In this document: positions 1-64,000 of the stretch, one piece after another | How positions within the stretch are numbered: the stretch's first letter is position 1 | How the letters are laid out: each line of letters opens with the position of its first letter | Source: Acidobacteriota bacterium | GTDB taxonomy: Bacteria > Acidobacteriota > Terriglobia > Acidiferrales > UBA7541 | DNA: 64,000 nucleotides | Direction: 5' to 3' | NCBI GenBank assembly: GCA_013286165.1 | Contig: JABDGF010000007.1 | Coordinates: 1-64,000, forward strand | The notes under the pieces: generated by a model | The model's input: only the letters and a program-made list of their open reading frames with translations | Databases searched by the model: none | What the model was told of the DNA's origin: nothing | Position numbers and translations under genes: made by a program

Positions 1-1
1 C

Positions 2-2527
2 TCGCCCCTCAAGCTCCGCGACGAAATGCACGACGCGCACGTACTCGTCTGGCTCGACTCCCTCCGCGCCGACGCTGTGTACGGCCTGCGCCGCCTCGCC
101 CGCAGCAAAATCACCACCGCCGCCGCCATCCTCTCCCTAGGCCTAGCCATCGGCGCCTGCACCGCCGCCTTCCGCCTAGCCGACGCCCTCCTCTGGCGCC
201 CCCTCCCCGTCGCCGCGCCCCACGAAATCTTCGAACTCAACACCGTCGGCCTCGACCTTAGCGGCAAGCCTGAGATCGGCAATCACTGGTCGTATCCGCT
301 GTTCACAGCGTTGCGCGACGCAGCAAAAGAGGACGTTGATCTCGTCGCCAATTCCAGCACAACTCCGTCAGACGTGAAGTACGGCAGCAACGCCGACCCG
401 GAAAGAGCCTACGTGCAGTACGTTTCCGGTGCGATGTTCTCGAGTTTCGGACTTCGCCCCGCCGCAGGCCGGCTGATCATGCCAAGTGATGATGACGTGG
501 CGGGCGCGCACGCCTACGCAGTGCTCAGCGACCAATATTGGAGGCGCCGCTTCGCGCGCGATCCGCGCGTCGTTGGCGCCAGCTTCCAGTTCGGCGGCCA
601 GTCCTACGAAATCATCGGCGTGGTAGCGCCACCGTACACGGGCACGGAGCCGGGCACGATGACAGACATCTTTTTGCCGGCCACGATGAGCCCGTATGCA
701 AATGCGACGCGCATACTCAGTTTTCTCCACATCTTTGCGCGCATTCCGGCGCGAACGGCGATCGAGCCGCTTCGCGATCAACTTCAATCCGTCGCGCACG
801 CAGCCTTCGTCGAACAGCTTCGTCAAATGCCGGGCCTGCCTGGGCGTACCAAGGAAGCCTTCCTGAACCGGAACCTCGTTTTTGCCGACTCGCCTACGGG
901 AAGCTCGACATTCCAGGAAGGAAATCGGCGCCCGCTTGTAGCGCTCTTTATTCTGAGTTTGGTCGTTCTGCTGATTGCGTGCACGAACGTCGCGAATCTC
1001 GCGACTGCGCAGACCGCCGCGCGTCGGGGCGAGTTGGCTCTCCGCGTCTCGATCGGCGGCGGCCGTCGTCGCCTGGTTCAACTCGTCCTGGTCGAGAGTG
1101 CGATGATCGGTGTTGCAGCGGCGCTGTTCGGATCTGCATTTTCCTGGTGGGCCGCACCGCGCGTGGTGTCCATGATCAATCCGCCGGACAATCCCGTGCG
1201 GCTCGCGCTGCCCGCGGACTGGCGAGTTCTCGCGTTTCTCGTCGCCGCGACTTCTCTTGTGACGATGCTGTTCGGCCTCGCGCCAGCGCTACGCGCCGCG
1301 GGAGTTGATCCTGCGAGCGCGCTGAGAGGCGGCGAAGATCGTCACACGCGACGCGGCACGCTTCATGGACTGATCGCGGTGCAAGTCGGCTTTTCCGTTT
1401 TCGTGGTGTTCACGGCCGGGCTTTTTGTAATGACGTTCGAACGGCTCACGCACAAGCCCACGGGATTCGCCGCCGACCGAGTACTCGCGATTTCGGCGTC
1501 ATCCGCTCAGTCGGTGCACACGAGCGCGTGGGAAAACGCGCTAAAGGATCTTGAGCGCCAACCTGGAGTTGCTGCTGCGGCATATGCGGGTTGGCCGCTG
1601 CTCGAGGGAACCAACGCCGCCATCGGCGTCGGTTTGCCGGGCGCTCCGAAGTCTGATTCCTTTACGCGCATCTTGCGCGTTTCGCCGGGATGGGCGGCGA
1701 CGATGCGCGTTCCGATTCTTAGCGGACGTGACTTCAGCTGGACGGACTCGAACCCTGGAGCGGCACTCGTTAGTCAATCATTCGCGAAGACATTGTTCGG
1801 TGATGCCGATCCGGTCGGGAAGACATTCGTCTTCCTGGACACGGACGTGAACCCACCTCCGATCCAAATAGTCGGCGTCCTTAAAGACGTGTGTCACACC
1901 GATCTCCGCGAATGCGGCGTGCCCACAGCTTACATTCCGCTCCACGAGGCGGAATCGGCGAACGCCAGTGGCGCGGGTGGCACTTGGTTCGGCGCCTTCC
2001 TAGTCAGGACCGAAAGCGAAAATCCGCTGGCCCTGGCGCAGGCGCTGCGGCGTGAGCTAGCACGTGTCGCACCGGAACTGCACGTGACGCGCATTCGCAC
2101 GCAGCGAGAAATCGACGACGCGCAGACGATTCACGAGCGGCTGCTCTCGACGCTGGCCACGTTCTTCGCCGTGGTGGCGTTGCTGCTCGCGGGAATAGGC
2201 CTGTACGGCGTCCTGAATTATTCCGTCGTGCGCAGGCGGCGTGAAATTGGGATTCGCATCGCAGTGGGCGCGCAGCCGGCGAATATCGCGCGCACCGTGA
2301 TCGCGACGGCGTTCGCAATGGTGATCGGCGGAGTCGCAGCAGGTTTAGCAGCAGGCGCGTTCGCGGTTCGCCCACTTCAGGCGCTGTTCTACGAGGTCAA
2401 GCCCACTGACGCATCCGCCCTAGCATTGCCCGCCGCGCTAATCCTCGGCGCCGCCGTGCTAGCCGCACTCCCCGCCGTGATCCGGGCCATGAAAATCGAT
2501 CCAGTAATTTTGCTGCGAGCCGAATAG
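2..2527 (+). CDS. ADOP-type FtsX/MacB permease, 5' end outside window
   Basis: This is a large inner-membrane permease of the MacB/FtsX superfamily in the acidobacterial duplicated orphan permease (ADOP) form. The first internal ATG is at 26, but the open frame runs back to the window edge. The residues before that ATG (SPLKLRDE) match those preceding the same MHDAH motif in the next gene, so the true start lies upstream. A first membrane segment follows (ILSLGLAIGACTAAFRLADA), then a periplasmic MacB_PCD domain, an FtsX core, a second periplasmic domain and a C-terminal FtsX core with REIGIRIAVGAQ. ADOPs are thought to act in efflux or lipoprotein-related transport, but the substrate is unknown and no ATPase gene lies nearby. 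The stop codon overlaps the ribosome binding site of the next gene, which suggests cotranscription. Confidence 0.93.
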   Translation, partial: SPLKLRDEMHDAHVLVWLDSLRADAVYGLRRLARSKITTAAAILSLGLAIGACTAAFRLADALLWRPLPVAAPHEIFELNTVGLDLSGKPEIGNHWSYPLFTALRDAAKEDVDLVANSSTTPSDVKYGSNADPERAYVQYVSGAMFSSFGLRPAAGRLIMPSDDDVAGAHAYAVLSDQYWRRRFARDPRVVGASFQFGGQSYEIIGVVAPPYTGTEPGTMTDIFLPATMSPYANATRILSFLHIFARIPARTAIEPLRDQLQSVAHAAFVEQLRQMPGLPGRTKEAFLNRNLVFADSPTGSSTFQEGNRRPLVALFILSLVVLLIACTNVANLATAQTAARRGELALRVSIGGGRRRLVQLVLVESAMIGVAAALFGSAFSWWAAPRVVSMINPPDNPVRLALPADWRVLAFLVAATSLVTMLFGLAPALRAAGVDPASALRGGEDRHTRRGTLHGLIAVQVGFSVFVVFTAGLFVMTFERLTHKPTGFAADRVLAISASSAQSVHTSAWENALKDLERQPGVAAAAYAGWPLLEGTNAAIGVGLPGAPKSDSFTRILRVSPGWAATMRVPILSGRDFSWTDSNPGAALVSQSFAKTLFGDADPVGKTFVFLDTDVNPPPIQIVGVLKDVCHTDLRECGVPTAYIPLHEAESANASGAGGTWFGAFLVRTESENPLALAQALRRELARVAPELHVTRIRTQREIDDAQTIHERLLSTLATFFAVVALLLAGIGLYGVLNYSVVRRRREIGIRIAVGAQPANIARTVIATAFAMVIGGVAAGLAAGAFAVRPLQALFYEVKPTDASALALPAALILGAAVLAALPAVIRAMKIDPVILLRAE

Positions 2528-2536
2528 GAGGTTCAA

Positions 2537-5194
2537 GTGAGCTGGATGCAACGCATCGCCAACGTGTTTCGCAGCGAGAAACTCGATCGCGACATCGACG
2601 AAGAAATCGCGTCGCACATCGACGAAGCCAGCGCCGACGGCCGCACCGCGCGCGATGCCCGCCGCGCGCTCGGTTCCCCGCTGAAGCTTCGCGACGAAAT
2701 GCACGACGCGCACGTCCTCACCTGGCTCGATTCGCTGCGTGCCGATGCCGTGTACGGTTGGCGCCGCCTCGCACGCAGCAAAGTCACCACCGCCGCCGCT
2801 GTGATCTCGCTCGGCCTCGCGATCGGCGCATGCACCGCCGCCTTCCGCCTGGTCGATGCGCTAATGCTCACTCCCCTGCCCGTGAAAGCGCCGCACGAAC
2901 TCTACACCGTCGCGCGCAAAGGCATCGGCCCCGAAGGCAAGCCGCAGATTTCTGATTACTGGGACTATCCGCTCTTCCTCAAGATGCGCGCCGCGGTAAA
3001 AGACGACGCCGAATTGCTCGCTGTGGACTACAGCGGCCAGGCTGACATCACCTATTCAACCGACGACGCGATGGAAAAAGCGCACTGGGAGCATATCTCC
3101 GGCGGCGCGTTCGACTCCTTCGGACTGAATCCAGTGATCGGGCGACTGATGCATGAAAGTGACGACCACGCGCCCGGCGCTCACCCTGTCGCTGTGCTGA
3201 GCGAGCGCTATTGGGCGAGGCGATTCGGCCGGGATCCCGGCGTCATCGGCAAGTCGCTTCAGCAGGACAACAAGACCTACGAAATCATCGGCGTCGTACA
3301 GTCGCCGTTCGCAGGAACGGAACCCGGCTCGATGGTGGACATCTTCGCGCCGATGACGATGAACGACCGAGTCACCGACCGTCACGTGATGTGGTTCATG
3401 ACGTTCGTCCGGGTGCCACAAGGCCGATCGCCCGAACGCGTGCGGGCCGAACTCGACCCGGTTGTTTACAGTGACCGCGAGGACCGGATGAAGGAATCCA
3501 CCTCGATGTCCGAAAAAGCCAAGGCCGATTTTTTGAACCAGAAACTGATTCTCACCCCGGCCGCAACCGGCGCATCCGAATTTCGCGAAGACAATCGCGA
3601 CGCGCTCGTCGCGCTTAGCGTGCTCGTGGGCCTGGTGCTTCTAATCGCCTGCGCGAACGTGGCCAATCTGATGACGGCGCAAGCTGCGGCGCGCGGGCGT
3701 GAACTCGCGTTGCGCGTTTCCATCGGAGGCGGCCGGCGCCGGCTCGTACAGCTAGTGCTCGTCGAAAGCGCCTGGATCGGCGTCATGGCGACGGCGCTTG
3801 GGGCTGTGTTTGCGTGGTGGGCAGCGCCGTTTGTGATTGCGCTGAATAGCACTCCCGATAACCCCGTGCAGCTCGCGCTCCCCGCGGACTGGCGTGTGCT
3901 TGCCTTCGCCGTCGCGCTCACATCGGCTGTCACCTTGTTCTTCGGTCTAGTGCCTGCGCTACGCGCCTCGAAAGTGGATCCATCCTGCGCACTGAAGGGC
4001 GGCGAAGATCCGCACGCGCGCCATCGGACGATGAATCTGATGGTCGGAGTTCAGGTCTCGTTTTGCATTTTGGTAATTTTTGTTTCCGGATTGTTCGTCG
4101 CAAGCTTTCGCAGGCTTTTAGACAAGCCGGTCGGGTTCGTCGCGAAGGGTCTTCTCGTTCTGGATGTGATGTCGAGCGAGAGGCGCTCACCGGAGACGTG
4201 GGAAGCTTTGCTGGCGCGGATAAAACAAACGCCGGGCGTGGAATCGGCGGCGCTCGCCAGCTGGGCGCTCATGGATGGCACAGCGTGGAACGATTCGGTG
4301 AGTTTCAACGGTGGTCCTCCGAGTGAAACTCTCGGCTACTTCTTGCGAATTTCGCCAGAATGGCCGGATGCGATGAAAATTCCGATCGACGCCGGCCGCA
4401 CGTTGCGTCCGGGCGCGGACGGCCAAAGTGAAGCAGTCGTGAGTCGCGAGTTCGCCAGGACATTTCTTCAAGGGGCTGATCCGGTCGGCAAGTTTTTCGA
4501 GGACGTCGGGGACAACGGCAAACGCACACAATTCGCCGTCGTCGGTGTGATTGGTGACAGCTGCTATCGCGGCTTGCGCGAATGTGTCCTGCCGGTCGCG
4601 TACCTTTCGGTTCGTTCCATCGATCCGTACATCGAAGTCGCGGAAGGCACGCGCAATGCCACCGTAATGGTCAGAACCGAAATCGATAGCACTTCTTCGA
4701 TGTCCGCCACGCTGCGGCAAGCCGTCGCAAACGTCCATATGGGGTTTCGTGTTTCGAATGTGCGCACCCAGCAGTCGATCGATGATTTGCAAATGATGCG
4801 TGAACGCATGCTCGCGATCCTCGCGATATTTTTTGCGGCGGTCGCGCTGGTGCTCGCGGGAGTCGGCCTGTATGGCGTGATGAACTACTCAGTGGTGCAG
4901 CGCCAGCGCGAAATCGGCGTGCGCATCGCCGTCGGCGCGCAAGCGTACGACATTGCGCGAAGCGTGGTCGCGCGCACCGCGATGATGGTGCTGGCTGGCG
5001 CGCTCGTTGGGATCGCGCTCGGCCTCGCCGCCTCGCGCTCCTTCGAAGCGCTGCTGTACAACGTGAAGCCGCAGTCGCTCACATCACTCGCGATTCCCTG
5101 CGTCGCAATCGCAGCCGCCGCCGTCGTAGCGGCATTGCCCGCGGTAATTCGCGCCGTGAGGATCGATCCAGTAGTTCTGCTGCGCTCCGAATGA
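2537..5194 (+). CDS. ADOP-type FtsX/MacB permease, tandem paralogue of the previous gene
   Basis: The protein has 885 residues. The start is GTG at 2537, because AGGAGG at 2526-2531 ends five bases before it and overlaps the upstream stop. Domain order is an N-terminal soluble ADOP prefix (about 1-75, with DEEIASHIDEA), a first membrane helix near 90-110, a MacB_PCD periplasmic domain, a first FtsX core near 360-480, a second periplasmic domain, and a C-terminal FtsX core with REIGVRIAVGAQ. It aligns along its whole length with the preceding gene, which points to local tandem duplication. The prefix is shared with the right-hand ADOPs only in general form. The transport substrate and partner ATPase cannot be told from sequence. 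Confidence 0.95.
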   Translation: MSWMQRIANVFRSEKLDRDIDEEIASHIDEASADGRTARDARRALGSPLKLRDEMHDAHVLTWLDSLRADAVYGWRRLARSKVTTAAAVISLGLAIGACTAAFRLVDALMLTPLPVKAPHELYTVARKGIGPEGKPQISDYWDYPLFLKMRAAVKDDAELLAVDYSGQADITYSTDDAMEKAHWEHISGGAFDSFGLNPVIGRLMHESDDHAPGAHPVAVLSERYWARRFGRDPGVIGKSLQQDNKTYEIIGVVQSPFAGTEPGSMVDIFAPMTMNDRVTDRHVMWFMTFVRVPQGRSPERVRAELDPVVYSDREDRMKESTSMSEKAKADFLNQKLILTPAATGASEFREDNRDALVALSVLVGLVLLIACANVANLMTAQAAARGRELALRVSIGGGRRRLVQLVLVESAWIGVMATALGAVFAWWAAPFVIALNSTPDNPVQLALPADWRVLAFAVALTSAVTLFFGLVPALRASKVDPSCALKGGEDPHARHRTMNLMVGVQVSFCILVIFVSGLFVASFRRLLDKPVGFVAKGLLVLDVMSSERRSPETWEALLARIKQTPGVESAALASWALMDGTAWNDSVSFNGGPPSETLGYFLRISPEWPDAMKIPIDAGRTLRPGADGQSEAVVSREFARTFLQGADPVGKFFEDVGDNGKRTQFAVVGVIGDSCYRGLRECVLPVAYLSVRSIDPYIEVAEGTRNATVMVRTEIDSTSSMSATLRQAVANVHMGFRVSNVRTQQSIDDLQMMRERMLAILAIFFAAVALVLAGVGLYGVMNYSVVQRQREIGVRIAVGAQAYDIARSVVARTAMMVLAGALVGIALGLAASRSFEALLYNVKPQSLTSLAIPCVAIAAAAVVAALPAVIRAVRIDPVVLLRSE

Positions 5195-5574
5195 TTTTGC
5201 TGTCAGGCCCCGCAGTATCGGTGAGGCGACGCCGCATTCATCTCGAACTCCGCGCCGCTACAAGCGCCTATCGGAGTGCCAGACGTTAGTCAGTGCGAGA
5301 TCTCATCGAGCAAGCGCGTGTCGGCGCCGCGTCCGCACCGGCAGCAGCGCACTTCACATAGTGAATCACGTCTCAGAATATCGTTATTGTAGGTATGCTG
5401 CACGCACGCGTGAGTGGCACGGGCATCCTGCCGGCTGATGGGCGACGCGGCACCTGGGCGCTGCGAACTCTTGGTGCAGGACCGGCCGTGCCACTCTTTC
5501 ACCGATACAATTCAATCGAGACGTAACACTGCAGGCTTGCGCGCGCCCGTGAGACCATAACGGCGGAGGAACTT
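5195..5574. other. intergenic region with one family-B-like inverted repeat
   Basis: This 380-base spacer separates the left ADOP pair from the GH30 gene. It holds an inverted repeat at about 5412-5496 whose arms end in GAGTGGCACGG and CCGTGCCACTC. I see no credible coding frame; the minus-strand frames here are shadows and lack ribosome binding sites. A promoter for the GH30 gene probably lies in the last 150 bases, but I cannot point to one. Confidence 0.6.
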
Positions 5575-7185
5575 GTGAAGAAAACACGTCGGGAAATTTT
5601 GAAGGCGGCTGGATTCGGAGTTGCAGGCGCAGCGGCAGTGTCAGCACTCGGCCTCGCGCCGAACGCGAACGCGAACGCATTGGGCGCAACGGTCGAGCCG
5701 CGCAACGGCGCATTCTCGCCGCCTCCCTCCGGCTCGGCCACCACCGAAGTCACCGACAAATACGGCAAGCGCCTGGACGCCGGCGCGCCCGTCGCGTGGT
5801 CACCCGCAGCGAAGCCTTCCGGAAAATCCTCCACGAAGAACGCCGCGCCCACCGCCGACGTCGTAATCGATCCCACAAAAACCGCGCAGCCCATTCTCGG
5901 ATTCGGCGCCGCATTTACAGACGCGGCGTGCTACACCGTCTCGCGCCTGAGCGACGCCGACCGCTCGAAGCTCCTCACGCAAATGTTTGGCCAGAGCGGC
6001 GACCAGGGAAATCTCAGCACCGGCCGCATTCCACTCGGCGCGAGCGACTACTCCACCGCCTGCTACAGCTACGACGATGGCATGGCCGATCCCGATATGA
6101 AGCGTTTCAGCATCGATCACGATCGCGACTACATCCTGCCCACCCTGCAAGCCGCGGCCGCTGCCAATCCCGATCTATTTTATTTTGGCTCGCCGTGGAG
6201 CCCTCCGAGCTGGATGAAATATTCGAACTCGATGCTCGGCGGCAACATTCGCCCCGAAAATATTCCCGCGTACGCGCTGTACATGCGCAAGTTCGTGGAG
6301 GGCTACGGCGAAGCGGGCGTGAAAGTCCGCGCGCTCACCACGCAGAATGAAATCGACGCCGATCAGGGCGGCCGCATGCCCGCTTGCCCGTGGCCCGAGG
6401 AAACCGAAGAGGCGCTGATCATCGCGCTCGGCAAGCAGCTCGAATCCAGCCCCACCGCGAGCGGTACGAAAATCTGGACGCTCGACCACAATTACAACCT
6501 GTGGGGCCGCGTGGTCGATCAACTTTCGAAGCCGCAGCTGAAAAAATATCTCAACACCGTCGCGTGGCACGGTTACGTAGGCACGCCGGACATGATGCAG
6601 AACGTCCACAAATATTTTCCCACCGCGGAGATGCACTGGACCGAAGGCGGCGACGACTACAAAGATCCCGCGTACTTCACCTGCTGGTCGAAGTGGGGCG
6701 CCACGTTCGCCGGCATTCTGGCCAATGGGCCGCAGTCGATCACTACGTGGAATCTGGCGCTCGATGAACGCGGCCGGCCCAACATCGGCCCGTTCGATTG
6801 CGGCGGGCTCGTGCAAGTTCACTCGCGGACGCGCGAAATCGCGTGGACCGGCCTTTACTGGGCGCTCGCGCAGCACGCGCGCGCGTTCAAGCGCGGCTCG
6901 GTGATTGTGGAATCTCGCGGCGCGCATGACGCTCCGGCCGTGAATGGCGCGTCGATCGAATTGCAGACTACGCATGACGCGCCCACTTCATCCACGATGA
7001 CGGCGACGCCCAACGCGACCGTCTCGACGGCGCTGTATCACACCGCCGCGAAGACTCCCGACGGCGGCATCGCGCTGATCCTCACCAATCCCGGCGCGGC
7101 CCGCGAAGTCACCGTGGAATGCGCCGGTGCCGTGGCCAAGGTTCCGCTAAGCGAAGATTCGGTCACCACGCTGAAATGGAGCTGA
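5575..7185 (+). CDS. GH30 family glycoside hydrolase (glucosylceramidase-like), Tat-exported
   Basis: The protein has 536 residues. The start is GTG at 5575, preceded by CGGAGG at a good distance. The N-terminus carries a twin-arginine signal (TRREILKAAG, residues 4-13) and a hydrophobic stretch to about residue 28, so it should be exported folded. Residues 100-450 follow the GH30 pattern. ILGFGAAFTDA is near 107. WSPPSWMK is near 208. The likely acid/base Glu259 lies in TTQNEID and the likely nucleophile Glu357 in MHWTEGG. A C-terminal beta domain follows. GH30 enzymes hydrolyse beta-glucosidic bonds in glucosylceramide or beta-1,6-glucan; the substrate here is not predictable. The gene appears to be monocistronic. 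Confidence 0.93.
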   Translation: MKKTRREILKAAGFGVAGAAAVSALGLAPNANANALGATVEPRNGAFSPPPSGSATTEVTDKYGKRLDAGAPVAWSPAAKPSGKSSTKNAAPTADVVIDPTKTAQPILGFGAAFTDAACYTVSRLSDADRSKLLTQMFGQSGDQGNLSTGRIPLGASDYSTACYSYDDGMADPDMKRFSIDHDRDYILPTLQAAAAANPDLFYFGSPWSPPSWMKYSNSMLGGNIRPENIPAYALYMRKFVEGYGEAGVKVRALTTQNEIDADQGGRMPACPWPEETEEALIIALGKQLESSPTASGTKIWTLDHNYNLWGRVVDQLSKPQLKKYLNTVAWHGYVGTPDMMQNVHKYFPTAEMHWTEGGDDYKDPAYFTCWSKWGATFAGILANGPQSITTWNLALDERGRPNIGPFDCGGLVQVHSRTREIAWTGLYWALAQHARAFKRGSVIVESRGAHDAPAVNGASIELQTTHDAPTSSTMTATPNATVSTALYHTAAKTPDGGIALILTNPGAAREVTVECAGAVAKVPLSEDSVTTLKWS

Positions 7186-7218
7186 GCCTCTCGCCGCACA
7201 CGACAGCACGCGCGCAAT

Positions 7219-7243
7219 AAAAAAGGGCGGCTGGTCGCCGCCC
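7219..7243 (-). terminator. rho-independent terminator for the minus-strand Ala/Pro-rich gene
   Basis: A perfect 7-bp stem GGGCGGC/GCCGCCC (7225-7231 and 7237-7243) has a five-base loop. Six A residues at 7219-7224 give a U tract on the minus strand. It also lies just after the GH30 stop, but the plus side lacks a T run. Confidence 0.8.
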
Positions 7244-7280
7244 CTCTCTACCCTACAAGTTGTCCAGTTGTGTCGTAGCG

Positions 7281-7991
7281 TTACAGGTCGATCGTGAGCG
7301 CCAGCTGCACGCCCGGGTGGACAACATCCTCGAGGTAGTACACGCCATCGATCTCCACCACGTACACGTCGTCGTCATAGCCCCATCCCGCGGGCCACGC
7401 CTGCGCGTAGTAAAAGTTGTAACCGCCGTATGCGAAGCGGTAGCGTCCGCCCTCATTCACCGGGTGGCCCACATGGAACGTGTGCTCGCGGCCGAAGTTC
7501 GCGCGGTATTTATCTTCCGGAATGCGGTGAGCGTCGTTTTTCTGCTGTGAGACGTTGCGTTGGGTCGCGTGTGTGTTCTCGCGAGCCGCGGGCTTCGCTG
7601 CGTCGCGATGTTCCGCGTCGTTGCGAGCGGCATCATTGTGCGCCGCGTCGTTGTGCGCAGGAGCCGGTTTCGATTTTGGTGCGGGTTTCGCTTCCGGCTT
7701 TGGCGCCGGCTTATTCTCCGCATGCTCCGCCGGCTTTGCGTCCTGCTTGGGTTCTTCAGGCTTTGCTTCCTGCGGCTTGTTCACCGTGTGCGTCGCCGGC
7801 TTCGCAGTCGCGTGCGTCACCGGTTTTGCCGCGGGCTTCGGCGCGGGCTTGGCCTCAGCGGGCTTCTCTTCCGCAGGCTTCGATTCGGCCGGCTTGGCGT
7901 CCTCGTGCCCCGCTTCCTGCGCGTAGGCCGGCACAGCCACGCCCAGCGCGAACAGCAGAGCCATGGTTCCGATCCAGGCATTGCGTTTCAT
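7281..7991 (-). CDS. exported Ala/Pro/Lys-rich protein with C-terminal aromatic domain
   Basis: I do not recognise the family. The open frame extends to 8069, but the start is placed at 7991 because GGAGGTT lies just upstream of that ATG and a signal peptide begins there (MKRNAWIGTMALLFALG, cut after AYAQ). This gives 236 residues. Residues 25-150 are low-complexity repeats of the kind KPAEAKPAPKPA with Glu, Lys, Ala, Pro and His, probably an extended linker through the periplasm or cell wall. The last 80 residues form a compact Tyr/Trp/Gly-rich domain (RYRFAYGGYNFYYAQAW) typical of small exported acidobacterial proteins. A clear terminator follows. Confidence 0.8.
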   Translation of the reverse strand: MKRNAWIGTMALLFALGVAVPAYAQEAGHEDAKPAESKPAEEKPAEAKPAPKPAAKPVTHATAKPATHTVNKPQEAKPEEPKQDAKPAEHAENKPAPKPEAKPAPKSKPAPAHNDAAHNDAARNDAEHRDAAKPAARENTHATQRNVSQQKNDAHRIPEDKYRANFGREHTFHVGHPVNEGGRYRFAYGGYNFYYAQAWPAGWGYDDDVYVVEIDGVYYLEDVVHPGVQLALTIDL

Positions 7992-8387
7992 AGAACCTCC
8001 AATTCGATCGCTCACAGAAAACCAAAAGTGAAAGGAACTTGGCGCTTGCGAGCCGCGTGCAGCGCCCACCGATGCACAAAGTCTAGTTTTTCGCGGGTCA
8101 AACGCTAATACGGCGCGGGCTGTATATCCGTAAAGGTGTTGTGTTAAGGAGAAACCTGTACGCGGTAGCGCAGACTTTAGTTTGCGCAGTCTGAATTTCC
8201 GGGTGCCGCGCCCTTTTCATTCCAAAGGGTGCGTGAGGAAACTGAAAACAGCGTCGCAAAGTCTTGGCGTTCGTTCACGCATCGGTAGCACGCACCCTTT
8301 ACAACGAAAAGGGTGCGGCACCCGGAAAGGCAAAGTCAGTCGCCGCTGGCGCGGCGATGCCCAGACAGAAGTCTTCGCTACCTATCT
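7992..8387. other. intergenic region with a family C hairpin and a family A repeat
   Basis: The spacer between the two minus-strand genes holds a short palindrome around 8168-8188 (GCGCAGACT...GTTTGCGC) and a full family A inverted repeat at 8198-8330. No plausible gene is seen. Confidence 0.6.
8198..8330. repeat. family A double-hairpin repeat, copy 1
   Basis: The outer arms are inverted: TTCCGGGTGCCGCGCCCTTT on the left and AAAGGGTGCGGCACCCGGAA on the right. Each arm also folds on itself (CCCTTTTCATTCCAAAGGG on the left). The middle of about 85 bases varies between copies. Other copies are at 26693-26745, 51463-51596, 55117-55257, 57989-58125, 60848-60985 and 63704-63841. Confidence 0.85.
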
Positions 8388-10103
8388 TCACTTCCCCTGT
8401 TGCGCCTGAATGAACTTCGGCGCCTGCTGATCCATAAAAATGTACCGCCCGCGATTCGCCTCGGGCGCCGCAGCGCTCGAATCATCCACAAGATGCATCG
8501 TCTGCCATTTGTCCGCCGCATCGTACCGCGGCCACTTCGGCAAGCCCGCTCCGTTGGGATCGCCCTTGGCGATGAAATTCGCCCAGTACGTCACCATCAA
8601 ATCGCTCACCTTGAAATCCGCCGGAGTCCACGGCAGCGCTTCCCACGTGAGCGTCCCAAACACGTATTCAATTTCGCCCGCGTGGCGCGCGCCCACTTCG
8701 CTGGCCGGAATTTTCGACGGACCGACCGTGGAGCCCGGCTTGGTCGCCGGCACTTCCTCGAAAATGTAGTGGTACACCGGCGACTTCCCGGTTTCCACCT
8801 GCTGATTGATCCACTTCCACGTGGAAAAAATGATGAAGTTGTCGCTCGCCAGCGCATAGGCCGATTGCAACGCTTCCGCGTCCGTCGATGCCGGATACAG
8901 CTTGAGAAATTCCACCGACGCGTTGCCGTATTTCGCCTTCGCATCGTCGGCAAAAGATTGCGGCGTGGGCTTTTTCGGATTAAACAGCACGATCATCTTA
9001 ACTTCGTCGCGATTCCATCCGGCTAGCAGCGGCACGTGCGCCTGCTTGCCTGCCGCGAAAATGTCCGTTGGGCTCGCGGGGAAGAAATAGCCGTCGATGT
9101 CGTGGCTTGGATGAAAATCGTGCTGCGCAGCAGTTTCTTCGAGCAGCTTCTGTGCCGGAATCGCGCGCATGTCCGCAATCGAATTCGCGCCAAGCGACGC
9201 CGCATACTTCGCGCCCGCAGCTTCGGCCTGCGCGAGCGGCGGAGTACGAATGGGCGAGCTGCCATTCGAGAAAAACGCGCCGGATTCGCCCAGCGCCTTC
9301 TGAAACTTTCCAATCGAAAGCGGCGACGCCATCTGCGCGCTCACCGAAAAGCTGCCGGCGCTTTCGCCGCCGATCGTGATGTTCTGAGGGTCGCCGCCAA
9401 ATGCGGCGATATTTTTTACCACCCAGTCCAGCGCGGCGGACTGGTCCATCAAGCCGTAATTTCCCGACGCGTGGTGCGCGGATTCCTTGGTCAGCTCGGG
9501 GTGCGCGTACATGCCGAAAATTCCCAATCGATAATTACACGTCACAATGACGACGCCTTTCTTCGCCAGCGCTTCCCCGTCGTACCGGAATTCGTCGCTC
9601 GAACCCGACACAAATCCGCCGCCGAAATACCACAGCATCACGCCAAGCTTTTTGCCGGTGGCGTTTTTCGGCGTCCACACGTTCAGGTAGAGGCAGTCTT
9701 CGCTGTTGTCTTTGCTGCGAAACACCATGTCGGCATAAACGCGCGTCTGCATGCACCGCGATGCGAACTCCGAGCCATCGCGCACGCCCGTCCAATTCGC
9801 GGCCGGTTGCGGCTCGCGCCAGCGCAGGTCGCCCACCGGCGGCGCGGCAAACGGGATCCCGCGGTAGATGCGGATCGTGCCGTCTTCGCCCAGCGTCCCG
9901 TTTACGACACCGTTCGCGGTGGTCACTTCGCCCGCCGCGACTTTTGGGAATTGTTTTACGGGCGCTTGAACGTCTTCTTGGCCGCCCTGCGCGCGCGCCA
10001 CGGTGGGCGCGGTGAGCACCGAGATTGAGCCTACGACAATGAGTGCAAGCGCTGTGAGTGTCGCTCGACGCGCTACGTTACAACTGCTGACTGCGTTCGA
10101 CAT
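8388..10103 (-). CDS. type B carboxylesterase, exported
   Basis: The protein is a 571-residue serine esterase of the alpha/beta-hydrolase carboxylesterase type B family. The frame is open to 10151, but ATG at 10103 has GGGAGG just upstream and begins a signal peptide (hydrophobic 15-38, AVA-like cut at VARAQ). Family signatures are EDCLYLNVWTP (about 135-145), the nucleophile elbow GGESAGS with Ser248, the acid Glu367 in WNRDEV, and His474 in GARHAGE, so the catalytic triad is complete. It should cleave carboxylic esters in the periplasm or outside the cell. The length is normal for the family. It is convergent with nothing and appears to be a single-gene unit. Confidence 0.94.
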   Translation of the reverse strand: MSNAVSSCNVARRATLTALALIVVGSISVLTAPTVARAQGGQEDVQAPVKQFPKVAAGEVTTANGVVNGTLGEDGTIRIYRGIPFAAPPVGDLRWREPQPAANWTGVRDGSEFASRCMQTRVYADMVFRSKDNSEDCLYLNVWTPKNATGKKLGVMLWYFGGGFVSGSSDEFRYDGEALAKKGVVIVTCNYRLGIFGMYAHPELTKESAHHASGNYGLMDQSAALDWVVKNIAAFGGDPQNITIGGESAGSFSVSAQMASPLSIGKFQKALGESGAFFSNGSSPIRTPPLAQAEAAGAKYAASLGANSIADMRAIPAQKLLEETAAQHDFHPSHDIDGYFFPASPTDIFAAGKQAHVPLLAGWNRDEVKMIVLFNPKKPTPQSFADDAKAKYGNASVEFLKLYPASTDAEALQSAYALASDNFIIFSTWKWINQQVETGKSPVYHYIFEEVPATKPGSTVGPSKIPASEVGARHAGEIEYVFGTLTWEALPWTPADFKVSDLMVTYWANFIAKGDPNGAGLPKWPRYDAADKWQTMHLVDDSSAAAPEANRGRYIFMDQQAPKFIQAQQGK

Positions 10104-10617
10104 GGAACGAGCCTCCCGACTGCGTGGTCGCCCGCACGACCGGGCGCGCAAATACTAGCAAACTCCTGCCAGCACCGCTCACACTCTTGCGTCGCTTCGC
10201 ACCACGCCGCAAACACTTCACACTGTAAAACGCGGCATTGGCATCAGACGTCAGACAGCCAACCTGGCGGTCTTCTTACGATCGCAAATCGCCCTAACGG
10301 AAACTGCCATGCCCGCCTACGGTCACAATCGTTCAGAAAGCAGGTGGCACAGGCTGCTGTTGCCTGTGTGCTTTTGTGCTGCCCTCCACAGGCAGCAGCA
10401 GCCTGTGCCACAACCGTTCTTCGCTAATGTGCTTTTCATCCGTGAGAGAGCTTGCGAGTAGTATGCGCGGCAGTCGTAAGAGGACCGCCAGGTTGGCTGT
10501 CCGACCAATTCAGCTAAATTTCAGCTTGCGCACCGCTGCGCCCAACCGCATTTCCGCTTTCCAATCGCGCTCCGACGCGTCTATCGTTCTAAACCGCAAC
10601 ACTCAAGGAGCCGCTGA
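10104..10617. other. divergent intergenic region carrying a MITE-like element
   Basis: The 514 bases between two divergent genes are mostly occupied by a 255-bp inverted-repeat element (10250-10504, listed separately). The remaining 110 bases before 10618 should hold the promoter of the M3 peptidase gene. No coding frame with a ribosome binding site is seen. Confidence 0.6.
10250..10504. mobile_element. MITE-like element with 33-bp terminal inverted repeats and central family B hairpin
   Basis: The left end (10250-10283) begins GTCAGACAGCCAACCTGGCG and the right end (10471-10504) is its inverse, CGCCAGGTTGGCTGTCCGAC, with the match running for about 33 bases. The centre (10341-10416) is a second inverted repeat with arms GGTGGCACAGGCTGCTGTTG and its near complement. 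There is no coding frame inside. I could not see a clear target-site duplication. Partial or rearranged versions with the same end (GTCGGACAGCC) occur after other genes in the window. Confidence 0.65.
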
Positions 10618-12672
10618 ATGTCCTTCTCCCGTTCCCTAGCCCGCACGTTTGTGCTCGCCGCCATCTTCGCTGTCGCGCTCACCGCCGCAGCGCCCGCCCA
10701 CGCGCAAACTCCCTACGGACCGCACCTGTGGGACACGCCTCTCACTCCCGACATTTTCCAAAAGCGCATCGACGATCAACTCGCGCTCGCGCAGAAATCC
10801 TTCGACCAGATGCTCGCCGTCACCGGTCCGCGCACCGTGCAAAACACGCTCGCGCCGTTTGACGAAGCCACGCTCCACCTCGACGCCGCCGGCATGCAGG
10901 CCGGCGCGATGCAAAACGTCAGCCCCGACGCCAAAATCCGCGACCGCGCGCAGCAAATGATTCAGAAAATCAGCAACATCGCCACCGCGGTGTCGCTCAA
11001 CCCAAAAATCTACAATGCCCTCGCCGCCATCAACGCAGCCGACTCCGACGCCGCCACCAAATATTATCTCCGGCGCACGCTGCTCGAATTCCGTCTCGCC
11101 GGCGTCGATAAAGACGACGCGACGCGCGCCCGCGTCCAATCGCTGAGCGACGAAATCACCAAAATCTCCACGGACATTCAGCGCAATGTCCAGGAATCCC
11201 AAATCAAAGTCGTCGTGAAGAGTCCCGCCGAACTCGACGGCATGCCCGCCGACTTCCTGAAATCGCATCCGCCGGCCGCCGACGGCTCCGTCACACTCAC
11301 CAGCGACAATCCCGACGTGACGCCGGTGCTGAAATTCGCCAAGAGCGCCGACCTGCGCCGTCGCATTTACCTCGCCTACGACGATCGCGCGTATCCGAAA
11401 AACATCGCGCTGTTCGTCGACCTGCTGAAGCGCCGCGATGAACTCGCGCAGACGCTCGGCTACAAGCACTGGTCCGATTTCAACGCCGCCGATAAAATGG
11501 CACTCACCTCCGCCAACATCGGCCAGTTCATCGATCAATTAGACACGGCGTCAAAGCCGGTGGCCGACCGCGAATACCAGATGGTGCTCGCCACCGCGCG
11601 CAAGTCCGATCCCTCAATCTCGCAAGTCTCTGCTTCGGATCGCGACTTCTACTACGAGCAGCTCCGCCGCACAGAATTCAATTTTGATTCCGAGCAGGCG
11701 CGGCCTTATTTCCCCTATGACAGCGTGCAGCAAGGAATTTTGGACGTCGCGTCAAAGCTATTCAGCATCCGCTTTGAGCCGGTGAAAAACGCTGTGGTAT
11801 GGGACCCGTCGGTGAGCACCTTCGACGTGTACGGCGCGACCAACAACAAGCAGCTCGGCCGCATTTATCTCGACATGCATCCGCGCCCGGGCAAGAACCA
11901 GTGGTTCAGCAGCAATCCACTGCTCGACGGCAAAAAAGGCACGCAGCTTCCCGAAGCCATGCTGATCTGCAATTTCCCCGGCGGCAAGCCGGGCGATCCC
12001 GGCTTGATGGAATACGCGGACGTCACCACCTTCTTCCACGAATTCGGCCATTTGATGCACTGGATTTTCCAGGGCCAGCGCGAGTGGGTCGGCTTCAGCG
12101 GCAATCTGGAATCGGATTTCGTCGAAGCGCCGTCGCAGATGCTCGAAGAGTGGATGCACGATCCGAAGGTGCTCGCGACGTTCGCGAAAGATCCCAAGAC
12201 GGGCGAAGCGATTCCGGCGGCGCTGGTCGAACGCGCGAATCGCGCGGATGCGTTTGGCCGCGGGCTCTGGGTGCGTGGACAACTTGTCTATACAAACGTT
12301 TCCTTCGATTTGCACAACTCGGCACCCGACCGCGCGAAGATCGAGTCCGAGATGAGCGAGAACAAGAAACGCTTTCTGCCGTGGGCCCAATTGCCGGACG
12401 ATCACCAGATCGCGGCGTTTGATCACCTGGTGGGCTACAGCTCGGCCTACTACACCTACCTGTGGGACAAAGTGATCGCGGAGGATTTCTTCAGTCAGTT
12501 CGATCGTGGGAACTTGCTCGCGCCCGAAGTCGCGCTGCGCTACCGGCAGACGGTGCTCGAGCAAACCGGCGGCATGCCCGCGAACGACCTGGTCACCAAT
12601 TTCCTCGGCCGCAAACAATCCACCGACGCCTTCGTAAAGTGGATGAGCCAGGAGTTCGCGCCAGCCCAGTAA
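10618..12672 (+). CDS. M3 family zinc metallopeptidase (oligopeptidase), exported
   Basis: The protein has 684 residues, normal for thimet oligopeptidase-like M3 enzymes. A Sec signal peptide covers residues 1-29 (SRSLARTFVLAAIFAVALTA, cut after AHAQ), so it acts in the periplasm, unlike cytosolic PepF or Dcp. The zinc site is His474-Glu-Phe-Gly-His478 with the third ligand Glu503 in DFVEAPSQ, and the conserved C-terminal YSSAYYTYLWD is near 605-615. It should cut short peptides. AAGGAGC lies seven bases before the ATG. The gene starts about 110 bases after a MITE-like element and is followed by another repeat copy. Confidence 0.95.
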   Translation: MSFSRSLARTFVLAAIFAVALTAAAPAHAQTPYGPHLWDTPLTPDIFQKRIDDQLALAQKSFDQMLAVTGPRTVQNTLAPFDEATLHLDAAGMQAGAMQNVSPDAKIRDRAQQMIQKISNIATAVSLNPKIYNALAAINAADSDAATKYYLRRTLLEFRLAGVDKDDATRARVQSLSDEITKISTDIQRNVQESQIKVVVKSPAELDGMPADFLKSHPPAADGSVTLTSDNPDVTPVLKFAKSADLRRRIYLAYDDRAYPKNIALFVDLLKRRDELAQTLGYKHWSDFNAADKMALTSANIGQFIDQLDTASKPVADREYQMVLATARKSDPSISQVSASDRDFYYEQLRRTEFNFDSEQARPYFPYDSVQQGILDVASKLFSIRFEPVKNAVVWDPSVSTFDVYGATNNKQLGRIYLDMHPRPGKNQWFSSNPLLDGKKGTQLPEAMLICNFPGGKPGDPGLMEYADVTTFFHEFGHLMHWIFQGQREWVGFSGNLESDFVEAPSQMLEEWMHDPKVLATFAKDPKTGEAIPAALVERANRADAFGRGLWVRGQLVYTNVSFDLHNSAPDRAKIESEMSENKKRFLPWAQLPDDHQIAAFDHLVGYSSAYYTYLWDKVIAEDFFSQFDRGNLLAPEVALRYRQTVLEQTGGMPANDLVTNFLGRKQSTDAFVKWMSQEFAPAQ

Positions 12673-13083
12673 CGCACGCCGCGCGCGCATCCGACAGCCG
12701 CCCTGCCGGTCGTCTTACGATCACCGCGACCCAATACTGGCAACCAACATTGCCGGCGCACAGCCACAATAAGGGAGAAAGCAGGTGGCACAGGCTGCTG
12801 TTGCCTGTGTGGGTTGTGCAGCCTACTCACGGGCAACAGCCGCCCGTGCCACAACCGTGCTCTCTTAATTTGATTTCCGCAGCACGTTGACGATCGCCAA
12901 GATCGCCCTGTGAGGTCGTGGAACACCCTGAAAAATCGTCAGAACCCGTGTCGATTCCCCTCCAGCCCGTTCGACGCATCAGTAGAGCCGCCCCGCCGCA
13001 AGTTTTCGAGGCGAGGGCGGACTAAGCTCCTATATAAAAGAGACGGCACTGATACCGTCCGCTCAAAACTCAAGGAGAACGCC
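12673..13083. other. intergenic region with family B repeat and DGPF promoter region
   Basis: It starts with a degenerate copy of the MITE end (CCGACAGCC, near 12700) and a TACTGGCAAC motif, followed by a family B hairpin at 12784-12856. An AT-rich TATATAAAAG at about 13030-13040 is a candidate -10 region for the gene at 13084. The reading frame through here that joins the DGPF gene is not supported by a ribosome binding site. Confidence 0.55.
12784..12856. repeat. family B hairpin (GGTGGCACAGGC type)
   Basis: The left arm GGTGGCACAGGCTGCTGTTG pairs with a diverged right arm (GGGCAACAGCCGCCCGTGCC). It is close in sequence to the centre of the element at 10250-10504. Confidence 0.75.
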
Positions 13084-13503
13084 ATGCGTTTCATGATGGT
13101 CATTCTAAGCAACCCTGCGCAGTTCAGCAGCGACAAGCCCGCCGAGGTAAAAGACAAAGAAGCCTTCTACGCCATGGGCCGCTACAACGACGAATTGAAG
13201 AAGGCCGGCATCCTGTTGGCCATGGATGGGCTGACGCCGCCGGCCATGGGCGCGCGCTTCACGTTCAAAGGCGGCAAGGCAAAAATCACCGACGGCCCGT
13301 TCACTGAGGCGAAGGAAGTGATCGCCGGCTACTGGATGATTGAAGTGAAGTCCAAGGAAGAAGCATACGAATGGGCCTCGCGAATTCCCTGCATGGAAGA
13401 TGGAGTCGTTGAGGTGCGCCGCGTCGTGGAGATCGCCGACTTCGATCAGGAAATCCAGAAAAAATTCGCCGATTCCGGCTCGAAGCTAGGCAACCAGAAG
13501 TAG
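13084..13503 (+). CDS. DGPF/YCII-related domain protein
   Basis: The protein has 139 residues. The start is ATG 13084 with AAGGAGA seven bases upstream, although the frame is open to 12910. It is a single YCII-related ferredoxin-like domain with the family signature DGPF at about residue 70, GYWMIEVKS following, and a C-terminal VEVRRV strand. DGPF proteins are small cytoplasmic dimers of unknown activity and are genomic partners of ECF42 sigma factors, one of which is encoded at 16137. A paralogue follows at 13616 after a palindromic spacer. Confidence 0.92.
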   Translation: MRFMMVILSNPAQFSSDKPAEVKDKEAFYAMGRYNDELKKAGILLAMDGLTPPAMGARFTFKGGKAKITDGPFTEAKEVIAGYWMIEVKSKEEAYEWASRIPCMEDGVVEVRRVVEIADFDQEIQKKFADSGSKLGNQK

Positions 13504-13532
13504 CGTCGGACAGGGCCCAAGCCCTGTCCTCT
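13504..13532. repeat. short palindrome after the DGPF stop codon
   Basis: CGTCGGACAGGGCCCAAGCC continues into CTGTCC, giving a GGACAGGGC/GCCCTGTCC stem immediately after the stop. Near copies follow the stop codons at 30354 and 32923. It may act as a weak transcription terminator, but there is no T run. Confidence 0.6.
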
Positions 13533-13615
13533 TCCGATCTCGCAGCGCCGATGTCGATTCGCTGTCAGCTCGTTCGACGAATTAATGAAGGGAAGATTTT
13601 CTTTAGGAGACCCCA

Positions 13616-14044
13616 ATGAAATTCATGATGATCATGTATCCCCGCGACTACGGTAAAGCACAGCCCGGCTTCACGCCGCCGCAGGAAGCGATGGTAAGAA
13701 TGGGCGCCTACAACGACACCCTCGCGAAAGCCGGCGTGCTCGTCGCGCTAGACGGCCTCACGCCGCCCGCGACGATGAGCGCTCGCGTCACGTTCCCCGG
13801 CGGAAAAGCGAAAGTCGTGGACGGGCCGTTCCCCGAGGCCAAAGAAGTGGTCGGCGGTTTCTGGATCATCAAGGCCGACTCGCCCGAAGAAGCGAAACAG
13901 TGGGCGTCGAAAATTCCAGGCGCGGACACCGAGATGGTCGAAATCCGCCGCTTCTACGACGCATCTGACTTCGACCCCGAGTGCCAGAAGAAATTCGCGG
14001 ATCGCTTGGCCGAAGATCAGTACACGCCCGGCAATCAGAAGTAG
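13616..14044 (+). CDS. DGPF/YCII-related domain protein, paralogue of the gene at 13084
   Basis: The protein has 142 residues. ATG 13616 is preceded by TTAGGAGA. It carries VDGPFPEAKEVVGGFWIIKA around residue 63-82 and a VEIRRFYDASDFD tail, closely matching the upstream paralogue, including the C-terminal GNQK. It is probably a cytoplasmic dimeric alpha/beta fold of unknown chemistry linked to ECF42 regulation. Tandem DGPF genes are common beside such sigma genes. Confidence 0.92.
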   Translation: MKFMMIMYPRDYGKAQPGFTPPQEAMVRMGAYNDTLAKAGVLVALDGLTPPATMSARVTFPGGKAKVVDGPFPEAKEVVGGFWIIKADSPEEAKQWASKIPGADTEMVEIRRFYDASDFDPECQKKFADRLAEDQYTPGNQK

Positions 14045-14134
14045 TGGGATAGCCAACCAGTCTGTCGTCTTACGACGTCCCACGACGAGTAGGCACAATC
14101 GCCCACGTACAAAGGCCACAGCAGTTAAGACATG

Positions 14135-14168
14135 CAGGTGGCACAGGCTGAAGCTCGCCTGTGTGCTT
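14135..14168. repeat. half copy of a family B hairpin
   Basis: CAGGTGGCACAGGCTGAAGC followed by CGCCTGTGTGC matches the left half of the family B repeats at 10341 and 12784, but no right arm follows before the next gene. Confidence 0.55.
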
Positions 14169-14197
14169 TTCTCAAGCAATAAAACTGGAGGATACCA

Positions 14198-14956
14198 ATG
14201 CTACGAAACCAAACCCAGGCCATTTTCCTAGTCGCAGTCGCCCTGCTCGCCGCTGCGCTCGTACCTCATCGCACCGCAGCACAATCCGCGCAAGCAGCAG
14301 CACCCGCCGCAAATCCCTACCCCACCATGGCTCCGCTCGATCAGTATCTGATGCCCCGCGACGCGGAAATCGCGCTAGCCCGCAGCGCTGCACCCGACGC
14401 CGTCTCGCACGACGCAACTGTTTACGTGCTCACCCGCCACGGCTATGAATCCGCCGCGACCGGCAAAAACGGGTGGGCCTGCTGGGTGGGTCGAAGCTGG
14501 GGCGCTATGTTTGACCATCCGGAATTTTGGAATCCCAAAGTGCGCGCAGCGGAATGTATCGACGCGCCTGCCGTCCGGTCCGTGCTGCCGTATCATTTCA
14601 AGCGCACCGAGCTGGTGCTCGCCGGAAAATCCAAAGCCGAGATCATCGCCGGCCTCAAAGCCGCGATCGACAAAAAAGAATTGCCCGCGCTCGAGCACGG
14701 CACGGTGAGTTACATGATGTCCAAAGATTCGTATCTCACCGATCAGGACGGGCACAACATGCCGCACATGATGTTCTATTCGTCGGCGGACGCCGCAGCG
14801 TGGGGCGCGAATCAAGCAAACTCGCCCGTAATGGGCGCGCCCATGTGGGCCATCTCTCCCGACGCGTACCCCGAACTGAAGTCCTTCCCGGTGATCAACA
14901 TCTTCCTGATCGGCGCAGGAAAATGGTCCGACGGCTCCACGCCTCCGAGCATGTAG
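14198..14956 (+). CDS. exported protein of unknown function
   Basis: The protein has 252 residues. ATG 14198 has CTGGAGG upstream. A signal peptide covers residues 1-29 (FLVAVALLAAALVPHRTAAQ). The mature part has no motif I recognise. Recurrent features are ATGKNGWACWVGRSW, a Cys at about 111 in AAECIDA, and a His/Met-rich SYMMSKDSYLTDQDGHNMPH stretch near 168-187 that could bind a metal. Neighbours are DGPF genes upstream and a DoxX-like gene downstream, so it may belong to the same regulon, but this is inference. Confidence 0.85.
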   Translation: MLRNQTQAIFLVAVALLAAALVPHRTAAQSAQAAAPAANPYPTMAPLDQYLMPRDAEIALARSAAPDAVSHDATVYVLTRHGYESAATGKNGWACWVGRSWGAMFDHPEFWNPKVRAAECIDAPAVRSVLPYHFKRTELVLAGKSKAEIIAGLKAAIDKKELPALEHGTVSYMMSKDSYLTDQDGHNMPHMMFYSSADAAAWGANQANSPVMGAPMWAISPDAYPELKSFPVINIFLIGAGKWSDGSTPPSM

Positions 14957-14967
14957 CGCGCGCGTCG

Positions 14968-15066
14968 GACAGCCAACCTGGCGGTCGGCTGTGGAATAGG
15001 CACGTCGTGCCTGTAGGTTTGTAGTGCCGGCACCGACGCAGACCACAGGCACAACGTGCCTATTCC
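14968..15066. repeat. family B hairpin with MITE end sequence
   Basis: It begins with GTCGGACAGCCAACCTGGCG, the same sequence as the MITE terminus at 10250, directly after the stop codon. It is followed by the hairpin TGTGGAATAGGCACGTCGTG ... GCACAACGTGCCTATTCCG (14990-15066). This is a mosaic of the two repeat parts. Confidence 0.75.
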
Positions 15067-15232
15067 GCTATTTGTGACGAATTGCACTCGCAGCGTTCAG
15101 TTACACAGCGCTTCGTGACGAAGAAAGTGCCACGCTGCCGCCGAAGCTTGAGTTTTTTCGTCCAATGCGACGACCGCTTGGGCGCAAGCTGACGTTTCGT
15201 CGCCCGGCATCGTTGGTCAAAGGATCACGCTG

Positions 15233-16012
15233 ATGTTCTATCGAGTCGATTACCTTTTTGCGCTGATCGCCGCAGGCTTCGCAGCAGGCGCGCTGTTCAG
15301 CAAGTCAGCCGAACGCCTGCCCGCGTCGCGGTTAGCGCGCATCTTCTATTTCGTTTTCGCGTTACTCACCGTGCTTCGCATCGCAACCTACGTCTTCAGC
15401 GCAGTCGCCACTCCACCGCATTTCGTGGACGTCGCAGGAAGTCTCGCCGGCGACCTCTCCAACGTCGCGTTCGGCGCAGCATTCGGATTCGCGATCAGAC
15501 GCAAAGACGCACGCGTATTTCTCACCGAGCCCACGCTGCTCGACGCCTTCTTTCTAAGTCTGGCGTTCACCTACGCCCTGGCCGGCGTGGCCAAAGCCTT
15601 CGCGATGAAGCCAATGACGGACTTCTTCACCCAGTCAGGCTACTCCGTCGGCTTCCTGAAATTTATCGACATCGCGGAAATTTTCGGCGGGATGGCACTG
15701 CTGCTGCCGTGGGCGAGGGTACCCGTGTGGTTTGGCCTGATGATCGACATGTTCGGCGCGGTGCTCACTCATGTTCACAATGGCGATCCCCTGAACGACA
15801 GTTCCGGCGCAATCATCCTGCTGATTAAGCTCGTCGCCGTTGCGATCCTGTTCGGATTGAGTCAGCGCGAGCGCAGCCCTCAGCCGAGCGTTGCACAGTC
15901 GATTCTCCGCACTGCTGCAGCCACAGTGCTCTGTTTCTGCATCGCTTTCGGCGGCAGCGCGGCACTCCGGCACGCGAATCCGGCCAACTCGACCGCTGCG
16001 CCAGCGAATTGA
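15233..16012 (+). CDS. DoxX-like membrane protein
   Basis: The protein has 259 residues with about seven predicted membrane helices. The C-terminal half (about 100-215) has the DoxX/DoxD-like arrangement: a helix, KPMTDFFTQSGYSVGFLKFI, then EIFGGMALLLPWARVP and further helices. DoxX-like proteins are inner-membrane proteins tied loosely to redox or quinone functions. AAAGGA precedes ATG 15233. It lies between the DGPF genes and the ECF sigma gene, so joint control is possible. The exact role is unknown. Confidence 0.8.
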   Translation: MFYRVDYLFALIAAGFAAGALFSKSAERLPASRLARIFYFVFALLTVLRIATYVFSAVATPPHFVDVAGSLAGDLSNVAFGAAFGFAIRRKDARVFLTEPTLLDAFFLSLAFTYALAGVAKAFAMKPMTDFFTQSGYSVGFLKFIDIAEIFGGMALLLPWARVPVWFGLMIDMFGAVLTHVHNGDPLNDSSGAIILLIKLVAVAILFGLSQRERSPQPSVAQSILRTAAATVLCFCIAFGGSAALRHANPANSTAAPAN

Positions 16013-16136
16013 GCGCCGGCACGTCGCATAGGCTGGCTCCCTCCTCGCGCATTTTGCGAGAATCCTGCCGGTGAGTGAACCGCGCTTAAGCGCGGATTGC
16101 AGCGCTGCACAAAAAATGTTGTGATGAGTGCTCGCA

Positions 16137-17453
16137 ATGTCCGAGAGCACTCCCACAAACAACGCGCTTGATTCTGCCGCGCGCGCCAAAACCGACGCCG
16201 CAATCGACGCCGTGTGGCGCATCGAATCGCCGCGCCTGATCGCCGGCCTCACGCGCATCACGCGCGACGTAGCCGCCGCCGAAGATCTCGCGCATGACGC
16301 TCTCGTCGCCGCGATCGAACAGTGGCCGCGCGAAGGCGTCCCTTCGAATCCCGGCGCGTGGCTCATGCAAGCCGCAAAGCACCGCGCAATCGATCTCACG
16401 CGCCGCCGCTCGATGCTCGAGCGCAAACACAGCGAACTCGGCCGCGATCTCGGCGAACAGCAACAAAATTCCATGCCCGACTACGTCAGCGCGCTCGATG
16501 ACGACATTGGCGACGACCTGCTGCGCCTGATTTTCACGTCGTGCCATCCCGTGCTGGGCACCGACGCGCAGCTCGCGCTCACCTTGCGATTGATCGGCGG
16601 ACTCACCACCAGCGAAATCGCGCGCGCGTTTCTCGTGCCGGAGCCGTCGATCGCGCAGCGCATCGTTCGGGCGAAACGCACGCTGGCCGACGCGAAAGTT
16701 CCCTTCGAAGTTCCGCGCGGCGCCGAACTTTCCGAGCGCCTCGCCAGCGTTCTGCAAGTGATCTACCTGATTTTCAACGAAGGCTATTCAGCGACTGCGG
16801 GTGACGATTGGCATCGCCCCGAACTGTGCCTCGATGCGTTGCGACTCGGCCGCATTCTCGCGGAACTCGCGCAGCAGGAACCGGAGGTGCACGGCCTGGT
16901 CGCGCTGATGGAGATTCAAGCGTCGCGCAGCCGCGCGCGCGTGAACGCGAAGGGAGAGCCGATTCTGATGCTCGAGCAGAATCGCACGCTGTGGGATCAG
17001 CTGCTGATCCAGCGCGGCCTCGCAGCGCTGGCGCGTGCCGAAGAATTGAGCCGCGCGCTAGGCGCAGTGGGCACGTACACGCTGCAGGCGGCGATCGCTG
17101 CGTGCCACGCTCGCGCGAACACGGCAGACGCCACCGACTGGCCGCGCATCGCCGCGCTCTACGCTGCGCTCGCGCACGTGGCACCGTCGCCGGTCGTCGA
17201 GCTGAATCGCGCCGTCGCAGTCGGCATGGCGGAGGGCCCTGCCGCTGGTCTCGCCGTGCTCGATGCGGTTGCCGGCGAACCTGCGCTGAAGAATTACCAC
17301 CTGCTCCCCGGCGTACGCGCCGATTTTCTGCGAAAGCTCGGCCGCCTCGACGAAGCTCGCTCCGAATTCGCACGCGCGGCAGCGCTCACACAAAATTCCC
17401 GCGAGCGCGACTTCCTACTAGCCCGCGCCGCCTCCTGCACTCCCGCGGAATAG
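16137..17453 (+). CDS. ECF42-type RNA polymerase sigma factor with C-terminal TPR-like extension
   Basis: The frame starts with GTG at 16128; ATG 16137 is preferred, giving 438 residues, but no strong ribosome binding site helps the choice. Sigma region 2 spans about 20-90 ([30 protein letters not shown]) and region 4 about 120-185 ([20 protein letters not shown]). The remaining 240 residues contain [20 protein letters not shown] and [13 protein letters not shown], the helical TPR-like extension typical of ECF42. This family lacks an anti-sigma gene and is thought to be self-regulated through the extension. Its usual partners are DGPF proteins, here encoded at 13084 and 13616 and separated from it by two genes. 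Confidence 0.93.
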
Positions 17454-17780
17454 TTCGCCGCGACTCCCTGTAATCCTACGGCCACAAATCACACTCCTCG
17501 CAATCCCCGCTGACGGACCACAGACGAAACACGAGCGCACGCCTGTAGAATAGGCAGACTTGCCTGTGCTCTGGTCGTGCCTGCACAGCTACAAACCCGC
17601 AGGCAAGTCTGCCTATTCCACAACCGTACTCCCTTATCGTGTCTGTGGTCCGTCTTGAGTCGTTGCCAGAATCGCGCGACGCCAGTCGTAACACCACAGA
17701 ACGCAGACGCGAGCGATCCCACACTTGCTCTAGTGTCGCGCCCGTTGTAAATTCCACGCGGGCCACCACCCGGAGGAAAT
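17454..17780. other. intergenic region filled by a nested inverted repeat
   Basis: Outer arms CTGACGGACCACAGACGAAA (17509-) and its complement near 17643-17657 (GTCTGTGGTCCGTC) enclose the family B hairpin at 17544-17625. A GTTGCCAGAATCGCG motif at about 17665 is the inverse of the ATTCTGGCAAC motif found beside other copies. The promoter of the gene at 17781 must lie in the last 100 bases. Confidence 0.6.
17544..17625. repeat. family B hairpin (AGAATAGGCAGACTTGCCTG type)
   Basis: The left arm AGAATAGGCAGACTTGCCTG pairs with CAGGCAAGTCTGCCTATTCC on the right. The arms are each nearly self-complementary (AGGCA..TGCCT), so two small stems or one long stem can form. Confidence 0.8.
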
Positions 17781-18188
17781 ATGAATCGCCGATCCCTCTC
17801 ATTTCTGTGTTTTGCAATGTTGGTCGTCTTCGCCGCAGCACTCACCGCGCACGCCCAGCGCCGGGGCAGCCACGGTGTAGTTCACAATATGTCTGCCTGG
17901 GTGGACACGAATTCCGGCGCGCATCCCGACAAATTCACCGTCACCGGCCCCGCGTTGATCACCTGCGCGCGCGCCACATCTGAAGTTCCAAACTCCGATC
18001 CCAAGCCCGCGTGCCGCATCGCAGCCAACGGCTTCACCGGTACGATGACTCTCGGCTCGAACGCCACGCTGAAAGCCGGCGACATCACGCTGAGCTGCGT
18101 CGGCGCCGGCACGATGCTCCACTGCGACGCCCGCGTGGACATTCCACCGCCGACCGCCACGACTCCCGCAGCAACGCCGGCGCAATAG
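17781..18188 (+). CDS. small exported protein of unknown function
   Basis: The protein has 135 residues. ATG 17781 has CGGAGGA upstream. The signal peptide is MNRRSLSFLCFAMLVVFAAA with a cut after TAHA. The mature region has three or four Cys (ITCARATSE, PACRIAANG, LSCVGAG, LHCDARV) that could form two disulfides, and ends in a Pro/Thr/Ala-rich tail. No family is recognised. Confidence 0.8.
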   Translation: MNRRSLSFLCFAMLVVFAAALTAHAQRRGSHGVVHNMSAWVDTNSGAHPDKFTVTGPALITCARATSEVPNSDPKPACRIAANGFTGTMTLGSNATLKAGDITLSCVGAGTMLHCDARVDIPPPTATTPAATPAQ

Positions 18189-18263
18189 CGCGCGTCGGAC
18201 GATTTGCCGCGCCCGATTCTGGCAATCATCGCCGCCGGACCACAGCCACATTTTGGGAGTACA

Positions 18264-18353
18264 GTTGTGGAATAGGCACGTTCTGCCTGTGATTTTGACT
18301 TTGTGCCAGCACAACCACAAACCCGCAGGAAGAACTTGCCTATTCCACAACCG
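18264..18353. repeat. family B hairpin (TGGAATAGGCACGTTCTGCC type)
   Basis: TTGTGGAATAGGCACGTTCT pairs with the right arm AGAACTTGCCTATTCCACAA. Upstream of it are CGTCGGAC just after the stop codon, GATTCTGGCAATCATCGC and GGACCACAGCC, the same outer motifs as in the copy at 17509-17670. Confidence 0.8.
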
Positions 18354-18444
18354 AAGGCCTCTTATTTTGGTTTGCATCCGTGATGGGCCGCTGCGAGTAT
18401 GTGGATTCGCTAGTCGCACACAATTTAATTCGAGGACTCGCCCA

Positions 18445-18972
18445 ATGAAGCTCCGTCGCCTTGCACTGCTCACGATTCTTTTCGCGCTCGCACCCGCCGC
18501 CCACGCTCAAATCGAAGGCCGCCCGGTCCACGAGCCGCACCAATACTCCGCCTACGAGCAACTCGTGCTGAAAAACGTCTCGGAGTTTCACAAGAACTAC
18601 AACGCGCGCAACTTTGACAAAAACGGCGAGCTCGTCGCGGACGACATCGTCGTCGATTCGAACGGCGTCGAAGTTCGCGGCCGCGACGCGTTCGTGAAGC
18701 GCATTGCGCGGCTCACCAAAGTTTTTTCCGACGTGCACATCGAGGATCTGGAAATCACCGTCGATGGCAATATGGCGGTGGTCCGCTTCCTCATTACCGG
18801 CACGCAAACCGGAGACCTCGACACCTCCGCCGTCTCAATTCCCGCCACCGGCAAAAAAATCCAAATTGACGGAATCGAGTTCTTCACCTTCAACAAAGAA
18901 GGCAAAGTCACGCACCTCGTCACGGTCGAAGACCTGGCCAGCATGGTCCGCCAGCTCCGCGCCCCCAACTGA
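18445..18972 (+). CDS. exported SnoaL-like (NTF2-fold) protein
   Basis: The protein has 175 residues. The frame opens at 18253, but ATG 18445 with CGAGGA upstream begins a clean signal peptide (MKLRRLALLTILFALAPAAH, cut at AHAQ), whereas the earlier frame crosses a repeat. The mature part fits a SnoaL/NTF2-like fold: a helix with LKNVSEFHKNYNARNFDKNG, then VDSNGVEVRGRDAFVKRI, VHIEDLEITVDGNMAVVRF and a final strand with EGKVTHLVTVED. Such proteins bind or isomerise small molecules; the ligand is unknown and this one is periplasmic. Confidence 0.85.
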   Translation: MKLRRLALLTILFALAPAAHAQIEGRPVHEPHQYSAYEQLVLKNVSEFHKNYNARNFDKNGELVADDIVVDSNGVEVRGRDAFVKRIARLTKVFSDVHIEDLEITVDGNMAVVRFLITGTQTGDLDTSAVSIPATGKKIQIDGIEFFTFNKEGKVTHLVTVEDLASMVRQLRAPN

Positions 18973-18990
18973 CGCGCGCCGAACCGCAGA

Positions 18991-19164
18991 GACACACAGA
19001 CTATGTCTATGCCACACAAAGCACCCTATCATTTGTCTGCGGATGAACTCGCGGACGTCCGTGACCAATTGGTTTTCTCAACTGCACCAAATCCACAAAT
19101 CCATACTCCACCTCGCACGAACGTTACAGCGCTCTGTGTGGCATAGACATTGTCTGTGTGGGTT
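18991..19164. repeat. inverted repeat with CACACAGACTATGTCTATGC arms
   Basis: Left arm 18991-19022 (CACACAGACTATGTCTATGC, then CACACAAAGC) is inverted at 19130-19164 (GCTCTGTGTGGCATAGACAT, then TGTCTGTGTG). The arms are separated by about 107 bases. Structurally it resembles the family B elements but has different arm sequence. Confidence 0.7.
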
Positions 19165-19182
19165 TTGTAGCGATCACGCCAA

Positions 19183-20433
19183 TCACCGCAGCGCCAGCAA
19201 GCTAGCGGCTAGCGCAAGCGGCATCACCACCACGCCGACTTTGAGGAATTCCCATGCGGTGATCTCAACGCCTTCGCGGCGCATCGCGATGAGCCACAGA
19301 ATTGTGGCCAGCGAGCCAGTCACAGAAAGATTGGGGCCGAGATCGACGCCCAACAGAATTGCGTGCGCCATCGGCGTGGCCTGCCCCGCGTGTTCCACGA
19401 TCGCGCCGCCCATCAACGCGACGGGCAAATTGTTCATGCCGTTCGAAACGAGCGTGACAGCGAACGCCGCCACGTAACGCCCCGCCCAGCCCGCGCACGC
19501 CGCGAGCGCGTTGAATCCCGCGAGGCCTGCACTCAGCAGCCCCGCGCGCTCAAGCGCCTCCACGATCACAAACAGCCCTGCCACCAGCGGCAGCACCGAC
19601 CACGACACGCCTCGCGCAACGCGCAGCGTTATGTCGCGCTCGCGCAGCGTGGCGATCAGCAGCGCCGCCACTCCCACAAGAATCGTCGGCAGCCCCAGCG
19701 GCACGCCCAGCGCCGACGCGACGATCATCACCGCCGTCGCGAGCAGCAGCACCGGCAGCGTGCGCCGCGCATGGCTTCCGGGTTTCGCCGTGATCGCCGT
19801 GCGGCCCATCGTCACGCGCAACGCGCGACGCGAAATCCACCACAGTGCCGCAAGCGTCACCACAATCGATACGCCCGCCGCGCCTGCGTAAATCTTGAAC
19901 CACTCGCCCAGCGCCGGCAGATGCTTGCCGTACACCACGAGGTTCGCCGGATTCGAAATAGGAAAAACGAAGCTCGCCGCGTTGGCCACGAGCGCGCACG
20001 CAAAAAGATACGGCTTCGGATCTTCCACGCGCACGCGCCGCACGACCGCCAGCACGGCGGGAGTCAGCACCACGGCCGTCGCGTCATTCGATAACAGCGC
20101 TGTGACCACCACGCCGACGCAGTAAATCAAAACGAACAGCCGCCCCGGAGAATTTCGCGCGCGCACCGCCGCGGCTGCTGCCATCCAATCGAAAACGCCT
20201 TCTTCACGCGCGATTTCTGCGAGCGCCATCATGCCCGCGAGAAACAGGTAAACGTTCCAGCCCTGCTTGATCGCGCCGGTCGCGGCCTGCGTGGGAATCA
20301 GCCGCGTCACGACGAGCAGCAACGCACCGCCGCACGCCCAATACGCCTCCGCAATTTTTAGCGGACGCACCAGCATGCACACGATGCTCGCGACGGAAAT
20401 GATCCAGGTGAATGTGGCGGCAGCGTGGCTCAT
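19183..20433 (-). CDS. ArsB/NhaD-like anion permease
   Basis: The protein is a 416-residue integral membrane protein with about 11 helices and the two-fold arrangement of the ion transporter superfamily. The two half-site signatures are VVTALLSNDATAVVLTPAVL (near 110-130) and TLVSNGMNNLPVALMGGAIV (near 330-350). It is closest in style to ArsB arsenite permeases, which extrude As(III) or Sb(III), but no arsR, arsC or arsA gene is nearby, so another anion is possible. No strong ribosome binding site is seen before ATG 20433. The downstream region is a repeat. Confidence 0.87.
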   Translation of the reverse strand: MSHAAATFTWIISVASIVCMLVRPLKIAEAYWACGGALLLVVTRLIPTQAATGAIKQGWNVYLFLAGMMALAEIAREEGVFDWMAAAAAVRARNSPGRLFVLIYCVGVVVTALLSNDATAVVLTPAVLAVVRRVRVEDPKPYLFACALVANAASFVFPISNPANLVVYGKHLPALGEWFKIYAGAAGVSIVVTLAALWWISRRALRVTMGRTAITAKPGSHARRTLPVLLLATAVMIVASALGVPLGLPTILVGVAALLIATLRERDITLRVARGVSWSVLPLVAGLFVIVEALERAGLLSAGLAGFNALAACAGWAGRYVAAFAVTLVSNGMNNLPVALMGGAIVEHAGQATPMAHAILLGVDLGPNLSVTGSLATILWLIAMRREGVEITAWEFLKVGVVVMPLALAASLLALR

Positions 20434-20474
20434 CAGGCTTTCAATTCTAGCCTCGAGACACTACCAAGGAAAAA

Positions 20475-20590
20475 AGCAAAACATTCCACAGAGAGAGAGA
20501 AGAAAACCGGGGAGCACGGAGAAGCTTTCGCCATGCACAGCATCTCTGTGCCCTCCGCTCTTCTCAGTGTTCTCTGTGAAATGTTTCGCT
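20475..20590. repeat. imperfect 48-bp inverted repeat between divergent/convergent genes
   Basis: Left arm AGCAAAACATTCCACAGAGA and right arm TTCTCTGTGAAATGTTTCGC form the base of an imperfect stem of about 48 bp around a short centre. A half family B unit (AGGCACAACGCGTCTATTCC) follows at 20605-20626 and overlaps the end of the kinase gene. Confidence 0.7.
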
Positions 20591-20616
20591 TTTGAATTTG
20601 AACAGGCACAACGCGT

Positions 20617-23600
20617 CTATTCCACGACAGCGATCCCTGCAGCGACCGCTTGCGCCTTCTGCGCGATGAGGCCGAAGCCGTGCTGCTTCGCGTCTTGCGC
20701 GAGCGCTTTCAACGTCGCGCGCCCGTCGACCTTGCGCCCCGCAGCGATTTGCGTTTCACCCAGCGCAAGCCGCGCGTCATATTCCGTGGCGATCATGCCT
20801 GCCGCGCGCGCATCCTTCTGCGCCGCCGTGAGCTGCGCGATCGCGTCAGTCACTTTTCCTGCTTTCGACGCGACCAGCGCCGCCACCACCGCCGCGTCAA
20901 GCTTCGCGCCGCGGTCGCCAGATTGCGCCGCAAGCTCGGTCGCCTTGTCGCTCAGCACCTTCGCGCCGCTTACGTTTCCGCTCGCAAGCATCGCGCGCGC
21001 CAGCGCCAGCCGCGCCTCCGCCTCACCGGAAGCATCTTTCTCTGCGGCAAACTCAGCCGCCGCGTCACTGGCGAATTTCGTCGCGTCGCTCAGCCGGTTC
21101 TGCTCCATCGCGAGCTGCGCCAGCGAAATTCGCGCGTATGCAGCGTCGCTCTTCGCTCCCACTGCATCCAGGGCCGTCAGCGATTCATTCAGACTCGCGC
21201 CCGCGCCCTTCAAATCGCCTTGTGCGATTTGCGTACTGCCGAGAGTTGCGAGCGATTTGCCGAGATCGCCACGCGCATCGAGGTCGCGTCGGACCCTAAC
21301 CGAATCGATGCAGTCCTTTTGCGCGTTCACCAGGTCGCCTGTGTTGTAGAGAACGACGCACCGGCCATTCAACACGGCGGCCTCCATGTTGCGGTCGCCG
21401 ATGTCTCTCACCGTCTTCAGCGCGCTCGCGAACATCTCCGCGCCGCGCACATTTTCGCCCTCGGCATACAAATCCAGCGCCATATTCTGCTGCGCCATCG
21501 CCACGTCGCCCTGTTCGCCGCGCTCTTTCGCCACAGCAATCGCTTTTTCGTACGATTTCACGGCGGCCGCATGATCTCCCCGCAAGCCCTCAATATTGGC
21601 GAGATTGTTCAGCGCGCCCGCTTCGTCATACGCGTCGCCGATCGATTGCGCGATGCTAAGCGCTTCCTGGTAAAGCGGTTCGGCGGCAGCGTTGTTACCC
21701 GCATTAAAATACGCATTCGCAATATCGTTCGACGCGCGCGCCGCGCCGAGTTGATCGCCCGTGGCAAGGTTGATCTTCTTCGCCTCTTCACAGAGCGGTT
21801 TTGCAGCGTCCGGCTCGCCCAGCGTGAGGTGCGCGTAGCACTGCAGAATGCGTGCTCGCGAGAGAAGTACTTGCGCGCCCATCGACGATGCAGCGGTTGC
21901 CGCCGCGTTGGCCGAATCGAGTTCAGCTTTGTAGTCCGATAGATCTCCGTGTGCGCGCGCTTCCACCAAATCCACCTGCGCACCGACGCCGGGCGAAAGA
22001 GGCTGGCTTCGCAACTGATTGACGGTGGTTAGTGCGTCATTCGGTTTGCCGGCGCGAATCTGCGTGTTCGCCAACGCAAGCCCGTATTCCGGCTCGTCGC
22101 GATACTGCGCCCACAATTGCGAATATTCCTGAATCGCCTTCGGCCAGTCGCGCGTCGCGGAATAAAGTTGCGCGCTCGCACGGCTCTTCGCTTCGGCTGA
22201 TAAACCTTTCGCGGCATCGAGAGCCTTTTGCGCCGCATCCGCGGCTTTCGATTCGAATCCGAGCGCATCCCACGCCTGTGCCAGCGCCGCGTGGGCCTGC
22301 GCGAATTGCGGATCGGCGGTCACCGCCTGTTGTAAAAGCTTCGTCGCAGCGAGCACGTCAAACTGCCGCATCTTTTCGCGTCCTTCGGAATAGAAGCGCA
22401 TCGCGTCGGCGTTGCTCGAAAGCGACGCGTCCATCCGCGCCTCTTCCGCCGCCGAAAGTGCTACGCCCAGGTTCTGCCGCACGAGGCGCCCCGAGTGGAC
22501 AACCAGTCCATTTAGATCGCTCTCGTTGCCCGACTGCGCGACCGACCCGGCGCTCTCGCCGCTCACTCCGTTCAGAAGGTGAATGTTCCACTGCACGTTC
22601 GCGTGTTGCGCCGCGCCGTTTACGTTGTACGAGCCGAGCACCAGCACATCGGCGCCGAGGAATTTCCGGATCGCGGCAAGCTGGTCCTTCGAGAGCGATT
22701 TCGCGCCGTCACCGATTTTCAGGTTCTGCATCATTTCGTCCACGCGCGCCTGAGGGATCACACGCAACTGCTCGGTATCGAGCTGCGACCACAAACTGTC
22801 CGACAAAATATTTCCGAGCGCGTCCGCGTCCTTGCGCCCGCTGAGATTCTGAAATCCCAAAATCGCCACAGAACGCCGCGCGCCCGCGGCCACTTCCGCC
22901 TGTTGCGCGAGTTCCGCTTCGTGTTCCGCCGCGCGATGCCGCAACCACCACATCGTCCCTTCATACGCCGCGGCGATCAGCACCAAGCCGATCGTGAGCG
23001 GCACCACAATCCGCGCCCACAGCGGCTTCGGTTTGCGGATCACTTCTGTCTCGGTGCCGGTTCGCGGCACAGCAACCGATTCGCCCCGCAGCGCCCTCGC
23101 CACTTCTTCCGTTGAAGCGAACCTCTTCGCAGGCTCTCGCTCGAGGCATCGCCGAATCGCCGCATCCCAACGCGGATCGAGATCCGGCACCATCAACCGC
23201 GGCGCGGGCGCCGGCTCTTTCAGCCGCTTCATCGCCACCGCAAACGGCGTGTCCGCCGAAAACGGCAACGCGCCTGTCACCATTTCGTACAGCACGATTC
23301 CCAGCGCGTAGATATCGGTCTGCGGAGTAATCGCGCCGCCTTCCAGTTGCTCCGGCGCCATGTACGAGGGAGTGCCGACAATGTCGCCGGGCTGCGTCAA
23401 CGTGTGCTCGGCGCGCTCCTCGGCGTGCGCGAGGCCGAAATCTGTTACCACCGCTCGCGACGCTCCGCTTGCGCCTCGCCCGCTCGATTCGCGCGGCGGC
23501 ACCAGCATCACGTTGGCACTCTTGAAGTCGCGATGAATCACGCCGACGTTGTGCGCCGCTGCCAAGCCCGCGCACATCTGCTCGGCAATCGGCAGAGCTT

Positions 23601-24108
23601 CGCCCGTTGTCATCGGTACGCCGTTGCGAATCCGGCGATCGAGCGTCTCGCCAGAAAGATATTCCATGCTGACGATCAGAATTTGCGAGGGCGCGGCGCC
23701 GAGCGGCGTTGCGCCGTGGCGGAAGACGTCGAACGTGCGGCACACATTCGGATGCGTCACCTTACGCGCCAGTTGAATCTCGCGCCGGAAACGCTCCACG
23801 TCGTGCGCCGACTTCCCGGATTCGAATCGCGCCGTCTTCACCGCCACGCGCTCGTTCAGCTCTTCGTCTTCGGCTTCGTACACTTCGCCCATTCCGCCGC
23901 GCGCGACGAAACGGATCACGCGGAAACGGCCGGCGAGCACTTGATTGGGCTGAAAAACGGCGTGGATCGGGGTGCCGGAGGCGTAGCTGGAATCTTGCGA
24001 ACCGGATTGCGCGCCGGTGTTTGAGTCGGACGTCGCCGCGCCGCGCGACGGCGAATTCACATCGGCGGTGACGTCGGCGCCGGGCGGATTGCGTTTGGAC
24101 TCGTCCAT
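20617..24108 (-). CDS. membrane Ser/Thr protein kinase with FlgO/TolB-like and TPR sensor region
   Basis: The protein has 1163 residues. A cytoplasmic kinase domain covers about 60-330: glycine loop VARGGMGEVYEAED (68-81), Lys91 in VAVKTA, catalytic Asp194 in IHRDFKSANV, DFG at 223-225 and GTPSYMAPEQL. All key residues are present, though HRDFKSAN replaces the usual HRDIKPEN. A transmembrane helix lies at 364-384. The outer part begins with a TolB/FlgO-like nucleotide-binding-type domain (VAILGFQNLSGRKDADALGN, about 412-560) and continues as about twelve TPR repeats (AQAHAALAQAWDALGFESKA and similar) to the end. It should sense a periplasmic or peptide signal and phosphorylate cytoplasmic targets. 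Start ATG 24108 has no strong ribosome binding site. Confidence 0.94.
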   Translation of the reverse strand: MDESKRNPPGADVTADVNSPSRGAATSDSNTGAQSGSQDSSYASGTPIHAVFQPNQVLAGRFRVIRFVARGGMGEVYEAEDEELNERVAVKTARFESGKSAHDVERFRREIQLARKVTHPNVCRTFDVFRHGATPLGAAPSQILIVSMEYLSGETLDRRIRNGVPMTTGEALPIAEQMCAGLAAAHNVGVIHRDFKSANVMLVPPRESSGRGASGASRAVVTDFGLAHAEERAEHTLTQPGDIVGTPSYMAPEQLEGGAITPQTDIYALGIVLYEMVTGALPFSADTPFAVAMKRLKEPAPAPRLMVPDLDPRWDAAIRRCLEREPAKRFASTEEVARALRGESVAVPRTGTETEVIRKPKPLWARIVVPLTIGLVLIAAAYEGTMWWLRHRAAEHEAELAQQAEVAAGARRSVAILGFQNLSGRKDADALGNILSDSLWSQLDTEQLRVIPQARVDEMMQNLKIGDGAKSLSKDQLAAIRKFLGADVLVLGSYNVNGAAQHANVQWNIHLLNGVSGESAGSVAQSGNESDLNGLVVHSGRLVRQNLGVALSAAEEARMDASLSSNADAMRFYSEGREKMRQFDVLAATKLLQQAVTADPQFAQAHAALAQAWDALGFESKAADAAQKALDAAKGLSAEAKSRASAQLYSATRDWPKAIQEYSQLWAQYRDEPEYGLALANTQIRAGKPNDALTTVNQLRSQPLSPGVGAQVDLVEARAHGDLSDYKAELDSANAAATAASSMGAQVLLSRARILQCYAHLTLGEPDAAKPLCEEAKKINLATGDQLGAARASNDIANAYFNAGNNAAAEPLYQEALSIAQSIGDAYDEAGALNNLANIEGLRGDHAAAVKSYEKAIAVAKERGEQGDVAMAQQNMALDLYAEGENVRGAEMFASALKTVRDIGDRNMEAAVLNGRCVVLYNTGDLVNAQKDCIDSVRVRRDLDARGDLGKSLATLGSTQIAQGDLKGAGASLNESLTALDAVGAKSDAAYARISLAQLAMEQNRLSDATKFASDAAAEFAAEKDASGEAEARLALARAMLASGNVSGAKVLSDKATELAAQSGDRGAKLDAAVVAALVASKAGKVTDAIAQLTAAQKDARAAGMIATEYDARLALGETQIAAGRKVDGRATLKALAQDAKQHGFGLIAQKAQAVAAGIAVVE

Positions 24109-24458
24109 CGTGAGCGACCCAGGCGATTAACGCAAGATTATGACACAACGAGTGGAACTAGCCTCCAATTCGGAGCAGCTATCGTCTGAGCCAACCGGGG
24201 GCGTTTCTCGCATTTGATGTCATCCGGAGGTTCGATTCATCGGCCGAAGGATCTCTGCTCAGCTTTGTCAACTAGCGCCACAAAACCCACAGGCACGACG
24301 TGCCTATTCCACTTTTCTCGCATGTGAACCAAAGATGAGTCCTAGTACTCCACCCCATAAAAATCGAGCGATTCGTAATGTTTTCAACCCTTTCGTCTTG
24401 ACTTTCTACGTCGCCGCGCATACAAACTTTGCACCCAGTCTCTCCAGGAGATTCGTTC
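24109..24458. other. divergent intergenic region
   Basis: This stretch separates the kinase gene from the PEP-CTERM gene. It contains a half family B unit at 24289-24312 (CAGGCACGACGTGCCTATTC) and an AT-rich run near 24345-24380. No other gene is visible. Confidence 0.55.
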
Positions 24459-25073
24459 ATGTTCAAACGCATTGCTCTCATTACCTCGGCCCTCGCACTC
24501 ATTTCTACCGTACCCGCGTTGGCGAATAGCGTTCACGCGCCGCGTAGTGCTTCCCAGCAGGGCGTCTCGACCGACGCGAATTTCGACTCGCCGACCACCG
24601 TCAACGGCATTCCCGTCACGCCGTTTTTCAACGTGAACGATAGCGTCGACCCGCTGATCGATATTTTCCAGATTCCGTCGAATTTCGAATCGGGCACGTC
24701 TTACACGCTCACCTTCGCCAATATCAACAATGGCTACGGTGTGTTTGATTGCGCCAACCCGAACGATCCGACGCAGGGCGCGATTTCCGCGGACTCGACG
24801 CCGGTGGCGCTGCTTGGACCGTGCACTCACGAAGCGCTCGGTGCTGGCGATCAGTTCATCACCTTCACCGAAAGCGGAAATACTTCGACGATCACGTTCA
24901 ATACCGTTGCGGGTCAGACGCCGCCATCGACGTTCTACTTCTGGACGCCGGATGCGAACCTTCTGAGCATCACAGCGGGAACCAGCACGATGCCCGAACC
25001 GGCCGCGTACTTGATGTTGGGCGCGGGCCTGCTCGCGATTGCGCTGCTCCGCCGCCGTACCGTGAACGCGTAA
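24459..25073 (+). CDS. PEP-CTERM sorting-domain protein
   Basis: The protein has 204 residues. ATG 24459 is preferred to the upstream in-frame start because CCAGGAG precedes it and a signal peptide begins there (MFKRIALITSALALISTVPA). The C-terminus is a PEP-CTERM signal: MPEPAAYLMLGAGLLAIALL followed by Arg residues (RRR), which is cut by exosortase after surface targeting. The middle is beta-rich and Asn/Thr/Gly-rich, with two Cys. Family members are secreted in exopolysaccharide-forming bacteria. No exosortase gene lies in the window. Confidence 0.92.
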   Translation: MFKRIALITSALALISTVPALANSVHAPRSASQQGVSTDANFDSPTTVNGIPVTPFFNVNDSVDPLIDIFQIPSNFESGTSYTLTFANINNGYGVFDCANPNDPTQGAISADSTPVALLGPCTHEALGAGDQFITFTESGNTSTITFNTVAGQTPPSTFYFWTPDANLLSITAGTSTMPEPAAYLMLGAGLLAIALLRRRTVNA

Positions 25074-25109
25074 TCGCTGCATCGCAGTTTCGATCTCGCA
25101 AAAACAAAG

Positions 25110-25139
25110 ACGCCTCCGCTCATCCCGGAGGCGTTTTTA
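25110..25139 (+). terminator. rho-independent terminator after the PEP-CTERM gene
   Basis: ACGCCTCCG (25110-25118) and CGGAGGCGT (25126-25134) form a perfect 9-bp stem with a seven-base loop, followed by TTTTT at 25134-25138. Confidence 0.92.
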
Positions 25140-25145
25140 TTTGCG

Positions 25146-25319
25146 GTCGGACAGCCTCCCAGGCGGTCCTCATACGGTCGCGCATTAAGATTCTGGCAAC
25201 ATCGCTGACGGCCCACTCAACAATCGTGAGTGGAATAGGCACGTTGTGCCTGTGTTCTTTGTCGCGCGCCACCACGAATTCAAATTCAGAACCACAGGCT
25301 CAACGTGCCTATTCCACTT
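25146..25319. repeat. composite repeat with MITE end and family B hairpin
   Basis: It begins with GTCGGACAGCCTCCCAGGCG after the terminator, carries GATTCTGGCAACATCGC near 25191, and ends with the hairpin TGGAATAGGCACGTTGTGCC ... GGCTCAACGTGCCTATTCCA (25227-25319). Confidence 0.78.
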
Positions 25320-25400
25320 GTCCTGCGCGTTACCCCATTGGCCCCAGCATCGTGAGATTCGCAAAAGTTTCGCCGCGCGCGGCATGTTACTCTAAAAAAG

Positions 25401-26672
25401 ATGCGCCTCTCCGCAGCCCTTGGGCCTTTTCTTGCAGTCTGCGCCGCCGCATGCGCACTCGCCGTTCCCGCAACGCTTTCATCGAAGCCACCCGCCGCGC
25501 CCGACTACAAACATCTCTACGAAACGCATCAGTGGTTCGCGCTGCGCGACGCGGTGAATGCCGCCGCTGAACACGCGCCCGTCTTCTTCAAGGGCGCCGT
25601 CGAAGCCGCCTTCAACGAAACCGAAGCCGCCGACCGCGACCTGAAAATGGACATCCGCGGAGAACCACACTCCACGCGTTCGCCGTCCGCGCGAGATTTG
25701 CTCGTCGCTCTCTATTACCGCCAAGGCCGCTACAAGACGGCGCTTACGTCGTTCGATCTTTACCACTACACGTCCGCGAATGATGACGAGAACAAAGAAC
25801 GCGCCATGCTCGTCGCCATGGCGCAAGCCGGCGACCTCAGCGTCTCCGTGGCGAAGCAGTCCGCGAGCGTCGCGATCGATCTCGTGGATGGAAACCTCTT
25901 TCTGCCCATCACGGTCAATAATTCGCCCGCTTCGTATGCGTTCGACAACGGCGCGTCCGTTTCGATGATGAGCGAGTCGGAAGCGAAGCGCCTCGGCCTT
26001 ACCGTTCAGTCCACCGGCGCATCGATGTACACCATGACCGGCGCGAACATCGCGATGCGCATTGCCATCGCGAACGATCTCGCGATCGGCGGCATGCACT
26101 TCGCGCACGTTGTTTTCGATGTGGTGCCCGATGCGAATCCGCCGTTCGACGAACTGCCCGCGGGGAAACGCGGCATCATCGGTCTGCCCGTGCTGCTCGC
26201 GATGAAGAATCAGCGCTGGAGTGCGACGAAGAAAACCTTCGAATTCAATTTTTTGACGGCGATTGTGCGGACCAGCGCCACAACGTACGGACTCGCGCTC
26301 GAGGACACTTCCACTTTCACGCAGGTGCTCTACAAACACACGATGCTGCTCATGAGCCTCGACACCGGCGCGCAGCACACGTACCTCTATCCCACGTTCA
26401 CGGCGGCGTTCCCTGCCGTGGTCGCCGCGGGCACAAAGGAAACGAAAAAAGTCACCGGCGTCGGCGGCAGCACAGATTTCGATTCCGTATTGCTTGAGAG
26501 CGTGCCGCTCACCGTGGGCGGCCTGCCCGTCACGCTCAAGCCCGCGCACGTCCTCGCAAAAGACAACACGCCCACCAGTAAATGGTTCGCCGGTAATGTA
26601 GGCATGGACCTTCTCAACCAGTCCACCACCACGACCCTCGACTGGACCACCATGACCATCAATTTGCAGTAG
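25401..26672 (+). CDS. exported protein with two retropepsin-like aspartic protease domains
   Basis: The protein has 423 residues. A signal peptide covers about 1-25. After a helical region (35-150) come two pepsin-retropepsin-like folds. The first has FDNGASVSMMS with Asp182, where the usual DTG is DNG. The second has SLDTGAQHTYL with Asp321 in a normal DTG. Both have the following hydrophobic-hydrophobic-Gly strand (KRGIIGLPVL near 256-265; NVGMDLLN near the end). Two such domains in one chain could form an intramolecular active site. It is probably a periplasmic protease or binding protein. The ribosome binding site is weak (TAAAAAAG before ATG 25401). Confidence 0.85.
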   Translation: MRLSAALGPFLAVCAAACALAVPATLSSKPPAAPDYKHLYETHQWFALRDAVNAAAEHAPVFFKGAVEAAFNETEAADRDLKMDIRGEPHSTRSPSARDLLVALYYRQGRYKTALTSFDLYHYTSANDDENKERAMLVAMAQAGDLSVSVAKQSASVAIDLVDGNLFLPITVNNSPASYAFDNGASVSMMSESEAKRLGLTVQSTGASMYTMTGANIAMRIAIANDLAIGGMHFAHVVFDVVPDANPPFDELPAGKRGIIGLPVLLAMKNQRWSATKKTFEFNFLTAIVRTSATTYGLALEDTSTFTQVLYKHTMLLMSLDTGAQHTYLYPTFTAAFPAVVAAGTKETKKVTGVGGSTDFDSVLLESVPLTVGGLPVTLKPAHVLAKDNTPTSKWFAGNVGMDLLNQSTTTTLDWTTMTINLQ

Positions 26673-26692
26673 CGCGGTGTTTGTGCCTTTCC

Positions 26693-26745
26693 GGGTGCCG
26701 CACGGCTCGCACCCTTTTGAGAAGAAAAGGGTGCGGCACCCGGAA
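26693..26745. repeat. family A repeat, short copy
   Basis: TTCCGGGTGCCGCACGGCTC followed by GCACCCTTTTGAGAAGAAAA and GGGTGCGGCACCCGGAA forms one continuous hairpin without the variable middle found in the longer copies. Confidence 0.82.
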
Positions 26746-26764
26746 AATCGCTTCCAACAAAAGT

Positions 26765-27190
26765 TCACACAAACACGATCGGATTGCGCTCGGCCTTTGC
26801 AGCGCGCACAAGCTCCTCGAATGAATCCACGAACTGATGCAACTCGGCTGACTGCTTCGCGGTGCCCCGTAACTGCGCAAGCTCCGCTGACAGCGCTGGC
26901 AGCGACTCCAAAGCGATCGTATCCTCGCAGTGCGATCCCGAATAGAGTATTTTCGTGATGGTGAAGCTACTGGAGCCGATCAGTCGCGAGACCTCTTCTC
27001 GCAACTCGCTGATCGCCGCGATATTGCTGATGCGACGCGCCACCGCCCGACCCTGCTCACTGTACTTTCGTGCGAGCGCGTCGCTCTCGAAATAAACTTC
27101 TCCCGTCTCCGGCGCCACGATCGCGGCTTCTTCGTCCGCCCCTAATTCGAGGTGCGCCTTATCCCGATACACAACCGCGTCGAGCCCCAT
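26765..27190 (-). CDS. hypothetical cytoplasmic protein, 141 residues
   Basis: ATG 27190 has GCGAGGAA upstream, a good ribosome binding site. The protein is charged, has no signal peptide or membrane helix, and looks alpha/beta: MGLDAVVYRDKAHLELG at the start, VYFESDALARKY near 32-43, then long helices (ISELREEVSRLIG; LHQFVDSFEELVRAAK). I do not recognise the family. It resembles immunity-type or small regulatory proteins only in general composition, so no function is assigned. Confidence 0.75.
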   Translation of the reverse strand: MGLDAVVYRDKAHLELGADEEAAIVAPETGEVYFESDALARKYSEQGRAVARRISNIAAISELREEVSRLIGSSSFTITKILYSGSHCEDTIALESLPALSAELAQLRGTAKQSAELHQFVDSFEELVRAAKAERNPIVFV

Positions 27191-27301
27191 TTGAATTCCT
27201 CGCGTTCACCTAGAACTTAACCACTCACGCCGTGCCCGTACAAATCGAATCCGTCCCAGTCTCCGCGCGCAAATCTCGCGCTCTCGCGTTCCATCGCGCA
27301 T

Positions 27302-27321
27302 GCTCAGACTAAAGTCTAAGC
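27302..27321. repeat. family C short palindrome
   Basis: GCTCAGACTAAAGTCTAAGC is almost perfectly self-complementary. Related units lie at 8168-8188, 32355-32374 and 42167-42186. Confidence 0.6.
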
Positions 27322-27398
27322 TACGCGCACTCCGCTGGAATTTCGCAGCGCGCCGTTGTATCGTTTCCGCGTTTCCACCGCACTCGGAGCCGCCAACT

Positions 27399-27956
27399 AT
27401 GTTGAGCCTTCGCCGCACCACCGCCATCGTGATGGTCCTCACGCTCGCGATTCTGTGCCCGCTCGCCACCGCGCAGCAGGGCTCGATGAATTGCGCGAGC
27501 AACGACGGCCGCTACAAATATTGCCGCGTCGATACGCAAAATTACGTGCGCCTCGTTCGACAAAATTCCGGCAGCCCTTGCGTGTACGGCCGCACGTGGG
27601 GCTACGACTATCGCGGCATCTGGGTCGATCGCGGCTGCCGCGCCACATTTGATTACGGACGCGGTCGTGGCGGCGGAGGCAGCAACACCGGCGCCGCCGT
27701 CGCCGCAGGAATTCTCGGCGCGATCATCGTCGGCTCGGCCATCGCGTCCGCCGACAAAGACAACAGCAACCACGACGACACCGCCGAGCTGCGCCGCCAG
27801 TATTACCGCGACGGCTACCGCCACGGCGCGCGCGACTGGGACAACGATCGCACCTCCGATTACCGTTTCTACAACGATCGCTACCCCTCCGCCTTCGAAC
27901 GCGATTTCGCCGAAGGCTACAACGACGGCTACAACAATCGCCAGAGCCGCTACTAA
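27399..27956 (+). CDS. exported DUF3011 protein with glycine-zipper segment
   Basis: The protein has 185 residues. The frame opens at 27300, but ATG 27399 (CGGAG upstream) starts a signal peptide (SLRRTTAIVMVLTLAILCPL, cut after ATAQ). Residues 30-85 fit DUF3011: CASNDGRYKYCRVD, VRLVRQNSGSPCVYGRTWGY and GIWVDRGCRATF, with four conserved Cys. A glycine-zipper segment follows (GAAVAAGILGAIIVGSAIAS, about 92-111), then a Tyr/Arg/Asp-rich tail with repeated GYNDGYNNR. The periplasmic or outer membrane role is unknown. The solute-binding gene starts 36 bases later, so they may be cotranscribed. Confidence 0.85.
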   Translation: MLSLRRTTAIVMVLTLAILCPLATAQQGSMNCASNDGRYKYCRVDTQNYVRLVRQNSGSPCVYGRTWGYDYRGIWVDRGCRATFDYGRGRGGGGSNTGAAVAAGILGAIIVGSAIASADKDNSNHDDTAELRRQYYRDGYRHGARDWDNDRTSDYRFYNDRYPSAFERDFAEGYNDGYNNRQSRY

Positions 27957-27992
27957 CCGCGTGCAATTCGCCCGACAGGAGATTCGATCGAC

Positions 27993-28934
27993 ATGACCGC
28001 GAAATTTATACGAACTGTGTGCGCCGCAGCCGCGCTGTACTTCGCCGCAAGCTCCGTAGCGTTCGCGCAGGATGAAGCGTCCGCGCCGAACCGCGCTTCC
28101 ACGGCACAGACCGAAAAATCGCCGACGGCGAATGCTCCGAAGTCGAGCGGCGTCGAGCAGCCCGGCGCGCGCGCAGGCCACCGCACCGTCACACCGCGCG
28201 CCACCGCCGACACGCTCGTCGCCATCGAAAAAGCCGGCGTGCTGCGCGTCGGCGTCGCGCTGATCATTCCGTGGGCGATGCACGATAAAAATGGCGAGCT
28301 GATCGGCTTCGAGATCGACGTCGCGAAAAAACTCGCGCGCGACCTCGGCGTGAAGCCCGAGTTTCACCCCACGCCGTTTCGCGACTTGATCCCCGACCTG
28401 CTCGCCGGAAAGTACGACATCATCGTCAGCGGCCTTTCGATCAGCGCCGAACGCGCCCTCAAAGTGGATTTCAGCAATCCCTACAACGAAACCGACGTGA
28501 AGTTGATCGCCAGCGCGAAATCGCCCGCCGCTGGTGAAGCGAAACTCGAAGCGTTCGACAAGGAGTCGATTCGGATCGGCGTGCTCGAAGGCAGCACCGC
28601 CGAAGATATGACCGGCGTTGTACTGCCCAACGCGCAAATCATCGACTACACCGATTCAGGCGAAGCGTTCAACGATCTGGTCGATGGCAAGCTCGACGCC
28701 GCCGTTGCAGACAGCCCGCGCCCAGATATCGTCGCGCAACTTTTCCCCGACAAAGTGAAATGCCTGTGCGACATCGCGCTCTCCACCTACCCGGCGGCTT
28801 TCGCCGTCCCGCGCGGCGACGTGGAGTTCGTCAACTTCCTCAACGCCTGGATCGCCTCGCGCACCAGCAACCACTGGCTCGAACGCAAACGCGCCTACTG
28901 GTTCAAATCCACAGACTGGCAAACAAAGCTCTAA
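27993..28934 (+). CDS. family 3 extracellular solute-binding protein
   Basis: The protein has 313 residues. ATG 27993 is preceded by CAGGAG. A signal peptide covers 1-27, followed by a low-complexity Ala/Pro/Thr linker to about 70. The SBP_bac_3 domain spans about 75-300: VLRVGVALIIPWAMHDKNGE, GFEIDVAKKLARDLGV, DLLAGKYDIIVSGLSIS, and the hinge region KESIRIGVLEGSTAED. Such proteins bind polar amino acids for ABC import or act as periplasmic sensors. No ABC permease or ATPase gene is adjacent, so the partner is unknown. Confidence 0.92.
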   Translation: MTAKFIRTVCAAAALYFAASSVAFAQDEASAPNRASTAQTEKSPTANAPKSSGVEQPGARAGHRTVTPRATADTLVAIEKAGVLRVGVALIIPWAMHDKNGELIGFEIDVAKKLARDLGVKPEFHPTPFRDLIPDLLAGKYDIIVSGLSISAERALKVDFSNPYNETDVKLIASAKSPAAGEAKLEAFDKESIRIGVLEGSTAEDMTGVVLPNAQIIDYTDSGEAFNDLVDGKLDAAVADSPRPDIVAQLFPDKVKCLCDIALSTYPAAFAVPRGDVEFVNFLNAWIASRTSNHWLERKRAYWFKSTDWQTKL

Positions 28935-28997
28935 GGCTGGAAAGTTTGACTCGCGGGATTCCAGAAGTGCCGCGCTGCTCTGCTTGGGCCTTTTGGG

Positions 28998-29609
28998 CTA
29001 CAGCCTTGCTTTCAATTCGTTAATCTCACGGTAAACCGAATCGGCATCTTCGATGTCCACGAAAGCAGTCGTAGCGCCAAAACTCACACTGTTCCATGGA
29101 GATTGTCTGTTCCGCGTTCCGATGCCAAATCCCTGCCATGACCCTGCGGTATCCGTACCCATCCCAAATCGCAGACTCCCAAAACCGTCCGCGCGTAACT
29201 CCTTTTCTATCGCGGGCACCGTGCGGATATCGCAGGCCCACGTTTTCCTTGTGAAACCGCGCTGAACTCCAAGCACTCGCCGATCCGTCACGGCGTAATA
29301 CGTCCTTTTCTTGAGCCATGCCGCGTAAACAAATCGTCCCCAGATGATGTACTGCCCGATCAGCACAAAGGGAATTCCCCAAAGCACAAAAAATACGTCG
29401 GGTATTCCGCGTGCGTGCTTGCCTACTCCGAACGCCATAGCTTCCCAGAACATCGCGAATCCGCCCCAAAGCAAGCTGAACGGAATCATTAGCGCATCGG
29501 AGGCGTGGAATACTATTTTCGTCGTCGGCTGCCCCGCCCAGACAATGCTTTCCCCCGAAAGCAACTCCGGCTGGATCGCTGTATAGGTGTCCTGATCGAT
29601 CTGCGGCAT
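28998..29609 (-). CDS. membrane protein with PH-like domain (hypothetical)
   Basis: The protein has 203 residues. The N-terminus (ELLSGESIVWAGQPTTKIVF) and the pattern of two membrane helices (about 40-60 and 77-97) followed by RTYYAVTDRRVLGVQRGF match bacterial PH-domain-like membrane proteins. The C-terminal part (SLRFGMGTDTAGSWQGFG, FVDIEDADSVYREINEL) completes the beta-rich domain. Function is unknown. ATG 29609 lacks a strong ribosome binding site. Confidence 0.82.
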   Translation of the reverse strand: MPQIDQDTYTAIQPELLSGESIVWAGQPTTKIVFHASDALMIPFSLLWGGFAMFWEAMAFGVGKHARGIPDVFFVLWGIPFVLIGQYIIWGRFVYAAWLKKRTYYAVTDRRVLGVQRGFTRKTWACDIRTVPAIEKELRADGFGSLRFGMGTDTAGSWQGFGIGTRNRQSPWNSVSFGATTAFVDIEDADSVYREINELKARL

Positions 29610-29769
29610 TGCGCGAAGAATACTGCACTCTTGCGTCGATAGAACTGGGGTTTTACGTAACGTTTTCGTCTACAGCAATGGGCCGCCAGCGCCTAAATCT
29701 GCTTGCGAATCTTGCCGTGCATCGCTATCGTGGCCGCAACTTTCCCCTGCAGTATCGAGAGGCCAACTG

Positions 29770-30354
29770 ATGCAACGTCGCGCGTTCCTGCAAACCGCAG
29801 CCGCCGTGTTCCCCGCCGCCGCGCTCCCCGATTTTGTCGTCGCGCAATCGTCCGCCGCGTCCGCGCCCAACCAGGAATCCGCCACGCAGGCCGCGCTGCA
29901 CATCGTCGGCGCGAATGAGGACCGAGCCGGCCAGCCGCACGGCCTCGGATTCAGCACCATCCTGTTTAAAGTGACGACCGCCGACTGCGATGGCCGCCTC
30001 TTCCTGATCGAACATCAGCATGCCAAGCCCGGCGGCGGGCCGTCGCTGCACTACCATTTAAATCAGGAAGAGTGGTTCTACGTGATCGAGGGCGACGTGG
30101 ACTTTCAAGTCGGCGACAAGCGGCTTCGCTTGCACGCCGGCGAATCCGTGCTCGCGCCGCGCCGCATTCCGCACACTTTTTCGCCCGCGGGCCCTGGCGA
30201 GTCGCGCCTACTTATCGCCTTCACGCCTGCTGGAAAAATGGAGCAATACTTCATCGACGCGCAGTCGCACAACCTAGCAGCCGAAGACCCAGTCGCGTTC
30301 AATCGCCGCTACGAAATGGAGTACGTCGGCCCGTCGCCATTCTGGAAAACGTAG
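29770..30354 (+). CDS. cupin-domain protein, exported
   Basis: The protein has 194 residues. The N-terminus MQRRAFLQTAAAVFPAAALP is a Tat-like signal. The cupin motif is GPSLHYHLNQEEWFYVIEGD (91-110), with likely metal ligands His94, His96, Glu100 or Glu101, and His135 in RRIPHTFSPAG. It is a single-domain cupin of unknown substrate. GAGAGG precedes ATG 29770. A palindrome and a short family B core follow the stop codon. Confidence 0.9.
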   Translation: MQRRAFLQTAAAVFPAAALPDFVVAQSSAASAPNQESATQAALHIVGANEDRAGQPHGLGFSTILFKVTTADCDGRLFLIEHQHAKPGGGPSLHYHLNQEEWFYVIEGDVDFQVGDKRLRLHAGESVLAPRRIPHTFSPAGPGESRLLIAFTPAGKMEQYFIDAQSHNLAAEDPVAFNRRYEMEYVGPSPFWKT

Positions 30355-30356
30355 CG

Positions 30357-30418
30357 CGTCGGACAGGGCACAAGCCCTGTCCTCTCGCGGTGGAATAGGC
30401 ACGACGTGCCTATTCCAC
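30357..30418. repeat. stop-codon palindrome plus minimal family B core
   Basis: GTCGGACAGGGCACAAGCCC, then TGTCC (30357-30383), is followed by TGGAATAGGCACGACGTGCC continuing to TATTCCA (30390-30418). The second is the shortest version of the family B unit and is a near-perfect 27-base palindrome. An in-frame ATG of the next gene lies inside it, which argues against that start. Confidence 0.78.
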
Positions 30419-30558
30419 GCTCTCAACAAACGTTTCACTGTGAAACGCCAGCCGCCTCCAAGAAATTTCCCTGTAACCTCCCGGCATTTTCTCCGTCTAT
30501 GGTATTTTGTAGTGCCCCGTTTTCGTTGCCGCGAATCGATTTACCGCTGGGAGGTCCG

Positions 30559-32349
30559 TTGTCGCTGTCGAGCTTACGCAAAGCGATTCGCTGGTGTTGT
30601 CTCTGCGCAGCTCTACTCGCCGGTTCGCACGTTCCCGCCCGCGCACAATCCCTGCACGCCGATTTCGCCGCCGCTGAATTTGCCGATCTGGAATCCTCGC
30701 GACCAGACGTCGCACTCACGAATTTCCAGCGTTACACGCTGATCCCCTGCGCCTCCGTCGTCGCGCACGCGCAGGTTACGATCGCCACACCGCCGCCCGC
30801 AAACTGCGCCGTCCAAAAACCCGCCTCCGCGCCACGCTATCACCTTGAGACCGGCCTCGACTTTTCCGTAGCAACTCCAGCCGCAAGCCTGACTGCGCTA
30901 CAAGATTCATCCTCAGAGCCTGCCGCAGACGGCGAAGGCGCCTACTCCTCCTCGTTCACGATCGGCGCCTCCTCCACGCCCGGAATTTTCAGTTCGGTGC
31001 CCTCACCCGCCAGCCCATCCTATTTCGACGCGCTCGCCTACCAAGACCGCACCATCCCGCACGCCGAAAGCTTCCACTGGTGGCCCGCGCTCGAGCAATC
31101 GTTTTACTTCCTGCTGATCGAGCACGGTTTCCGCATCGCCGACGATCCATTTCTGCGTTACCTGCTGTGGCACAAGCCGTTCTGGCACGACTACATCGCT
31201 TCCACGCGGCACTTCAACATGAACCAGTGGGGCGACGGCGACGACTTCATCGTCAACTACGTCGGCCATCCGATGGAAGGCGGCGTCACCGGCTACATTC
31301 AGATTCAGAATGATCCGCGCGGCCGCTCGCTGGTCTTCGGTATGAATCGGGATTACTGGACAAGTCGTCTAAAGGCGATGGCCTGGGCCGCGGTGTACAG
31401 TGCGCAGTTTGAAATCGGGCCGATTCTTTCCGAAGCGGCCATCGGCAACGAAGGCGGCTACTATTACCGGCCGGGCTGCGATCCGTATCTCACGTGCTCG
31501 CGCCCAGACGGCCGAAAGCCGATCACCAACAACACGGGCTGGGTGGATTTCGTCGTGACGCCCACGGTGGGCATGGGATGGATCGTCCTCGAAGACGTGA
31601 TCGAGAAAGAAGTCACCGACCGTTGGGCGCCCGGCCAGCCCGACGATCCACTGAAATGGAAAATCGTGCGTGGCGCGTTGAGCCCCACGCACGTGATGTC
31701 GAATTTCGTCGCCGGAAAAGTGCCATGGTATCGCTACCGCATTTACGGCCCCGACGACGGCAATCTATTTCCGTCTCACAATCACCGCGCTGACGATCCG
31801 TACGACTGGACCGGCATCCAGCGCTGGGAAATCGGTGCGCACTATTCCTACCTGAGCCTTCCAGTGGGCACCGAAACTTGTTACTCGTGCCGGGTGAGCA
31901 ACAGCGGCTTCGGCGTGAACTTCGCGTACCGGATCACCAATCGTTTGTGGGTCGATTCCGACGTGAATGTTTTTCCGTCCGGCGGAGGCTACGCGAGCAA
32001 AGGCACGATGGTGCAGGGCGAATTCGGTCCGCGCTACGGCTACACCGGAAAAAATTGGGGATGGTACGTGAAGCTACGGCCCGGCTTCATCTATTACGAT
32101 AAAACTCTCACACTCGATTCCGGCGCGGCGTTCGTCGAGGCTACTCGCTTCGCATGGGACTTTGGCTCGATCTTCGAATGGTTCGCCACGCGCCACTCCA
32201 CGCTGCGCGTCGATGCCGGCACCACCGTGGTGCGCTACCTCACCAGCCACACCGATCCGCGCCAGCCTCCAGGAGACATCTTGTCTAACGATTACTACGT
32301 CAGCCAATCAAACTTCCAGCTCACCACCGGCTACACGTACCGTTTTTAG
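30559..32349 (+). CDS. exported outer-membrane beta-barrel protein (DUF3943-like)
   Basis: The frame is open from 30406, but that ATG lies inside a palindromic repeat. I prefer TTG 30559, because GGGAGG (30549-30554) sits four bases upstream and a clean signal peptide begins there (SLSSLRKAIRWCCLCAALLA, cut at ARAQ), giving 596 residues. The mature protein is rich in Trp and Tyr, with alternating strands such as FGVNFAYRITNRLWVDSDVN and GWYVKLRPGFIYYDKTLT, and ends in aromatic Phe (TYRF), the signal for outer-membrane assembly. HWWPALEQSFYFLLIEHGFR and GHPMEGGVTGYIQIQND recall DUF3943. Function is unknown. Confidence 0.82.
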   Translation: MSLSSLRKAIRWCCLCAALLAGSHVPARAQSLHADFAAAEFADLESSRPDVALTNFQRYTLIPCASVVAHAQVTIATPPPANCAVQKPASAPRYHLETGLDFSVATPAASLTALQDSSSEPAADGEGAYSSSFTIGASSTPGIFSSVPSPASPSYFDALAYQDRTIPHAESFHWWPALEQSFYFLLIEHGFRIADDPFLRYLLWHKPFWHDYIASTRHFNMNQWGDGDDFIVNYVGHPMEGGVTGYIQIQNDPRGRSLVFGMNRDYWTSRLKAMAWAAVYSAQFEIGPILSEAAIGNEGGYYYRPGCDPYLTCSRPDGRKPITNNTGWVDFVVTPTVGMGWIVLEDVIEKEVTDRWAPGQPDDPLKWKIVRGALSPTHVMSNFVAGKVPWYRYRIYGPDDGNLFPSHNHRADDPYDWTGIQRWEIGAHYSYLSLPVGTETCYSCRVSNSGFGVNFAYRITNRLWVDSDVNVFPSGGGYASKGTMVQGEFGPRYGYTGKNWGWYVKLRPGFIYYDKTLTLDSGAAFVEATRFAWDFGSIFEWFATRHSTLRVDAGTTVVRYLTSHTDPRQPPGDILSNDYYVSQSNFQLTTGYTYRF

Positions 32350-32354
32350 CGCTG

Positions 32355-32374
32355 AGCGTAGACTTCAGTCTGAG
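32355..32374. repeat. family C short palindrome
   Basis: GCGTAGACTTCAGTCTGAGC can form a 7-8 bp stem. It starts six bases after the stop codon of the barrel gene. Confidence 0.55.
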
Positions 32375-32512
32375 CATCGACGCGCGCTCGTGCGCGTGCC
32401 GCTACAAATTCGACCCACAACGTCAGCCCGTGCCCCTCTCGAAAGCATCGGAGTAACAGCGGCCCGCACCCGCCCTCACGCTCGCGGCCCAATTGATACA
32501 CGGAGATTCTCG

Positions 32513-32923
32513 ATGGCCACGACCGAACCCAACGCCGCAGGCCCTGACGCACCGGGCACTCTCACCGATCGTCTGGAAGCCGCGACGAGCGAACTTCAGC
32601 GCCTCGAAGATTTGGTGAAATCCGGCGAACTCGACCAGCGCGTGCTCACCGAATTTCGCAACGCCGTCGATCACATTCGTACCACCGCGTGGGCTGTGCA
32701 GAAGTGGGTCGGTCTCGCCGAGCAGTCCGGCGGCGATCCGTTTTCCGTGCTGCCGATCATGTCTGCTGAACGCGTTCGCCGCGCCACGCAAATCGCGAAC
32801 GATCTGTGCCTCGATATCCAGTGCGCAGATGTGGGCCTCGAGACCAAAGGCATCGTCGATCTCTACAACGCCGTCGGCGACCTGCATCACCGCATCGGCA
32901 CGCTACTCGGCCGCGCCACGTAA
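32513..32923 (+). CDS. small helical cytoplasmic protein of unknown function
   Basis: The protein has 136 residues. ATG 32513 is chosen because CACGGAG lies upstream; the longer frame runs back into the barrel gene. It has no signal or membrane segment. It is almost wholly helical, with LTDRLEAATSELQRLEDLVK at 16-35, LDQRVLTEFRNAVDHIRTTA near 41-60 and WAVQKW next. The LDQ...EF spacing resembles the protein at 38164, suggesting a shared family. A GGACAGGGCCCAAGCC palindrome follows the stop. Confidence 0.8.
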   Translation: MATTEPNAAGPDAPGTLTDRLEAATSELQRLEDLVKSGELDQRVLTEFRNAVDHIRTTAWAVQKWVGLAEQSGGDPFSVLPIMSAERVRRATQIANDLCLDIQCADVGLETKGIVDLYNAVGDLHHRIGTLLGRAT

Positions 32924-33010
32924 CGTCGGACAGGGCCCAAGCCCGGTCCTCCTCGCCCACTAGTCACTCGCCACTAGCCACTGCCTTTCGAGTGTTATTA
33001 TTTCCCGCAC

Positions 33011-33688
33011 ATGTACCGCGCACTTCCGTTCGTCGTTGCATTCGCGCTGTGCGCCGCCGCGCCCGCACGCGCCGCCGAATGCGCGTCCAAGCCGGCGGTT
33101 CAGGCGGAATTCAATTCCTCCACGCAGCACACTCTCGATTCGCCCGACAAAAAATGGAAAATCTACTCCGTGCCCGGCCACTCGTTTTCGGACGACGCGT
33201 CCGTATTCATCGCGCTCGCCGACACCGATAAAAAATGGCGCGTCGTGTATCTCCGCCGCCGCGGCACGGCCTACTTCAGCGACGATTCGCATTGGCTCAT
33301 TTTTCGCGACGATTATCTCGAGCAGGACTCCGCGATCCGCGCCTTCGATCTTTCCGGTGACACGCCCAAAGAGCTGAAACACGCGAACGTGAATATTCGC
33401 ACCGCGATGTCGAAACAAATTCCGAAAGGCATGCTCGCCGAATACGTTCACTACCCTGATTTTTGTTATGCCGTGCCTGCGCCGGGCGCGCCCACCACGA
33501 TCATTCTTCTTTCGGACACGCCGGTCGTTCGCCGCCCCCTCTTCTCGATGGGCTACGGCTACCACCTCCCCACAGGCACGCCGTACTTCATGCGCGTGGA
33601 AGTGACGCTCCCCGACACGCACGCCACGGCCGCGCAATACGATCCCAAGCGCCCAGCGCCTATTACCACTCCTGCGCCGCCCGGATAG
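33011..33688 (+). CDS. exported protein of unknown function
   Basis: The protein has 225 residues. ATG 33011 begins a signal peptide (MYRALPFVVAFALCAAAPAR). The mature part looks beta-propeller-like or a single beta domain: DSPDKKWKIYSVPGHSFSDD, FIALADTDKKWRVVYLRRRG, SDDSHWLIFRDDYLEQDSAI, and AIRAFDLSGDTPKEL. These repeats (DKKW, SHWL) suggest two or three blades. Two Cys are present. No strong ribosome binding site is seen, and no family is recognised. Confidence 0.75.
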   Translation: MYRALPFVVAFALCAAAPARAAECASKPAVQAEFNSSTQHTLDSPDKKWKIYSVPGHSFSDDASVFIALADTDKKWRVVYLRRRGTAYFSDDSHWLIFRDDYLEQDSAIRAFDLSGDTPKELKHANVNIRTAMSKQIPKGMLAEYVHYPDFCYAVPAPGAPTTIILLSDTPVVRRPLFSMGYGYHLPTGTPYFMRVEVTLPDTHATAAQYDPKRPAPITTPAPPG

Positions 33689-33760
33689 ACGCGCCCCACA
33701 AGCCGGGTGTACACTCGCGCAAGCCTCGCAGTTCAGCTTGGAATTGGAAAGGAGCCCGCG

Positions 33761-33916
33761 ATGTTTGCCTTCACTCTCGCCGGCATCGTGCTGATTCTGT
33801 TCTTCGTTTTCGTGCTCGTCCTCTGCACCCGCGACCGCAGAAAACCACTCGAGCCGCGCGACGAGTGGACCATGGACCTCGACCGAAAATCGCGCATGGG
33901 ACGCTGGTCGTACTGA
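33761..33916 (+). CDS. 51-residue single-pass membrane microprotein
   Basis: ATG 33761 has GGAAAGGAG seven bases upstream, a strong site. One transmembrane helix (FTLAGIVLILFFVFVLVLC, about 3-21) is followed by a charged tail (TRDRRKPLEPRDEWTMDLDR) that would face the cytoplasm or periplasm. No family is recognised. It is followed by a nested repeat element. Confidence 0.75.
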   Translation: MFAFTLAGIVLILFFVFVLVLCTRDRRKPLEPRDEWTMDLDRKSRMGRWSY

Positions 33917-33949
33917 TTCTCGCGCAAGCTATTCTCCTGCGACCTCCAA

Positions 33950-34140
33950 GTACGATTCTGGCAACCACGATCGCGAACCGACCAACAAATTAGGGAGCGA
34001 ACGATTGTGGAATAGGCACGTTCTGCCTGTGGGTTTGACTTTGTAGCGAGCGATACGAAGACCACAGGCAATATGCCTATTCCACAACCGTTCGCTCCAA
34101 TTTTGGCGGTGCAGACTCGCGCGTGTTGCCAGAACTGCGG
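33950..34140. repeat. nested inverted repeat with family B core
   Basis: From outside in, GATTCTGGCAACCACGATCG (33953-) opposes GTTGCCAGAACTGCGGG (34124-34140). Then GGGAGCGAACGATTGTGGAA opposes TTCCACAACCGTTCGCTCC, and TAGGCACGTTCTGCCTGTGG opposes the right arm CCACAGGCAATATGCCTA. This is the clearest example of the concentric arrangement. Confidence 0.8.
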
Positions 34141-34152
34141 GCGTGCGTGGAC

Positions 34153-34184
34153 AAAAAGAAACGGAGCCGCGCGAGCGGCTCCGT
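34153..34184 (-). terminator. rho-independent terminator for the FecR/DUF6600 gene
   Basis: ACGGAGCCGC (34161-34170) and GCGGCTCCGT (34175-34184) form a perfect 10-bp stem with a GCGA tetraloop. The A-rich run 34153-34160 supplies the U tract on the minus strand. Confidence 0.88.
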
Positions 34185-34216
34185 CTTCACAACAACACAG
34201 CTTGTGACGGTGAAGC

Positions 34217-36394
34217 TTACTGCGGGTTCGTCGGCTTCGGTTTCGCGGGCGGCGGTGGATTTTTCTTTTCCGCGTCGCGATGCTCTTGCTCCTGCTTCTG
34301 CTGGAGCTGCTGCTGCTCCTGTTGATGCTTTTGCTGAAGCTGTTCGAGCTGCTGCTGATGCTGCGCGTCGAGTTGCTTCTGTTTCGCAGCGTCGGCGGCC
34401 TGCTGCTGTTGCTTCTGCCGCTCGGTTTGCTGCTGTTGTTCGAGCTTCTGGCGCTCTTCGTCCTGCTGTTTATGCAGATCGGCAGCTTCCTGCTGATGCT
34501 TCTGCTCAAGCTGCTCGTCTTGCGGCCGCGCCGTCGGCGGACGATTGTTGTTCACATTCGCCGCGGGAGGAGGAGCCACAACCGGATCCGCTGGCCGATT
34601 GTTCGCAGCGGGAGGCGGTGGCGGCGCGGGCTTGTTGTTCGCTGCCGGAGCCGGAGCGGGCGGCGGATTCGCCGGGCGATTCGGTTCCGCAGGACGATTC
34701 GGTTCCGCCGCGGGTGCAGGCGGACGATTCGCATTCGCGTTGGCAGGCGCATTCGCCTTCGTAGGAGCCGGCTTCATCTGCGCCGGTTTCGCCGGCGGCG
34801 CAACTTTCACCTGCGCCAGGGGCTGAGCCTGCGCGTGCGCCGGCGGCGGAATCTGCTTCACCTGCGCCGCGGAAAGCGGCCTGCCGCCATTGGCTTGAAT
34901 TGCAGCCTGCCGTTGCGCAAACGCCGGCGGTCGCGGCGGCGGAGTCGTCTTCGCCACCACGGCGCGAGCCTGCACAGCCGCCGGAGGACGCACAGTCGCC
35001 GCCGGCCTGCCACCAAGCACCGCTTCCCGCTGAGGCACCGTGGGCGGCGTCAACACCGTCACCTGCGTCGTCGCGTACTCATTCGGCCGCACCGCGACGA
35101 AGTTCTTCGCGATCGGCTGCCCCGAGCTGAACGCTTGCGGCGTAGTCGCCACCACTGCACCTGCGACGCGCTGGTTCACGTACGTGATGTTCGTCACGTT
35201 CACCGTCTTATTCACGACCACCGTGTTGTAGTAATTGTTCACCACCGTCGTTTCCACGCGTGTGTTCGAAACGTTTACGTTCGTCCAGTAATTACGGCTC
35301 ACCGGATACGACGGAGCGAAAACTTCGCGCGGCCCGAGCGGAAACCACGCTACGCCGCCTCCGCCACCGCCGACTCCTACCCACGCCACAAGCGCCGGCG
35401 CGTACACCGGCCGCACGTACACCGCACCACCGTACGAAGCGCGCGGCGGCGCGGGAATCCATCCCCAGGTGCCGTTAAAATTTGCCCAGCGTCCGTAGTG
35501 GAACGGCGCAAAGCCCCACGGCGCATCATCGACCCACGTGTAACCCCACGGCGCAATGTAAGCCCAGTGGCCGTAGTGATACGGCGCCCACCCAACGATC
35601 GTCGTGTGCGGAAACCACACGGCGCCATACTGCGGATCCTGGCGCCAGCCGCCGTTGTCGTCGAGGTCGTCGTAACCGATCACGTCGTCGGAAACGTAAC
35701 GCATGGAAATCGAATTGTCTTCGTGGTGATCGCGCTGCTCGCACCACAATTCGAAATCGTTGTCGTTGCTGTCGTAAATGCTGTCGGTCTGCGCGTACAG
35801 CTGATCGGTGCCGCTGAATGTGTCGAGTTCACCTTGATTCACGTTGTACGACGCGCCCGCGCCGATCACCTGGCCCACGCCTGCGCGGTCTTCGATCACA
35901 GTAGTCTGCCCCGAAGGATCCACGCTGATCGTGTAAATTCCCGGCTGTAAAATCGAAAACGCAAGATTTGGCGTATCGACTTCGAAATCTTCGTCTGTGC
36001 CGAGACGCTTCACGCGGATGCGCACGCTGCCGCTGGTGAGCTGCATCTGCGCGATGCCGTCCGTGAGATTCAGAAACGAAAAGCCCGTGTTTTCCGAGAG
36101 CACGATCGACGCCGAGCCGATGTGCAGCGCGGCGCGCGCGCCGGAATCACTCCACAATTGGTCGCCTGTGGTCACCGGGCGATTCCATGTGGCCTGAATC
36201 CAATCGTCCGTGCCCGCAGGCTGAAATGAAACGTTGCCGCCGATGTAGCTCAGTCGAGCCACGCGCGACGGTGGATCTTGATAGTCGTCCTGCGCCCTCA
36301 GCGCAGACGGCACAAGCAGCGCCGCCAGCACAAACAATAAAATTCCAAATCGAGCCTTGAATGTACGTGAAAACGCAAATCCGGACTGCTTCAT
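34217..36394 (-). CDS. exported FecR-like / DUF6600 protein with Pro/Ala- and Gln-rich tail
   Basis: The protein has 725 residues. A signal peptide covers about 1-35. Residues 45-190 fit a FecR-like beta domain (ARLSYIGGNVSFQPAGTDDW; TTGDQLWSDSGARAALHIGS). Residues 250-390 are the Trp/Tyr/Gly-rich DUF6600 region (GWAPYHYGHWAYIAPWGYTW; APWGFAPFHYGRW). Then come a Val/Asn-rich segment (NNYYNTVVVNKTVNVTNI), a long Pro/Ala/Asn-rich linker (about 480-630), and a Gln/Lys coiled-coil (QHQQQLEQLQQKHQQEQQ). It ends in a Pro-rich KNPPPPAKPKP tail. It should be cell-envelope anchored; the function is unknown. A terminator follows. Confidence 0.88.
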   Translation of the reverse strand: MKQSGFAFSRTFKARFGILLFVLAALLVPSALRAQDDYQDPPSRVARLSYIGGNVSFQPAGTDDWIQATWNRPVTTGDQLWSDSGARAALHIGSASIVLSENTGFSFLNLTDGIAQMQLTSGSVRIRVKRLGTDEDFEVDTPNLAFSILQPGIYTISVDPSGQTTVIEDRAGVGQVIGAGASYNVNQGELDTFSGTDQLYAQTDSIYDSNDNDFELWCEQRDHHEDNSISMRYVSDDVIGYDDLDDNGGWRQDPQYGAVWFPHTTIVGWAPYHYGHWAYIAPWGYTWVDDAPWGFAPFHYGRWANFNGTWGWIPAPPRASYGGAVYVRPVYAPALVAWVGVGGGGGGVAWFPLGPREVFAPSYPVSRNYWTNVNVSNTRVETTVVNNYYNTVVVNKTVNVTNITYVNQRVAGAVVATTPQAFSSGQPIAKNFVAVRPNEYATTQVTVLTPPTVPQREAVLGGRPAATVRPPAAVQARAVVAKTTPPPRPPAFAQRQAAIQANGGRPLSAAQVKQIPPPAHAQAQPLAQVKVAPPAKPAQMKPAPTKANAPANANANRPPAPAAEPNRPAEPNRPANPPPAPAPAANNKPAPPPPPAANNRPADPVVAPPPAANVNNNRPPTARPQDEQLEQKHQQEAADLHKQQDEERQKLEQQQQTERQKQQQQAADAAKQKQLDAQHQQQLEQLQQKHQQEQQQLQQKQEQEHRDAEKKNPPPPAKPKPTNPQ

Positions 36395-36623
36395 ACGATA
36401 GTCCCCCTATCGTGAACCGCTTAAGATTTAGGCCGAGCGAAAACGCACAATTAAGCAGGGGTGGTAGAAATGCATGCTGGGAGTGTGATGAGAAAATTCT
36501 ACCCTTGGTCTCGCGGATTGAGCACGGAAATTATGTGCCGCACAGCCAAAGCGAGAAGCGCCTCAATGCAGACTAGTATGGCGTTCGGGCGCAACGCGGA
36601 GCAGAATTCGAAGGGAGGATGGA

Positions 36624-36998
36624 ATGATCCGTCACCGTAGCTTGCAAGTTGTGCTGGTGCTCGTGGGATTGCTGTTCACCGCGGCGATTTATCCGATCGT
36701 GATGGGCCTCCGCCATCCCACCGCCGCGGACGATACCGGCGACACCATGATGATGAGCCTCTACTTCACGATGGGTATTTTTCTGCTGCTGGCGGTCCGC
36801 AATCCGGAGAAGTATCGCAGCGCGATCTGGTTCGTGGCGTGGTCGAGCTTCGCGCACGCCGTGGTGATGACCTGGCAGGGCCTTTCCATTCCAGAACAGA
36901 AGACCGGCTTCATCGCCGCGTCGGGCATCCTCGTTGTGATCGGCGCGCTATTGCTCGCGCTGCTTCCGCCTCGACCGCTTGCCCCCGGGCAGGCATAA
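36624..36998 (+). CDS. small integral membrane protein (DUF6632-like)
   Basis: The protein has 124 residues. ATG 36624 has GGGAGGATG upstream. Four membrane helices are predicted: 8-26, 45-60, about 66-84 and 98-116. Conserved-looking elements are YPIVMGLRHP and YFTMGIFLLLAVRNPEKYRS. It resembles short membrane proteins of the DUF6632 type from memory. No function is known. Its frame is followed by the convergent Crp/Fnr gene. Confidence 0.82.
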   Translation: MIRHRSLQVVLVLVGLLFTAAIYPIVMGLRHPTAADDTGDTMMMSLYFTMGIFLLLAVRNPEKYRSAIWFVAWSSFAHAVVMTWQGLSIPEQKTGFIAASGILVVIGALLLALLPPRPLAPGQA

Positions 36999-37021
36999 AC
37001 GCCCGCGCCGGCTCCGCGCCG

Positions 37022-37753
37022 CTACTTCCGCCACTCGTCGGACTGCTGCTTCATCCGCGCGTAGCACTCGCAGCTGGCGGCTTCCAATCCGCGCCGGTTC
37101 TTGATCTCCACGGCTCCGCGTTTGTAGGCGATCAGGCCCTTACGCTGGAGCTGCCCCGCAGCCACCGTTACGCTCGCTCGCCGCGTGCCCAGCATGTGCG
37201 CCAGGAACTCCTGTGTCAGCGGAATCGTTCCGCCGCTGAGCCGGTCATGGCTCATCAGCAGCCACTTGGCGAGGGATTGATCAATCGGATGCAGCCGGTT
37301 GCACGCCGCGATCTGCATCACTTGAAACGTCAGCTCCTGGCTGAACCGCGAAGCCGCCTGAAGCAGCCCTGGAGACTTCGCCAGCATCGATTCGAAACGC
37401 TTCGCGCTGATCGAGTAGCCGTCGCCGCCAACCTGCATAATGGTTTCGGTCGAGCTTGTCTTCAGGCCCGCCAGCAACGGTACGCCAACGAATCCTTCAT
37501 GCCCCACCAAGCCAACCTCCACCGACCGCCCGTCCCTCATCACGTTCAGAAGCGACGCGAGACCGTTATTGATGAAGTACGCTTTACTGATCGGTTTTCC
37601 GGGTTCGTTCAGGATCGTGCCGCGCGGCAGGCGCACAAATTCAACGGCCCGTAACACGGCGTTGCACTCATTGTACGGAAGGCCAAGCAGGATCTTGTTT
37701 CGCAGTCTTCCAGCGGCGTTCGCGGACGTTGCCGCGCGTTTTTGAACTGACAT
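37022..37753 (-). CDS. Crp/Fnr family transcriptional regulator
   Basis: The protein has 243 residues. The frame opens at 37789, but ATG 37753 with AAGGGGA upstream is preferred. The cyclic-nucleotide-binding-like domain covers 20-140 (LPRGTILNEPGKPISKAYFI; VGLVGHEGFVGVPLL). The dimer helix follows, then the winged helix at about 175-220 (LTQEFLAHMLGTRRASVTVA). The C-terminus has two Cys in SCECYARMK. There is no N-terminal Cys cluster, so it is not an iron-sulfur FNR. The ligand is unknown. Confidence 0.93.
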   Translation of the reverse strand: MSVQKRAATSANAAGRLRNKILLGLPYNECNAVLRAVEFVRLPRGTILNEPGKPISKAYFINNGLASLLNVMRDGRSVEVGLVGHEGFVGVPLLAGLKTSSTETIMQVGGDGYSISAKRFESMLAKSPGLLQAASRFSQELTFQVMQIAACNRLHPIDQSLAKWLLMSHDRLSGGTIPLTQEFLAHMLGTRRASVTVAAGQLQRKGLIAYKRGAVEIKNRRGLEAASCECYARMKQQSDEWRK

Positions 37754-38163
37754 TATTTCCCCTTGCGAGAGGTCTGTCTGGTTTCGCAAGGGAGCCGCCG
37801 AAAGCGGATGCGATGCTAGTGAGACGGCCTGATGCTACCCAGTTCGGTACTCCAAGTCGGTACGGTGACGTACAGTCCCGCACCGCCGGAACACCCTGGG
37901 CATAGCGACGAAACCCGAGGAATTCGTCTGAGTTTGCATGGGGCTGTCGTAGGAAGATAATGCGACGGCGAGATGCTTGTTAGACGCCCTAAGGGTAGCC
38001 CTCCGCGCGGCGGAATGATATGTCCGAATGCGCGCCGTTTCGTCTTGCGTCCCTCTGTACGCTGGCGTACATTCACAGCGTCTTTTCACACCTTCCTCGC
38101 CGAACGTTCATTCGCTCCGGCGTCCAAAGTGTCAACCGACAATCGGACAAGCGAGGTGCCATC
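37754..38163. other. intergenic region without recognised genes
   Basis: These 410 bases separate the Crp/Fnr gene from the small gene at 38164. Open frames cross it in several directions, but none has a ribosome binding site plus family-like sequence. I see no long inverted repeat here, unlike most other spacers. The divergent promoters of both neighbours must lie here. Confidence 0.5.
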
Positions 38164-38427
38164 ATGTCGAGCCATTCGTGGCTTTGTGTCGTTCGACAGG
38201 CCGAAGAAGAACGTGAGCCTTCCCATCTCCATGAGCGGGTGATGGAAGCGGAGTACGCGATCCTGGAACGCATGCGCGAGCTGCGATCATGCGATGTTTT
38301 AGACCAGGAAGCCGCGGCCGAATTTCAGGACATGCGTTCGGCGCTGAATAATCTGCTGCGTATTAAGACCGAACGCCTGAAATGGCCCGCGCTGCAGCTC
38401 AGCGATACCGACGGAAAATCGGCGTAG
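38164..38427 (+). CDS. small helical protein, 87 residues, unknown function
   Basis: ATG 38164 is preferred to the upstream in-frame start at 38020 because GCGAGGT lies upstream and the sequence before it looks non-coding. The protein is helical and charged: ERVMEAEYAILERMREL, then LDQEAAAEFQDMRSALNNLL. That LDQ....EF segment resembles LDQRVLTEFRNAVDHI of the protein at 32513. There is no signal peptide. It opens an island of small genes. Confidence 0.72.
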   Translation: MSSHSWLCVVRQAEEEREPSHLHERVMEAEYAILERMRELRSCDVLDQEAAAEFQDMRSALNNLLRIKTERLKWPALQLSDTDGKSA

Positions 38428-38451
38428 CCCCGGATCGCGCGCGACAGACCG

Positions 38452-38480
38452 GTGGAATAGGTATTGACACGCATACGTGC
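38452..38480. repeat. decayed half family B unit
   Basis: GGTGGAATAGGTATTGACAC leads into GCATACGTGCC, keeping the GGTGGAATAGG start and GTGCC end of the family. The -35 box of the promoter below lies inside it. Confidence 0.5.
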
Positions 38481-38492
38481 CTGGAATATAAA
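38464..38492 (+). promoter_or_regulatory. consensus sigma-70 promoter without a downstream start codon
   Basis: TTGACA (38464-38469) and TATAAA (38487-38492) are spaced by exactly 17 bases. Transcription should begin near 38499. The next feature downstream is a terminator at 38531-38568, with no coding frame between. Confidence 0.75.
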
Positions 38493-38498
38493 GAGCAC

Positions 38499-38568
38499 AA
38501 TCGCTTCGCTTCCAGCTAGATCAGCACAGGCGGCAGAGACCCAGGAAGGGCGTCTCTGCCGTTTTTTT
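38499..38568 (+). ncRNA. candidate small RNA of about 70 nucleotides
   Basis: The transcript expected from the promoter at 38464-38492 would run to the terminator at 38568. The first 30 bases (ATCGCTTCGCTTCCAGCTAG and on) are unstructured by eye, and the rest is the terminator hairpin, a common layout for trans-acting sRNAs. No known RNA family is recognised. It could instead be a leader that attenuates transcription of the microprotein gene at 38642. Confidence 0.55.
38531..38568 (+). terminator. rho-independent terminator
   Basis: CGGCAGAGAC (38531-38540) and GTCTCTGCCG (38552-38561) form a perfect 10-bp stem with an 11-base loop, followed by seven T residues. It could end the small RNA or the transcript of the gene at 38164. 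Confidence 0.93.
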
Positions 38569-38641
38569 GTGCGCACCTGGCGCTTCCCTATTCCGGCCCT
38601 CGTGCGGTATAACGGTGTCCCCCGCACCATAGGAGACGTGC

Positions 38642-38794
38642 ATGCCAGCCAAGAAAGCCGCGAAGAAGGCCACGAAGAAGCCGTCCGCCAAGATGCACAG
38701 GGGCAAATCCCTAAACTCGGTGAAGCCGTTGACCGAAACCATCACCTTCGAGTACGGGGGACTGAAACAGGCCTACACGCCTCAGAAGCCGTAA
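38642..38794 (+). CDS. Lys-rich microprotein with Hcp-like C-terminal strand, 50 residues
   Basis: ATG 38642 has AGGAG six bases upstream. Residues 1-17 are an Ala/Lys tail (MPAKKAAKKATKKPSAK) like those of HU or histone H1-type proteins. HRGKSLNSVKPL follows (19-30). Residues 30-49 (LTETITFEYGGLKQAYTPQK) resemble the C-terminal strand of Hcp, the type VI secretion tube protein. A paralogue lies at 39813. There is no signal peptide. No function can be assigned. Confidence 0.78.
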   Translation: MPAKKAAKKATKKPSAKMHRGKSLNSVKPLTETITFEYGGLKQAYTPQKP

Positions 38795-39331
38795 ACCGCT
38801 AAAGCACAACACCCTAAGTCCGGCGCACGCGCTCGATTGGCTGGTCCCCATCGCACGGTGGGAGTCGGTGCGTCCGCGGACGGGCACGGCAGCGCCGTGA
38901 CCAACAAGACCGCACCGCTACGGTTGTAAGGGGCACGCACGACGAGGCAACCCACACTACGCCTCAAGTCACTCGATGCCGACCAACCCTATAGAGTGCG
39001 GCGGGTGTTAACGCCGCTGAGTTCGCGAACATGCGATTCACGCTGATGAATGCCAATGGCATGACGAACGTGTATGCCGGCAATTTATGGTAGCTCACGC
39101 AAATCGATCATGCGCCGAGCGACCACAGCGCCACGCACAAAGACGCGGCGTATCAGCGTCCACGGGCCTTCGGCCTTGCATCAATTTGGATTTGTGTGGA
39201 GCGCGGGAAAGCGGCGGTAGGACCCGCCGCACTCCGATAGGCGTTTTCGCCAAGTAGAAATAGCGCACGATGGTGTCGCGGTGAGAAGGCCAAAGCGCCG
39301 TGCCGTCGCCAGCAAAACCGGCGACTACGCG
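38795..39331. other. 537-base region without recognised genes
   Basis: Only short open frames without ribosome binding sites occur here. A small palindrome with CGGCG arms lies near 39002-39020 (GCGGCGGGTGTTAACGCCGC). Between the two microprotein genes this space may once have held genes, but nothing recognisable remains. Confidence 0.45.
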
Positions 39332-39661
39332 TCAGAGCCCAGCAGCAGTGAGGTCTTCCACCACCACCCAACCCTTCTCGATGCCGGCCCAAACGTAGTT
39401 GCGAGCCTCGGCGAGTGTGTTGTGGTTCGCAACAATGTCGTTGGCCTTCGCACGCATGTGCGCCAGCAGGCCCTCTTGCGACTTCGCGGGATCGCCCTCG
39501 CGTTCGTCGCGAAGCTCGTCATTGTGATAGGCCAGCACGTACTTCGTGTCGCAGTTTTCGTGGTTGCAGTGGAGATGCTCCTCCACATAACCCTCTGGCC
39601 GCGCCGCGCCCGTCCCTGAACTGCTCGACTGTGAACTAGCATTGCGAAGTGTGGCGGGCAT
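39332..39661 (-). CDS. small hypothetical protein with Cys/His motif
   Basis: The protein has 109 residues. ATG 39661 has ACGGAGG upstream. The N-terminal 20 residues are Ser-rich. The core has EEHLHCNHENCDTKYVLAYH (27-46), whose Cys and His residues could bind zinc, then a helix (EGLLAHMRAKANDIVANHNT) and WAGIEKGWVVVEDL at the end. No family is recognised. It is divergent from the microprotein gene at 39813. Confidence 0.7.
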   Translation of the reverse strand: MPATLRNASSQSSSSGTGAARPEGYVEEHLHCNHENCDTKYVLAYHNDELRDEREGDPAKSQEGLLAHMRAKANDIVANHNTLAEARNYVWAGIEKGWVVVEDLTAAGL

Positions 39662-39812
39662 CGGGCCTCCGTAAAATCGTAGCGCGCAGCGGAGAACGGC
39701 CCGCCACGCTTCTCTTCGAACACTAACATAGGTCCAACCCGTAAGGTTCCGACCGAATTCATCTTATCTGTGTGAGCGCGCTGCTGTTCACGTCCGCCCA
39801 GAGGAGAACCTC

Positions 39813-39968
39813 ATGCCCGCAAAGTCCGCCGCAAAGAAATCCGCGAAGAAATCCACCGCGAAGGTGCACAAAGGCAAATCGCTAGGCGCGGTGAAGCCAC
39901 TGAAGGACGGCCCAGGCGAGTCGTTCGGCATGAACTACGGCAACATCAAGATCGACTACAAGCCGTAA
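39813..39968 (+). CDS. Lys-rich microprotein, paralogue of the gene at 38642, 51 residues
   Basis: ATG 39813 has GAGGAG six bases upstream. By hand alignment, 21 of the first 30 residues are identical to the protein at 38642 (MPAK..AKK..KK..AK.H.GKSL..VKPL). The tail (GESFGMNYGNIKIDYKP, 35-51) keeps the aromatic-Gly-x-Ile-x-x-x-Tyr-x-Pro pattern. The conservation of both ends, with a separate good ribosome binding site for each copy, supports real translation. Function is unknown. Confidence 0.8.
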   Translation: MPAKSAAKKSAKKSTAKVHKGKSLGAVKPLKDGPGESFGMNYGNIKIDYKP

Positions 39969-40089
39969 TCGTCAGCACGGGCGCCGTTTCCAGGTAGCAC
40001 AGGCAATCGTGCCTGCGGGCGATCGGCGCGGCTCAATGCCGCACTGTTTACCGATTTTTGTCCGGTAAGCCGCACAACACACCTCCACG

Positions 40090-40608
40090 CTATTTCACCC
40101 CGAGTTCCAGCCGATAGATCTTCCTCAGCGTATCGGTTCCACCGTCGTACGCGACGCGGACGAACATGCCTTTGCGGATTGGGACTCCCCGCGCAGACGC
40201 CTGCTCCAGTGCCGCTTCGACCGTACTCTCCGAAGAGAAAAATGGTGCGCCATCCACGCTAAAGCATTCGCTAGCTCGAACGTTGTCGGGCCAAGCGCTG
40301 CATTCGTCCACCACGCCCTGCGCTACGCGGTAACTGCCGGTGCGCAAGCTCTCGTAATCGGGCCTCGTTCCCCAGAACGCCATCACCGTAGCTCCCACAG
40401 AAAACAGCAAGAAGCACCAGCTCAATAATTTCGAGACGAGTTTTAAGTCAGGGTCCGGATTTTTTGGAGGTTCGGTTCCGCGGCCGTAAAACCAGAGCCG
40501 CTTAGATCGAATCAGATAAACTCCGATCGCGATCAAAGGCACTCCGCAAAGACTCCACCACCATTGCCACGGAATCTGCGTGATTTCAAAAACCGTTTCG
40601 TAGCGCAT
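40090..40608 (-). CDS. membrane protein of unknown function (DUF3592-like)
   Basis: The protein has 172 residues. Two membrane helices are predicted (18-33 and about 62-80). The soluble C-terminal part (RVAQGVVDECSAWPDNVRAS; FSVDGAPFFSSESTVEAAL; VRVAYDGGTDTLRKIYRLEL) resembles the DUF3592-like domain of membrane proteins. It has two Cys (ECSAW, SECFS) that may pair. No strong ribosome binding site is seen at ATG 40608. Confidence 0.75.
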   Translation of the reverse strand: MRYETVFEITQIPWQWWWSLCGVPLIAIGVYLIRSKRLWFYGRGTEPPKNPDPDLKLVSKLLSWCFLLFSVGATVMAFWGTRPDYESLRTGSYRVAQGVVDECSAWPDNVRASECFSVDGAPFFSSESTVEAALEQASARGVPIRKGMFVRVAYDGGTDTLRKIYRLELGVK

Positions 40609-40767
40609 CGCTGAGTGATTGTATTCCCATCCCGGCCGCGACGCGCGCGTTGACGATCAATTTGGCTCGCGCGCGCCGGTCGTGCGCGTGTGCCCGCGCG
40701 TAGTCCTCTTCCCTCCCGCCGCGTATGATAGGCTTCCGTTTCACTCGAAAGGAAAATTCACGGAACC

Positions 40768-42150
40768 ATGCCTATCAAGACGATCATCGAACCGTTTCGC
40801 ATCAAAAGCGTTGAGCCGATCCGGCAGACCACGCGCGAGGAGCGCGAAAAGATTTTGCGCGCGGCGGGCCACAACCTATTCCTCGTGCGATCGCAGGACA
40901 TTTTGATTGACCTGCTCACCGATTCGGGCACCGGCGCGATGTCCAGCGAGCAGTGGGCAGCGATCATGCGCGGCGACGAATCGTACGCGGGCTCGCCGAG
41001 CTTCGAACGGTTCCGCGATTCCGTGCAGGCCATCATGGGATTCAAGCACGTGATCCCAACGCACCAAGGCCGCGCCGCGGAGCGGATTTTATTCAGCGTG
41101 ATGTGCGTCGCGGGCGACGTGGTGCCCAACAACACGCACTTCGACACTACGCGCGCGAACTGCGAATTCGTCGGCGCGCAGGCGCTCGACCTGCCGTGCG
41201 CGGAGGGCAGGCAGCCGTCCGTTGCAGCGCCGTTCAAGGGCAACATGGATGTGCAGGCACTCGAACGCACCATCGCCGAGCACGGCGCAAAGCGCATTCC
41301 GCTCGTGATGCTCACGGTCACAAATAATTCCGGCGGCGGCCAGCCCGTTTCGATGGCCAATATTCGCGCGGTGCGCGCGGTGTGCGACAAGCACCGCATC
41401 CCGCTTTACATCGACGCGTGCCGCTACGCCGAGAACGCCTATTTCATCAAGCAGCGCGAGCCGGGCTACGAGAAGGCCACGCCGCGCGAAATTGCCAAGG
41501 AAATGTTCAGCTACGCCGACGGCTGCACGATGTCCGCCAAAAAAGACGGCATGGTGAATATCGGCGGCTTCCTGTGCACCAATGACGACACTCTTGCGCA
41601 GCGCGAAAAGGATCTGCTGATCCTCACCGAAGGTTTTCCCACGTACGGCGGCCTCGCAGGGCGCGACCTCGATGCGCTCGCCGTCGGCATGAACGAAGCG
41701 CTCGAGGAAGATTATTTGCACTACCGGATCGTTTCCACCGCGTACCTCGGCGACCACATCTCCGAAGCCGGCGTCCCGATCGTGGAGCCGCCCGGCGGAC
41801 ACGCAATTTACATTGATGCTCGCGCGTTTCTGCCGCACATTCCGCCGGCGCAATTTCCCGGCGTCGCGCTCGCGGCCGAACTTTTCCTCGAAGGCGGCAT
41901 CCGTTCCGTGGAAATCGGCACCCTGATGTTTGGAAAGCGCGATAAGGACGGGACGGAGCACGTCGGCCCGATGGATTTGCTGCGCCTCGCGATTCCCCGC
42001 CGCGTGTACACGCAAAGCCACATCGATTACTGCGTCGAGGTGATTCTCGAAGTGTGGCGCCGCCGCAACGAGATTCGTGGCCTCAAGCTCACGCACCAGG
42101 CCCCGTACCTGCGCCACTTCACCGCGCGCCTCGAACCGTTCGGCACATAA
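40768..42150 (+). CDS. tnaA: tryptophanase (beta-eliminating PLP lyase)
   Basis: The protein has 460 residues, full length for the tryptophanase/tyrosine phenol-lyase family. The PLP lysine is Lys259 in TMSAKKDG. Specificity residues favour tryptophan: Asp126 in THFDTTR (Thr in tyrosine phenol-lyase), Ile383 in SVEIG (Arg in the tyrosine enzyme) and His450 in YLRHFTARL (Phe in the tyrosine enzyme). NIGGFL after the lysine is more like the tyrosine enzyme, so the backbone is mixed. The reaction would be L-Trp to indole, pyruvate and ammonia. There is no tnaC-like leader or tnaB permease beside it. AAAGGA lies a little far upstream of ATG 40768. Confidence 0.9.
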   Translation: MPIKTIIEPFRIKSVEPIRQTTREEREKILRAAGHNLFLVRSQDILIDLLTDSGTGAMSSEQWAAIMRGDESYAGSPSFERFRDSVQAIMGFKHVIPTHQGRAAERILFSVMCVAGDVVPNNTHFDTTRANCEFVGAQALDLPCAEGRQPSVAAPFKGNMDVQALERTIAEHGAKRIPLVMLTVTNNSGGGQPVSMANIRAVRAVCDKHRIPLYIDACRYAENAYFIKQREPGYEKATPREIAKEMFSYADGCTMSAKKDGMVNIGGFLCTNDDTLAQREKDLLILTEGFPTYGGLAGRDLDALAVGMNEALEEDYLHYRIVSTAYLGDHISEAGVPIVEPPGGHAIYIDARAFLPHIPPAQFPGVALAAELFLEGGIRSVEIGTLMFGKRDKDGTEHVGPMDLLRLAIPRRVYTQSHIDYCVEVILEVWRRRNEIRGLKLTHQAPYLRHFTARLEPFGT

Positions 42151-42406
42151 CGCGGCGCGGCGAGTAGCTTAGACATCAGTCTGAGCATCGCTGCGAAGCA
42201 GCGACGGACTCTGCTTTTGCTTCGAGTCGCGCGACCTTCGCAGCCGTGCAATTCTCCGCGCCAACTGCACGCGCTCCGTCATGCACGCTCAGTCCCGCGA
42301 AGCGGAACTGAGCTACGGCGCGATCGTCGCTACGTGAAACGTTGCGTCGCGTGGCTTCAAGTTTTGGCATAATGCGGTTTCGCTAAACGGGAAGGAGAAG
42401 TTCGTC
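42151..42406. other. intergenic region with family C hairpins
   Basis: A family C palindrome lies at 42167-42186 (GCTTAGACATCAGTCTGAGC), and a related longer hairpin at about 42288-42315 (GCTCAGTCCCGCGAAGCGGA and ACTGAGC). No gene is seen. Confidence 0.55.
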
Positions 42407-43243
42407 GTGATTGGCCCGGCACGCTGGCTCGCAAACGTACCGCCAAACCTGACGCTGACGGCGGCGATTCTGCTCGGATCCGTCATTCTCGTCTGCCTGG
42501 TGCTGTTTCACGGCACGGGCGTGCATTACATCCTCGAATATCACAAAGCCGGAGTTGTCCGGCTGCGCCAGGGCCGTCCGCACCGCGCGGCGGCGATCGT
42601 GCTGTTTGGATCGGCCGTGTTTCTGCTGCTCTCGCTGCATATCGCCGGAGTGATTGCGTGGTCGGTGATCCTCACGAATCTGGGCCTGATCGCGGACGCA
42701 AAAGACGCGATTTATTTTTGTGCGAATGCCTATACCACGCTCGGCTACGGCACCGTCGATCTCGATCCAAACTACAGAATCATTAGCCCCATCATCGGCA
42801 TATCGGGACTTTTTACTTTTGCGTGGACGACCAGCGCGCTGGTGACCGTCGTGCAGACCCACAATGCGCTGCTCGACCGGCTGCACGAAGAGCGCCTCAA
42901 ACAGAAGCAGCTGCGCCTCGAGCTTTCGCGTGCGATTCACAACGCGAAAACGCGCGAGAGCGACGACGAGCGCCACGAGAGCATGGAAATCACGCAGGAA
43001 TCGGTGGGCGCGCCGCTCTACGGCCGCTGGCAGCGTTGGCGCGACGAGCGGCAAAAAGTGAAAGCCTTCCGCCAGGAATATCGCCGCGAGCGCGACAGAC
43101 TCGTCACCGCCGAAAGCGCCGCCGAAGACGCCCTAGGCTCTCCGGCCACGCCGCCGCCCAATGGCACTGCAAACGGCGCCGGCTCCGCGCCCTCATCGCA
43201 ATCCCACAGCACCGAACCGCCCCAAAACACACCCCAACATTAG
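42407..43243 (+). CDS. two-pore-type/Ion_trans_2 potassium channel
   Basis: The protein has 278 residues. GTG 42407 follows GGAAGGAG. Helices lie at about 16-36 and 62-84. A pore loop holds the potassium selectivity filter TTLGYGT (110-116), and a further helix lies at 126-149. A cytoplasmic coiled-coil follows (LLDRLHEERLKQKQLRLEL), then a charged helical domain and a Pro/Asn/Ser-rich tail. There is no RCK/TrkA domain. It probably sets membrane potential or potassium leak. It lies downstream of tryptophanase, but nothing links them functionally. Confidence 0.9.
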   Translation: MIGPARWLANVPPNLTLTAAILLGSVILVCLVLFHGTGVHYILEYHKAGVVRLRQGRPHRAAAIVLFGSAVFLLLSLHIAGVIAWSVILTNLGLIADAKDAIYFCANAYTTLGYGTVDLDPNYRIISPIIGISGLFTFAWTTSALVTVVQTHNALLDRLHEERLKQKQLRLELSRAIHNAKTRESDDERHESMEITQESVGAPLYGRWQRWRDERQKVKAFRQEYRRERDRLVTAESAAEDALGSPATPPPNGTANGAGSAPSSQSHSTEPPQNTPQH

Positions 43244-43318
43244 TTGCAGTGCCATAGTTCACCGCGCCCGATACTGGCAATTTATGCGCCCCAGCACGAT
43301 CAAATGAGGGAAGTACGT

Positions 43319-43408
43319 CAGTGGAATAGGCAGACTTGCCTGTGTTCTTGAATTTGAATTGGTGGCGTCGCACGAAACAGAAAACCACAGGCAAGACCTG
43401 CCTATTCC
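43319..43408. repeat. family B hairpin
   Basis: GTGGAATAGGCAGACTTGCC on the left opposes GGCAAGACCTGCCTATTCCG on the right, with ATACTGGCAATTTATGC just upstream at about 43271. Confidence 0.8.
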
Positions 43409-43478
43409 GCAATCATTCCCGCCGATTGTGACCAAGCCCAGCACTCGAGGGATTGGCAGGAGTTCGATTCGCGCGCGA

Positions 43479-43697
43479 CTACCGTGTCCGCGAGCGGCTG
43501 AACGTTCTGGCAGCGACGATGAACATCGCGAGCGCGCCCACACCCATCAGGACCACCTGCACGTTCACCTTCGCTCCGAATTTGTGGTAGAAGAAAAACA
43601 TCGCCATCACTGCGACCCACGCGACGACCAGCGCCAGAAATCCAATCTTCCGCTGCGCAGCGCGCAAATTATCGTTGGGCTCGAGTTTGTCCGCCAT
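43479..43697 (-). CDS. small membrane protein, 72 residues
   Basis: The frame opens at 43802, inside the next gene, but ATG 43697 is four bases after that gene's stop codon and gives a clean protein (MADKLEPNDNLRAAQRKIGF). Two membrane helices follow (about 19-37 and 46-64) with a basic tail. The tight spacing implies translational coupling with the gene at 43702. Function is unknown. Confidence 0.75.
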   Translation of the reverse strand: MADKLEPNDNLRAAQRKIGFLALVVAWVAVMAMFFFYHKFGAKVNVQVVLMGVGALAMFIVAARTFSRSRTR

Positions 43698-43701
43698 AGT
43701 G

Positions 43702-44121
43702 TTAGTAAGCCTCGTTCGCACGCGACGGAGTTTTGAGGTACGCAATGATGAAGAGCACCAGCCACACGAGGTCGATGCTAGCAAAGCCGACGTCGACGAC
43801 ATGCAGCCGGCCCTGCAGGTACAGCACCCAAGCGGCGGCAGCGTACGAGAATTTCTCGACCCACGTGGCGATCATCATCGGCCGGTAGCGCACCGGGCAA
43901 GTCGCGATGATCATGAACGCGGCCTGCCACGCCAGGCCCACTCCTGCGAAGCCGTAGTAGAAAAGCGGATGCGTCACCGCCGGCGGATCCTTCAGCGCGA
44001 TTTGGTCGATGATGAAATAGAGCGGCGTCAGGATCAGCACGCCCCAAATTCCGGCAGCCCAGTACACAATCTTCGCGAATTTAACGCCGGAGTTCACAGC
44101 GCCGGCAGCAGTATCAGCCAT
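43702..44121 (-). CDS. four-helix membrane protein of unknown function
   Basis: The protein has 139 residues. ATG 44121 has GAGGAG at a good distance. Four membrane helices are predicted: 18-37, about 55-74, 88-102 and 115-130. Motifs include VTHPLFYYGFAGVGLAWQAA and RYRPMMIATWVEKF, typical of small conserved membrane proteins. It forms a two-gene operon with the gene at 43479. Confidence 0.8.
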   Translation of the reverse strand: MADTAAGAVNSGVKFAKIVYWAAGIWGVLILTPLYFIIDQIALKDPPAVTHPLFYYGFAGVGLAWQAAFMIIATCPVRYRPMMIATWVEKFSYAAAAWVLYLQGRLHVVDVGFASIDLVWLVLFIIAYLKTPSRANEAY

Positions 44122-44246
44122 TCAGTGCTCCTCTCATTGGGTGCATGGTAAGCGAAGACGCGCTTCGTGGCCAGCGTTTCAGGACGCTCGAAGAGCGCGA
44201 CAGCGCTCGCCTTAGACTGCGCTGACAAATTCACTCAGCGCGTGCC

Positions 44247-47147
44247 CTATTCCAGCGGAATTTTGTAGAGGTTGCGGCGGACGACATTGTCCGTGTAAAC
44301 GTAGGTGTTCACGTCGAGCGCGTCCTCAACGGGCCGCTTGATCACGATCGATCCCTTCTCGGCGACCGCGTCTTCAAACGTGGCGAAGCCATTCGCGGGC
44401 ATGTGCGCCGACCCGGTAGCCGGATCCTTCGGAACGGCGACGACGCTGCCGGCGTGCAGTCCCATTCCCATCAGCACGTACTTTCCGCTCCGTTCCCATA
44501 CCATGCCGCAAAATCCGCGGCACACCACGATCGGCTCGCTGCCGTCGAGCGGCTGCAGCACGCCGTATGCGGGAATATCCGGATCGGTTACGGCGAGATA
44601 AACGTAAGCCCACTTCCCGTCCGGGGAGCCGCCGTAATATTCCACGATCGGCTTGTCGATAATTTTCCGCCGGCCGGAACCATCCTGCTTCTCCGCGACC
44701 AGATAGTTCTTCCCGCTTTCATTGGAGCGCACCAGAATTTCGCCGCTCGGCAGGAAGAACGGCGAGTCTTCCACACGATCGCCGGAAATCTTCACGGGCG
44801 GGCCGCGGCGGTCCGTCGGAGCCACCCACACGCTCGACGAATGTTGATCGCGCTGCACGAACGCCACGGATTTCTCGTCCGCCGAGATCGTGTAGTTTTC
44901 CATGCCATACCCGGGCACCACCGGATCGGCATGATCCGCGTGAAGCGGCTTCGACCACAATTCGGCATCGTGCGTTTGCGGGTTCACCTGCAGAAAATAG
45001 ATTTTCTTGCCGTCCGGCGAAAATCTCGCCTCGTAGGTATTTCCGATCGAACTAAGCGGCGTGTCGCCGTCCTTGTCGTGAAAATAGGCGGTCGATTCGC
45101 TATTGCCCACCGACGTCACCAGGAATTTTCCGTCGCCGGACATCGCGATATTTTCCTGCGTCGTCGGCCCTTGCGTGATTTGCTCGAGTTTCCCGTCCGG
45201 GTACCGCATGCGCCAGATGTGAAAGCCCAGGCCCGTATCGAAGTCGAAGTACATCCACTTTCCATCCTGCGACCATGCCGTATCGCGGCACACGCTGTCC
45301 GGAGGCGTCAGTTCGCGCGGGTGCGTCGCGTCGTGGAACGGAATGATCGAGCACGGCCCGACTACGCCCGCGCCGTCCATCGTCACGATGAGCACCGACT
45401 TTCCATCGGGCGACAGGTGCGAGTGGTGGATCATCCCGCGCTGCTGCGGCGACTCGTAAACCAGGCGGCGGTTCCCGCGCGCCAGATCGCTGGTGACCAG
45501 AACCATGTGCAGACCGCCGCCGACAATCTCGCTGTAGAGCAGCGATTTTCCGTTGTCGATCCAGCTCGGTGACGATGCGTTCGGGAGCATCAGCGTAGGC
45601 TGGCCGCCCCCGACCGTGCTGGCCTGGTACACGTTCCACGGATCCACGGTGCCGTAGGTGATCAGCGAGCTGTCCGGCGTGAAGGCGAGCGCGAGCTTGA
45701 TGGAGTCGTCGTGCGTCACCTGCACCGGCGTGCCGCCTGCGAGCAGCTGCACGTAAACCTGGCCTTCAGCCATCCACGAGCTGTTGCCGCGCAGGTAGGC
45801 GAGCATCCTGCCGTCAGGCGAGAGCGCGGGATAAACGACCGAGTCGTTGAAGAAAGTCAGCTGCGTCCAATCTTTCGGATCGGGAATCGGCAGCGGCGAC
45901 CGCTCTTTCCAAACGTAAAGCCCCGCAGTAACGAGAGCAGCGGCCGCTACGGCGCCAATCAAGCCGCGCACGATCGTGGCGCGCCCCGGCCTGCGGTGCG
46001 TGGCGCCCGACTGCGCGCCATGCTCGACGGAACCAGCCAAGCCCGTCGCCAGCCCTGCCGCGGATGCGGAGCCCGTCGATTCCGCCGTTGCGCCGCGCGG
46101 CGTGGATCCGCTGCGCGAACCCGACGCCGGCGCTTCGTATGCTGGAGCGATGATCGTATCCGAGCCGGGACCGCCGCCCGGCGCCACCCGCGGCCGCTGC
46201 CCTTCCTGAGGCGACTGCCCTGGTGATTGATAGATGGCGGAGTGCCCGCTGCCGCTGTCGCGCTTCAGCCTCTGTAAGTCGGAGTGAAAATCAGACGCAT
46301 GTTGGTATCGCAGCGCGCGATCCTTTTCCAGCGCGCGGGAGATGATCGCTTCAAGCTTCGGCGACACATCAGGATTAGCCCGCGACGGCGCCACAGGCTC
46401 GCGATTCAGGATCGCGTCGAAAATCACGCCCGGCGTCTCGCCGCGGAACGGCATCGCGCCCGTCGCCATTTCGTAAAGCACCACGCCAAAAGAAAAAAGA
46501 TCCGTGCGCGCGTCCAGCTCCTTGCCTCGCACCTGCTCGGGCGACATGTACGCCACGGTGCCAACCGTCGAGCCGGGGCTTGTCATCACCTCATCCGGCG
46601 GATGCTGATCGGCGGTGGGCGCGGCAGTGATACCGGAATTTTGCGACGCGCCGACTTTCGCGAGGCCGAAGTCGAGGATTTTTGCGTGGCCTCGCTTGGT
46701 GACAAAAATATTCGCCGGTTTGATGTCGCGATGGATGATGCCCTTGGCGTGCGCGGCTTCCAGCGCGTCGGTGATTTCCAGGCTCAGCGTGAGCACCCGG
46801 TCGAAATCCATCGGCCGGCCGTTGATCTCGTGGCGCAGCGTTTCGCCTTCGAGATATTCCATGGCGATGAACGCGCGCGTTTTGCCGTCCACTTCGCCTT
46901 CGCCCACGTCGTAGATCGTGCAGATGTTGGGGTGATTCAGCGCGGAGGCAGCGCGGGCTTCGCGATCAAAGCGCGCGAGCGTGTGCGCGTCGTCGGCCAG
47001 CGATTCGGGCAGGAATTTCAGCGCGACGGGGCGGCCCAGGCGCGTGTCCTCGGCCTTGTAAACCACGCCCATGCCTCCGCCGCCAATTTTTTCCGTGATG
47101 CGGTAATGCGAGATGGTTTTACCCAGGAAGGGGTCGGAGGCGGGCAT
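44247..47147 (-). CDS. membrane Ser/Thr protein kinase with beta-propeller (PD40) sensor
   Basis: The protein has 966 residues from ATG 47147; the frame also allows TTG 47156, and neither has a strong ribosome binding site. The kinase domain covers about 14-290: [14 protein letters not shown], Lys44 in VALKF, catalytic Asp141 in [15 protein letters not shown] at 159-161 and [11 protein letters not shown] Ser/Gly/Pro linker leads to one membrane helix at about 391-412. The outer part contains TolB-type PD40 blades ([40 protein letters not shown]). It should couple an extracytoplasmic ligand to phosphorylation. It is divergent from the toxin-antitoxin operon. Confidence 0.94.
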
Positions 47148-47211
47148 GCACCGCAAATTTTATGGTGAGGTTAGTAGCAAGTCAACGCGCGACGCAATCC
47201 TCTGTGTGCAC

Positions 47212-47231
47212 GTGGAATAGGCACGTTGTGC
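47212..47231. repeat. half family B unit
   Basis: GTGGAATAGGCACGTTGTGC, then CTCCGGGTGCC, matches the left arm of the family B repeats. No right arm follows. Confidence 0.5.
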
Positions 47232-47269
47232 CTCCGGGTGCCTCATGCCGATTGCACTTCGGAACCGTC

Positions 47270-47298
47270 TTAGCTACACTAGGTTAGCTAAGAGCTAA
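47270..47298. promoter_or_regulatory. likely antitoxin operator
   Basis: TTAGCT AAG AGCTAA (47284-47298) is a perfect 6-bp inverted repeat with a three-base spacer just before the antitoxin start, and a third TTAGCT half-site lies at 47270-47275. Phd-type antitoxins bind such palindromes to repress their own operon. Confidence 0.7.
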
Positions 47299-47300
47299 AT

Positions 47301-47531
47301 ATGGCGATCTTCTCCGTTCATAAAGCTAAGACCAATCTCTCGCGTCTGCTCAAGAAGGCCGAGGCAGGCGAAGAGATCGTAATCGCCCGTGGCGCAACGC
47401 CCGTAGCGCAGCTCGTCGCAGTGCGCGGGATCAAGGGCAAGCGCAAGCCCGGCTCCATGAAGGGAAAGCTGCGCGTGGGCCGCGAATTCTTCGAGCCGTT
47501 GCCGCCGTCTGAGCTGAAAGGTTGGCGTTAA
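47301..47531 (+). CDS. Phd/YefM-family antitoxin
   Basis: The protein has 76 residues. It starts MAIFSVHKAKTNLSRLLKKA and continues EAGEEIVIARGATPVAQLVA, the standard Phd/YefM DNA-binding fold. The C-terminal KPGSMKGKLRVGREFFEPLP should wrap and block the PIN toxin. It is likely to bind the palindrome directly upstream. ATG 47301 is followed by the toxin gene four bases after the stop. Confidence 0.92.
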   Translation: MAIFSVHKAKTNLSRLLKKAEAGEEIVIARGATPVAQLVAVRGIKGKRKPGSMKGKLRVGREFFEPLPPSELKGWR

Positions 47532-47534
47532 GCA

Positions 47535-47921
47535 TTGCGCGTGCTGCTCGACACTCACGCACTGCTGTGGTGGCTCACGAACGACCCTTCCCTATCCACC
47601 AAGGCGCGGCGCTTCATACAGGAACCGCACAACACCGTTCTCGTCAGCGCGGCCTCCGCGTGGGAGATCGCGATCAAAGTTCGCCTAGGAAAACTTCGAT
47701 CGGCGGAAGAACTGGTCGGCGATTTCTCTGTGCGCATGGATCGCGAGGGATTCGAAGAACTCCCGATTTCCGCTGACGACGCGATCCGCGCGGGCCTGCT
47801 ACCGGCGCACCATTCCGATCCGTTTGATCGCATGCTGATCGCGCAAGCCCAGACGGGCAGCATTCCCATCGTCACGAATGAGCGCGCGTTCGATGTGTAC
47901 GGCGTCCGCCGGCTTTGGTAA
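47535..47921 (+). CDS. PIN-domain toxin (VapC-like ribonuclease)
   Basis: The protein has 128 residues. The start is TTG 47535, three bases after the antitoxin stop, so translation is probably coupled. The PIN fold metal site is visible: Asp6 in LLDTHALLWWL, Glu44 in SAWEIAIK, Asp98 in DPFDRMLIA and Asp120 in ERAFDVYG. PIN toxins cut RNA when released from the antitoxin. The pair forms one operon with the Phd gene. An alternative start is GTG 47541. Confidence 0.93.
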   Translation: MRVLLDTHALLWWLTNDPSLSTKARRFIQEPHNTVLVSAASAWEIAIKVRLGKLRSAEELVGDFSVRMDREGFEELPISADDAIRAGLLPAHHSDPFDRMLIAQAQTGSIPIVTNERAFDVYGVRRLW

Positions 47922-48003
47922 CGCCATCGCTGCGCGCCCAACGTTCCTGTGAATCGCGCGCGCTGCGTTGACTAACCCCGCGCGTGAACCTAAGATGTGC
48001 GCG

Positions 48004-50829
48004 ATGCCGGACGCGCCCTCCCTCGTAGGCCAAACAATCGCGCATTACAAAGTGGTGGAACGGCTCGGTGGCGGCGGCATGGGCGTCGTTTACAAAGCCG
48101 AAGACACCAAGCTCGGCCGCATGGTCGCGCTGAAATTCCTGCCCGACGACGTCTCACGCGACAAAGTGGCGCTTGACCGGTTCCTTCGCGAAGCGCGCGC
48201 CGCCGCCGCACTGAGCCATCCCAACATCTGCACGATTTTCGAAATCGGCGAATTCGAAGGCCGCAGCTACATCGCGCTCGAGCTCCTCAAAGGCGCTACG
48301 CTGAAGCACCGCATCAGCGGCGGCCCACTCGACATCGAGGCCATCCTCGAATCCGGCATCCAGGCAGCAGACGCGCTCGACGCCGCGCATCACGAAAACA
48401 TCATCCACCGCGACATCAAGCCCGCGAATATTTTCCTCACCGATCGCGGCCAGACCAAAATTCTCGACTTCGGCCTCGCAAAAGTCGTCGCGCCGGGCAG
48501 CCCCAGCGGCTTCACGGAAACCGGCGGCGCGTCCGCCAGCCCGGAAGATCCAAATCTCACCAGCCCCGGCGTCGCCGTCGGCACCGTCGCCTACATGTCT
48601 CCCGAGCAGACGCTCGGCAAGGACCTCGACCCGCGCACCGACGTTTTTTCGCTCGGCGTTGTAATTTACGAAATGTCCACCGGACGCCAGGCCTTCAGCG
48701 GCTCCACGTCCGCCGCCATTTTCGACGCGATCCTGAATCGCGCGCCCGTCGCGCCCGTGCGCGTGAATCCCGACGTGCCCGCCGAGCTCGAGCGCATCAT
48801 CAATAGGAGCCTCGAAAAGGATCGCACGCTGCGCTACCAGACCGCCGCCGACCTGCGCGCAGACCTCAAGCGCCTCCAGCGCGATTCCAGTTCCGGCCGC
48901 ACCGCGGTCAGCGCAGTCGGCGCCGATCCCGCCGCGAGCGGCAGTTCCCTTTCGACGCCCTCAGCATCAGGCGGAGCAGCACTTCCGCCGTCGGGTACGC
49001 ACGCGGCCACCGCTGCCACGGCACACTCATCATCGAGCGGCTCCGGCAGCGCCGCGATCGTTTACGGCGAAGCCAAAAAGCACAAAGGCAAGCTTCTCGC
49101 TGCCGTCGCCGCCGTCGCGATCCTCGTCGCCGCGCTCATCGCATTCTACGCGTACAAGAATCGCAAGCCGTCCTTCACGCTAAACACGCAGGACATGAAA
49201 ATCGAAACGCTCACGCAGTCCGGCAAAGCCGCCGGCGTGGCGATCTCGCCCGACGGCCAATATGTGGTGTATGTGCTGCGCGACGGCGAAATGGAAAGCC
49301 TCAACGTCCGCCAGGTTGCCACGGGCAGCGACGTCCAGATTCGTCCGCCCGCCGTCGTGGTCTATTACGGCCTCACGTTTTCTCCCGACGCGAACTACAT
49401 TTATTTCACCGAGTCCTCGAAAGACAATCCGCTTTACAGCTCACTTTACAAAATGCCGGTTTTGGGCGGCAGCCCGCAGAAAATCATCGACGACATCGAC
49501 ACTTCCATCAGCTTTTCGCCCGACGGCAAACAGTTCGCCTTCGTGCGCGGCGACACCGACAAAAACGAAGCCGATCTCTACCTCGCCGATGCCAATGGCT
49601 CGAATGCCCGATCGATCATCGCGATCTCCGGCAACGTCTCCTCTCAGGGACTGATCCGCCCCGCGTGGTCTCCTGACGGGAAGACAATTCTATTTTCCAC
49701 GCTGGCTCGAACCGGCGGCGGCAAAATCACCGAGGTGAACGCGGCAAACGGCGCGACGCGAATTTTCTATGAGACCAGAGGCTCCGTTGGCCCTGCGGTC
49801 TGGATGCCGGACGGAAATTCGTTTCTCGTCCCGATCCGTGACGATGGCGGCCCGAGAATGCCCGGCCAGCTGTGGACGATTTCCTATCCATCGGGGCAGG
49901 CGCACCGGCTGACCAACGACCTCACGGATTACAGTTTGGAGTGGCTGGGCATGACGCGCGACGCGTCCGCCTTCGTCTCGGTGGACTTCAGCTACACCCT
50001 CGACGCCTTCGTGTCGCATGCTCCGGACTTTTCACATGTGACTCCGATCCATTCGAATGGCGGCGCGGTGTACTACGTGGCTGCAATGAGCGCGGAAAGG
50101 GTGCTGCTGGTCACGCGCAGTGGAGAATTTTTTACCGCCAATTACGACGGCTCGCAGCAAACGCAGCTTCCGGTGAGCGATCGCAACATCACGTTCGCCA
50201 ATCCCTGCCTTACCGGCGACTACATCGTCTATTCCTCAAACGTCGATGGAAAATCCGACGCGTGGCGCATGAACGCCGACGGCTCGAATCCCATTCAGCT
50301 GACGCACTCAGGAAACGTCACCCTGCCCTTCTGCTCACCGAACGGCAAGGTCGTGACCTACTTCACCGGCAGCGACGACGGCGCATGGCTTGTGGGGATC
50401 GACGGCGGCGCGCCTGTGAAACTCAAAATGCCGCGTAAGGTTTCGCCGATCGCCCGAGTCTCGCCGGACGGGAAGTTAATCGCCTATGACGCCGAGGATG
50501 CGCAGGACCTCTCGCGGCCAGCCCGCTCCACCGCCGTCCCGCTCGAGGGCGGCCCCGCCGTCTTTTCGAACCCTTTGCTTCCGGGAACATCGCCACAAGC
50601 GATTCCGACGTGGTCGCCCGACGGACTGGCGATTGACGTTCCGGTGACTCGCGGCGGCATAGGAAATTTATGGCGCCAGCCGAACCACGGCGAGCCGAAG
50701 CAACTCACAAACTTCACCTCGCTCGAGATGACCAGTTTCTCGTGGTCGCCCGACGGCAAGACGCTCTTTACCGTGCGCGGCACCCGCACCAGCGACATCG
50801 TGCTCCTACAAGTTCAAAAGCCGCAGTAG
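48004..50829 (+). CDS. membrane Ser/Thr protein kinase with beta-propeller (PD40) sensor
   Basis: The protein has 941 residues from ATG 48004 (the frame is open from 47968; no strong ribosome binding site). The kinase domain covers about 14-290, with [14 protein letters not shown], Lys44, catalytic Asp137 in [16 protein letters not shown] at 155-157 and VAYMSPEQ. A Ser/Gly/Ala-rich linker leads to a membrane helix at about 363-383, then PD40 propeller blades ([39 protein letters not shown]). It is clearly paralogous to the divergent gene at 44247 over both halves. It probably senses an exported ligand. Confidence 0.94.
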
Positions 50830-50934
50830 GCGTCCACGAAGTTTTGGAACTTCGCGCATCTCTTCACGTCAATACATACAGGACCGCCCAAGCGGTAACG
50901 ACATCGCAATGCTGAAGTGTGAGGAGGATCGATC

Positions 50935-51453
50935 ATGCAGACTACAAAGTTAAAATTCGCAGGCGCGCTCGCAATAGCCGTGCTGCTGGTGGCGACGCTT
51001 GCCTACGCCGCGCCCCAAGCTGCACCTACAGCCGCCGCAAATTTCGCCGGCACCTGGACCGTCGATATGCAAGGCGGTGGCGGACGCGGCCCCGGCGGCG
51101 ACGGAAATAACGGTGGAGGCGGGAACAACGGCGGTGGCAACAACGGCAGCAACAACGGAGAAAACGGCGGCGGCGGCGGGCGCCGCGGCATGGGCCCCTG
51201 GACCCTCGTGATCGTGCAGGACGGCAGCAACTACAAAGTCACGCACAAGACGCCGCGCGGCGACAATACGAATCCCGCGACCGTCACCGGAAACTCCATC
51301 ACGTGGACCGAAGAGCGCGACGGCCGCGACAGAAACAAAATGACCATCACGTGGAAAGGCACGCTCGACGGCGACACGATCACCGGCACCGTCGGCGGCG
51401 GCCAATTCACGCGTAATTTCACCGCCAAGCGCGGCGCAGCCAGCAGAAGCTAG
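50935..51453 (+). CDS. exported Gly/Asn-rich protein
   Basis: The protein has 172 residues. GAGGAGG precedes ATG 50935. A signal peptide covers 1-26 (FAGALAIAVLLVATLAYAA). A Gly/Asn low-complexity loop runs from about 46 to 84 (GGGGNNGGGNNGSNNGENGG). On either side is a lipocalin-like or beta-sandwich domain: FAGTWTVDMQ before it and WTLVIVQDGSNYKVTHKTPR, GNSITWTEERDG, KMTITWKGTLDGDTITGTV after it. This resembles small exported beta-barrel proteins with an insertion in one loop. No function is assigned. A terminator follows. Confidence 0.85.
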   Translation: MQTTKLKFAGALAIAVLLVATLAYAAPQAAPTAAANFAGTWTVDMQGGGGRGPGGDGNNGGGGNNGGGNNGSNNGENGGGGGRRGMGPWTLVIVQDGSNYKVTHKTPRGDNTNPATVTGNSITWTEERDGRDRNKMTITWKGTLDGDTITGTVGGGQFTRNFTAKRGAASRS

Positions 51454-51462
51454 CGCCTTTCC

Positions 51463-51596
51463 GAGTGCCGCACACTTTTCGTTCCAAAGGGTGCGTACCG
51501 AGCACAGCACAACAAAGCAGTAGTGCTCCCGAGCGAATCGATTTCGTTTCCTCACGCACCCTTTTGAAATGAAAAAGGGTGCGGCACCCGTAAAAT
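51463..51596. repeat. family A double-hairpin repeat, copy 3
   Basis: CCGAGTGCCGCACACTTTTC on the left opposes AAAAGGGTGCGGCACCCGTA on the right. The left arm is diverged. It lies between the Gly-rich gene and its terminator. Confidence 0.78.
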
Positions 51597-51614
51597 CACA
51601 ATTCCTCAAAAGAC

Positions 51615-51655
51615 CGCCCGGCGCGGATGTCCCCCACCGCGCGCCGGGCGTTTTT
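51615..51655 (+). terminator. rho-independent terminator
   Basis: CGCCCGGCGCG (51615-51625) and CGCGCCGGGCG (51640-51650) form a perfect 11-bp stem followed by TTTTT. The A run just before it may let it act for the minus-strand gene as well. Confidence 0.88.
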
Positions 51656-51697
51656 GCGCCGCGAGGATTCGGCGCAAAGTTGTTGTGTCGTTCGCCG

Positions 51698-53212
51698 CTA
51701 AAGCGACCGCAGGAAATTCAGCAGATCTTGCCGCTGTTGCGGGTTGAGTCTGTTGAACTGCGCGATCACCGCATTCGCCTCGCTGCCATTGCTCGAATGC
51801 GCTTCGATCGCCGTGAGCAATCCGCCGTTCGCGGGCGTCGCGCGGCCGTCGTGCAGGAAAAAATACCGCTGCCCCACGCCCCACAATGGCGCGGTGCGGA
51901 ATTCATCTCCCGCCGCCGCTCCCTGTGAAATATTGTCCGCAAGGCCCGAGCCCATGTTGTGCAAAAGCAAATCGGAATACAGATTTGCATTCTGGTTGCT
52001 TAAGCTCGACGTGAACGACGACGTGCCCGTGGGCAGCGATGGCGTGTGGCACATCGTGCAGTGCACCTGGTTGAACATCGCCTGCCCATCGGCGATCGAC
52101 GCCGACGACGGATTGCCGGGAATTCCCACCGATGACGGCGTGGGCGGCGCGAGGAAGCGCATGAAGTTCGCGAACGCCACCGTGTCACTGGGAATCGCCG
52201 CGCCCGACGCGGGGAAATTCGTCGAATCTTCCGGCGTTGCGTTGTACATGCAGTTCGACGGCGGCGACGAGCGCTCCTCGGGAAACAGTTCGTTCGTCAC
52301 GCCCATTTCCACGTTGTAAGCCTCGCCCGCGAAAATCTCCACGGACTTGTTCTGCGCTTTCCAGCCGAAGCGCGTCACCGTGCCGTCGTTGCCGCTGAGG
52401 TTGGGATGTCCGCTGATTCCGAGCGATTTCTTCAGCGACGCGTTCGCGTTCATGTTGCTGTAGATCGTCGCTTCGGAGATCGCCTCGATCAGCCCCGAAC
52501 CGAAAATCGGCGTCGGGATGCGGAAGATGATGTTGCCGAGCCTTTCCATTTGCGCGAAGTTCGGCTGCGCCATGGTGCACGCCTCCGCGTCTTCGCGCCC
52601 GGCGATAGTGAAAAGGTCGTGCACACCGCCGTCGGGCGTGGAGCTGACGCTTCCGTTGGAATTCAGCAAATACGGAAAGCGCACTTCACGCACCGGGCCG
52701 TCGCTCGCAAGGAACGGCGGGATGGAGTTTTTCGCACCGTAGTCGGTGGCCACGGCGAATTGCGGATTGAGCGGCGGGCTCGACCCGCCGATGCCCGGCT
52801 GCGAATGGCAGCTGCCGCAGCTATTGGAGTTGTAGGTAGGGCCGAGGCCGGTGCCGGGCTCGTTCGGCGCGCCGCCGCTCACCGAATCGACGGCGATGAA
52901 CCGCGCGAGGCCGTCCTGAAAATACGCCAGCTCTTGCGCGGACAGCGTCGCGAGCGGCGCACCCGATTCGCCGGCGCCTGCACGCACGCCGGGATCGTGC
53001 ACGTTCGACGAGCCTGCGTTGCTGGTGGTCGCCTCGGTTGCCTGCTGTGCGCTGCTGGACTGCTGGCCGCCGGCTTGCGTGACGCCAAGCAGTGCAAGTC
53101 CGGCGAGGCCGGCAAGCCACACGGCTCCGGCTGCCAGCTGTGATGTTCGCGTTACGGTTTGCTTGCGGGAGGACGAGTGGGCAGACTTCGACTTACATCC
53201 ATGGTTTCCCAT
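51698..53212 (-). CDS. di-haem oxidoreductase (DUF1111/DHOR family)
   Basis: The protein has 504 residues. ATG 53212 is preferred (AGGGGGA upstream) although the frame is open to 53377. The N-terminus has a twin-Arg-free signal or anchor (LAAGAVWLAGLAGLALLGVT). There are two c-type haem motifs, CGSCH (132-136) and CTMCH (385-389). Other family segments are EVRFPYLLNSNGSVS, RIPTPIFGSGLIEAI and RTAPLWGVGQRYFFLHDGRA near the end, which includes the distal region. Such enzymes act as periplasmic di-haem electron-transfer proteins or putative peroxidases. No cytochrome maturation genes are nearby. Confidence 0.92.
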   Translation of the reverse strand: MGNHGCKSKSAHSSSRKQTVTRTSQLAAGAVWLAGLAGLALLGVTQAGGQQSSSAQQATEATTSNAGSSNVHDPGVRAGAGESGAPLATLSAQELAYFQDGLARFIAVDSVSGGAPNEPGTGLGPTYNSNSCGSCHSQPGIGGSSPPLNPQFAVATDYGAKNSIPPFLASDGPVREVRFPYLLNSNGSVSSTPDGGVHDLFTIAGREDAEACTMAQPNFAQMERLGNIIFRIPTPIFGSGLIEAISEATIYSNMNANASLKKSLGISGHPNLSGNDGTVTRFGWKAQNKSVEIFAGEAYNVEMGVTNELFPEERSSPPSNCMYNATPEDSTNFPASGAAIPSDTVAFANFMRFLAPPTPSSVGIPGNPSSASIADGQAMFNQVHCTMCHTPSLPTGTSSFTSSLSNQNANLYSDLLLHNMGSGLADNISQGAAAGDEFRTAPLWGVGQRYFFLHDGRATPANGGLLTAIEAHSSNGSEANAVIAQFNRLNPQQRQDLLNFLRSL

Positions 53213-53456
53213 TTTGGTAATTCCCCCTGATACGGTTTTCGGCCCAAGGGACTGGATGCAAGCATCCTGAGGGAGGGAGAGGGTGCAGGCCCGAGGCGAC
53301 TGATTGCTACAACTGTTGCGACTGCTGATTGCGACTACTGTTGGCGGGATACTACTCCTCTCGTGTGGGCGTGTCACAAAAAATGTGACAAATATTTTGC
53401 GATGTTGTGGAGCGGCTTTGCTTTTTCGCCGTAGTACTTGTCAAGAGGGCGAAGTA

Positions 53457-53762
53457 CTAGTTGCGAAGCTCCGACGACTCCGCCTTAGGATTCGTGCGTC
53501 GGATGAAGAGAAGGCAGCACGCGCCGACAATATCCACAACACACATGACGACGAGAAATCGATGAATGTACACCGCGCGCGGCACCGAAATTCTGGACAG
53601 CGGGTCGAAATCTTGAAGGGTCACTACCCAATCGAGCCAATTCGTGATTGGGCTGCCTGGCTGCTTCGATACATCGATCAAGTGGAGTATGGCGATGAGA
53701 TTAAACAGAAACGCTACTACCACACAAAACGCAGCCAGGAGCCTGAGCAGGTATCGAGTCAC
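53457..53762 (-). CDS. small membrane protein (hypothetical)
   Basis: The protein has 101 residues. The start is GTG 53762, with no clear ribosome binding site. Two membrane helices are predicted: 5-28 (LLRLLAAFCVVVAFLFNLIA) and 69-87 (FLVVMCVVDIVGACCLLFI). The N-terminal helix is preceded by Arg residues. No family is recognised. It is close to another small membrane gene at 53801. Confidence 0.5.
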   Translation of the reverse strand: MTRYLLRLLAAFCVVVAFLFNLIAILHLIDVSKQPGSPITNWLDWVVTLQDFDPLSRISVPRAVYIHRFLVVMCVVDIVGACCLLFIRRTNPKAESSELRN

Positions 53763-53800
53763 AGAAAGTTAGACACCGCTGGCTTCGGAAATGCTCCCGG

Positions 53801-54115
53801 CTACGGCCTGTAGCCTGTGGCAAGAGCCCACGCCACAAATCCCAGCGTGACCACTCCAACCACCAGACACACAATTCCGCCAAATTCGAGCGCGTCAAAA
53901 TCCCCGGTAAGCACTCGCGTGGCGGCGATCAATCCACTTGCCTCCGCGGCTGCGCACACAATCAGAAAAATCGACGCGAAAAGAATCGCGTGCGCGCTCG
54001 GGTGCCCAGCGAAGAACACAAGCACGGGGTACATCAAAATGGCGGGCACAACGGTGAGTGCCGCAGCTTCCAGCAGATTGCGCTTGCGGCGCGCGGGCGT
54101 CTTTTGTGAAGTCAA
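53801..54115 (-). CDS. small membrane protein (hypothetical)
   Basis: The protein has 104 residues. The only long start is TTG 54115. Three membrane helices are predicted: 17-35, 43-64 and 79-98. It starts with a basic SQKTPARRKR segment, so the N-terminus should be cytoplasmic. No family is recognised. It may form an operon with the gene at 53457. Confidence 0.5.
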   Translation of the reverse strand: MTSQKTPARRKRNLLEAAALTVVPAILMYPVLVFFAGHPSAHAILFASIFLIVCAAAEASGLIAATRVLTGDFDALEFGGIVCLVVGVVTLGFVAWALATGYRP

Positions 54116-54346
54116 AGCGTACGGCTGCCTTTCACGCGCGGCGTTCGGGGCGAGACGCGCGAGCGGGCGAATACTTTATGCGATCAGTCCTCTTCCGGGC
54201 TGGACCGGGAATCGCCGCGATAATACCACCACCCCGATTGCAAACCAGACAATTCACGCATGAAAAAGCGGAGATGCGTCGCGACATGGTCCAACGGTAA
54301 CCGCACGATGACTAAAGCCTTTTGACATCCGGCCTGGCAGTGCGAT

Positions 54347-54925
54347 ATGAATGGCTCAATGCTCGCCGAATTCTTTCAGCCCGAAGCGATCTTCTTCCTG
54401 ATACTCGTTGCGGCCTTTTTTCTTGCCCTTCACTTCTTCGGCGGCACTTGGGACTCACCGAAGGGACTCTTCTTTCGGATACTTTACCTTAGCTTGATCC
54501 TGCTCCACGGCTCGCTGTTTTCTCTGGTCGCGTGGCGATTTTCTCCACGAGTCGAGAGCACAGGCGTTATCACGAATACTGATCTCAATGTGAGCGTGTA
54601 TGAACCGATTCGAATCACATTGCGCAGCGACAGCGGCATACGCGTCAAATTAGCGATGCCTTCCGCCGCAGCTCACGACTTACATACTTTTGAACCTGTG
54701 ACCGTAACGTACACGAAATGGAGTGCGCGAGTCGTGGCGTTGCGATACGCCCACGACGGAGTTGAGATTCCGATGAGCGCCGTCCCTCCGGATCTCAAGG
54801 TGCTTGCGGAGGCTTACGTGGCTGGCGCGGTGATACTTGCAGCGGGCTTATTGTGTTTTGCTTGGATTCGTCGCCGGAATCGGCCGGGTCCGATCGTCGA
54901 TCTGGCCCAGGTCGGCCGCGGCTAG
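54347..54925 (+). CDS. membrane protein of unknown function
   Basis: The protein has 192 residues. Helices at about 14-30 and 45-62 precede a soluble domain (VESTGVITNTDLNVSVYEPI, SGIRVKLAMPSAAAHDL, VTVTYTKWSARVVALRYAHD) and a final helix at 154-172 with a basic tail. The middle domain resembles DUF3592-like beta domains, as in the protein at 40090. No strong ribosome binding site is visible. Confidence 0.65.
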   Translation: MNGSMLAEFFQPEAIFFLILVAAFFLALHFFGGTWDSPKGLFFRILYLSLILLHGSLFSLVAWRFSPRVESTGVITNTDLNVSVYEPIRITLRSDSGIRVKLAMPSAAAHDLHTFEPVTVTYTKWSARVVALRYAHDGVEIPMSAVPPDLKVLAEAYVAGAVILAAGLLCFAWIRRRNRPGPIVDLAQVGRG

Positions 54926-55116
54926 GCGGCGCGACTGCTTCATAGTTACCTGAACCTCTCCTCTCAACTAGCCGTACCTGAGCCCTCAATGAGCGCCTGC
55001 CTCCACACAAGCTTCAGCGCATCTTCGATAGAGAGTTCTTTTCGTACCATCAGCGTTCGCGCAAGCTTATCAATTCTGATGTGATCTTTCGACTGGAGCG
55101 AGGCGCGTCGCTTAGA

Positions 55117-55257
55117 TTTTTCGGGTGCCGCACCCTTTTCATTCCAAAAGGGGTGCGTGCCGAGCAGGAAGCCGACGAAGCAGTATTGCGACCGCTCGAC
55201 CGGATTCCGTTGCCTCACGCACCCTTTCAAGGGAAAAGGGTGCGGCACCCGGAAAAG
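55117..55257. repeat. family A double-hairpin repeat, copy 4
   Basis: CGGGTGCCGCACCCTTTTCA on the left opposes GAAAAGGGTGCGGCACCCGG on the right, with a middle segment of about 85 bases. It lies just after the stop of the permease gene at 55262. Confidence 0.85.
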
Positions 55258-55261
55258 CACG

Positions 55262-57970
55262 CTACTCGTGGCGTAGCGCCACGATGGGATCGACGCGTGT
55301 GGCGCGTCGCGCGGGCAACCAGCACGCTGCGGCGGCTACAAAACCCAGCGCGAGCGCGACTGCGAAGTAGGTAACCGGATCGTGCGCGGTTACGCCGAAA
55401 AGCATACTCTCCAGCAAATGCGACAGCGCCAGCGCCGCACACACGCCGACCACAATGCCAGCAATGATCGGCCGCGCGCCTTCGCCAAGCACGAGGCGCA
55501 ACACCGTGCGCGGCTCTGCGCCGAGCGCCATGCGAATCCCGATCTCCCGCGTCCGCCGCGAAATCTGGTAGCTCAGCACGGCGTAAATTCCCACGCACGC
55601 CAGCACCAGCGCGAGCGCCGCAAACCCCGCCATCAAAAACATCAGAAAGCGCGACAGGCCAATCGATTTATTCAGCACGGCGTGCATCGACTCCACGCGC
55701 GCGACGGGCTGCTCGGCGTCAACCTCCGCCACAGCTCGGCGTATGTCGTTCGTGACGTCCAGCGCTCCTGCCGTGCGCACTAGCAGCGACGACGCAAACC
55801 AATAGTTCGTCATCGCCGTGAATTCATCGAGCACTTGGGCCTGCGGTACGTAAACCGTGGGCCGCACATCCTGATCGACGCCCATTTCGCGAATGTCCGC
55901 CACGACGCCGACGATCGTGCGCGCCGGCGTAGTTGGCGGCCCTTCGCCAACCAGCAGCGGCTTCCCCACCGCCGTCGATTCCTCACCGGGCCACAGCATG
56001 TGCGCAAGCTTTTCGTTCACGATGGTCACGCGCGCGCTCGATCCGCTGTCCGACGGCGCGAATTCGCGACCGCCGAGCACAGAAATTCCCACGGTGCGGA
56101 AATATTGTGGGCTGATCGCGCGGAATTCGATCTGCATCATGTTTGCGTGGTCGCGCGAAAACGAGCCGTTTGGAAACGCCACAGTATTGAGCCCGCGCTC
56201 AAGCGGTGTGCTTGATGCGGCCGCTGCGCTCTCGACGCCGGGAATCGCTTCGAGGCGTTCGATCGCGCGCGCCTGAAAATCGGCGACGGCCTCGGACCGA
56301 TCGAATTTCTTTGCAGTGAGCGACACGCTGGCGCTTGTGAGGTGAACCGCGTCGAAGCCGAGCGGCACACGGTAGAGATGCACCACGGTGGAGCCGAGCA
56401 GCGTTGCGCCTGCGAGCAACACGAGCGAAAGCGCGACCTTAGCCGCGATCAACACACGTGGAAGCTTGCGGCCGGAAGCGCCCATTGGCTGCTCGCCGCC
56501 ACCTTTGATCGATTCGTTCACGTCGGTGCGCAGCGCGTACACAGCCGCAGCCGCGCCGGTGGCGAGCGCCACGATCACAGACAGGGCGAGCGTGAAGCTC
56601 AGCACGCGCCAGTCAAACGAAACGCTCTCCACGCGCGGCACCGACTCCGGCGTGAGCGCGACCAGTACACGCGTGCCCGCATATGCGATCGCCAGCCCCA
56701 CCGCTGCGGCAAGCACGGCGAAGACGAGACTTTCCGCAATCAGCTGGCTGAAGATGCGGCTCGCACTCGCGCCTAACGCGGACCGCACCGCGATTTCGCG
56801 CCGACGCGTGGCAGCGCGCGAAAGAAATAAATTCGCGACGTTGACGCACGCGATCAGCAGCACGAATCCCACCGCGCCCATCAACACATAAAGAATCGGC
56901 GCGATTTGGCTATCGCTTACCATCGCTTCGTGGAGCGTCCGCACCATCGAGCGCAGCGGAAAGCCGGGATGCACCGTCTCTGGATGCTCGTTCTCATATT
57001 CCACTGCGACGCGATCCATGTCCGCGTTCGCGCTGGCGATCGTCACGCCCGGCTTGAGCCGGCCGAGGATCGTGTAGTTCGATCCATCGCTGCTGCCGGC
57101 TCCCGCGATCTGCAGCGGCAAATAAACTTCAGGGTTTTCACCTGCACGCATCAGCGATTCGAGGCGGAACTGCGCGGGCAGCACGCCGATCACCTGGTGC
57201 GGAACGCCGTTGATCACGATCGAGCGATTCACAATATTCGGATCGGCGCCAAACGCGCTCTGCCACAGCCCGTAACTAAGCACGGCGACGTTCGGCCCGT
57301 GAGGAAGATCCTCTTCGCGAGAAAATCCGCGGCCGAGGATCGGCTGCATTCCGGCGGCGAAGAATAATTCATGGCTCACCTTCATGCCGGAGACGTGAAC
57401 GGCGCCCGAGTAGCCGCTCAGATTGAATCCTCCCAACGAGCCGAACAGCGCGGAGACGGATTCAAGCGTGGTGGCGTGGTCGCGCCAGAAAACATACTGC
57501 TGCGAATCGCCGTCGTTCATGGAACCGCCGTTGCCGGCGGTGTAGAAATTAATTTCCACCACGCGATTGGGCTCGGGATACGGAAGAGGGCGCAGTACCG
57601 CAGCGTCGATCACGGAGAAGATGGCGGTGTTCGCGCCGATGCCGAGAGCGAGCGTGAGAATCGCGACGAGGCTGAAGCCCGGCGAGCGGCGCAGCGTGCG
57701 CAGGCCGAAGCGTGCGTCGGCGATGAAATGCTCGAGCCAGGTAACGTTGCGCGCGTCGCGGCATTCTTCCGCGCGTTTCGCCACGCCGCCGAACTCAAGC
57801 AGAGCGCGCCGGCGAGCTTCGTCGCGCGCGACGCCTTGCGCCACGTAGAGATGCGCCTTCTGCTCGATGTGGTCGCGCAGCTCGTCGTCGAGGTCGGCGT
57901 CAACTTCCGTGCGGTGAAAGAGCGAGCGCAGCCTCAGTTGAAGTTTGTCGATCCATCTCGTTTGCGTCAT
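55262..57970 (-). CDS. ADOP-type FtsX/MacB permease
   Basis: The protein has 902 residues. ATG 57970 follows CTGAGGCGCGACG, the same leader as the two permeases to its right. The N-terminal ADOP prefix (DLDDELRDHIEQKAHLYVAQ) covers 1-75. A first helix SLVAILTLALGIGANTAIFS follows near 98-117, then MacB_PCD, an FtsX core ([20 protein letters not shown] near 375-395), a second periplasmic domain and a C-terminal FtsX core ([20 protein letters not shown]). It ends in the typical TRVDPIVALRHE. It is more distant from the two neighbours than they are from each other. The substrate is unknown. Confidence 0.95.
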   Translation of the reverse strand: MTQTRWIDKLQLRLRSLFHRTEVDADLDDELRDHIEQKAHLYVAQGVARDEARRRALLEFGGVAKRAEECRDARNVTWLEHFIADARFGLRTLRRSPGFSLVAILTLALGIGANTAIFSVIDAAVLRPLPYPEPNRVVEINFYTAGNGGSMNDGDSQQYVFWRDHATTLESVSALFGSLGGFNLSGYSGAVHVSGMKVSHELFFAAGMQPILGRGFSREEDLPHGPNVAVLSYGLWQSAFGADPNIVNRSIVINGVPHQVIGVLPAQFRLESLMRAGENPEVYLPLQIAGAGSSDGSNYTILGRLKPGVTIASANADMDRVAVEYENEHPETVHPGFPLRSMVRTLHEAMVSDSQIAPILYVLMGAVGFVLLIACVNVANLFLSRAATRRREIAVRSALGASASRIFSQLIAESLVFAVLAAAVGLAIAYAGTRVLVALTPESVPRVESVSFDWRVLSFTLALSVIVALATGAAAAVYALRTDVNESIKGGGEQPMGASGRKLPRVLIAAKVALSLVLLAGATLLGSTVVHLYRVPLGFDAVHLTSASVSLTAKKFDRSEAVADFQARAIERLEAIPGVESAAAASSTPLERGLNTVAFPNGSFSRDHANMMQIEFRAISPQYFRTVGISVLGGREFAPSDSGSSARVTIVNEKLAHMLWPGEESTAVGKPLLVGEGPPTTPARTIVGVVADIREMGVDQDVRPTVYVPQAQVLDEFTAMTNYWFASSLLVRTAGALDVTNDIRRAVAEVDAEQPVARVESMHAVLNKSIGLSRFLMFLMAGFAALALVLACVGIYAVLSYQISRRTREIGIRMALGAEPRTVLRLVLGEGARPIIAGIVVGVCAALALSHLLESMLFGVTAHDPVTYFAVALALGFVAAAACWLPARRATRVDPIVALRHE

Positions 57971-57988
57971 CGTCGCGCCTCAGACTTT

Positions 57989-58125
57989 TCGGGTGCCGCA
58001 CCCCTTTTCAAGTCAAAAGGGTGCGCGCCGAGAATCAAACCCGGAGTGCAGCAGTACTACCGCTCAAATCGATACCGTTTCCTCACGGACCCTCTAAAGT
58101 GAAAAGCGTGCGGCACCCGTAAAAG
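57989..58125. repeat. family A double-hairpin repeat, copy 5
   Basis: CGGGTGCCGCACCCCTTTTC opposes GAAAAGCGTGCGGCACCCGT. It fills the spacer between two permease genes, sharing the CTCAGAC boundary next to the conserved leader. Confidence 0.85.
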
Positions 58126-58129
58126 CGCG

Positions 58130-60832
58130 CTACTCGTAGCGCAGCGCGATGATCGGATCGACGCGCGTGGCGCGCCACGCGGGAATCCAGCACGCGGCGG
58201 CCGCGACGGCGCCGAGCACGAGCGCGACAGCGGCGTACGTGATCGGGTCATGCGCGGTTACACCGTAAAGCAACCCAGCGAGCAAGCGCGTCAGCGCGAG
58301 CGCCGCAACAATCCCGACGGCCGCGCCCACGAGAGCGAGCCGCATTCCCTCCCCGAGCACGAGCCGAAACACCGTAGAACGCTCCGCGCCCAGCGCCATT
58401 CGAATCCCAATCTCATTCGTGCGGCGCTGCACCGAATACGAAATCACGCCGTACACACCGATCATCGCGAGAACCAGCGCGATCAGCGCGAACCCGCCGA
58501 GCAGCATCGTCGCAAATCGCGGCTGCGCGATCGTGCTGCCGACCAGCTCATTCATCATCTGCACATTCGAAATCACCTGCTCGGGATTCATCTCCGAATT
58601 TGCGCGGCGCAGCGCGGGCAGAATCGTGGCCGGCGGCGCATCCGATCGGATCACCACGTTCACCAACGGCACCACGAGGTGCTTAATGTCGTCCGCGCGC
58701 TGCTGCCCAGGCTCATAAATTTCGGCGCGCAGCGGAGGCGCCTTCGCGCCCAGCGCATCTTCCGCAATCGCCCACTGCTTCACGTGGCTCACGACGCCCA
58801 CGATCTCCGCCTCCGCGTCGCGCTCGCCGGGAATTTCGAGATGCTTGCCAACGGGGTTTTCGTTCGGAAAATATTCCTTCGCGAGTTCTTCGTCGATCAC
58901 CACCACGCGCGGCGAGGTTGCAGTATCCGTCGGCGCGAAAAAGCGGCCCGCCAGCAGAGGAATCCCCATCGTCGAACGATAGTCCGAGCCAACGGCGTAC
59001 ATCAGCGCCCACGCGTAACCCTTTTCATCGTTGGGCTTGGGCTTGCCTTGTAGCCAGAAACCTTGGTAGTCGTCCGCGACAAGCGGAAACGATCCCCAGG
59101 AGATCGACGCAGAGATCACGCCCGGCGTCGCCGCGTAGCGCGCTTCGGTGTCGCGCAGCACTTGGCGAATCTGTTCCACCGGCGCATTCGCAAGCGCAGG
59201 CGGAAACGCTAGATCGAACGTGAGCACATGCTCAGCGTTGAACCCGGTGTTCACGCTCCAAAGCGCGGCGAGGCTGCGAACCATCAGGCCCGCTCCAGCC
59301 AGCAGCACCAGGCCCATCGCCATTTCCACCACAACGAATACGGCCTGCAGGCGCTGCTTGCTGCTAGTCGATGTGCGGCCGCCGTCTTTCAGCGAACGCT
59401 GCAAATCGGAATGCGCCACTTTGAATGCCGGCGCCAGGCCAAACAAAATTCCCGCGAGGACGGAGATGGCGAAGGTGAACGCGAGTACGCGTCCGTCAAC
59501 AGCGACATTCGCGGCGCGAGGCAATGTGGCAGGAAGCAGATGAATCGCCGCGCGAGTTCCCCACTGCGCGATCAGGACGCCGAGCGCGCCGCCTGTCATC
59601 GCAAGCAGCACGCTTTCGGTGAGCAACTGGCGAATCAGGCGCGACGAACCCGCGCCGAGCGTGGCGCGGATCGCGATTTCCCGCGAGCGCACACTCGACC
59701 GCGCAAGCAGCAGGTTGCCCACATTCACGCATGCGATCAGCAGCACAAGCACGACGGCACCGAGCAAAATCAGAAGCACGGGGCGGACGTCACCCAGCAC
59801 GTCGTCGCTGAGCGACTCGACCGTGGCGCCCGTATTTTTGTTCGTGTCAGGATATTCCTGTGCCAGCGCGTCGGAAATTCGCGTGAGGTCCGCGTACGCC
59901 TGCTCGACGGTAACGCCGGGCTTCAATCGCCCGAAGCCGTGGAACCACAATCCCGCGGTGCGGTAATTGACGAACGGGTGCACCCACTGCCCGACCAGCG
60001 TGTAAACGTCCGCCGGATGAAACATCCGCGTTTCCAAATCAAAGCTCGCCGGAACCACGCCGATGATCGTGTACGCCTTATCGTCGAGCGTGAGCGTTCG
60101 CCCCACCACTGCGGGATCGCCGCCGAATTTTCGCTGCCACAGCGATGAGCTGATCATCACCACGGGCGCCGCGCCTTGCACGTCTTCACTTTCCGTGAAT
60201 GTACGGCCGGCGACAGGCTGCGTGCCAAATACATTGAAGAATTCGGACGTGACCAGGCGCGCTTCGAGGCGCTCCGGTTCGCCGGCGCCGGTGAGCGTGA
60301 AATTGTACGGGCGCGCGATCGCCATCGATGCGAACGTCGTGTTGTCTTTCTTCCAATCTTTGAAATTTGGGTACGAGATCGAGCCGGTGGCAAACGTCGG
60401 CCAGCGTTGCCACAGCGAGACGAGCTGCTCGGGATGCGCGTACGGCAGCGGCTGCAGCAGCACGCCGTTCACTACAGAGAAGACACCGCTGGTGGCGCCG
60501 ATGCCGAGTGCGAGCGTGAGAATCACGATCGCCGCGAATCCGGGATTTTTCCGCAGCATGCGCAGCGCGTAGCGGACGTCGTGCGCGAGGTCGTCGAGCC
60601 AGCGAGTGCCGCGCGCGTCGCGGCATTCTTCGGTGCGTTTCGCGATGCCGCCGAATTCGAGCTGCGCCTGACGGCGCGCTTCTTCGCGCGTCATGCCGCG
60701 ACCTACGTAAAGCTGAGTCTTCTGCTCGATGTGGTCGCGCAGTTCGTCGCTCAGTTCATAGTCAGCGTCTTCGCTGTGAAATACGCTGCGCAGCCTCAGC
60801 CGTAGTTTTTCCATCCATCGCAATTGCATCAT
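58130..60832 (-). CDS. ADOP-type FtsX/MacB permease
   Basis: The protein has 900 residues. ATG 60832 follows GAGGCGCGACG. The ADOP prefix spans 1-75 (YELSDELRDHIEQKTQLYVG). The first helix segment is AIVILTLALGIGATSGVFSV, then MacB_PCD, an FtsX core with [20 protein letters not shown], a second periplasmic domain and a C-terminal core ([20 protein letters not shown]), ending TRVDPIIALRYE. It is nearly identical in long stretches to the frameshifted gene at 60990, so a recent tandem duplication is likely. No ATPase gene is adjacent. Confidence 0.96.
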   Translation of the reverse strand: MMQLRWMEKLRLRLRSVFHSEDADYELSDELRDHIEQKTQLYVGRGMTREEARRQAQLEFGGIAKRTEECRDARGTRWLDDLAHDVRYALRMLRKNPGFAAIVILTLALGIGATSGVFSVVNGVLLQPLPYAHPEQLVSLWQRWPTFATGSISYPNFKDWKKDNTTFASMAIARPYNFTLTGAGEPERLEARLVTSEFFNVFGTQPVAGRTFTESEDVQGAAPVVMISSSLWQRKFGGDPAVVGRTLTLDDKAYTIIGVVPASFDLETRMFHPADVYTLVGQWVHPFVNYRTAGLWFHGFGRLKPGVTVEQAYADLTRISDALAQEYPDTNKNTGATVESLSDDVLGDVRPVLLILLGAVVLVLLIACVNVGNLLLARSSVRSREIAIRATLGAGSSRLIRQLLTESVLLAMTGGALGVLIAQWGTRAAIHLLPATLPRAANVAVDGRVLAFTFAISVLAGILFGLAPAFKVAHSDLQRSLKDGGRTSTSSKQRLQAVFVVVEMAMGLVLLAGAGLMVRSLAALWSVNTGFNAEHVLTFDLAFPPALANAPVEQIRQVLRDTEARYAATPGVISASISWGSFPLVADDYQGFWLQGKPKPNDEKGYAWALMYAVGSDYRSTMGIPLLAGRFFAPTDTATSPRVVVIDEELAKEYFPNENPVGKHLEIPGERDAEAEIVGVVSHVKQWAIAEDALGAKAPPLRAEIYEPGQQRADDIKHLVVPLVNVVIRSDAPPATILPALRRANSEMNPEQVISNVQMMNELVGSTIAQPRFATMLLGGFALIALVLAMIGVYGVISYSVQRRTNEIGIRMALGAERSTVFRLVLGEGMRLALVGAAVGIVAALALTRLLAGLLYGVTAHDPITYAAVALVLGAVAAAACWIPAWRATRVDPIIALRYE

Positions 60833-60847
60833 CGTCGCGCCTCAGAT

Positions 60848-60985
60848 TTTCCGGGTGCCGCATCCTTTTCTTCTCAAAAGGGTGCGAGCCGAGCACCAAA
60901 CCCGGAGAGCAGCAGCACTACCGATCAAATCGCTCACGTTCCCTCACGCACCCTTTTGGAAAGAAAAGGGTGCGGCACCCGTAAA
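60848..60985. repeat. family A double-hairpin repeat, copy 6
   Basis: TTTTCCGGGTGCCGCATCCT opposes AAGGGTGCGGCACCCGTAAA. It fills the spacer between the two most similar permease genes, so it was probably copied with them. Confidence 0.85.
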
Positions 60986-60989
60986 GGCA

Positions 60990-63688
60990 CTACTCGTAGC
61001 GCAGCGCCACCATCGGATCGACGCGCGTCGCGCGCCACGCCGGCAACCAGCACGCCACCGCTGCGACCGCGCCGAGCACCAGCGCCACGGCGCCGTACGT
61101 GAGTGGATCGTGTGCGCTTACGCCGTAAAGCATCCCCACGAGCAAACGCGTCAACGCCAGCGCCGCGACAATTCCCACCGCAGCGCCAACCACCGCCAGC
61201 CGCATCCCTTCGCCCAGCACGAGTCGAAATACGGAACGGCGCTCCGCGCCCAGCGCCATGCGAATCCCAATTTCGTTCGTACGCCGCTGCACCGAATACG
61301 AAATCACGCCATACACTCCGATCATCGCCAGCAGCAGCGCGATAAGCGCGAAGCCGCCCAGCAGCATCGTCGTGAAACGCGGCTGCGCGATCGTGTCGCT
61401 CACCAAATCGCTCATCGTCTCGACGTTCGAAAGAACCTGCTCGGAATTCATTTCCGCGCTCGCCTGGCGCATCGCCGCAAGCACATTCGCTGTAGGCGCG
61501 TCGGACCGCACCACAACGTTGGCTCCAGGCACGACCAACCGCATCACGCCGGCTTCCACCTGCATTGTCGGTAAGTAAATCTCCGCGCGCATCGGCGGAG
61601 CGTTGACGGCGGGCGTGTCTTCGAGCAGCGACCACTCCAGCACATGCCCCGCGAGGCCGACGATCTCGGCTTCGCCTTCGGGCTCAGTCAATTCGATTCG
61701 TTGTCCGACCGGATTCCGGTTGCCGAAGAATTGCTTCGCGAACGCTTCATCGACCACGACGACCAGCGGCGCCTTATCGTCATCACTCGGCGTGAAAAAC
61801 CGCCCCGCAAGCAGCGGAATGCGCATCGCTTTCAAATAGTCCGGCCCGACGAAATAGCGTGTCGCCCAATTCATTTCCGCGTCCGTCGTTGGCTTCGGAT
61901 GGCCCTGCATCCAGAAAAGTTCCTGGTCGTCTTCTGCCAGCGGAAACGATCCCCACACCAGCGACACGGCGCGCACCCGGGAATGGCGCCAAAGCGCGCT
62001 TCGGTGTCGCGCAGCGTCTGGCGGATTTGCTCGGGCGACTTCTGCGCAAGGGACGGCGGATAAGAAATGCTGGCCGTTAGCACTTGATCGGCGACGAAGC
62101 CGGGATTGATGCTCCACACGGCCGAGAGGCTGCGAATCATGAGTCCCGCACCCGCCAGCAGCACAAGTCCCATCGCCATCTCGACGACGACGAACACCGC
62201 CTGCAACCGTTGTTTGCCTCCGGTCGATGTCCGTCCGCCATCTTTGAGCGACCGCTGCAAATCGGAATGCGCCACTTTGAATGCCGGCGCGAGACCAAAC
62301 AAAATTCCGCCGACCACCGAAATCGCGAACGTGAACGCGAGAACGCGGCCATCCACGGCAACGTGCGCCGCACGCGGCAGCGTCGCCGGCAACAAATGAA
62401 TCGCCGCGCGAGTTCCCCATTGCGCGATCAAGAGGCCCAGCGCTCCGCCGGTGAGCGCCAGCAGCACGCTTTCCGTCAGCAGCTGCCGGATCAACCGGCT
62501 CGAGCCGGCACCCAGCGTGGCGCGGATCGCGATCTCGCGCGCGCGAACACTCGAGCGCGCGAGCAGCAAATTGCCGACGTTGACGCACGCGATCAGCAGC
62601 ACAAACGCGACGGAGCCGAGCAAAATCAGCAGCGCCGGACGGACGCCCCCAAGCATGTTGTCGGTGAGCAAATCCATGTAGGCCGCGGTGTCTTTGTTTG
62701 TGTCCGGATATTCATTCGCGAGCCCGGCGCTGATGCGCCCCAGGTCAGCGCGCGCCTGATCGATCGTCACGCCGGCCTTCAAGCGGCCGAATCCGTGGAA
62801 GAACAGTCCAGCACCCCGATACGTGAGCGCGGGATTCGCCCACTGGCCGACGGGCACGTACAGGTCAGGCGCGCTGAACGTGCGCGTTTCGAGATCGAAA
62901 TCCGCGGGCAATACGCCGATGATCGTGTAGCTCTTGTCGTCCAGCGTGAGCGAACGGCCCACGGCCCGGGGATCGCCCCCGAATTTCCGTTGCCACAGCG
63001 ACGCGCTGATCATCACCACGGGCGCGGCGCCGCGCTGATCTTCGCCGTAGAGAAACGCGCGTCCGACGGCAGGCTGCACGCCAAACACCGTGAAAAACTC
63101 GGACGTGACCAGGCGCGCCTGCACGCGTTCGGGCTCCCCCCTCCCGCTGAGCGTGAAGCTGTACGGCCGCGAGATGGCCATCGACGAAAACGTGGTGTTG
63201 TCACGTTTCCAGTCCACGAAATTCGGCCATGGGATCGAGCCGGTCGCGAAGTTCGGCTTGCTTTCACTGAGCGCGACGAGCTGCTCGGGATGTGCGTACG
63301 GCAGCGGCTCGAGCAGCACGCCATTCACCACGGAGAAGACGCCGCTGGTGGCGCCGATGCCCAGCGCGAGCGTTAGGATAACGATCGCCGCAAAGCCGGG
63401 ATTTTTGCGCAGCATGCGCAGAGCGTAGCGAACGTCGTGCGCCAGGTCGTCGAGCCACCGAGTACCGCGCGCGTCGCGACACTCTTCTTTGGTGCGTTCC
63501 GCGCCGCGGAATTCGAGCAGCGCCTGCCGGTGCGCTTCTTCGCGCGATGAGCCGCGTTCGACATACAGCTGCGTCTTCTGCTCGATGTGATCGCGCAGCT
63601 CGTCGCTCAGTTCATAGTCAGCGTCTTCGCGATGAAACACGCTGCGCAGCCTCAGCCGTAGTTTTTCCATCCATCGCAATTGCATCAT
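60990..63688 (-). pseudogene. ADOP-type permease interrupted by a one-base frameshift
   Basis: Two overlapping frames together match the permease at 58130. The upstream frame (63688 down) encodes the first 580 or so residues to [11 protein letters not shown], then runs into foreign residues and stops at 61871. The downstream frame resumes [14 protein letters not shown] and runs to the normal end [12 protein letters not shown] at 60990. The length, 2699 bases, is one short of 900 codons, and the paralogue suggests that the minus-strand GGG at 61976-61978 should be GGGG. This is either a recent inactivating deletion or a sequencing error. Domain content is otherwise as in the neighbour. Confidence 0.88.
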
Positions 63689-63703
63689 CGTCGCGCCTCA
63701 GAT

Positions 63704-63841
63704 TTTCCGGGTGCCGCACCCTTTTCACTTCAAAAGGGTGCGCGCCGAGAACTCAGCCCGGAGCACCGTATTACTCTCGATCGAACCGGTTACATTTCCT
63801 CACGCACCCTTTTTGGAAGAAAAGGATGCGGCACCCGTAAA
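63704..63841. repeat. family A double-hairpin repeat, copy 7
   Basis: TTTCCGGGTGCCGCACCCTT opposes AAGGATGCGGCACCCGTAAA. It lies between the frameshifted permease and the next permease fragment. Confidence 0.85.
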
Positions 63842-63845
63842 AGAA

Positions 63846-64000
63846 CTACTCCACCGTAAGCGTGCGCGCCGGGTCCGTAGTGGCAGCGCGACGCGCTGGA
63901 ATCACGCCCGCCAGCACCGACGCTAACGCCAACGCCGCAACCGCCGCGAGCAACACGCGCCAATCGACGCCTTTAATTTGAAACAGCTGCGATTCCACAA
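63846..64000 (-). CDS. C-terminal end of a further ADOP-type permease, start outside window
   Basis: The minus-strand frame from the window edge encodes about 51 residues (KGVDWRVLLAAVAALALASV then LAGVIPARRAATTDPARTL) and stops at 63846. The last helix followed by PARRAATTDPA is the typical end of FtsX/MacB-type permeases, as in the neighbours, but the sequence is less like them. The rest lies beyond the window. Confidence 0.8.
   Translation of the reverse strand, partial: VESQLFQIKGVDWRVLLAAVAALALASVLAGVIPARRAATTDPARTLTVE

Follow-up and report, generated by a model that had tools for sequence, protein, structure and literature searches.

Daptide and epipeptide systems rely on RRE-S2P maturation proteins (MpaP, NF041824; YydH/LiaK, NF058609) that combine an RRE with an intramembrane HExxH protease and adjoin short precursor-like ORFs with a conserved leader and a variable end. 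MpaP, an RRE-dependent intramembrane peptidase, removes the daptide leaders (PMC10036551). A different pairing occurs in Chlamydia, where the SET enzyme cpnSET methylates the small Lys-rich, H1-like protein Hc1 (PMC3980110). The Acidobacteria genes analyzed here share with the daptide and epipeptide systems both the combination of RRE and protease and the adjoining ORFs, but their RRE/site-2 protease (S2P) protein is fused to an HlyD domain and shares its operon with genes for GAF-HlyD and HlyD proteins; unlike in daptide loci, no daptide enzymes were seen in the operons read, and the precursors are Lys-rich. As in Chlamydia, a SET gene is at some loci paired with a small Lys-rich protein, but the bacteria are free living and the candidate substrate is a 21- to 50-aa peptide with a defined motif. 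Some of these peptides also carry tail segments homologous to strands and loops of Hcp, the tube protein of type VI secretion systems (T6SS; PF05638). The tails differ from Hcp in holding 6 to 30 residues of a ∼150-residue domain, from which no barrel is possible, and in occurring in genomes without a T6SS sheath gene.

Two such genes of a soil Acidobacterium, P1 and P2, lie in the window, i.e., the whole 64,000-nucleotide stretch under analysis, with the following features (ORF boundaries as in the sequence-only reading of this DNA; Shine-Dalgarno [SD] motifs read from the sequence):

38631..38635, forward strand: Shine-Dalgarno AGGAG of P1
38642..38794, forward strand: P1 ORF, 50 aa
38642..38731, forward strand: P1 head, MPAKKAAKKATKKPSAKMHRGKSLNSVKPL, a conserved Lys-rich leader-like module
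38732..38794, forward strand: P1 tail, TETITFEYGGLKQAYTPQKP, plus stop; piece of the Hcp C-terminal beta-strand (9.4 bits, Hcp HMM)
39802..39806, forward strand: Shine-Dalgarno AGGAG of P2
39813..39968, forward strand: P2 ORF, 51 aa
39813..39902, forward strand: P2 head, MPAKSAAKKSAKKSTAKVHKGKSLGAVKPL, 21/30 residues identical to the P1 head
39903..39968, forward strand: P2 tail, KDGPGESFGMNYGNIKIDYKP, plus stop; piece of the Hcp C-terminal beta-strand (11.4 bits, Hcp HMM)

Direct counting of the identical head residues and BLASTP of the full-length pair (27/51 identity; E = 1e-8) bear out the paralogy proposed in the sequence-only reading, and its mention of good ribosome binding sites agrees with the AGGAG motif ahead of each ORF. 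A scan for Lys-rich ORFs of 18 to 80 aa with an ATG start and an SD motif returned exactly P1 and P2 in the 64-kb window; 100 kb of control loci gave no such ORF, and a further 128 kb gave family members only. Neither sigma-70 promoters nor forward-strand terminators were detected at P1 and P2, and each peptide taken singly had no significant match in Pfam, NCBIfam, or PDB. The neighborhood contains a 109-aa ORF without a family match on the antisense strand between P1 and P2 (window positions 39332 to 39661, reverse strand) and, just downstream of P2, a tryptophanase/tyrosine phenol-lyase-like PLP enzyme (40768 to 42150, forward strand; PRK13238, 702.9 bits). P1 and P2 are real, translated-looking genes, very probably translated, and members of a new peptide family.

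Profile searches of whole genomes, started from P1 and P2, delineated some 60 microproteins of 21 to 77 aa that form one family confined to the lineage, curated to 57 distinct sequences. All follow one layout, a conserved Lys-rich head and then a variable tail, which is that of a precursor-like short ORF with a conserved leader and a variable C terminus. The head pattern comprises Lys-rich sequence and [KR][GAS]K[KS]LxxxK[PT]L, with the end reading KGKKLxxVKPL or, more loosely, [KR]GK[KS]LxxVKPL. Further homologues in Acidobacteriota, a search for which had been suggested as a check, are present in 17/89 genomes of the taxonomic family and 11/20 of the genus; beyond the taxonomic family, the 399 genomes of the class yielded marginal matches only. 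Named relatives retrieved from genome contigs with a degenerate DNA pattern are Acidobacteria metagenome-assembled genomes (e.g., palsa_312, palsa_348, palsa_134, and palsa_289), while a scan of genome contigs with tblastn confirmation and the viral contigs gave no relatives. An SD core precedes 56/57 family members versus 9% of random ATGs, a count that is slightly biased because starts were partly picked for SD. Heads are under purifying selection: two sets of orthologues gave pN/pS values of 0.13 and 0.15, at loci where the tails are hypervariable, and the P1-P2 comparison gave 0.32 for the head and about 0.86 for the tail, on few sites. The synonymous/nonsynonymous ratio, proposed earlier as a test, thus reveals constraint on the heads. 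Some sister tails consist of tandem repeats of TLKPSF, SLRGVSTLRGIN, or KTLKPLKSLK (L207:645-794, L206:3834-3968, and L210:4829-4969), a sequence arrangement suggesting several short products per precursor.

Flanks of the head-only members are conserved. They encode SET-domain proteins and a sigma-54 response regulator, along with a ∼715- to 719-aa protein that combines PqqD-like, M50, and HlyD domains. The N terminus of this large protein is an RRE (PqqD-like) and its C terminus an HlyD domain, and its site-2 protease has the motif HEFGH; the copy in the genome of the window (G000) is located at G000:C82:1162-3315, next to a sister peptide. It matches the daptide metalloprotease profile NF041824 with an E value of 1.5e-53 (2.9e-53 for the G000 copy), and also the YydH/LiaK profile. 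The NF041824 score, 182 bits, is below the curated cutoff of 300, and the peptides do not end in Thr (P1 and P2 end in Pro, and sister ends vary), which sets the system apart from daptides. HEFGH or HEFAH is present in 22/22 orthologues. In the AlphaFold model, residues 19 to 105 adopt an RRE topology, and structure comparison identified leader-bound lasso RREs (6jx3/5v1u/5v1v; Z of 10) and PqqD (5sxy; Z of 8.5) as the best solved matches; the N-terminal domain is accordingly modeled as an RRE fold. A conserved three-gene arrangement of GAF-HlyD, HlyD, and RRE-S2P-HlyD (L221:4837-10366, L224:8363-13993, and L222:5273-10811), adjoining a sigma-54 response regulator, is apparently an undescribed peptide export/maturation operon. 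An ABC exporter within it was considered and dropped, none being seen in the annotated loci, and the operons read likewise showed no enzyme dedicated to modification.

Orthologues of the RRE/S2P/HlyD protein (47 to 100% identity) occur in 11/11 genus genomes with peptides and 0/9 without them; the association, computed without phylogenetic correction, is significant in the genus (Fisher, 6e-6) and family-wide (2e-8). Lys-rich, SD-led microproteins lie near 20/22 orthologue loci versus 1/8 loci of distant paralogues, and include diverged ones with tandem TLK-type repeats, e.g., MQKKGIALKKGKKLSGAKTLKGVSSLRGVSTLRGINTLRSINTTRATKA. P1 and P2 do not share this adjacency, as the gene resides on another contig (C82); their link to it therefore rests on the shared head sequence and on genome-wide co-occurrence.

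SET genes were found in 15/89 genomes of the taxonomic family. The motif NH[SC]CxPN marks 16 parsed loci, 11 of which hold a peptide inside their 1.5-kb flanks, mostly directly upstream on the same strand; the peptide-SET association is 1e-5 without phylogenetic correction. These SET-domain proteins of free-living Acidobacteria (L168 to L190) have a Cys-rich, post-SET-like tail and are usually adjoined by a tiny Lys-rich ORF, and one genome (G069) holds four copies. None was found in G000, which is 55% complete.

The best-supported reading of the head is a leader-type role, and we give an about even chance to P1 and P2 being Lys-rich leader-type peptides of a lineage-specific family that serves the RRE/S2P/HlyD system. 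The head, proposed as the conserved functional part of the family, would be a recognition segment bound by the RRE of the membrane protein, S2P would trim the peptide, and HlyD-type adaptors would hand it out, by analogy with MpaP. In some relatives, the SET enzyme may methylate head lysines, by analogy with cpnSET on Hc1. The tail would serve as cargo that differs between peptides; in P1, P2, and at least 10 of their sisters, this part is a piece of the Hcp tube protein. Among the three roles previously suggested for P1 and P2, a natural product-like precursor thus fits best with the co-occurrence and colocalization of RRE/S2P/HlyD and SET genes, and an Hcp plug or cargo is not supported. Several observations speak against leader-type peptides: many sister tails, of 3 to 9 residues, are short for a RiPP core; P1 and P2 adjoin neither a SET gene nor the RRE/S2P/HlyD gene; the members with Hcp tails stand as orphans at loci unrelated to one another; three genomes with peptides (G024, G032, and G054) have no detected RRE/S2P/HlyD gene; the NF041824 score stays below its cutoff; and neither an ABC transporter nor a dedicated modifying enzyme turned up in the operons read. 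The lack of a detected SET gene in G000 and in 9/17 peptide-bearing genomes overall also counts against this reading.

The sequence-only reading had likened the tails of P1 and P2 to the C-terminal strand of Hcp and had noted a Lys/Ala module joined to it. Both features are borne out, the strand by an Hcp HMM built from 51 Hcps of the class (153 positions), each tail being compared with 1,000 shuffles. P1 aligned to model positions 119 to 137 and P2 to 116 to 134, with 0/1,000 shuffles as good in either case, so that the profile match proposed as a check is better than random; in sister peptides, it extends beyond the C-terminal strand. At least 10 of these carry pieces drawn from different parts of Hcp, and the following scored above all 1,000 shuffles: G065:C84 (28.2 bits, model 108-137), G000:C6a (26.8 bits, 4-24), G000:C6b (14.8 bits, 48-69), G032:C432 (12.8 bits, 48-67), G000:C48 (10.6 bits, 37-58), G069:C9a (9.8 bits, 7-21), G069:C9b (6.9 bits, 50-65), G069:C6 (4.6 bits, 53-65), G053:C147 (3.8 bits, 39-50), and G053:C76b (1.3 bits, 9-14). 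The end of G000:C6c, TGWDLVQNKTSA, matches the extreme Hcp C terminus (0/20,000 shuffles). A blind scan of 3,905 ORF C termini returned only family microproteins or true Hcp ends above 4.4 bits, the score of the best unrelated ORF end. PF05638 recognizes G000:C6a above its cutoff (27.1 versus 23.5 bits), while P1 and P2 alone fall short of significance. PDB matches of two sister tails were mostly Hcp entries (8yun, 5xeu, 5xhh, EvpC 3eaa, 9qpe, and PA0085 1y12), the best being 7fcf, labeled "Fimbrial protein." By the shuffles, the ORF ends, and the Pfam match of the sister peptide, the tails are homologous to Hcp in sequence; those of P1 and P2 cover only the above positions of a complete beta-barrel of about 130 to 160 residues. 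G000 encodes six Hcp-tailed peptides, including P1 and P2, and one head-only member. The Hcp-tailed loci showed no synteny between genomes among the matches listed. The idea that the pieces jointly cover Hcp and rebuild it in trans was rejected, model positions 70 to 107 never being seen, although a gap of that length occurs in 6% of random placements and is weak evidence.

The Hcp pieces are most simply explained by an ancient fusion of head and Hcp, later duplicated and trimmed. Carried further, the head would originally have extended an Hcp-like protein at its N terminus; after gene duplication, in-frame deletions would have removed the Hcp domain, leaving only the head functional, whatever its role, and the Hcp tails as neutral footprints. 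This explanation, which we consider possible but rather doubtful, accommodates the origin of the pieces in different Hcp parts, always in frame after the head, the direct joining of head and Hcp N terminus in G000:C6a, the contrast between constrained heads and near-neutral P1/P2 tails, and the fast turnover of tails at orthologous loci. Yet searches of the class, with the head in 399 genomes and with PF05638 in 250, turned up no intact, full-length head-Hcp fusion, no out-of-frame Hcp relics lie around the peptide genes, and several pieces keep 10 to 28 bits of Hcp signal and similar motif ends (YxPQ and ASPxL). The near-neutral comparison of the P1 and P2 tails leans to a vestige, whereas the Hcp signal that persists and the resemblance of the end points favor a degree of constraint on the tail, which may thus be either cargo or the vestige of a lost head-Hcp fusion. 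An intracellular function, in which histone-tail- or H1-like peptides putatively bind nucleic acid and are tuned by SET enzymes next to a coincidental export gene, appears unlikely; the Lys/Ala-rich composition of the heads, the SET genes adjoining sister peptides, and the chlamydial precedent favor it, but the exact co-occurrence with the RRE/S2P/HlyD gene in the genus plus adjacency, the peptide-bearing genomes without a detected SET gene, and a KGKKLxxVKPL motif more specific than an H1 tail do not.

A role linked to T6SS was weighed against the distribution of its genes. The sheath gene TssC/VipB was found in 0/20 genus genomes, with G000 only 55% complete, and in 5/89 genomes of the taxonomic family; these five hold canonical Hcp and no peptides by head profile, and no peptide-bearing genome has the gene. 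Full-length canonical Hcp was not found in the genus, whose few Hcp-like proteins are exported and diverged; Hcp-like proteins with apparent signal peptides (L036, L037, L044, L045, and L034) occur also in sheathless genus genomes. The suggestion that the peptides are T6SS accessories (Hcp plugs, cargo, or chaperones), made earlier from their Hcp-strand tails, is therefore already contradicted and highly improbable; within the limits set by incomplete genomes, the data lend no support to a function in a T6SS of the producers' own. Producers without a detected T6SS could instead target that of others: exported tails, being Hcp segments, would enter Hcp barrels as beta-strands and disrupt the assembly of tubes in T6SS-armed neighbors. 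The tracking of head and export/maturation gene would suit this scenario, but the Hcp-tailed members sit outside the export locus, and we regard it as quite unlikely. Very unlikely, too, is the composite in which RRE/S2P/HlyD leaders methylated by SET carry T6SS-tube strands as exchangeable cargo with which T6SS-less producers jam their neighbors' tubes.

Our best reading remains that the family consists of Lys-rich leader-type peptides of an undescribed RRE/S2P/HlyD system, with P1 and P2 as orphan paralogues that bear cargo or a vestige from Hcp as their tails. The peptide family is previously undescribed, and Lys-rich microproteins of free-living bacteria, RRE/site-2-protease/HlyD genes, and SET genes were not linked in the literature searched. 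Together, they provide a peptide maturation system that is open to direct testing, and SET enzymes gain a candidate native substrate in bacteria. The Hcp-derived tails show that fragments of a secretion tube protein can survive at the ends of microproteins even where the lineage lacks the secretion apparatus itself, a finding relevant to the origin of new sequence in small proteins.
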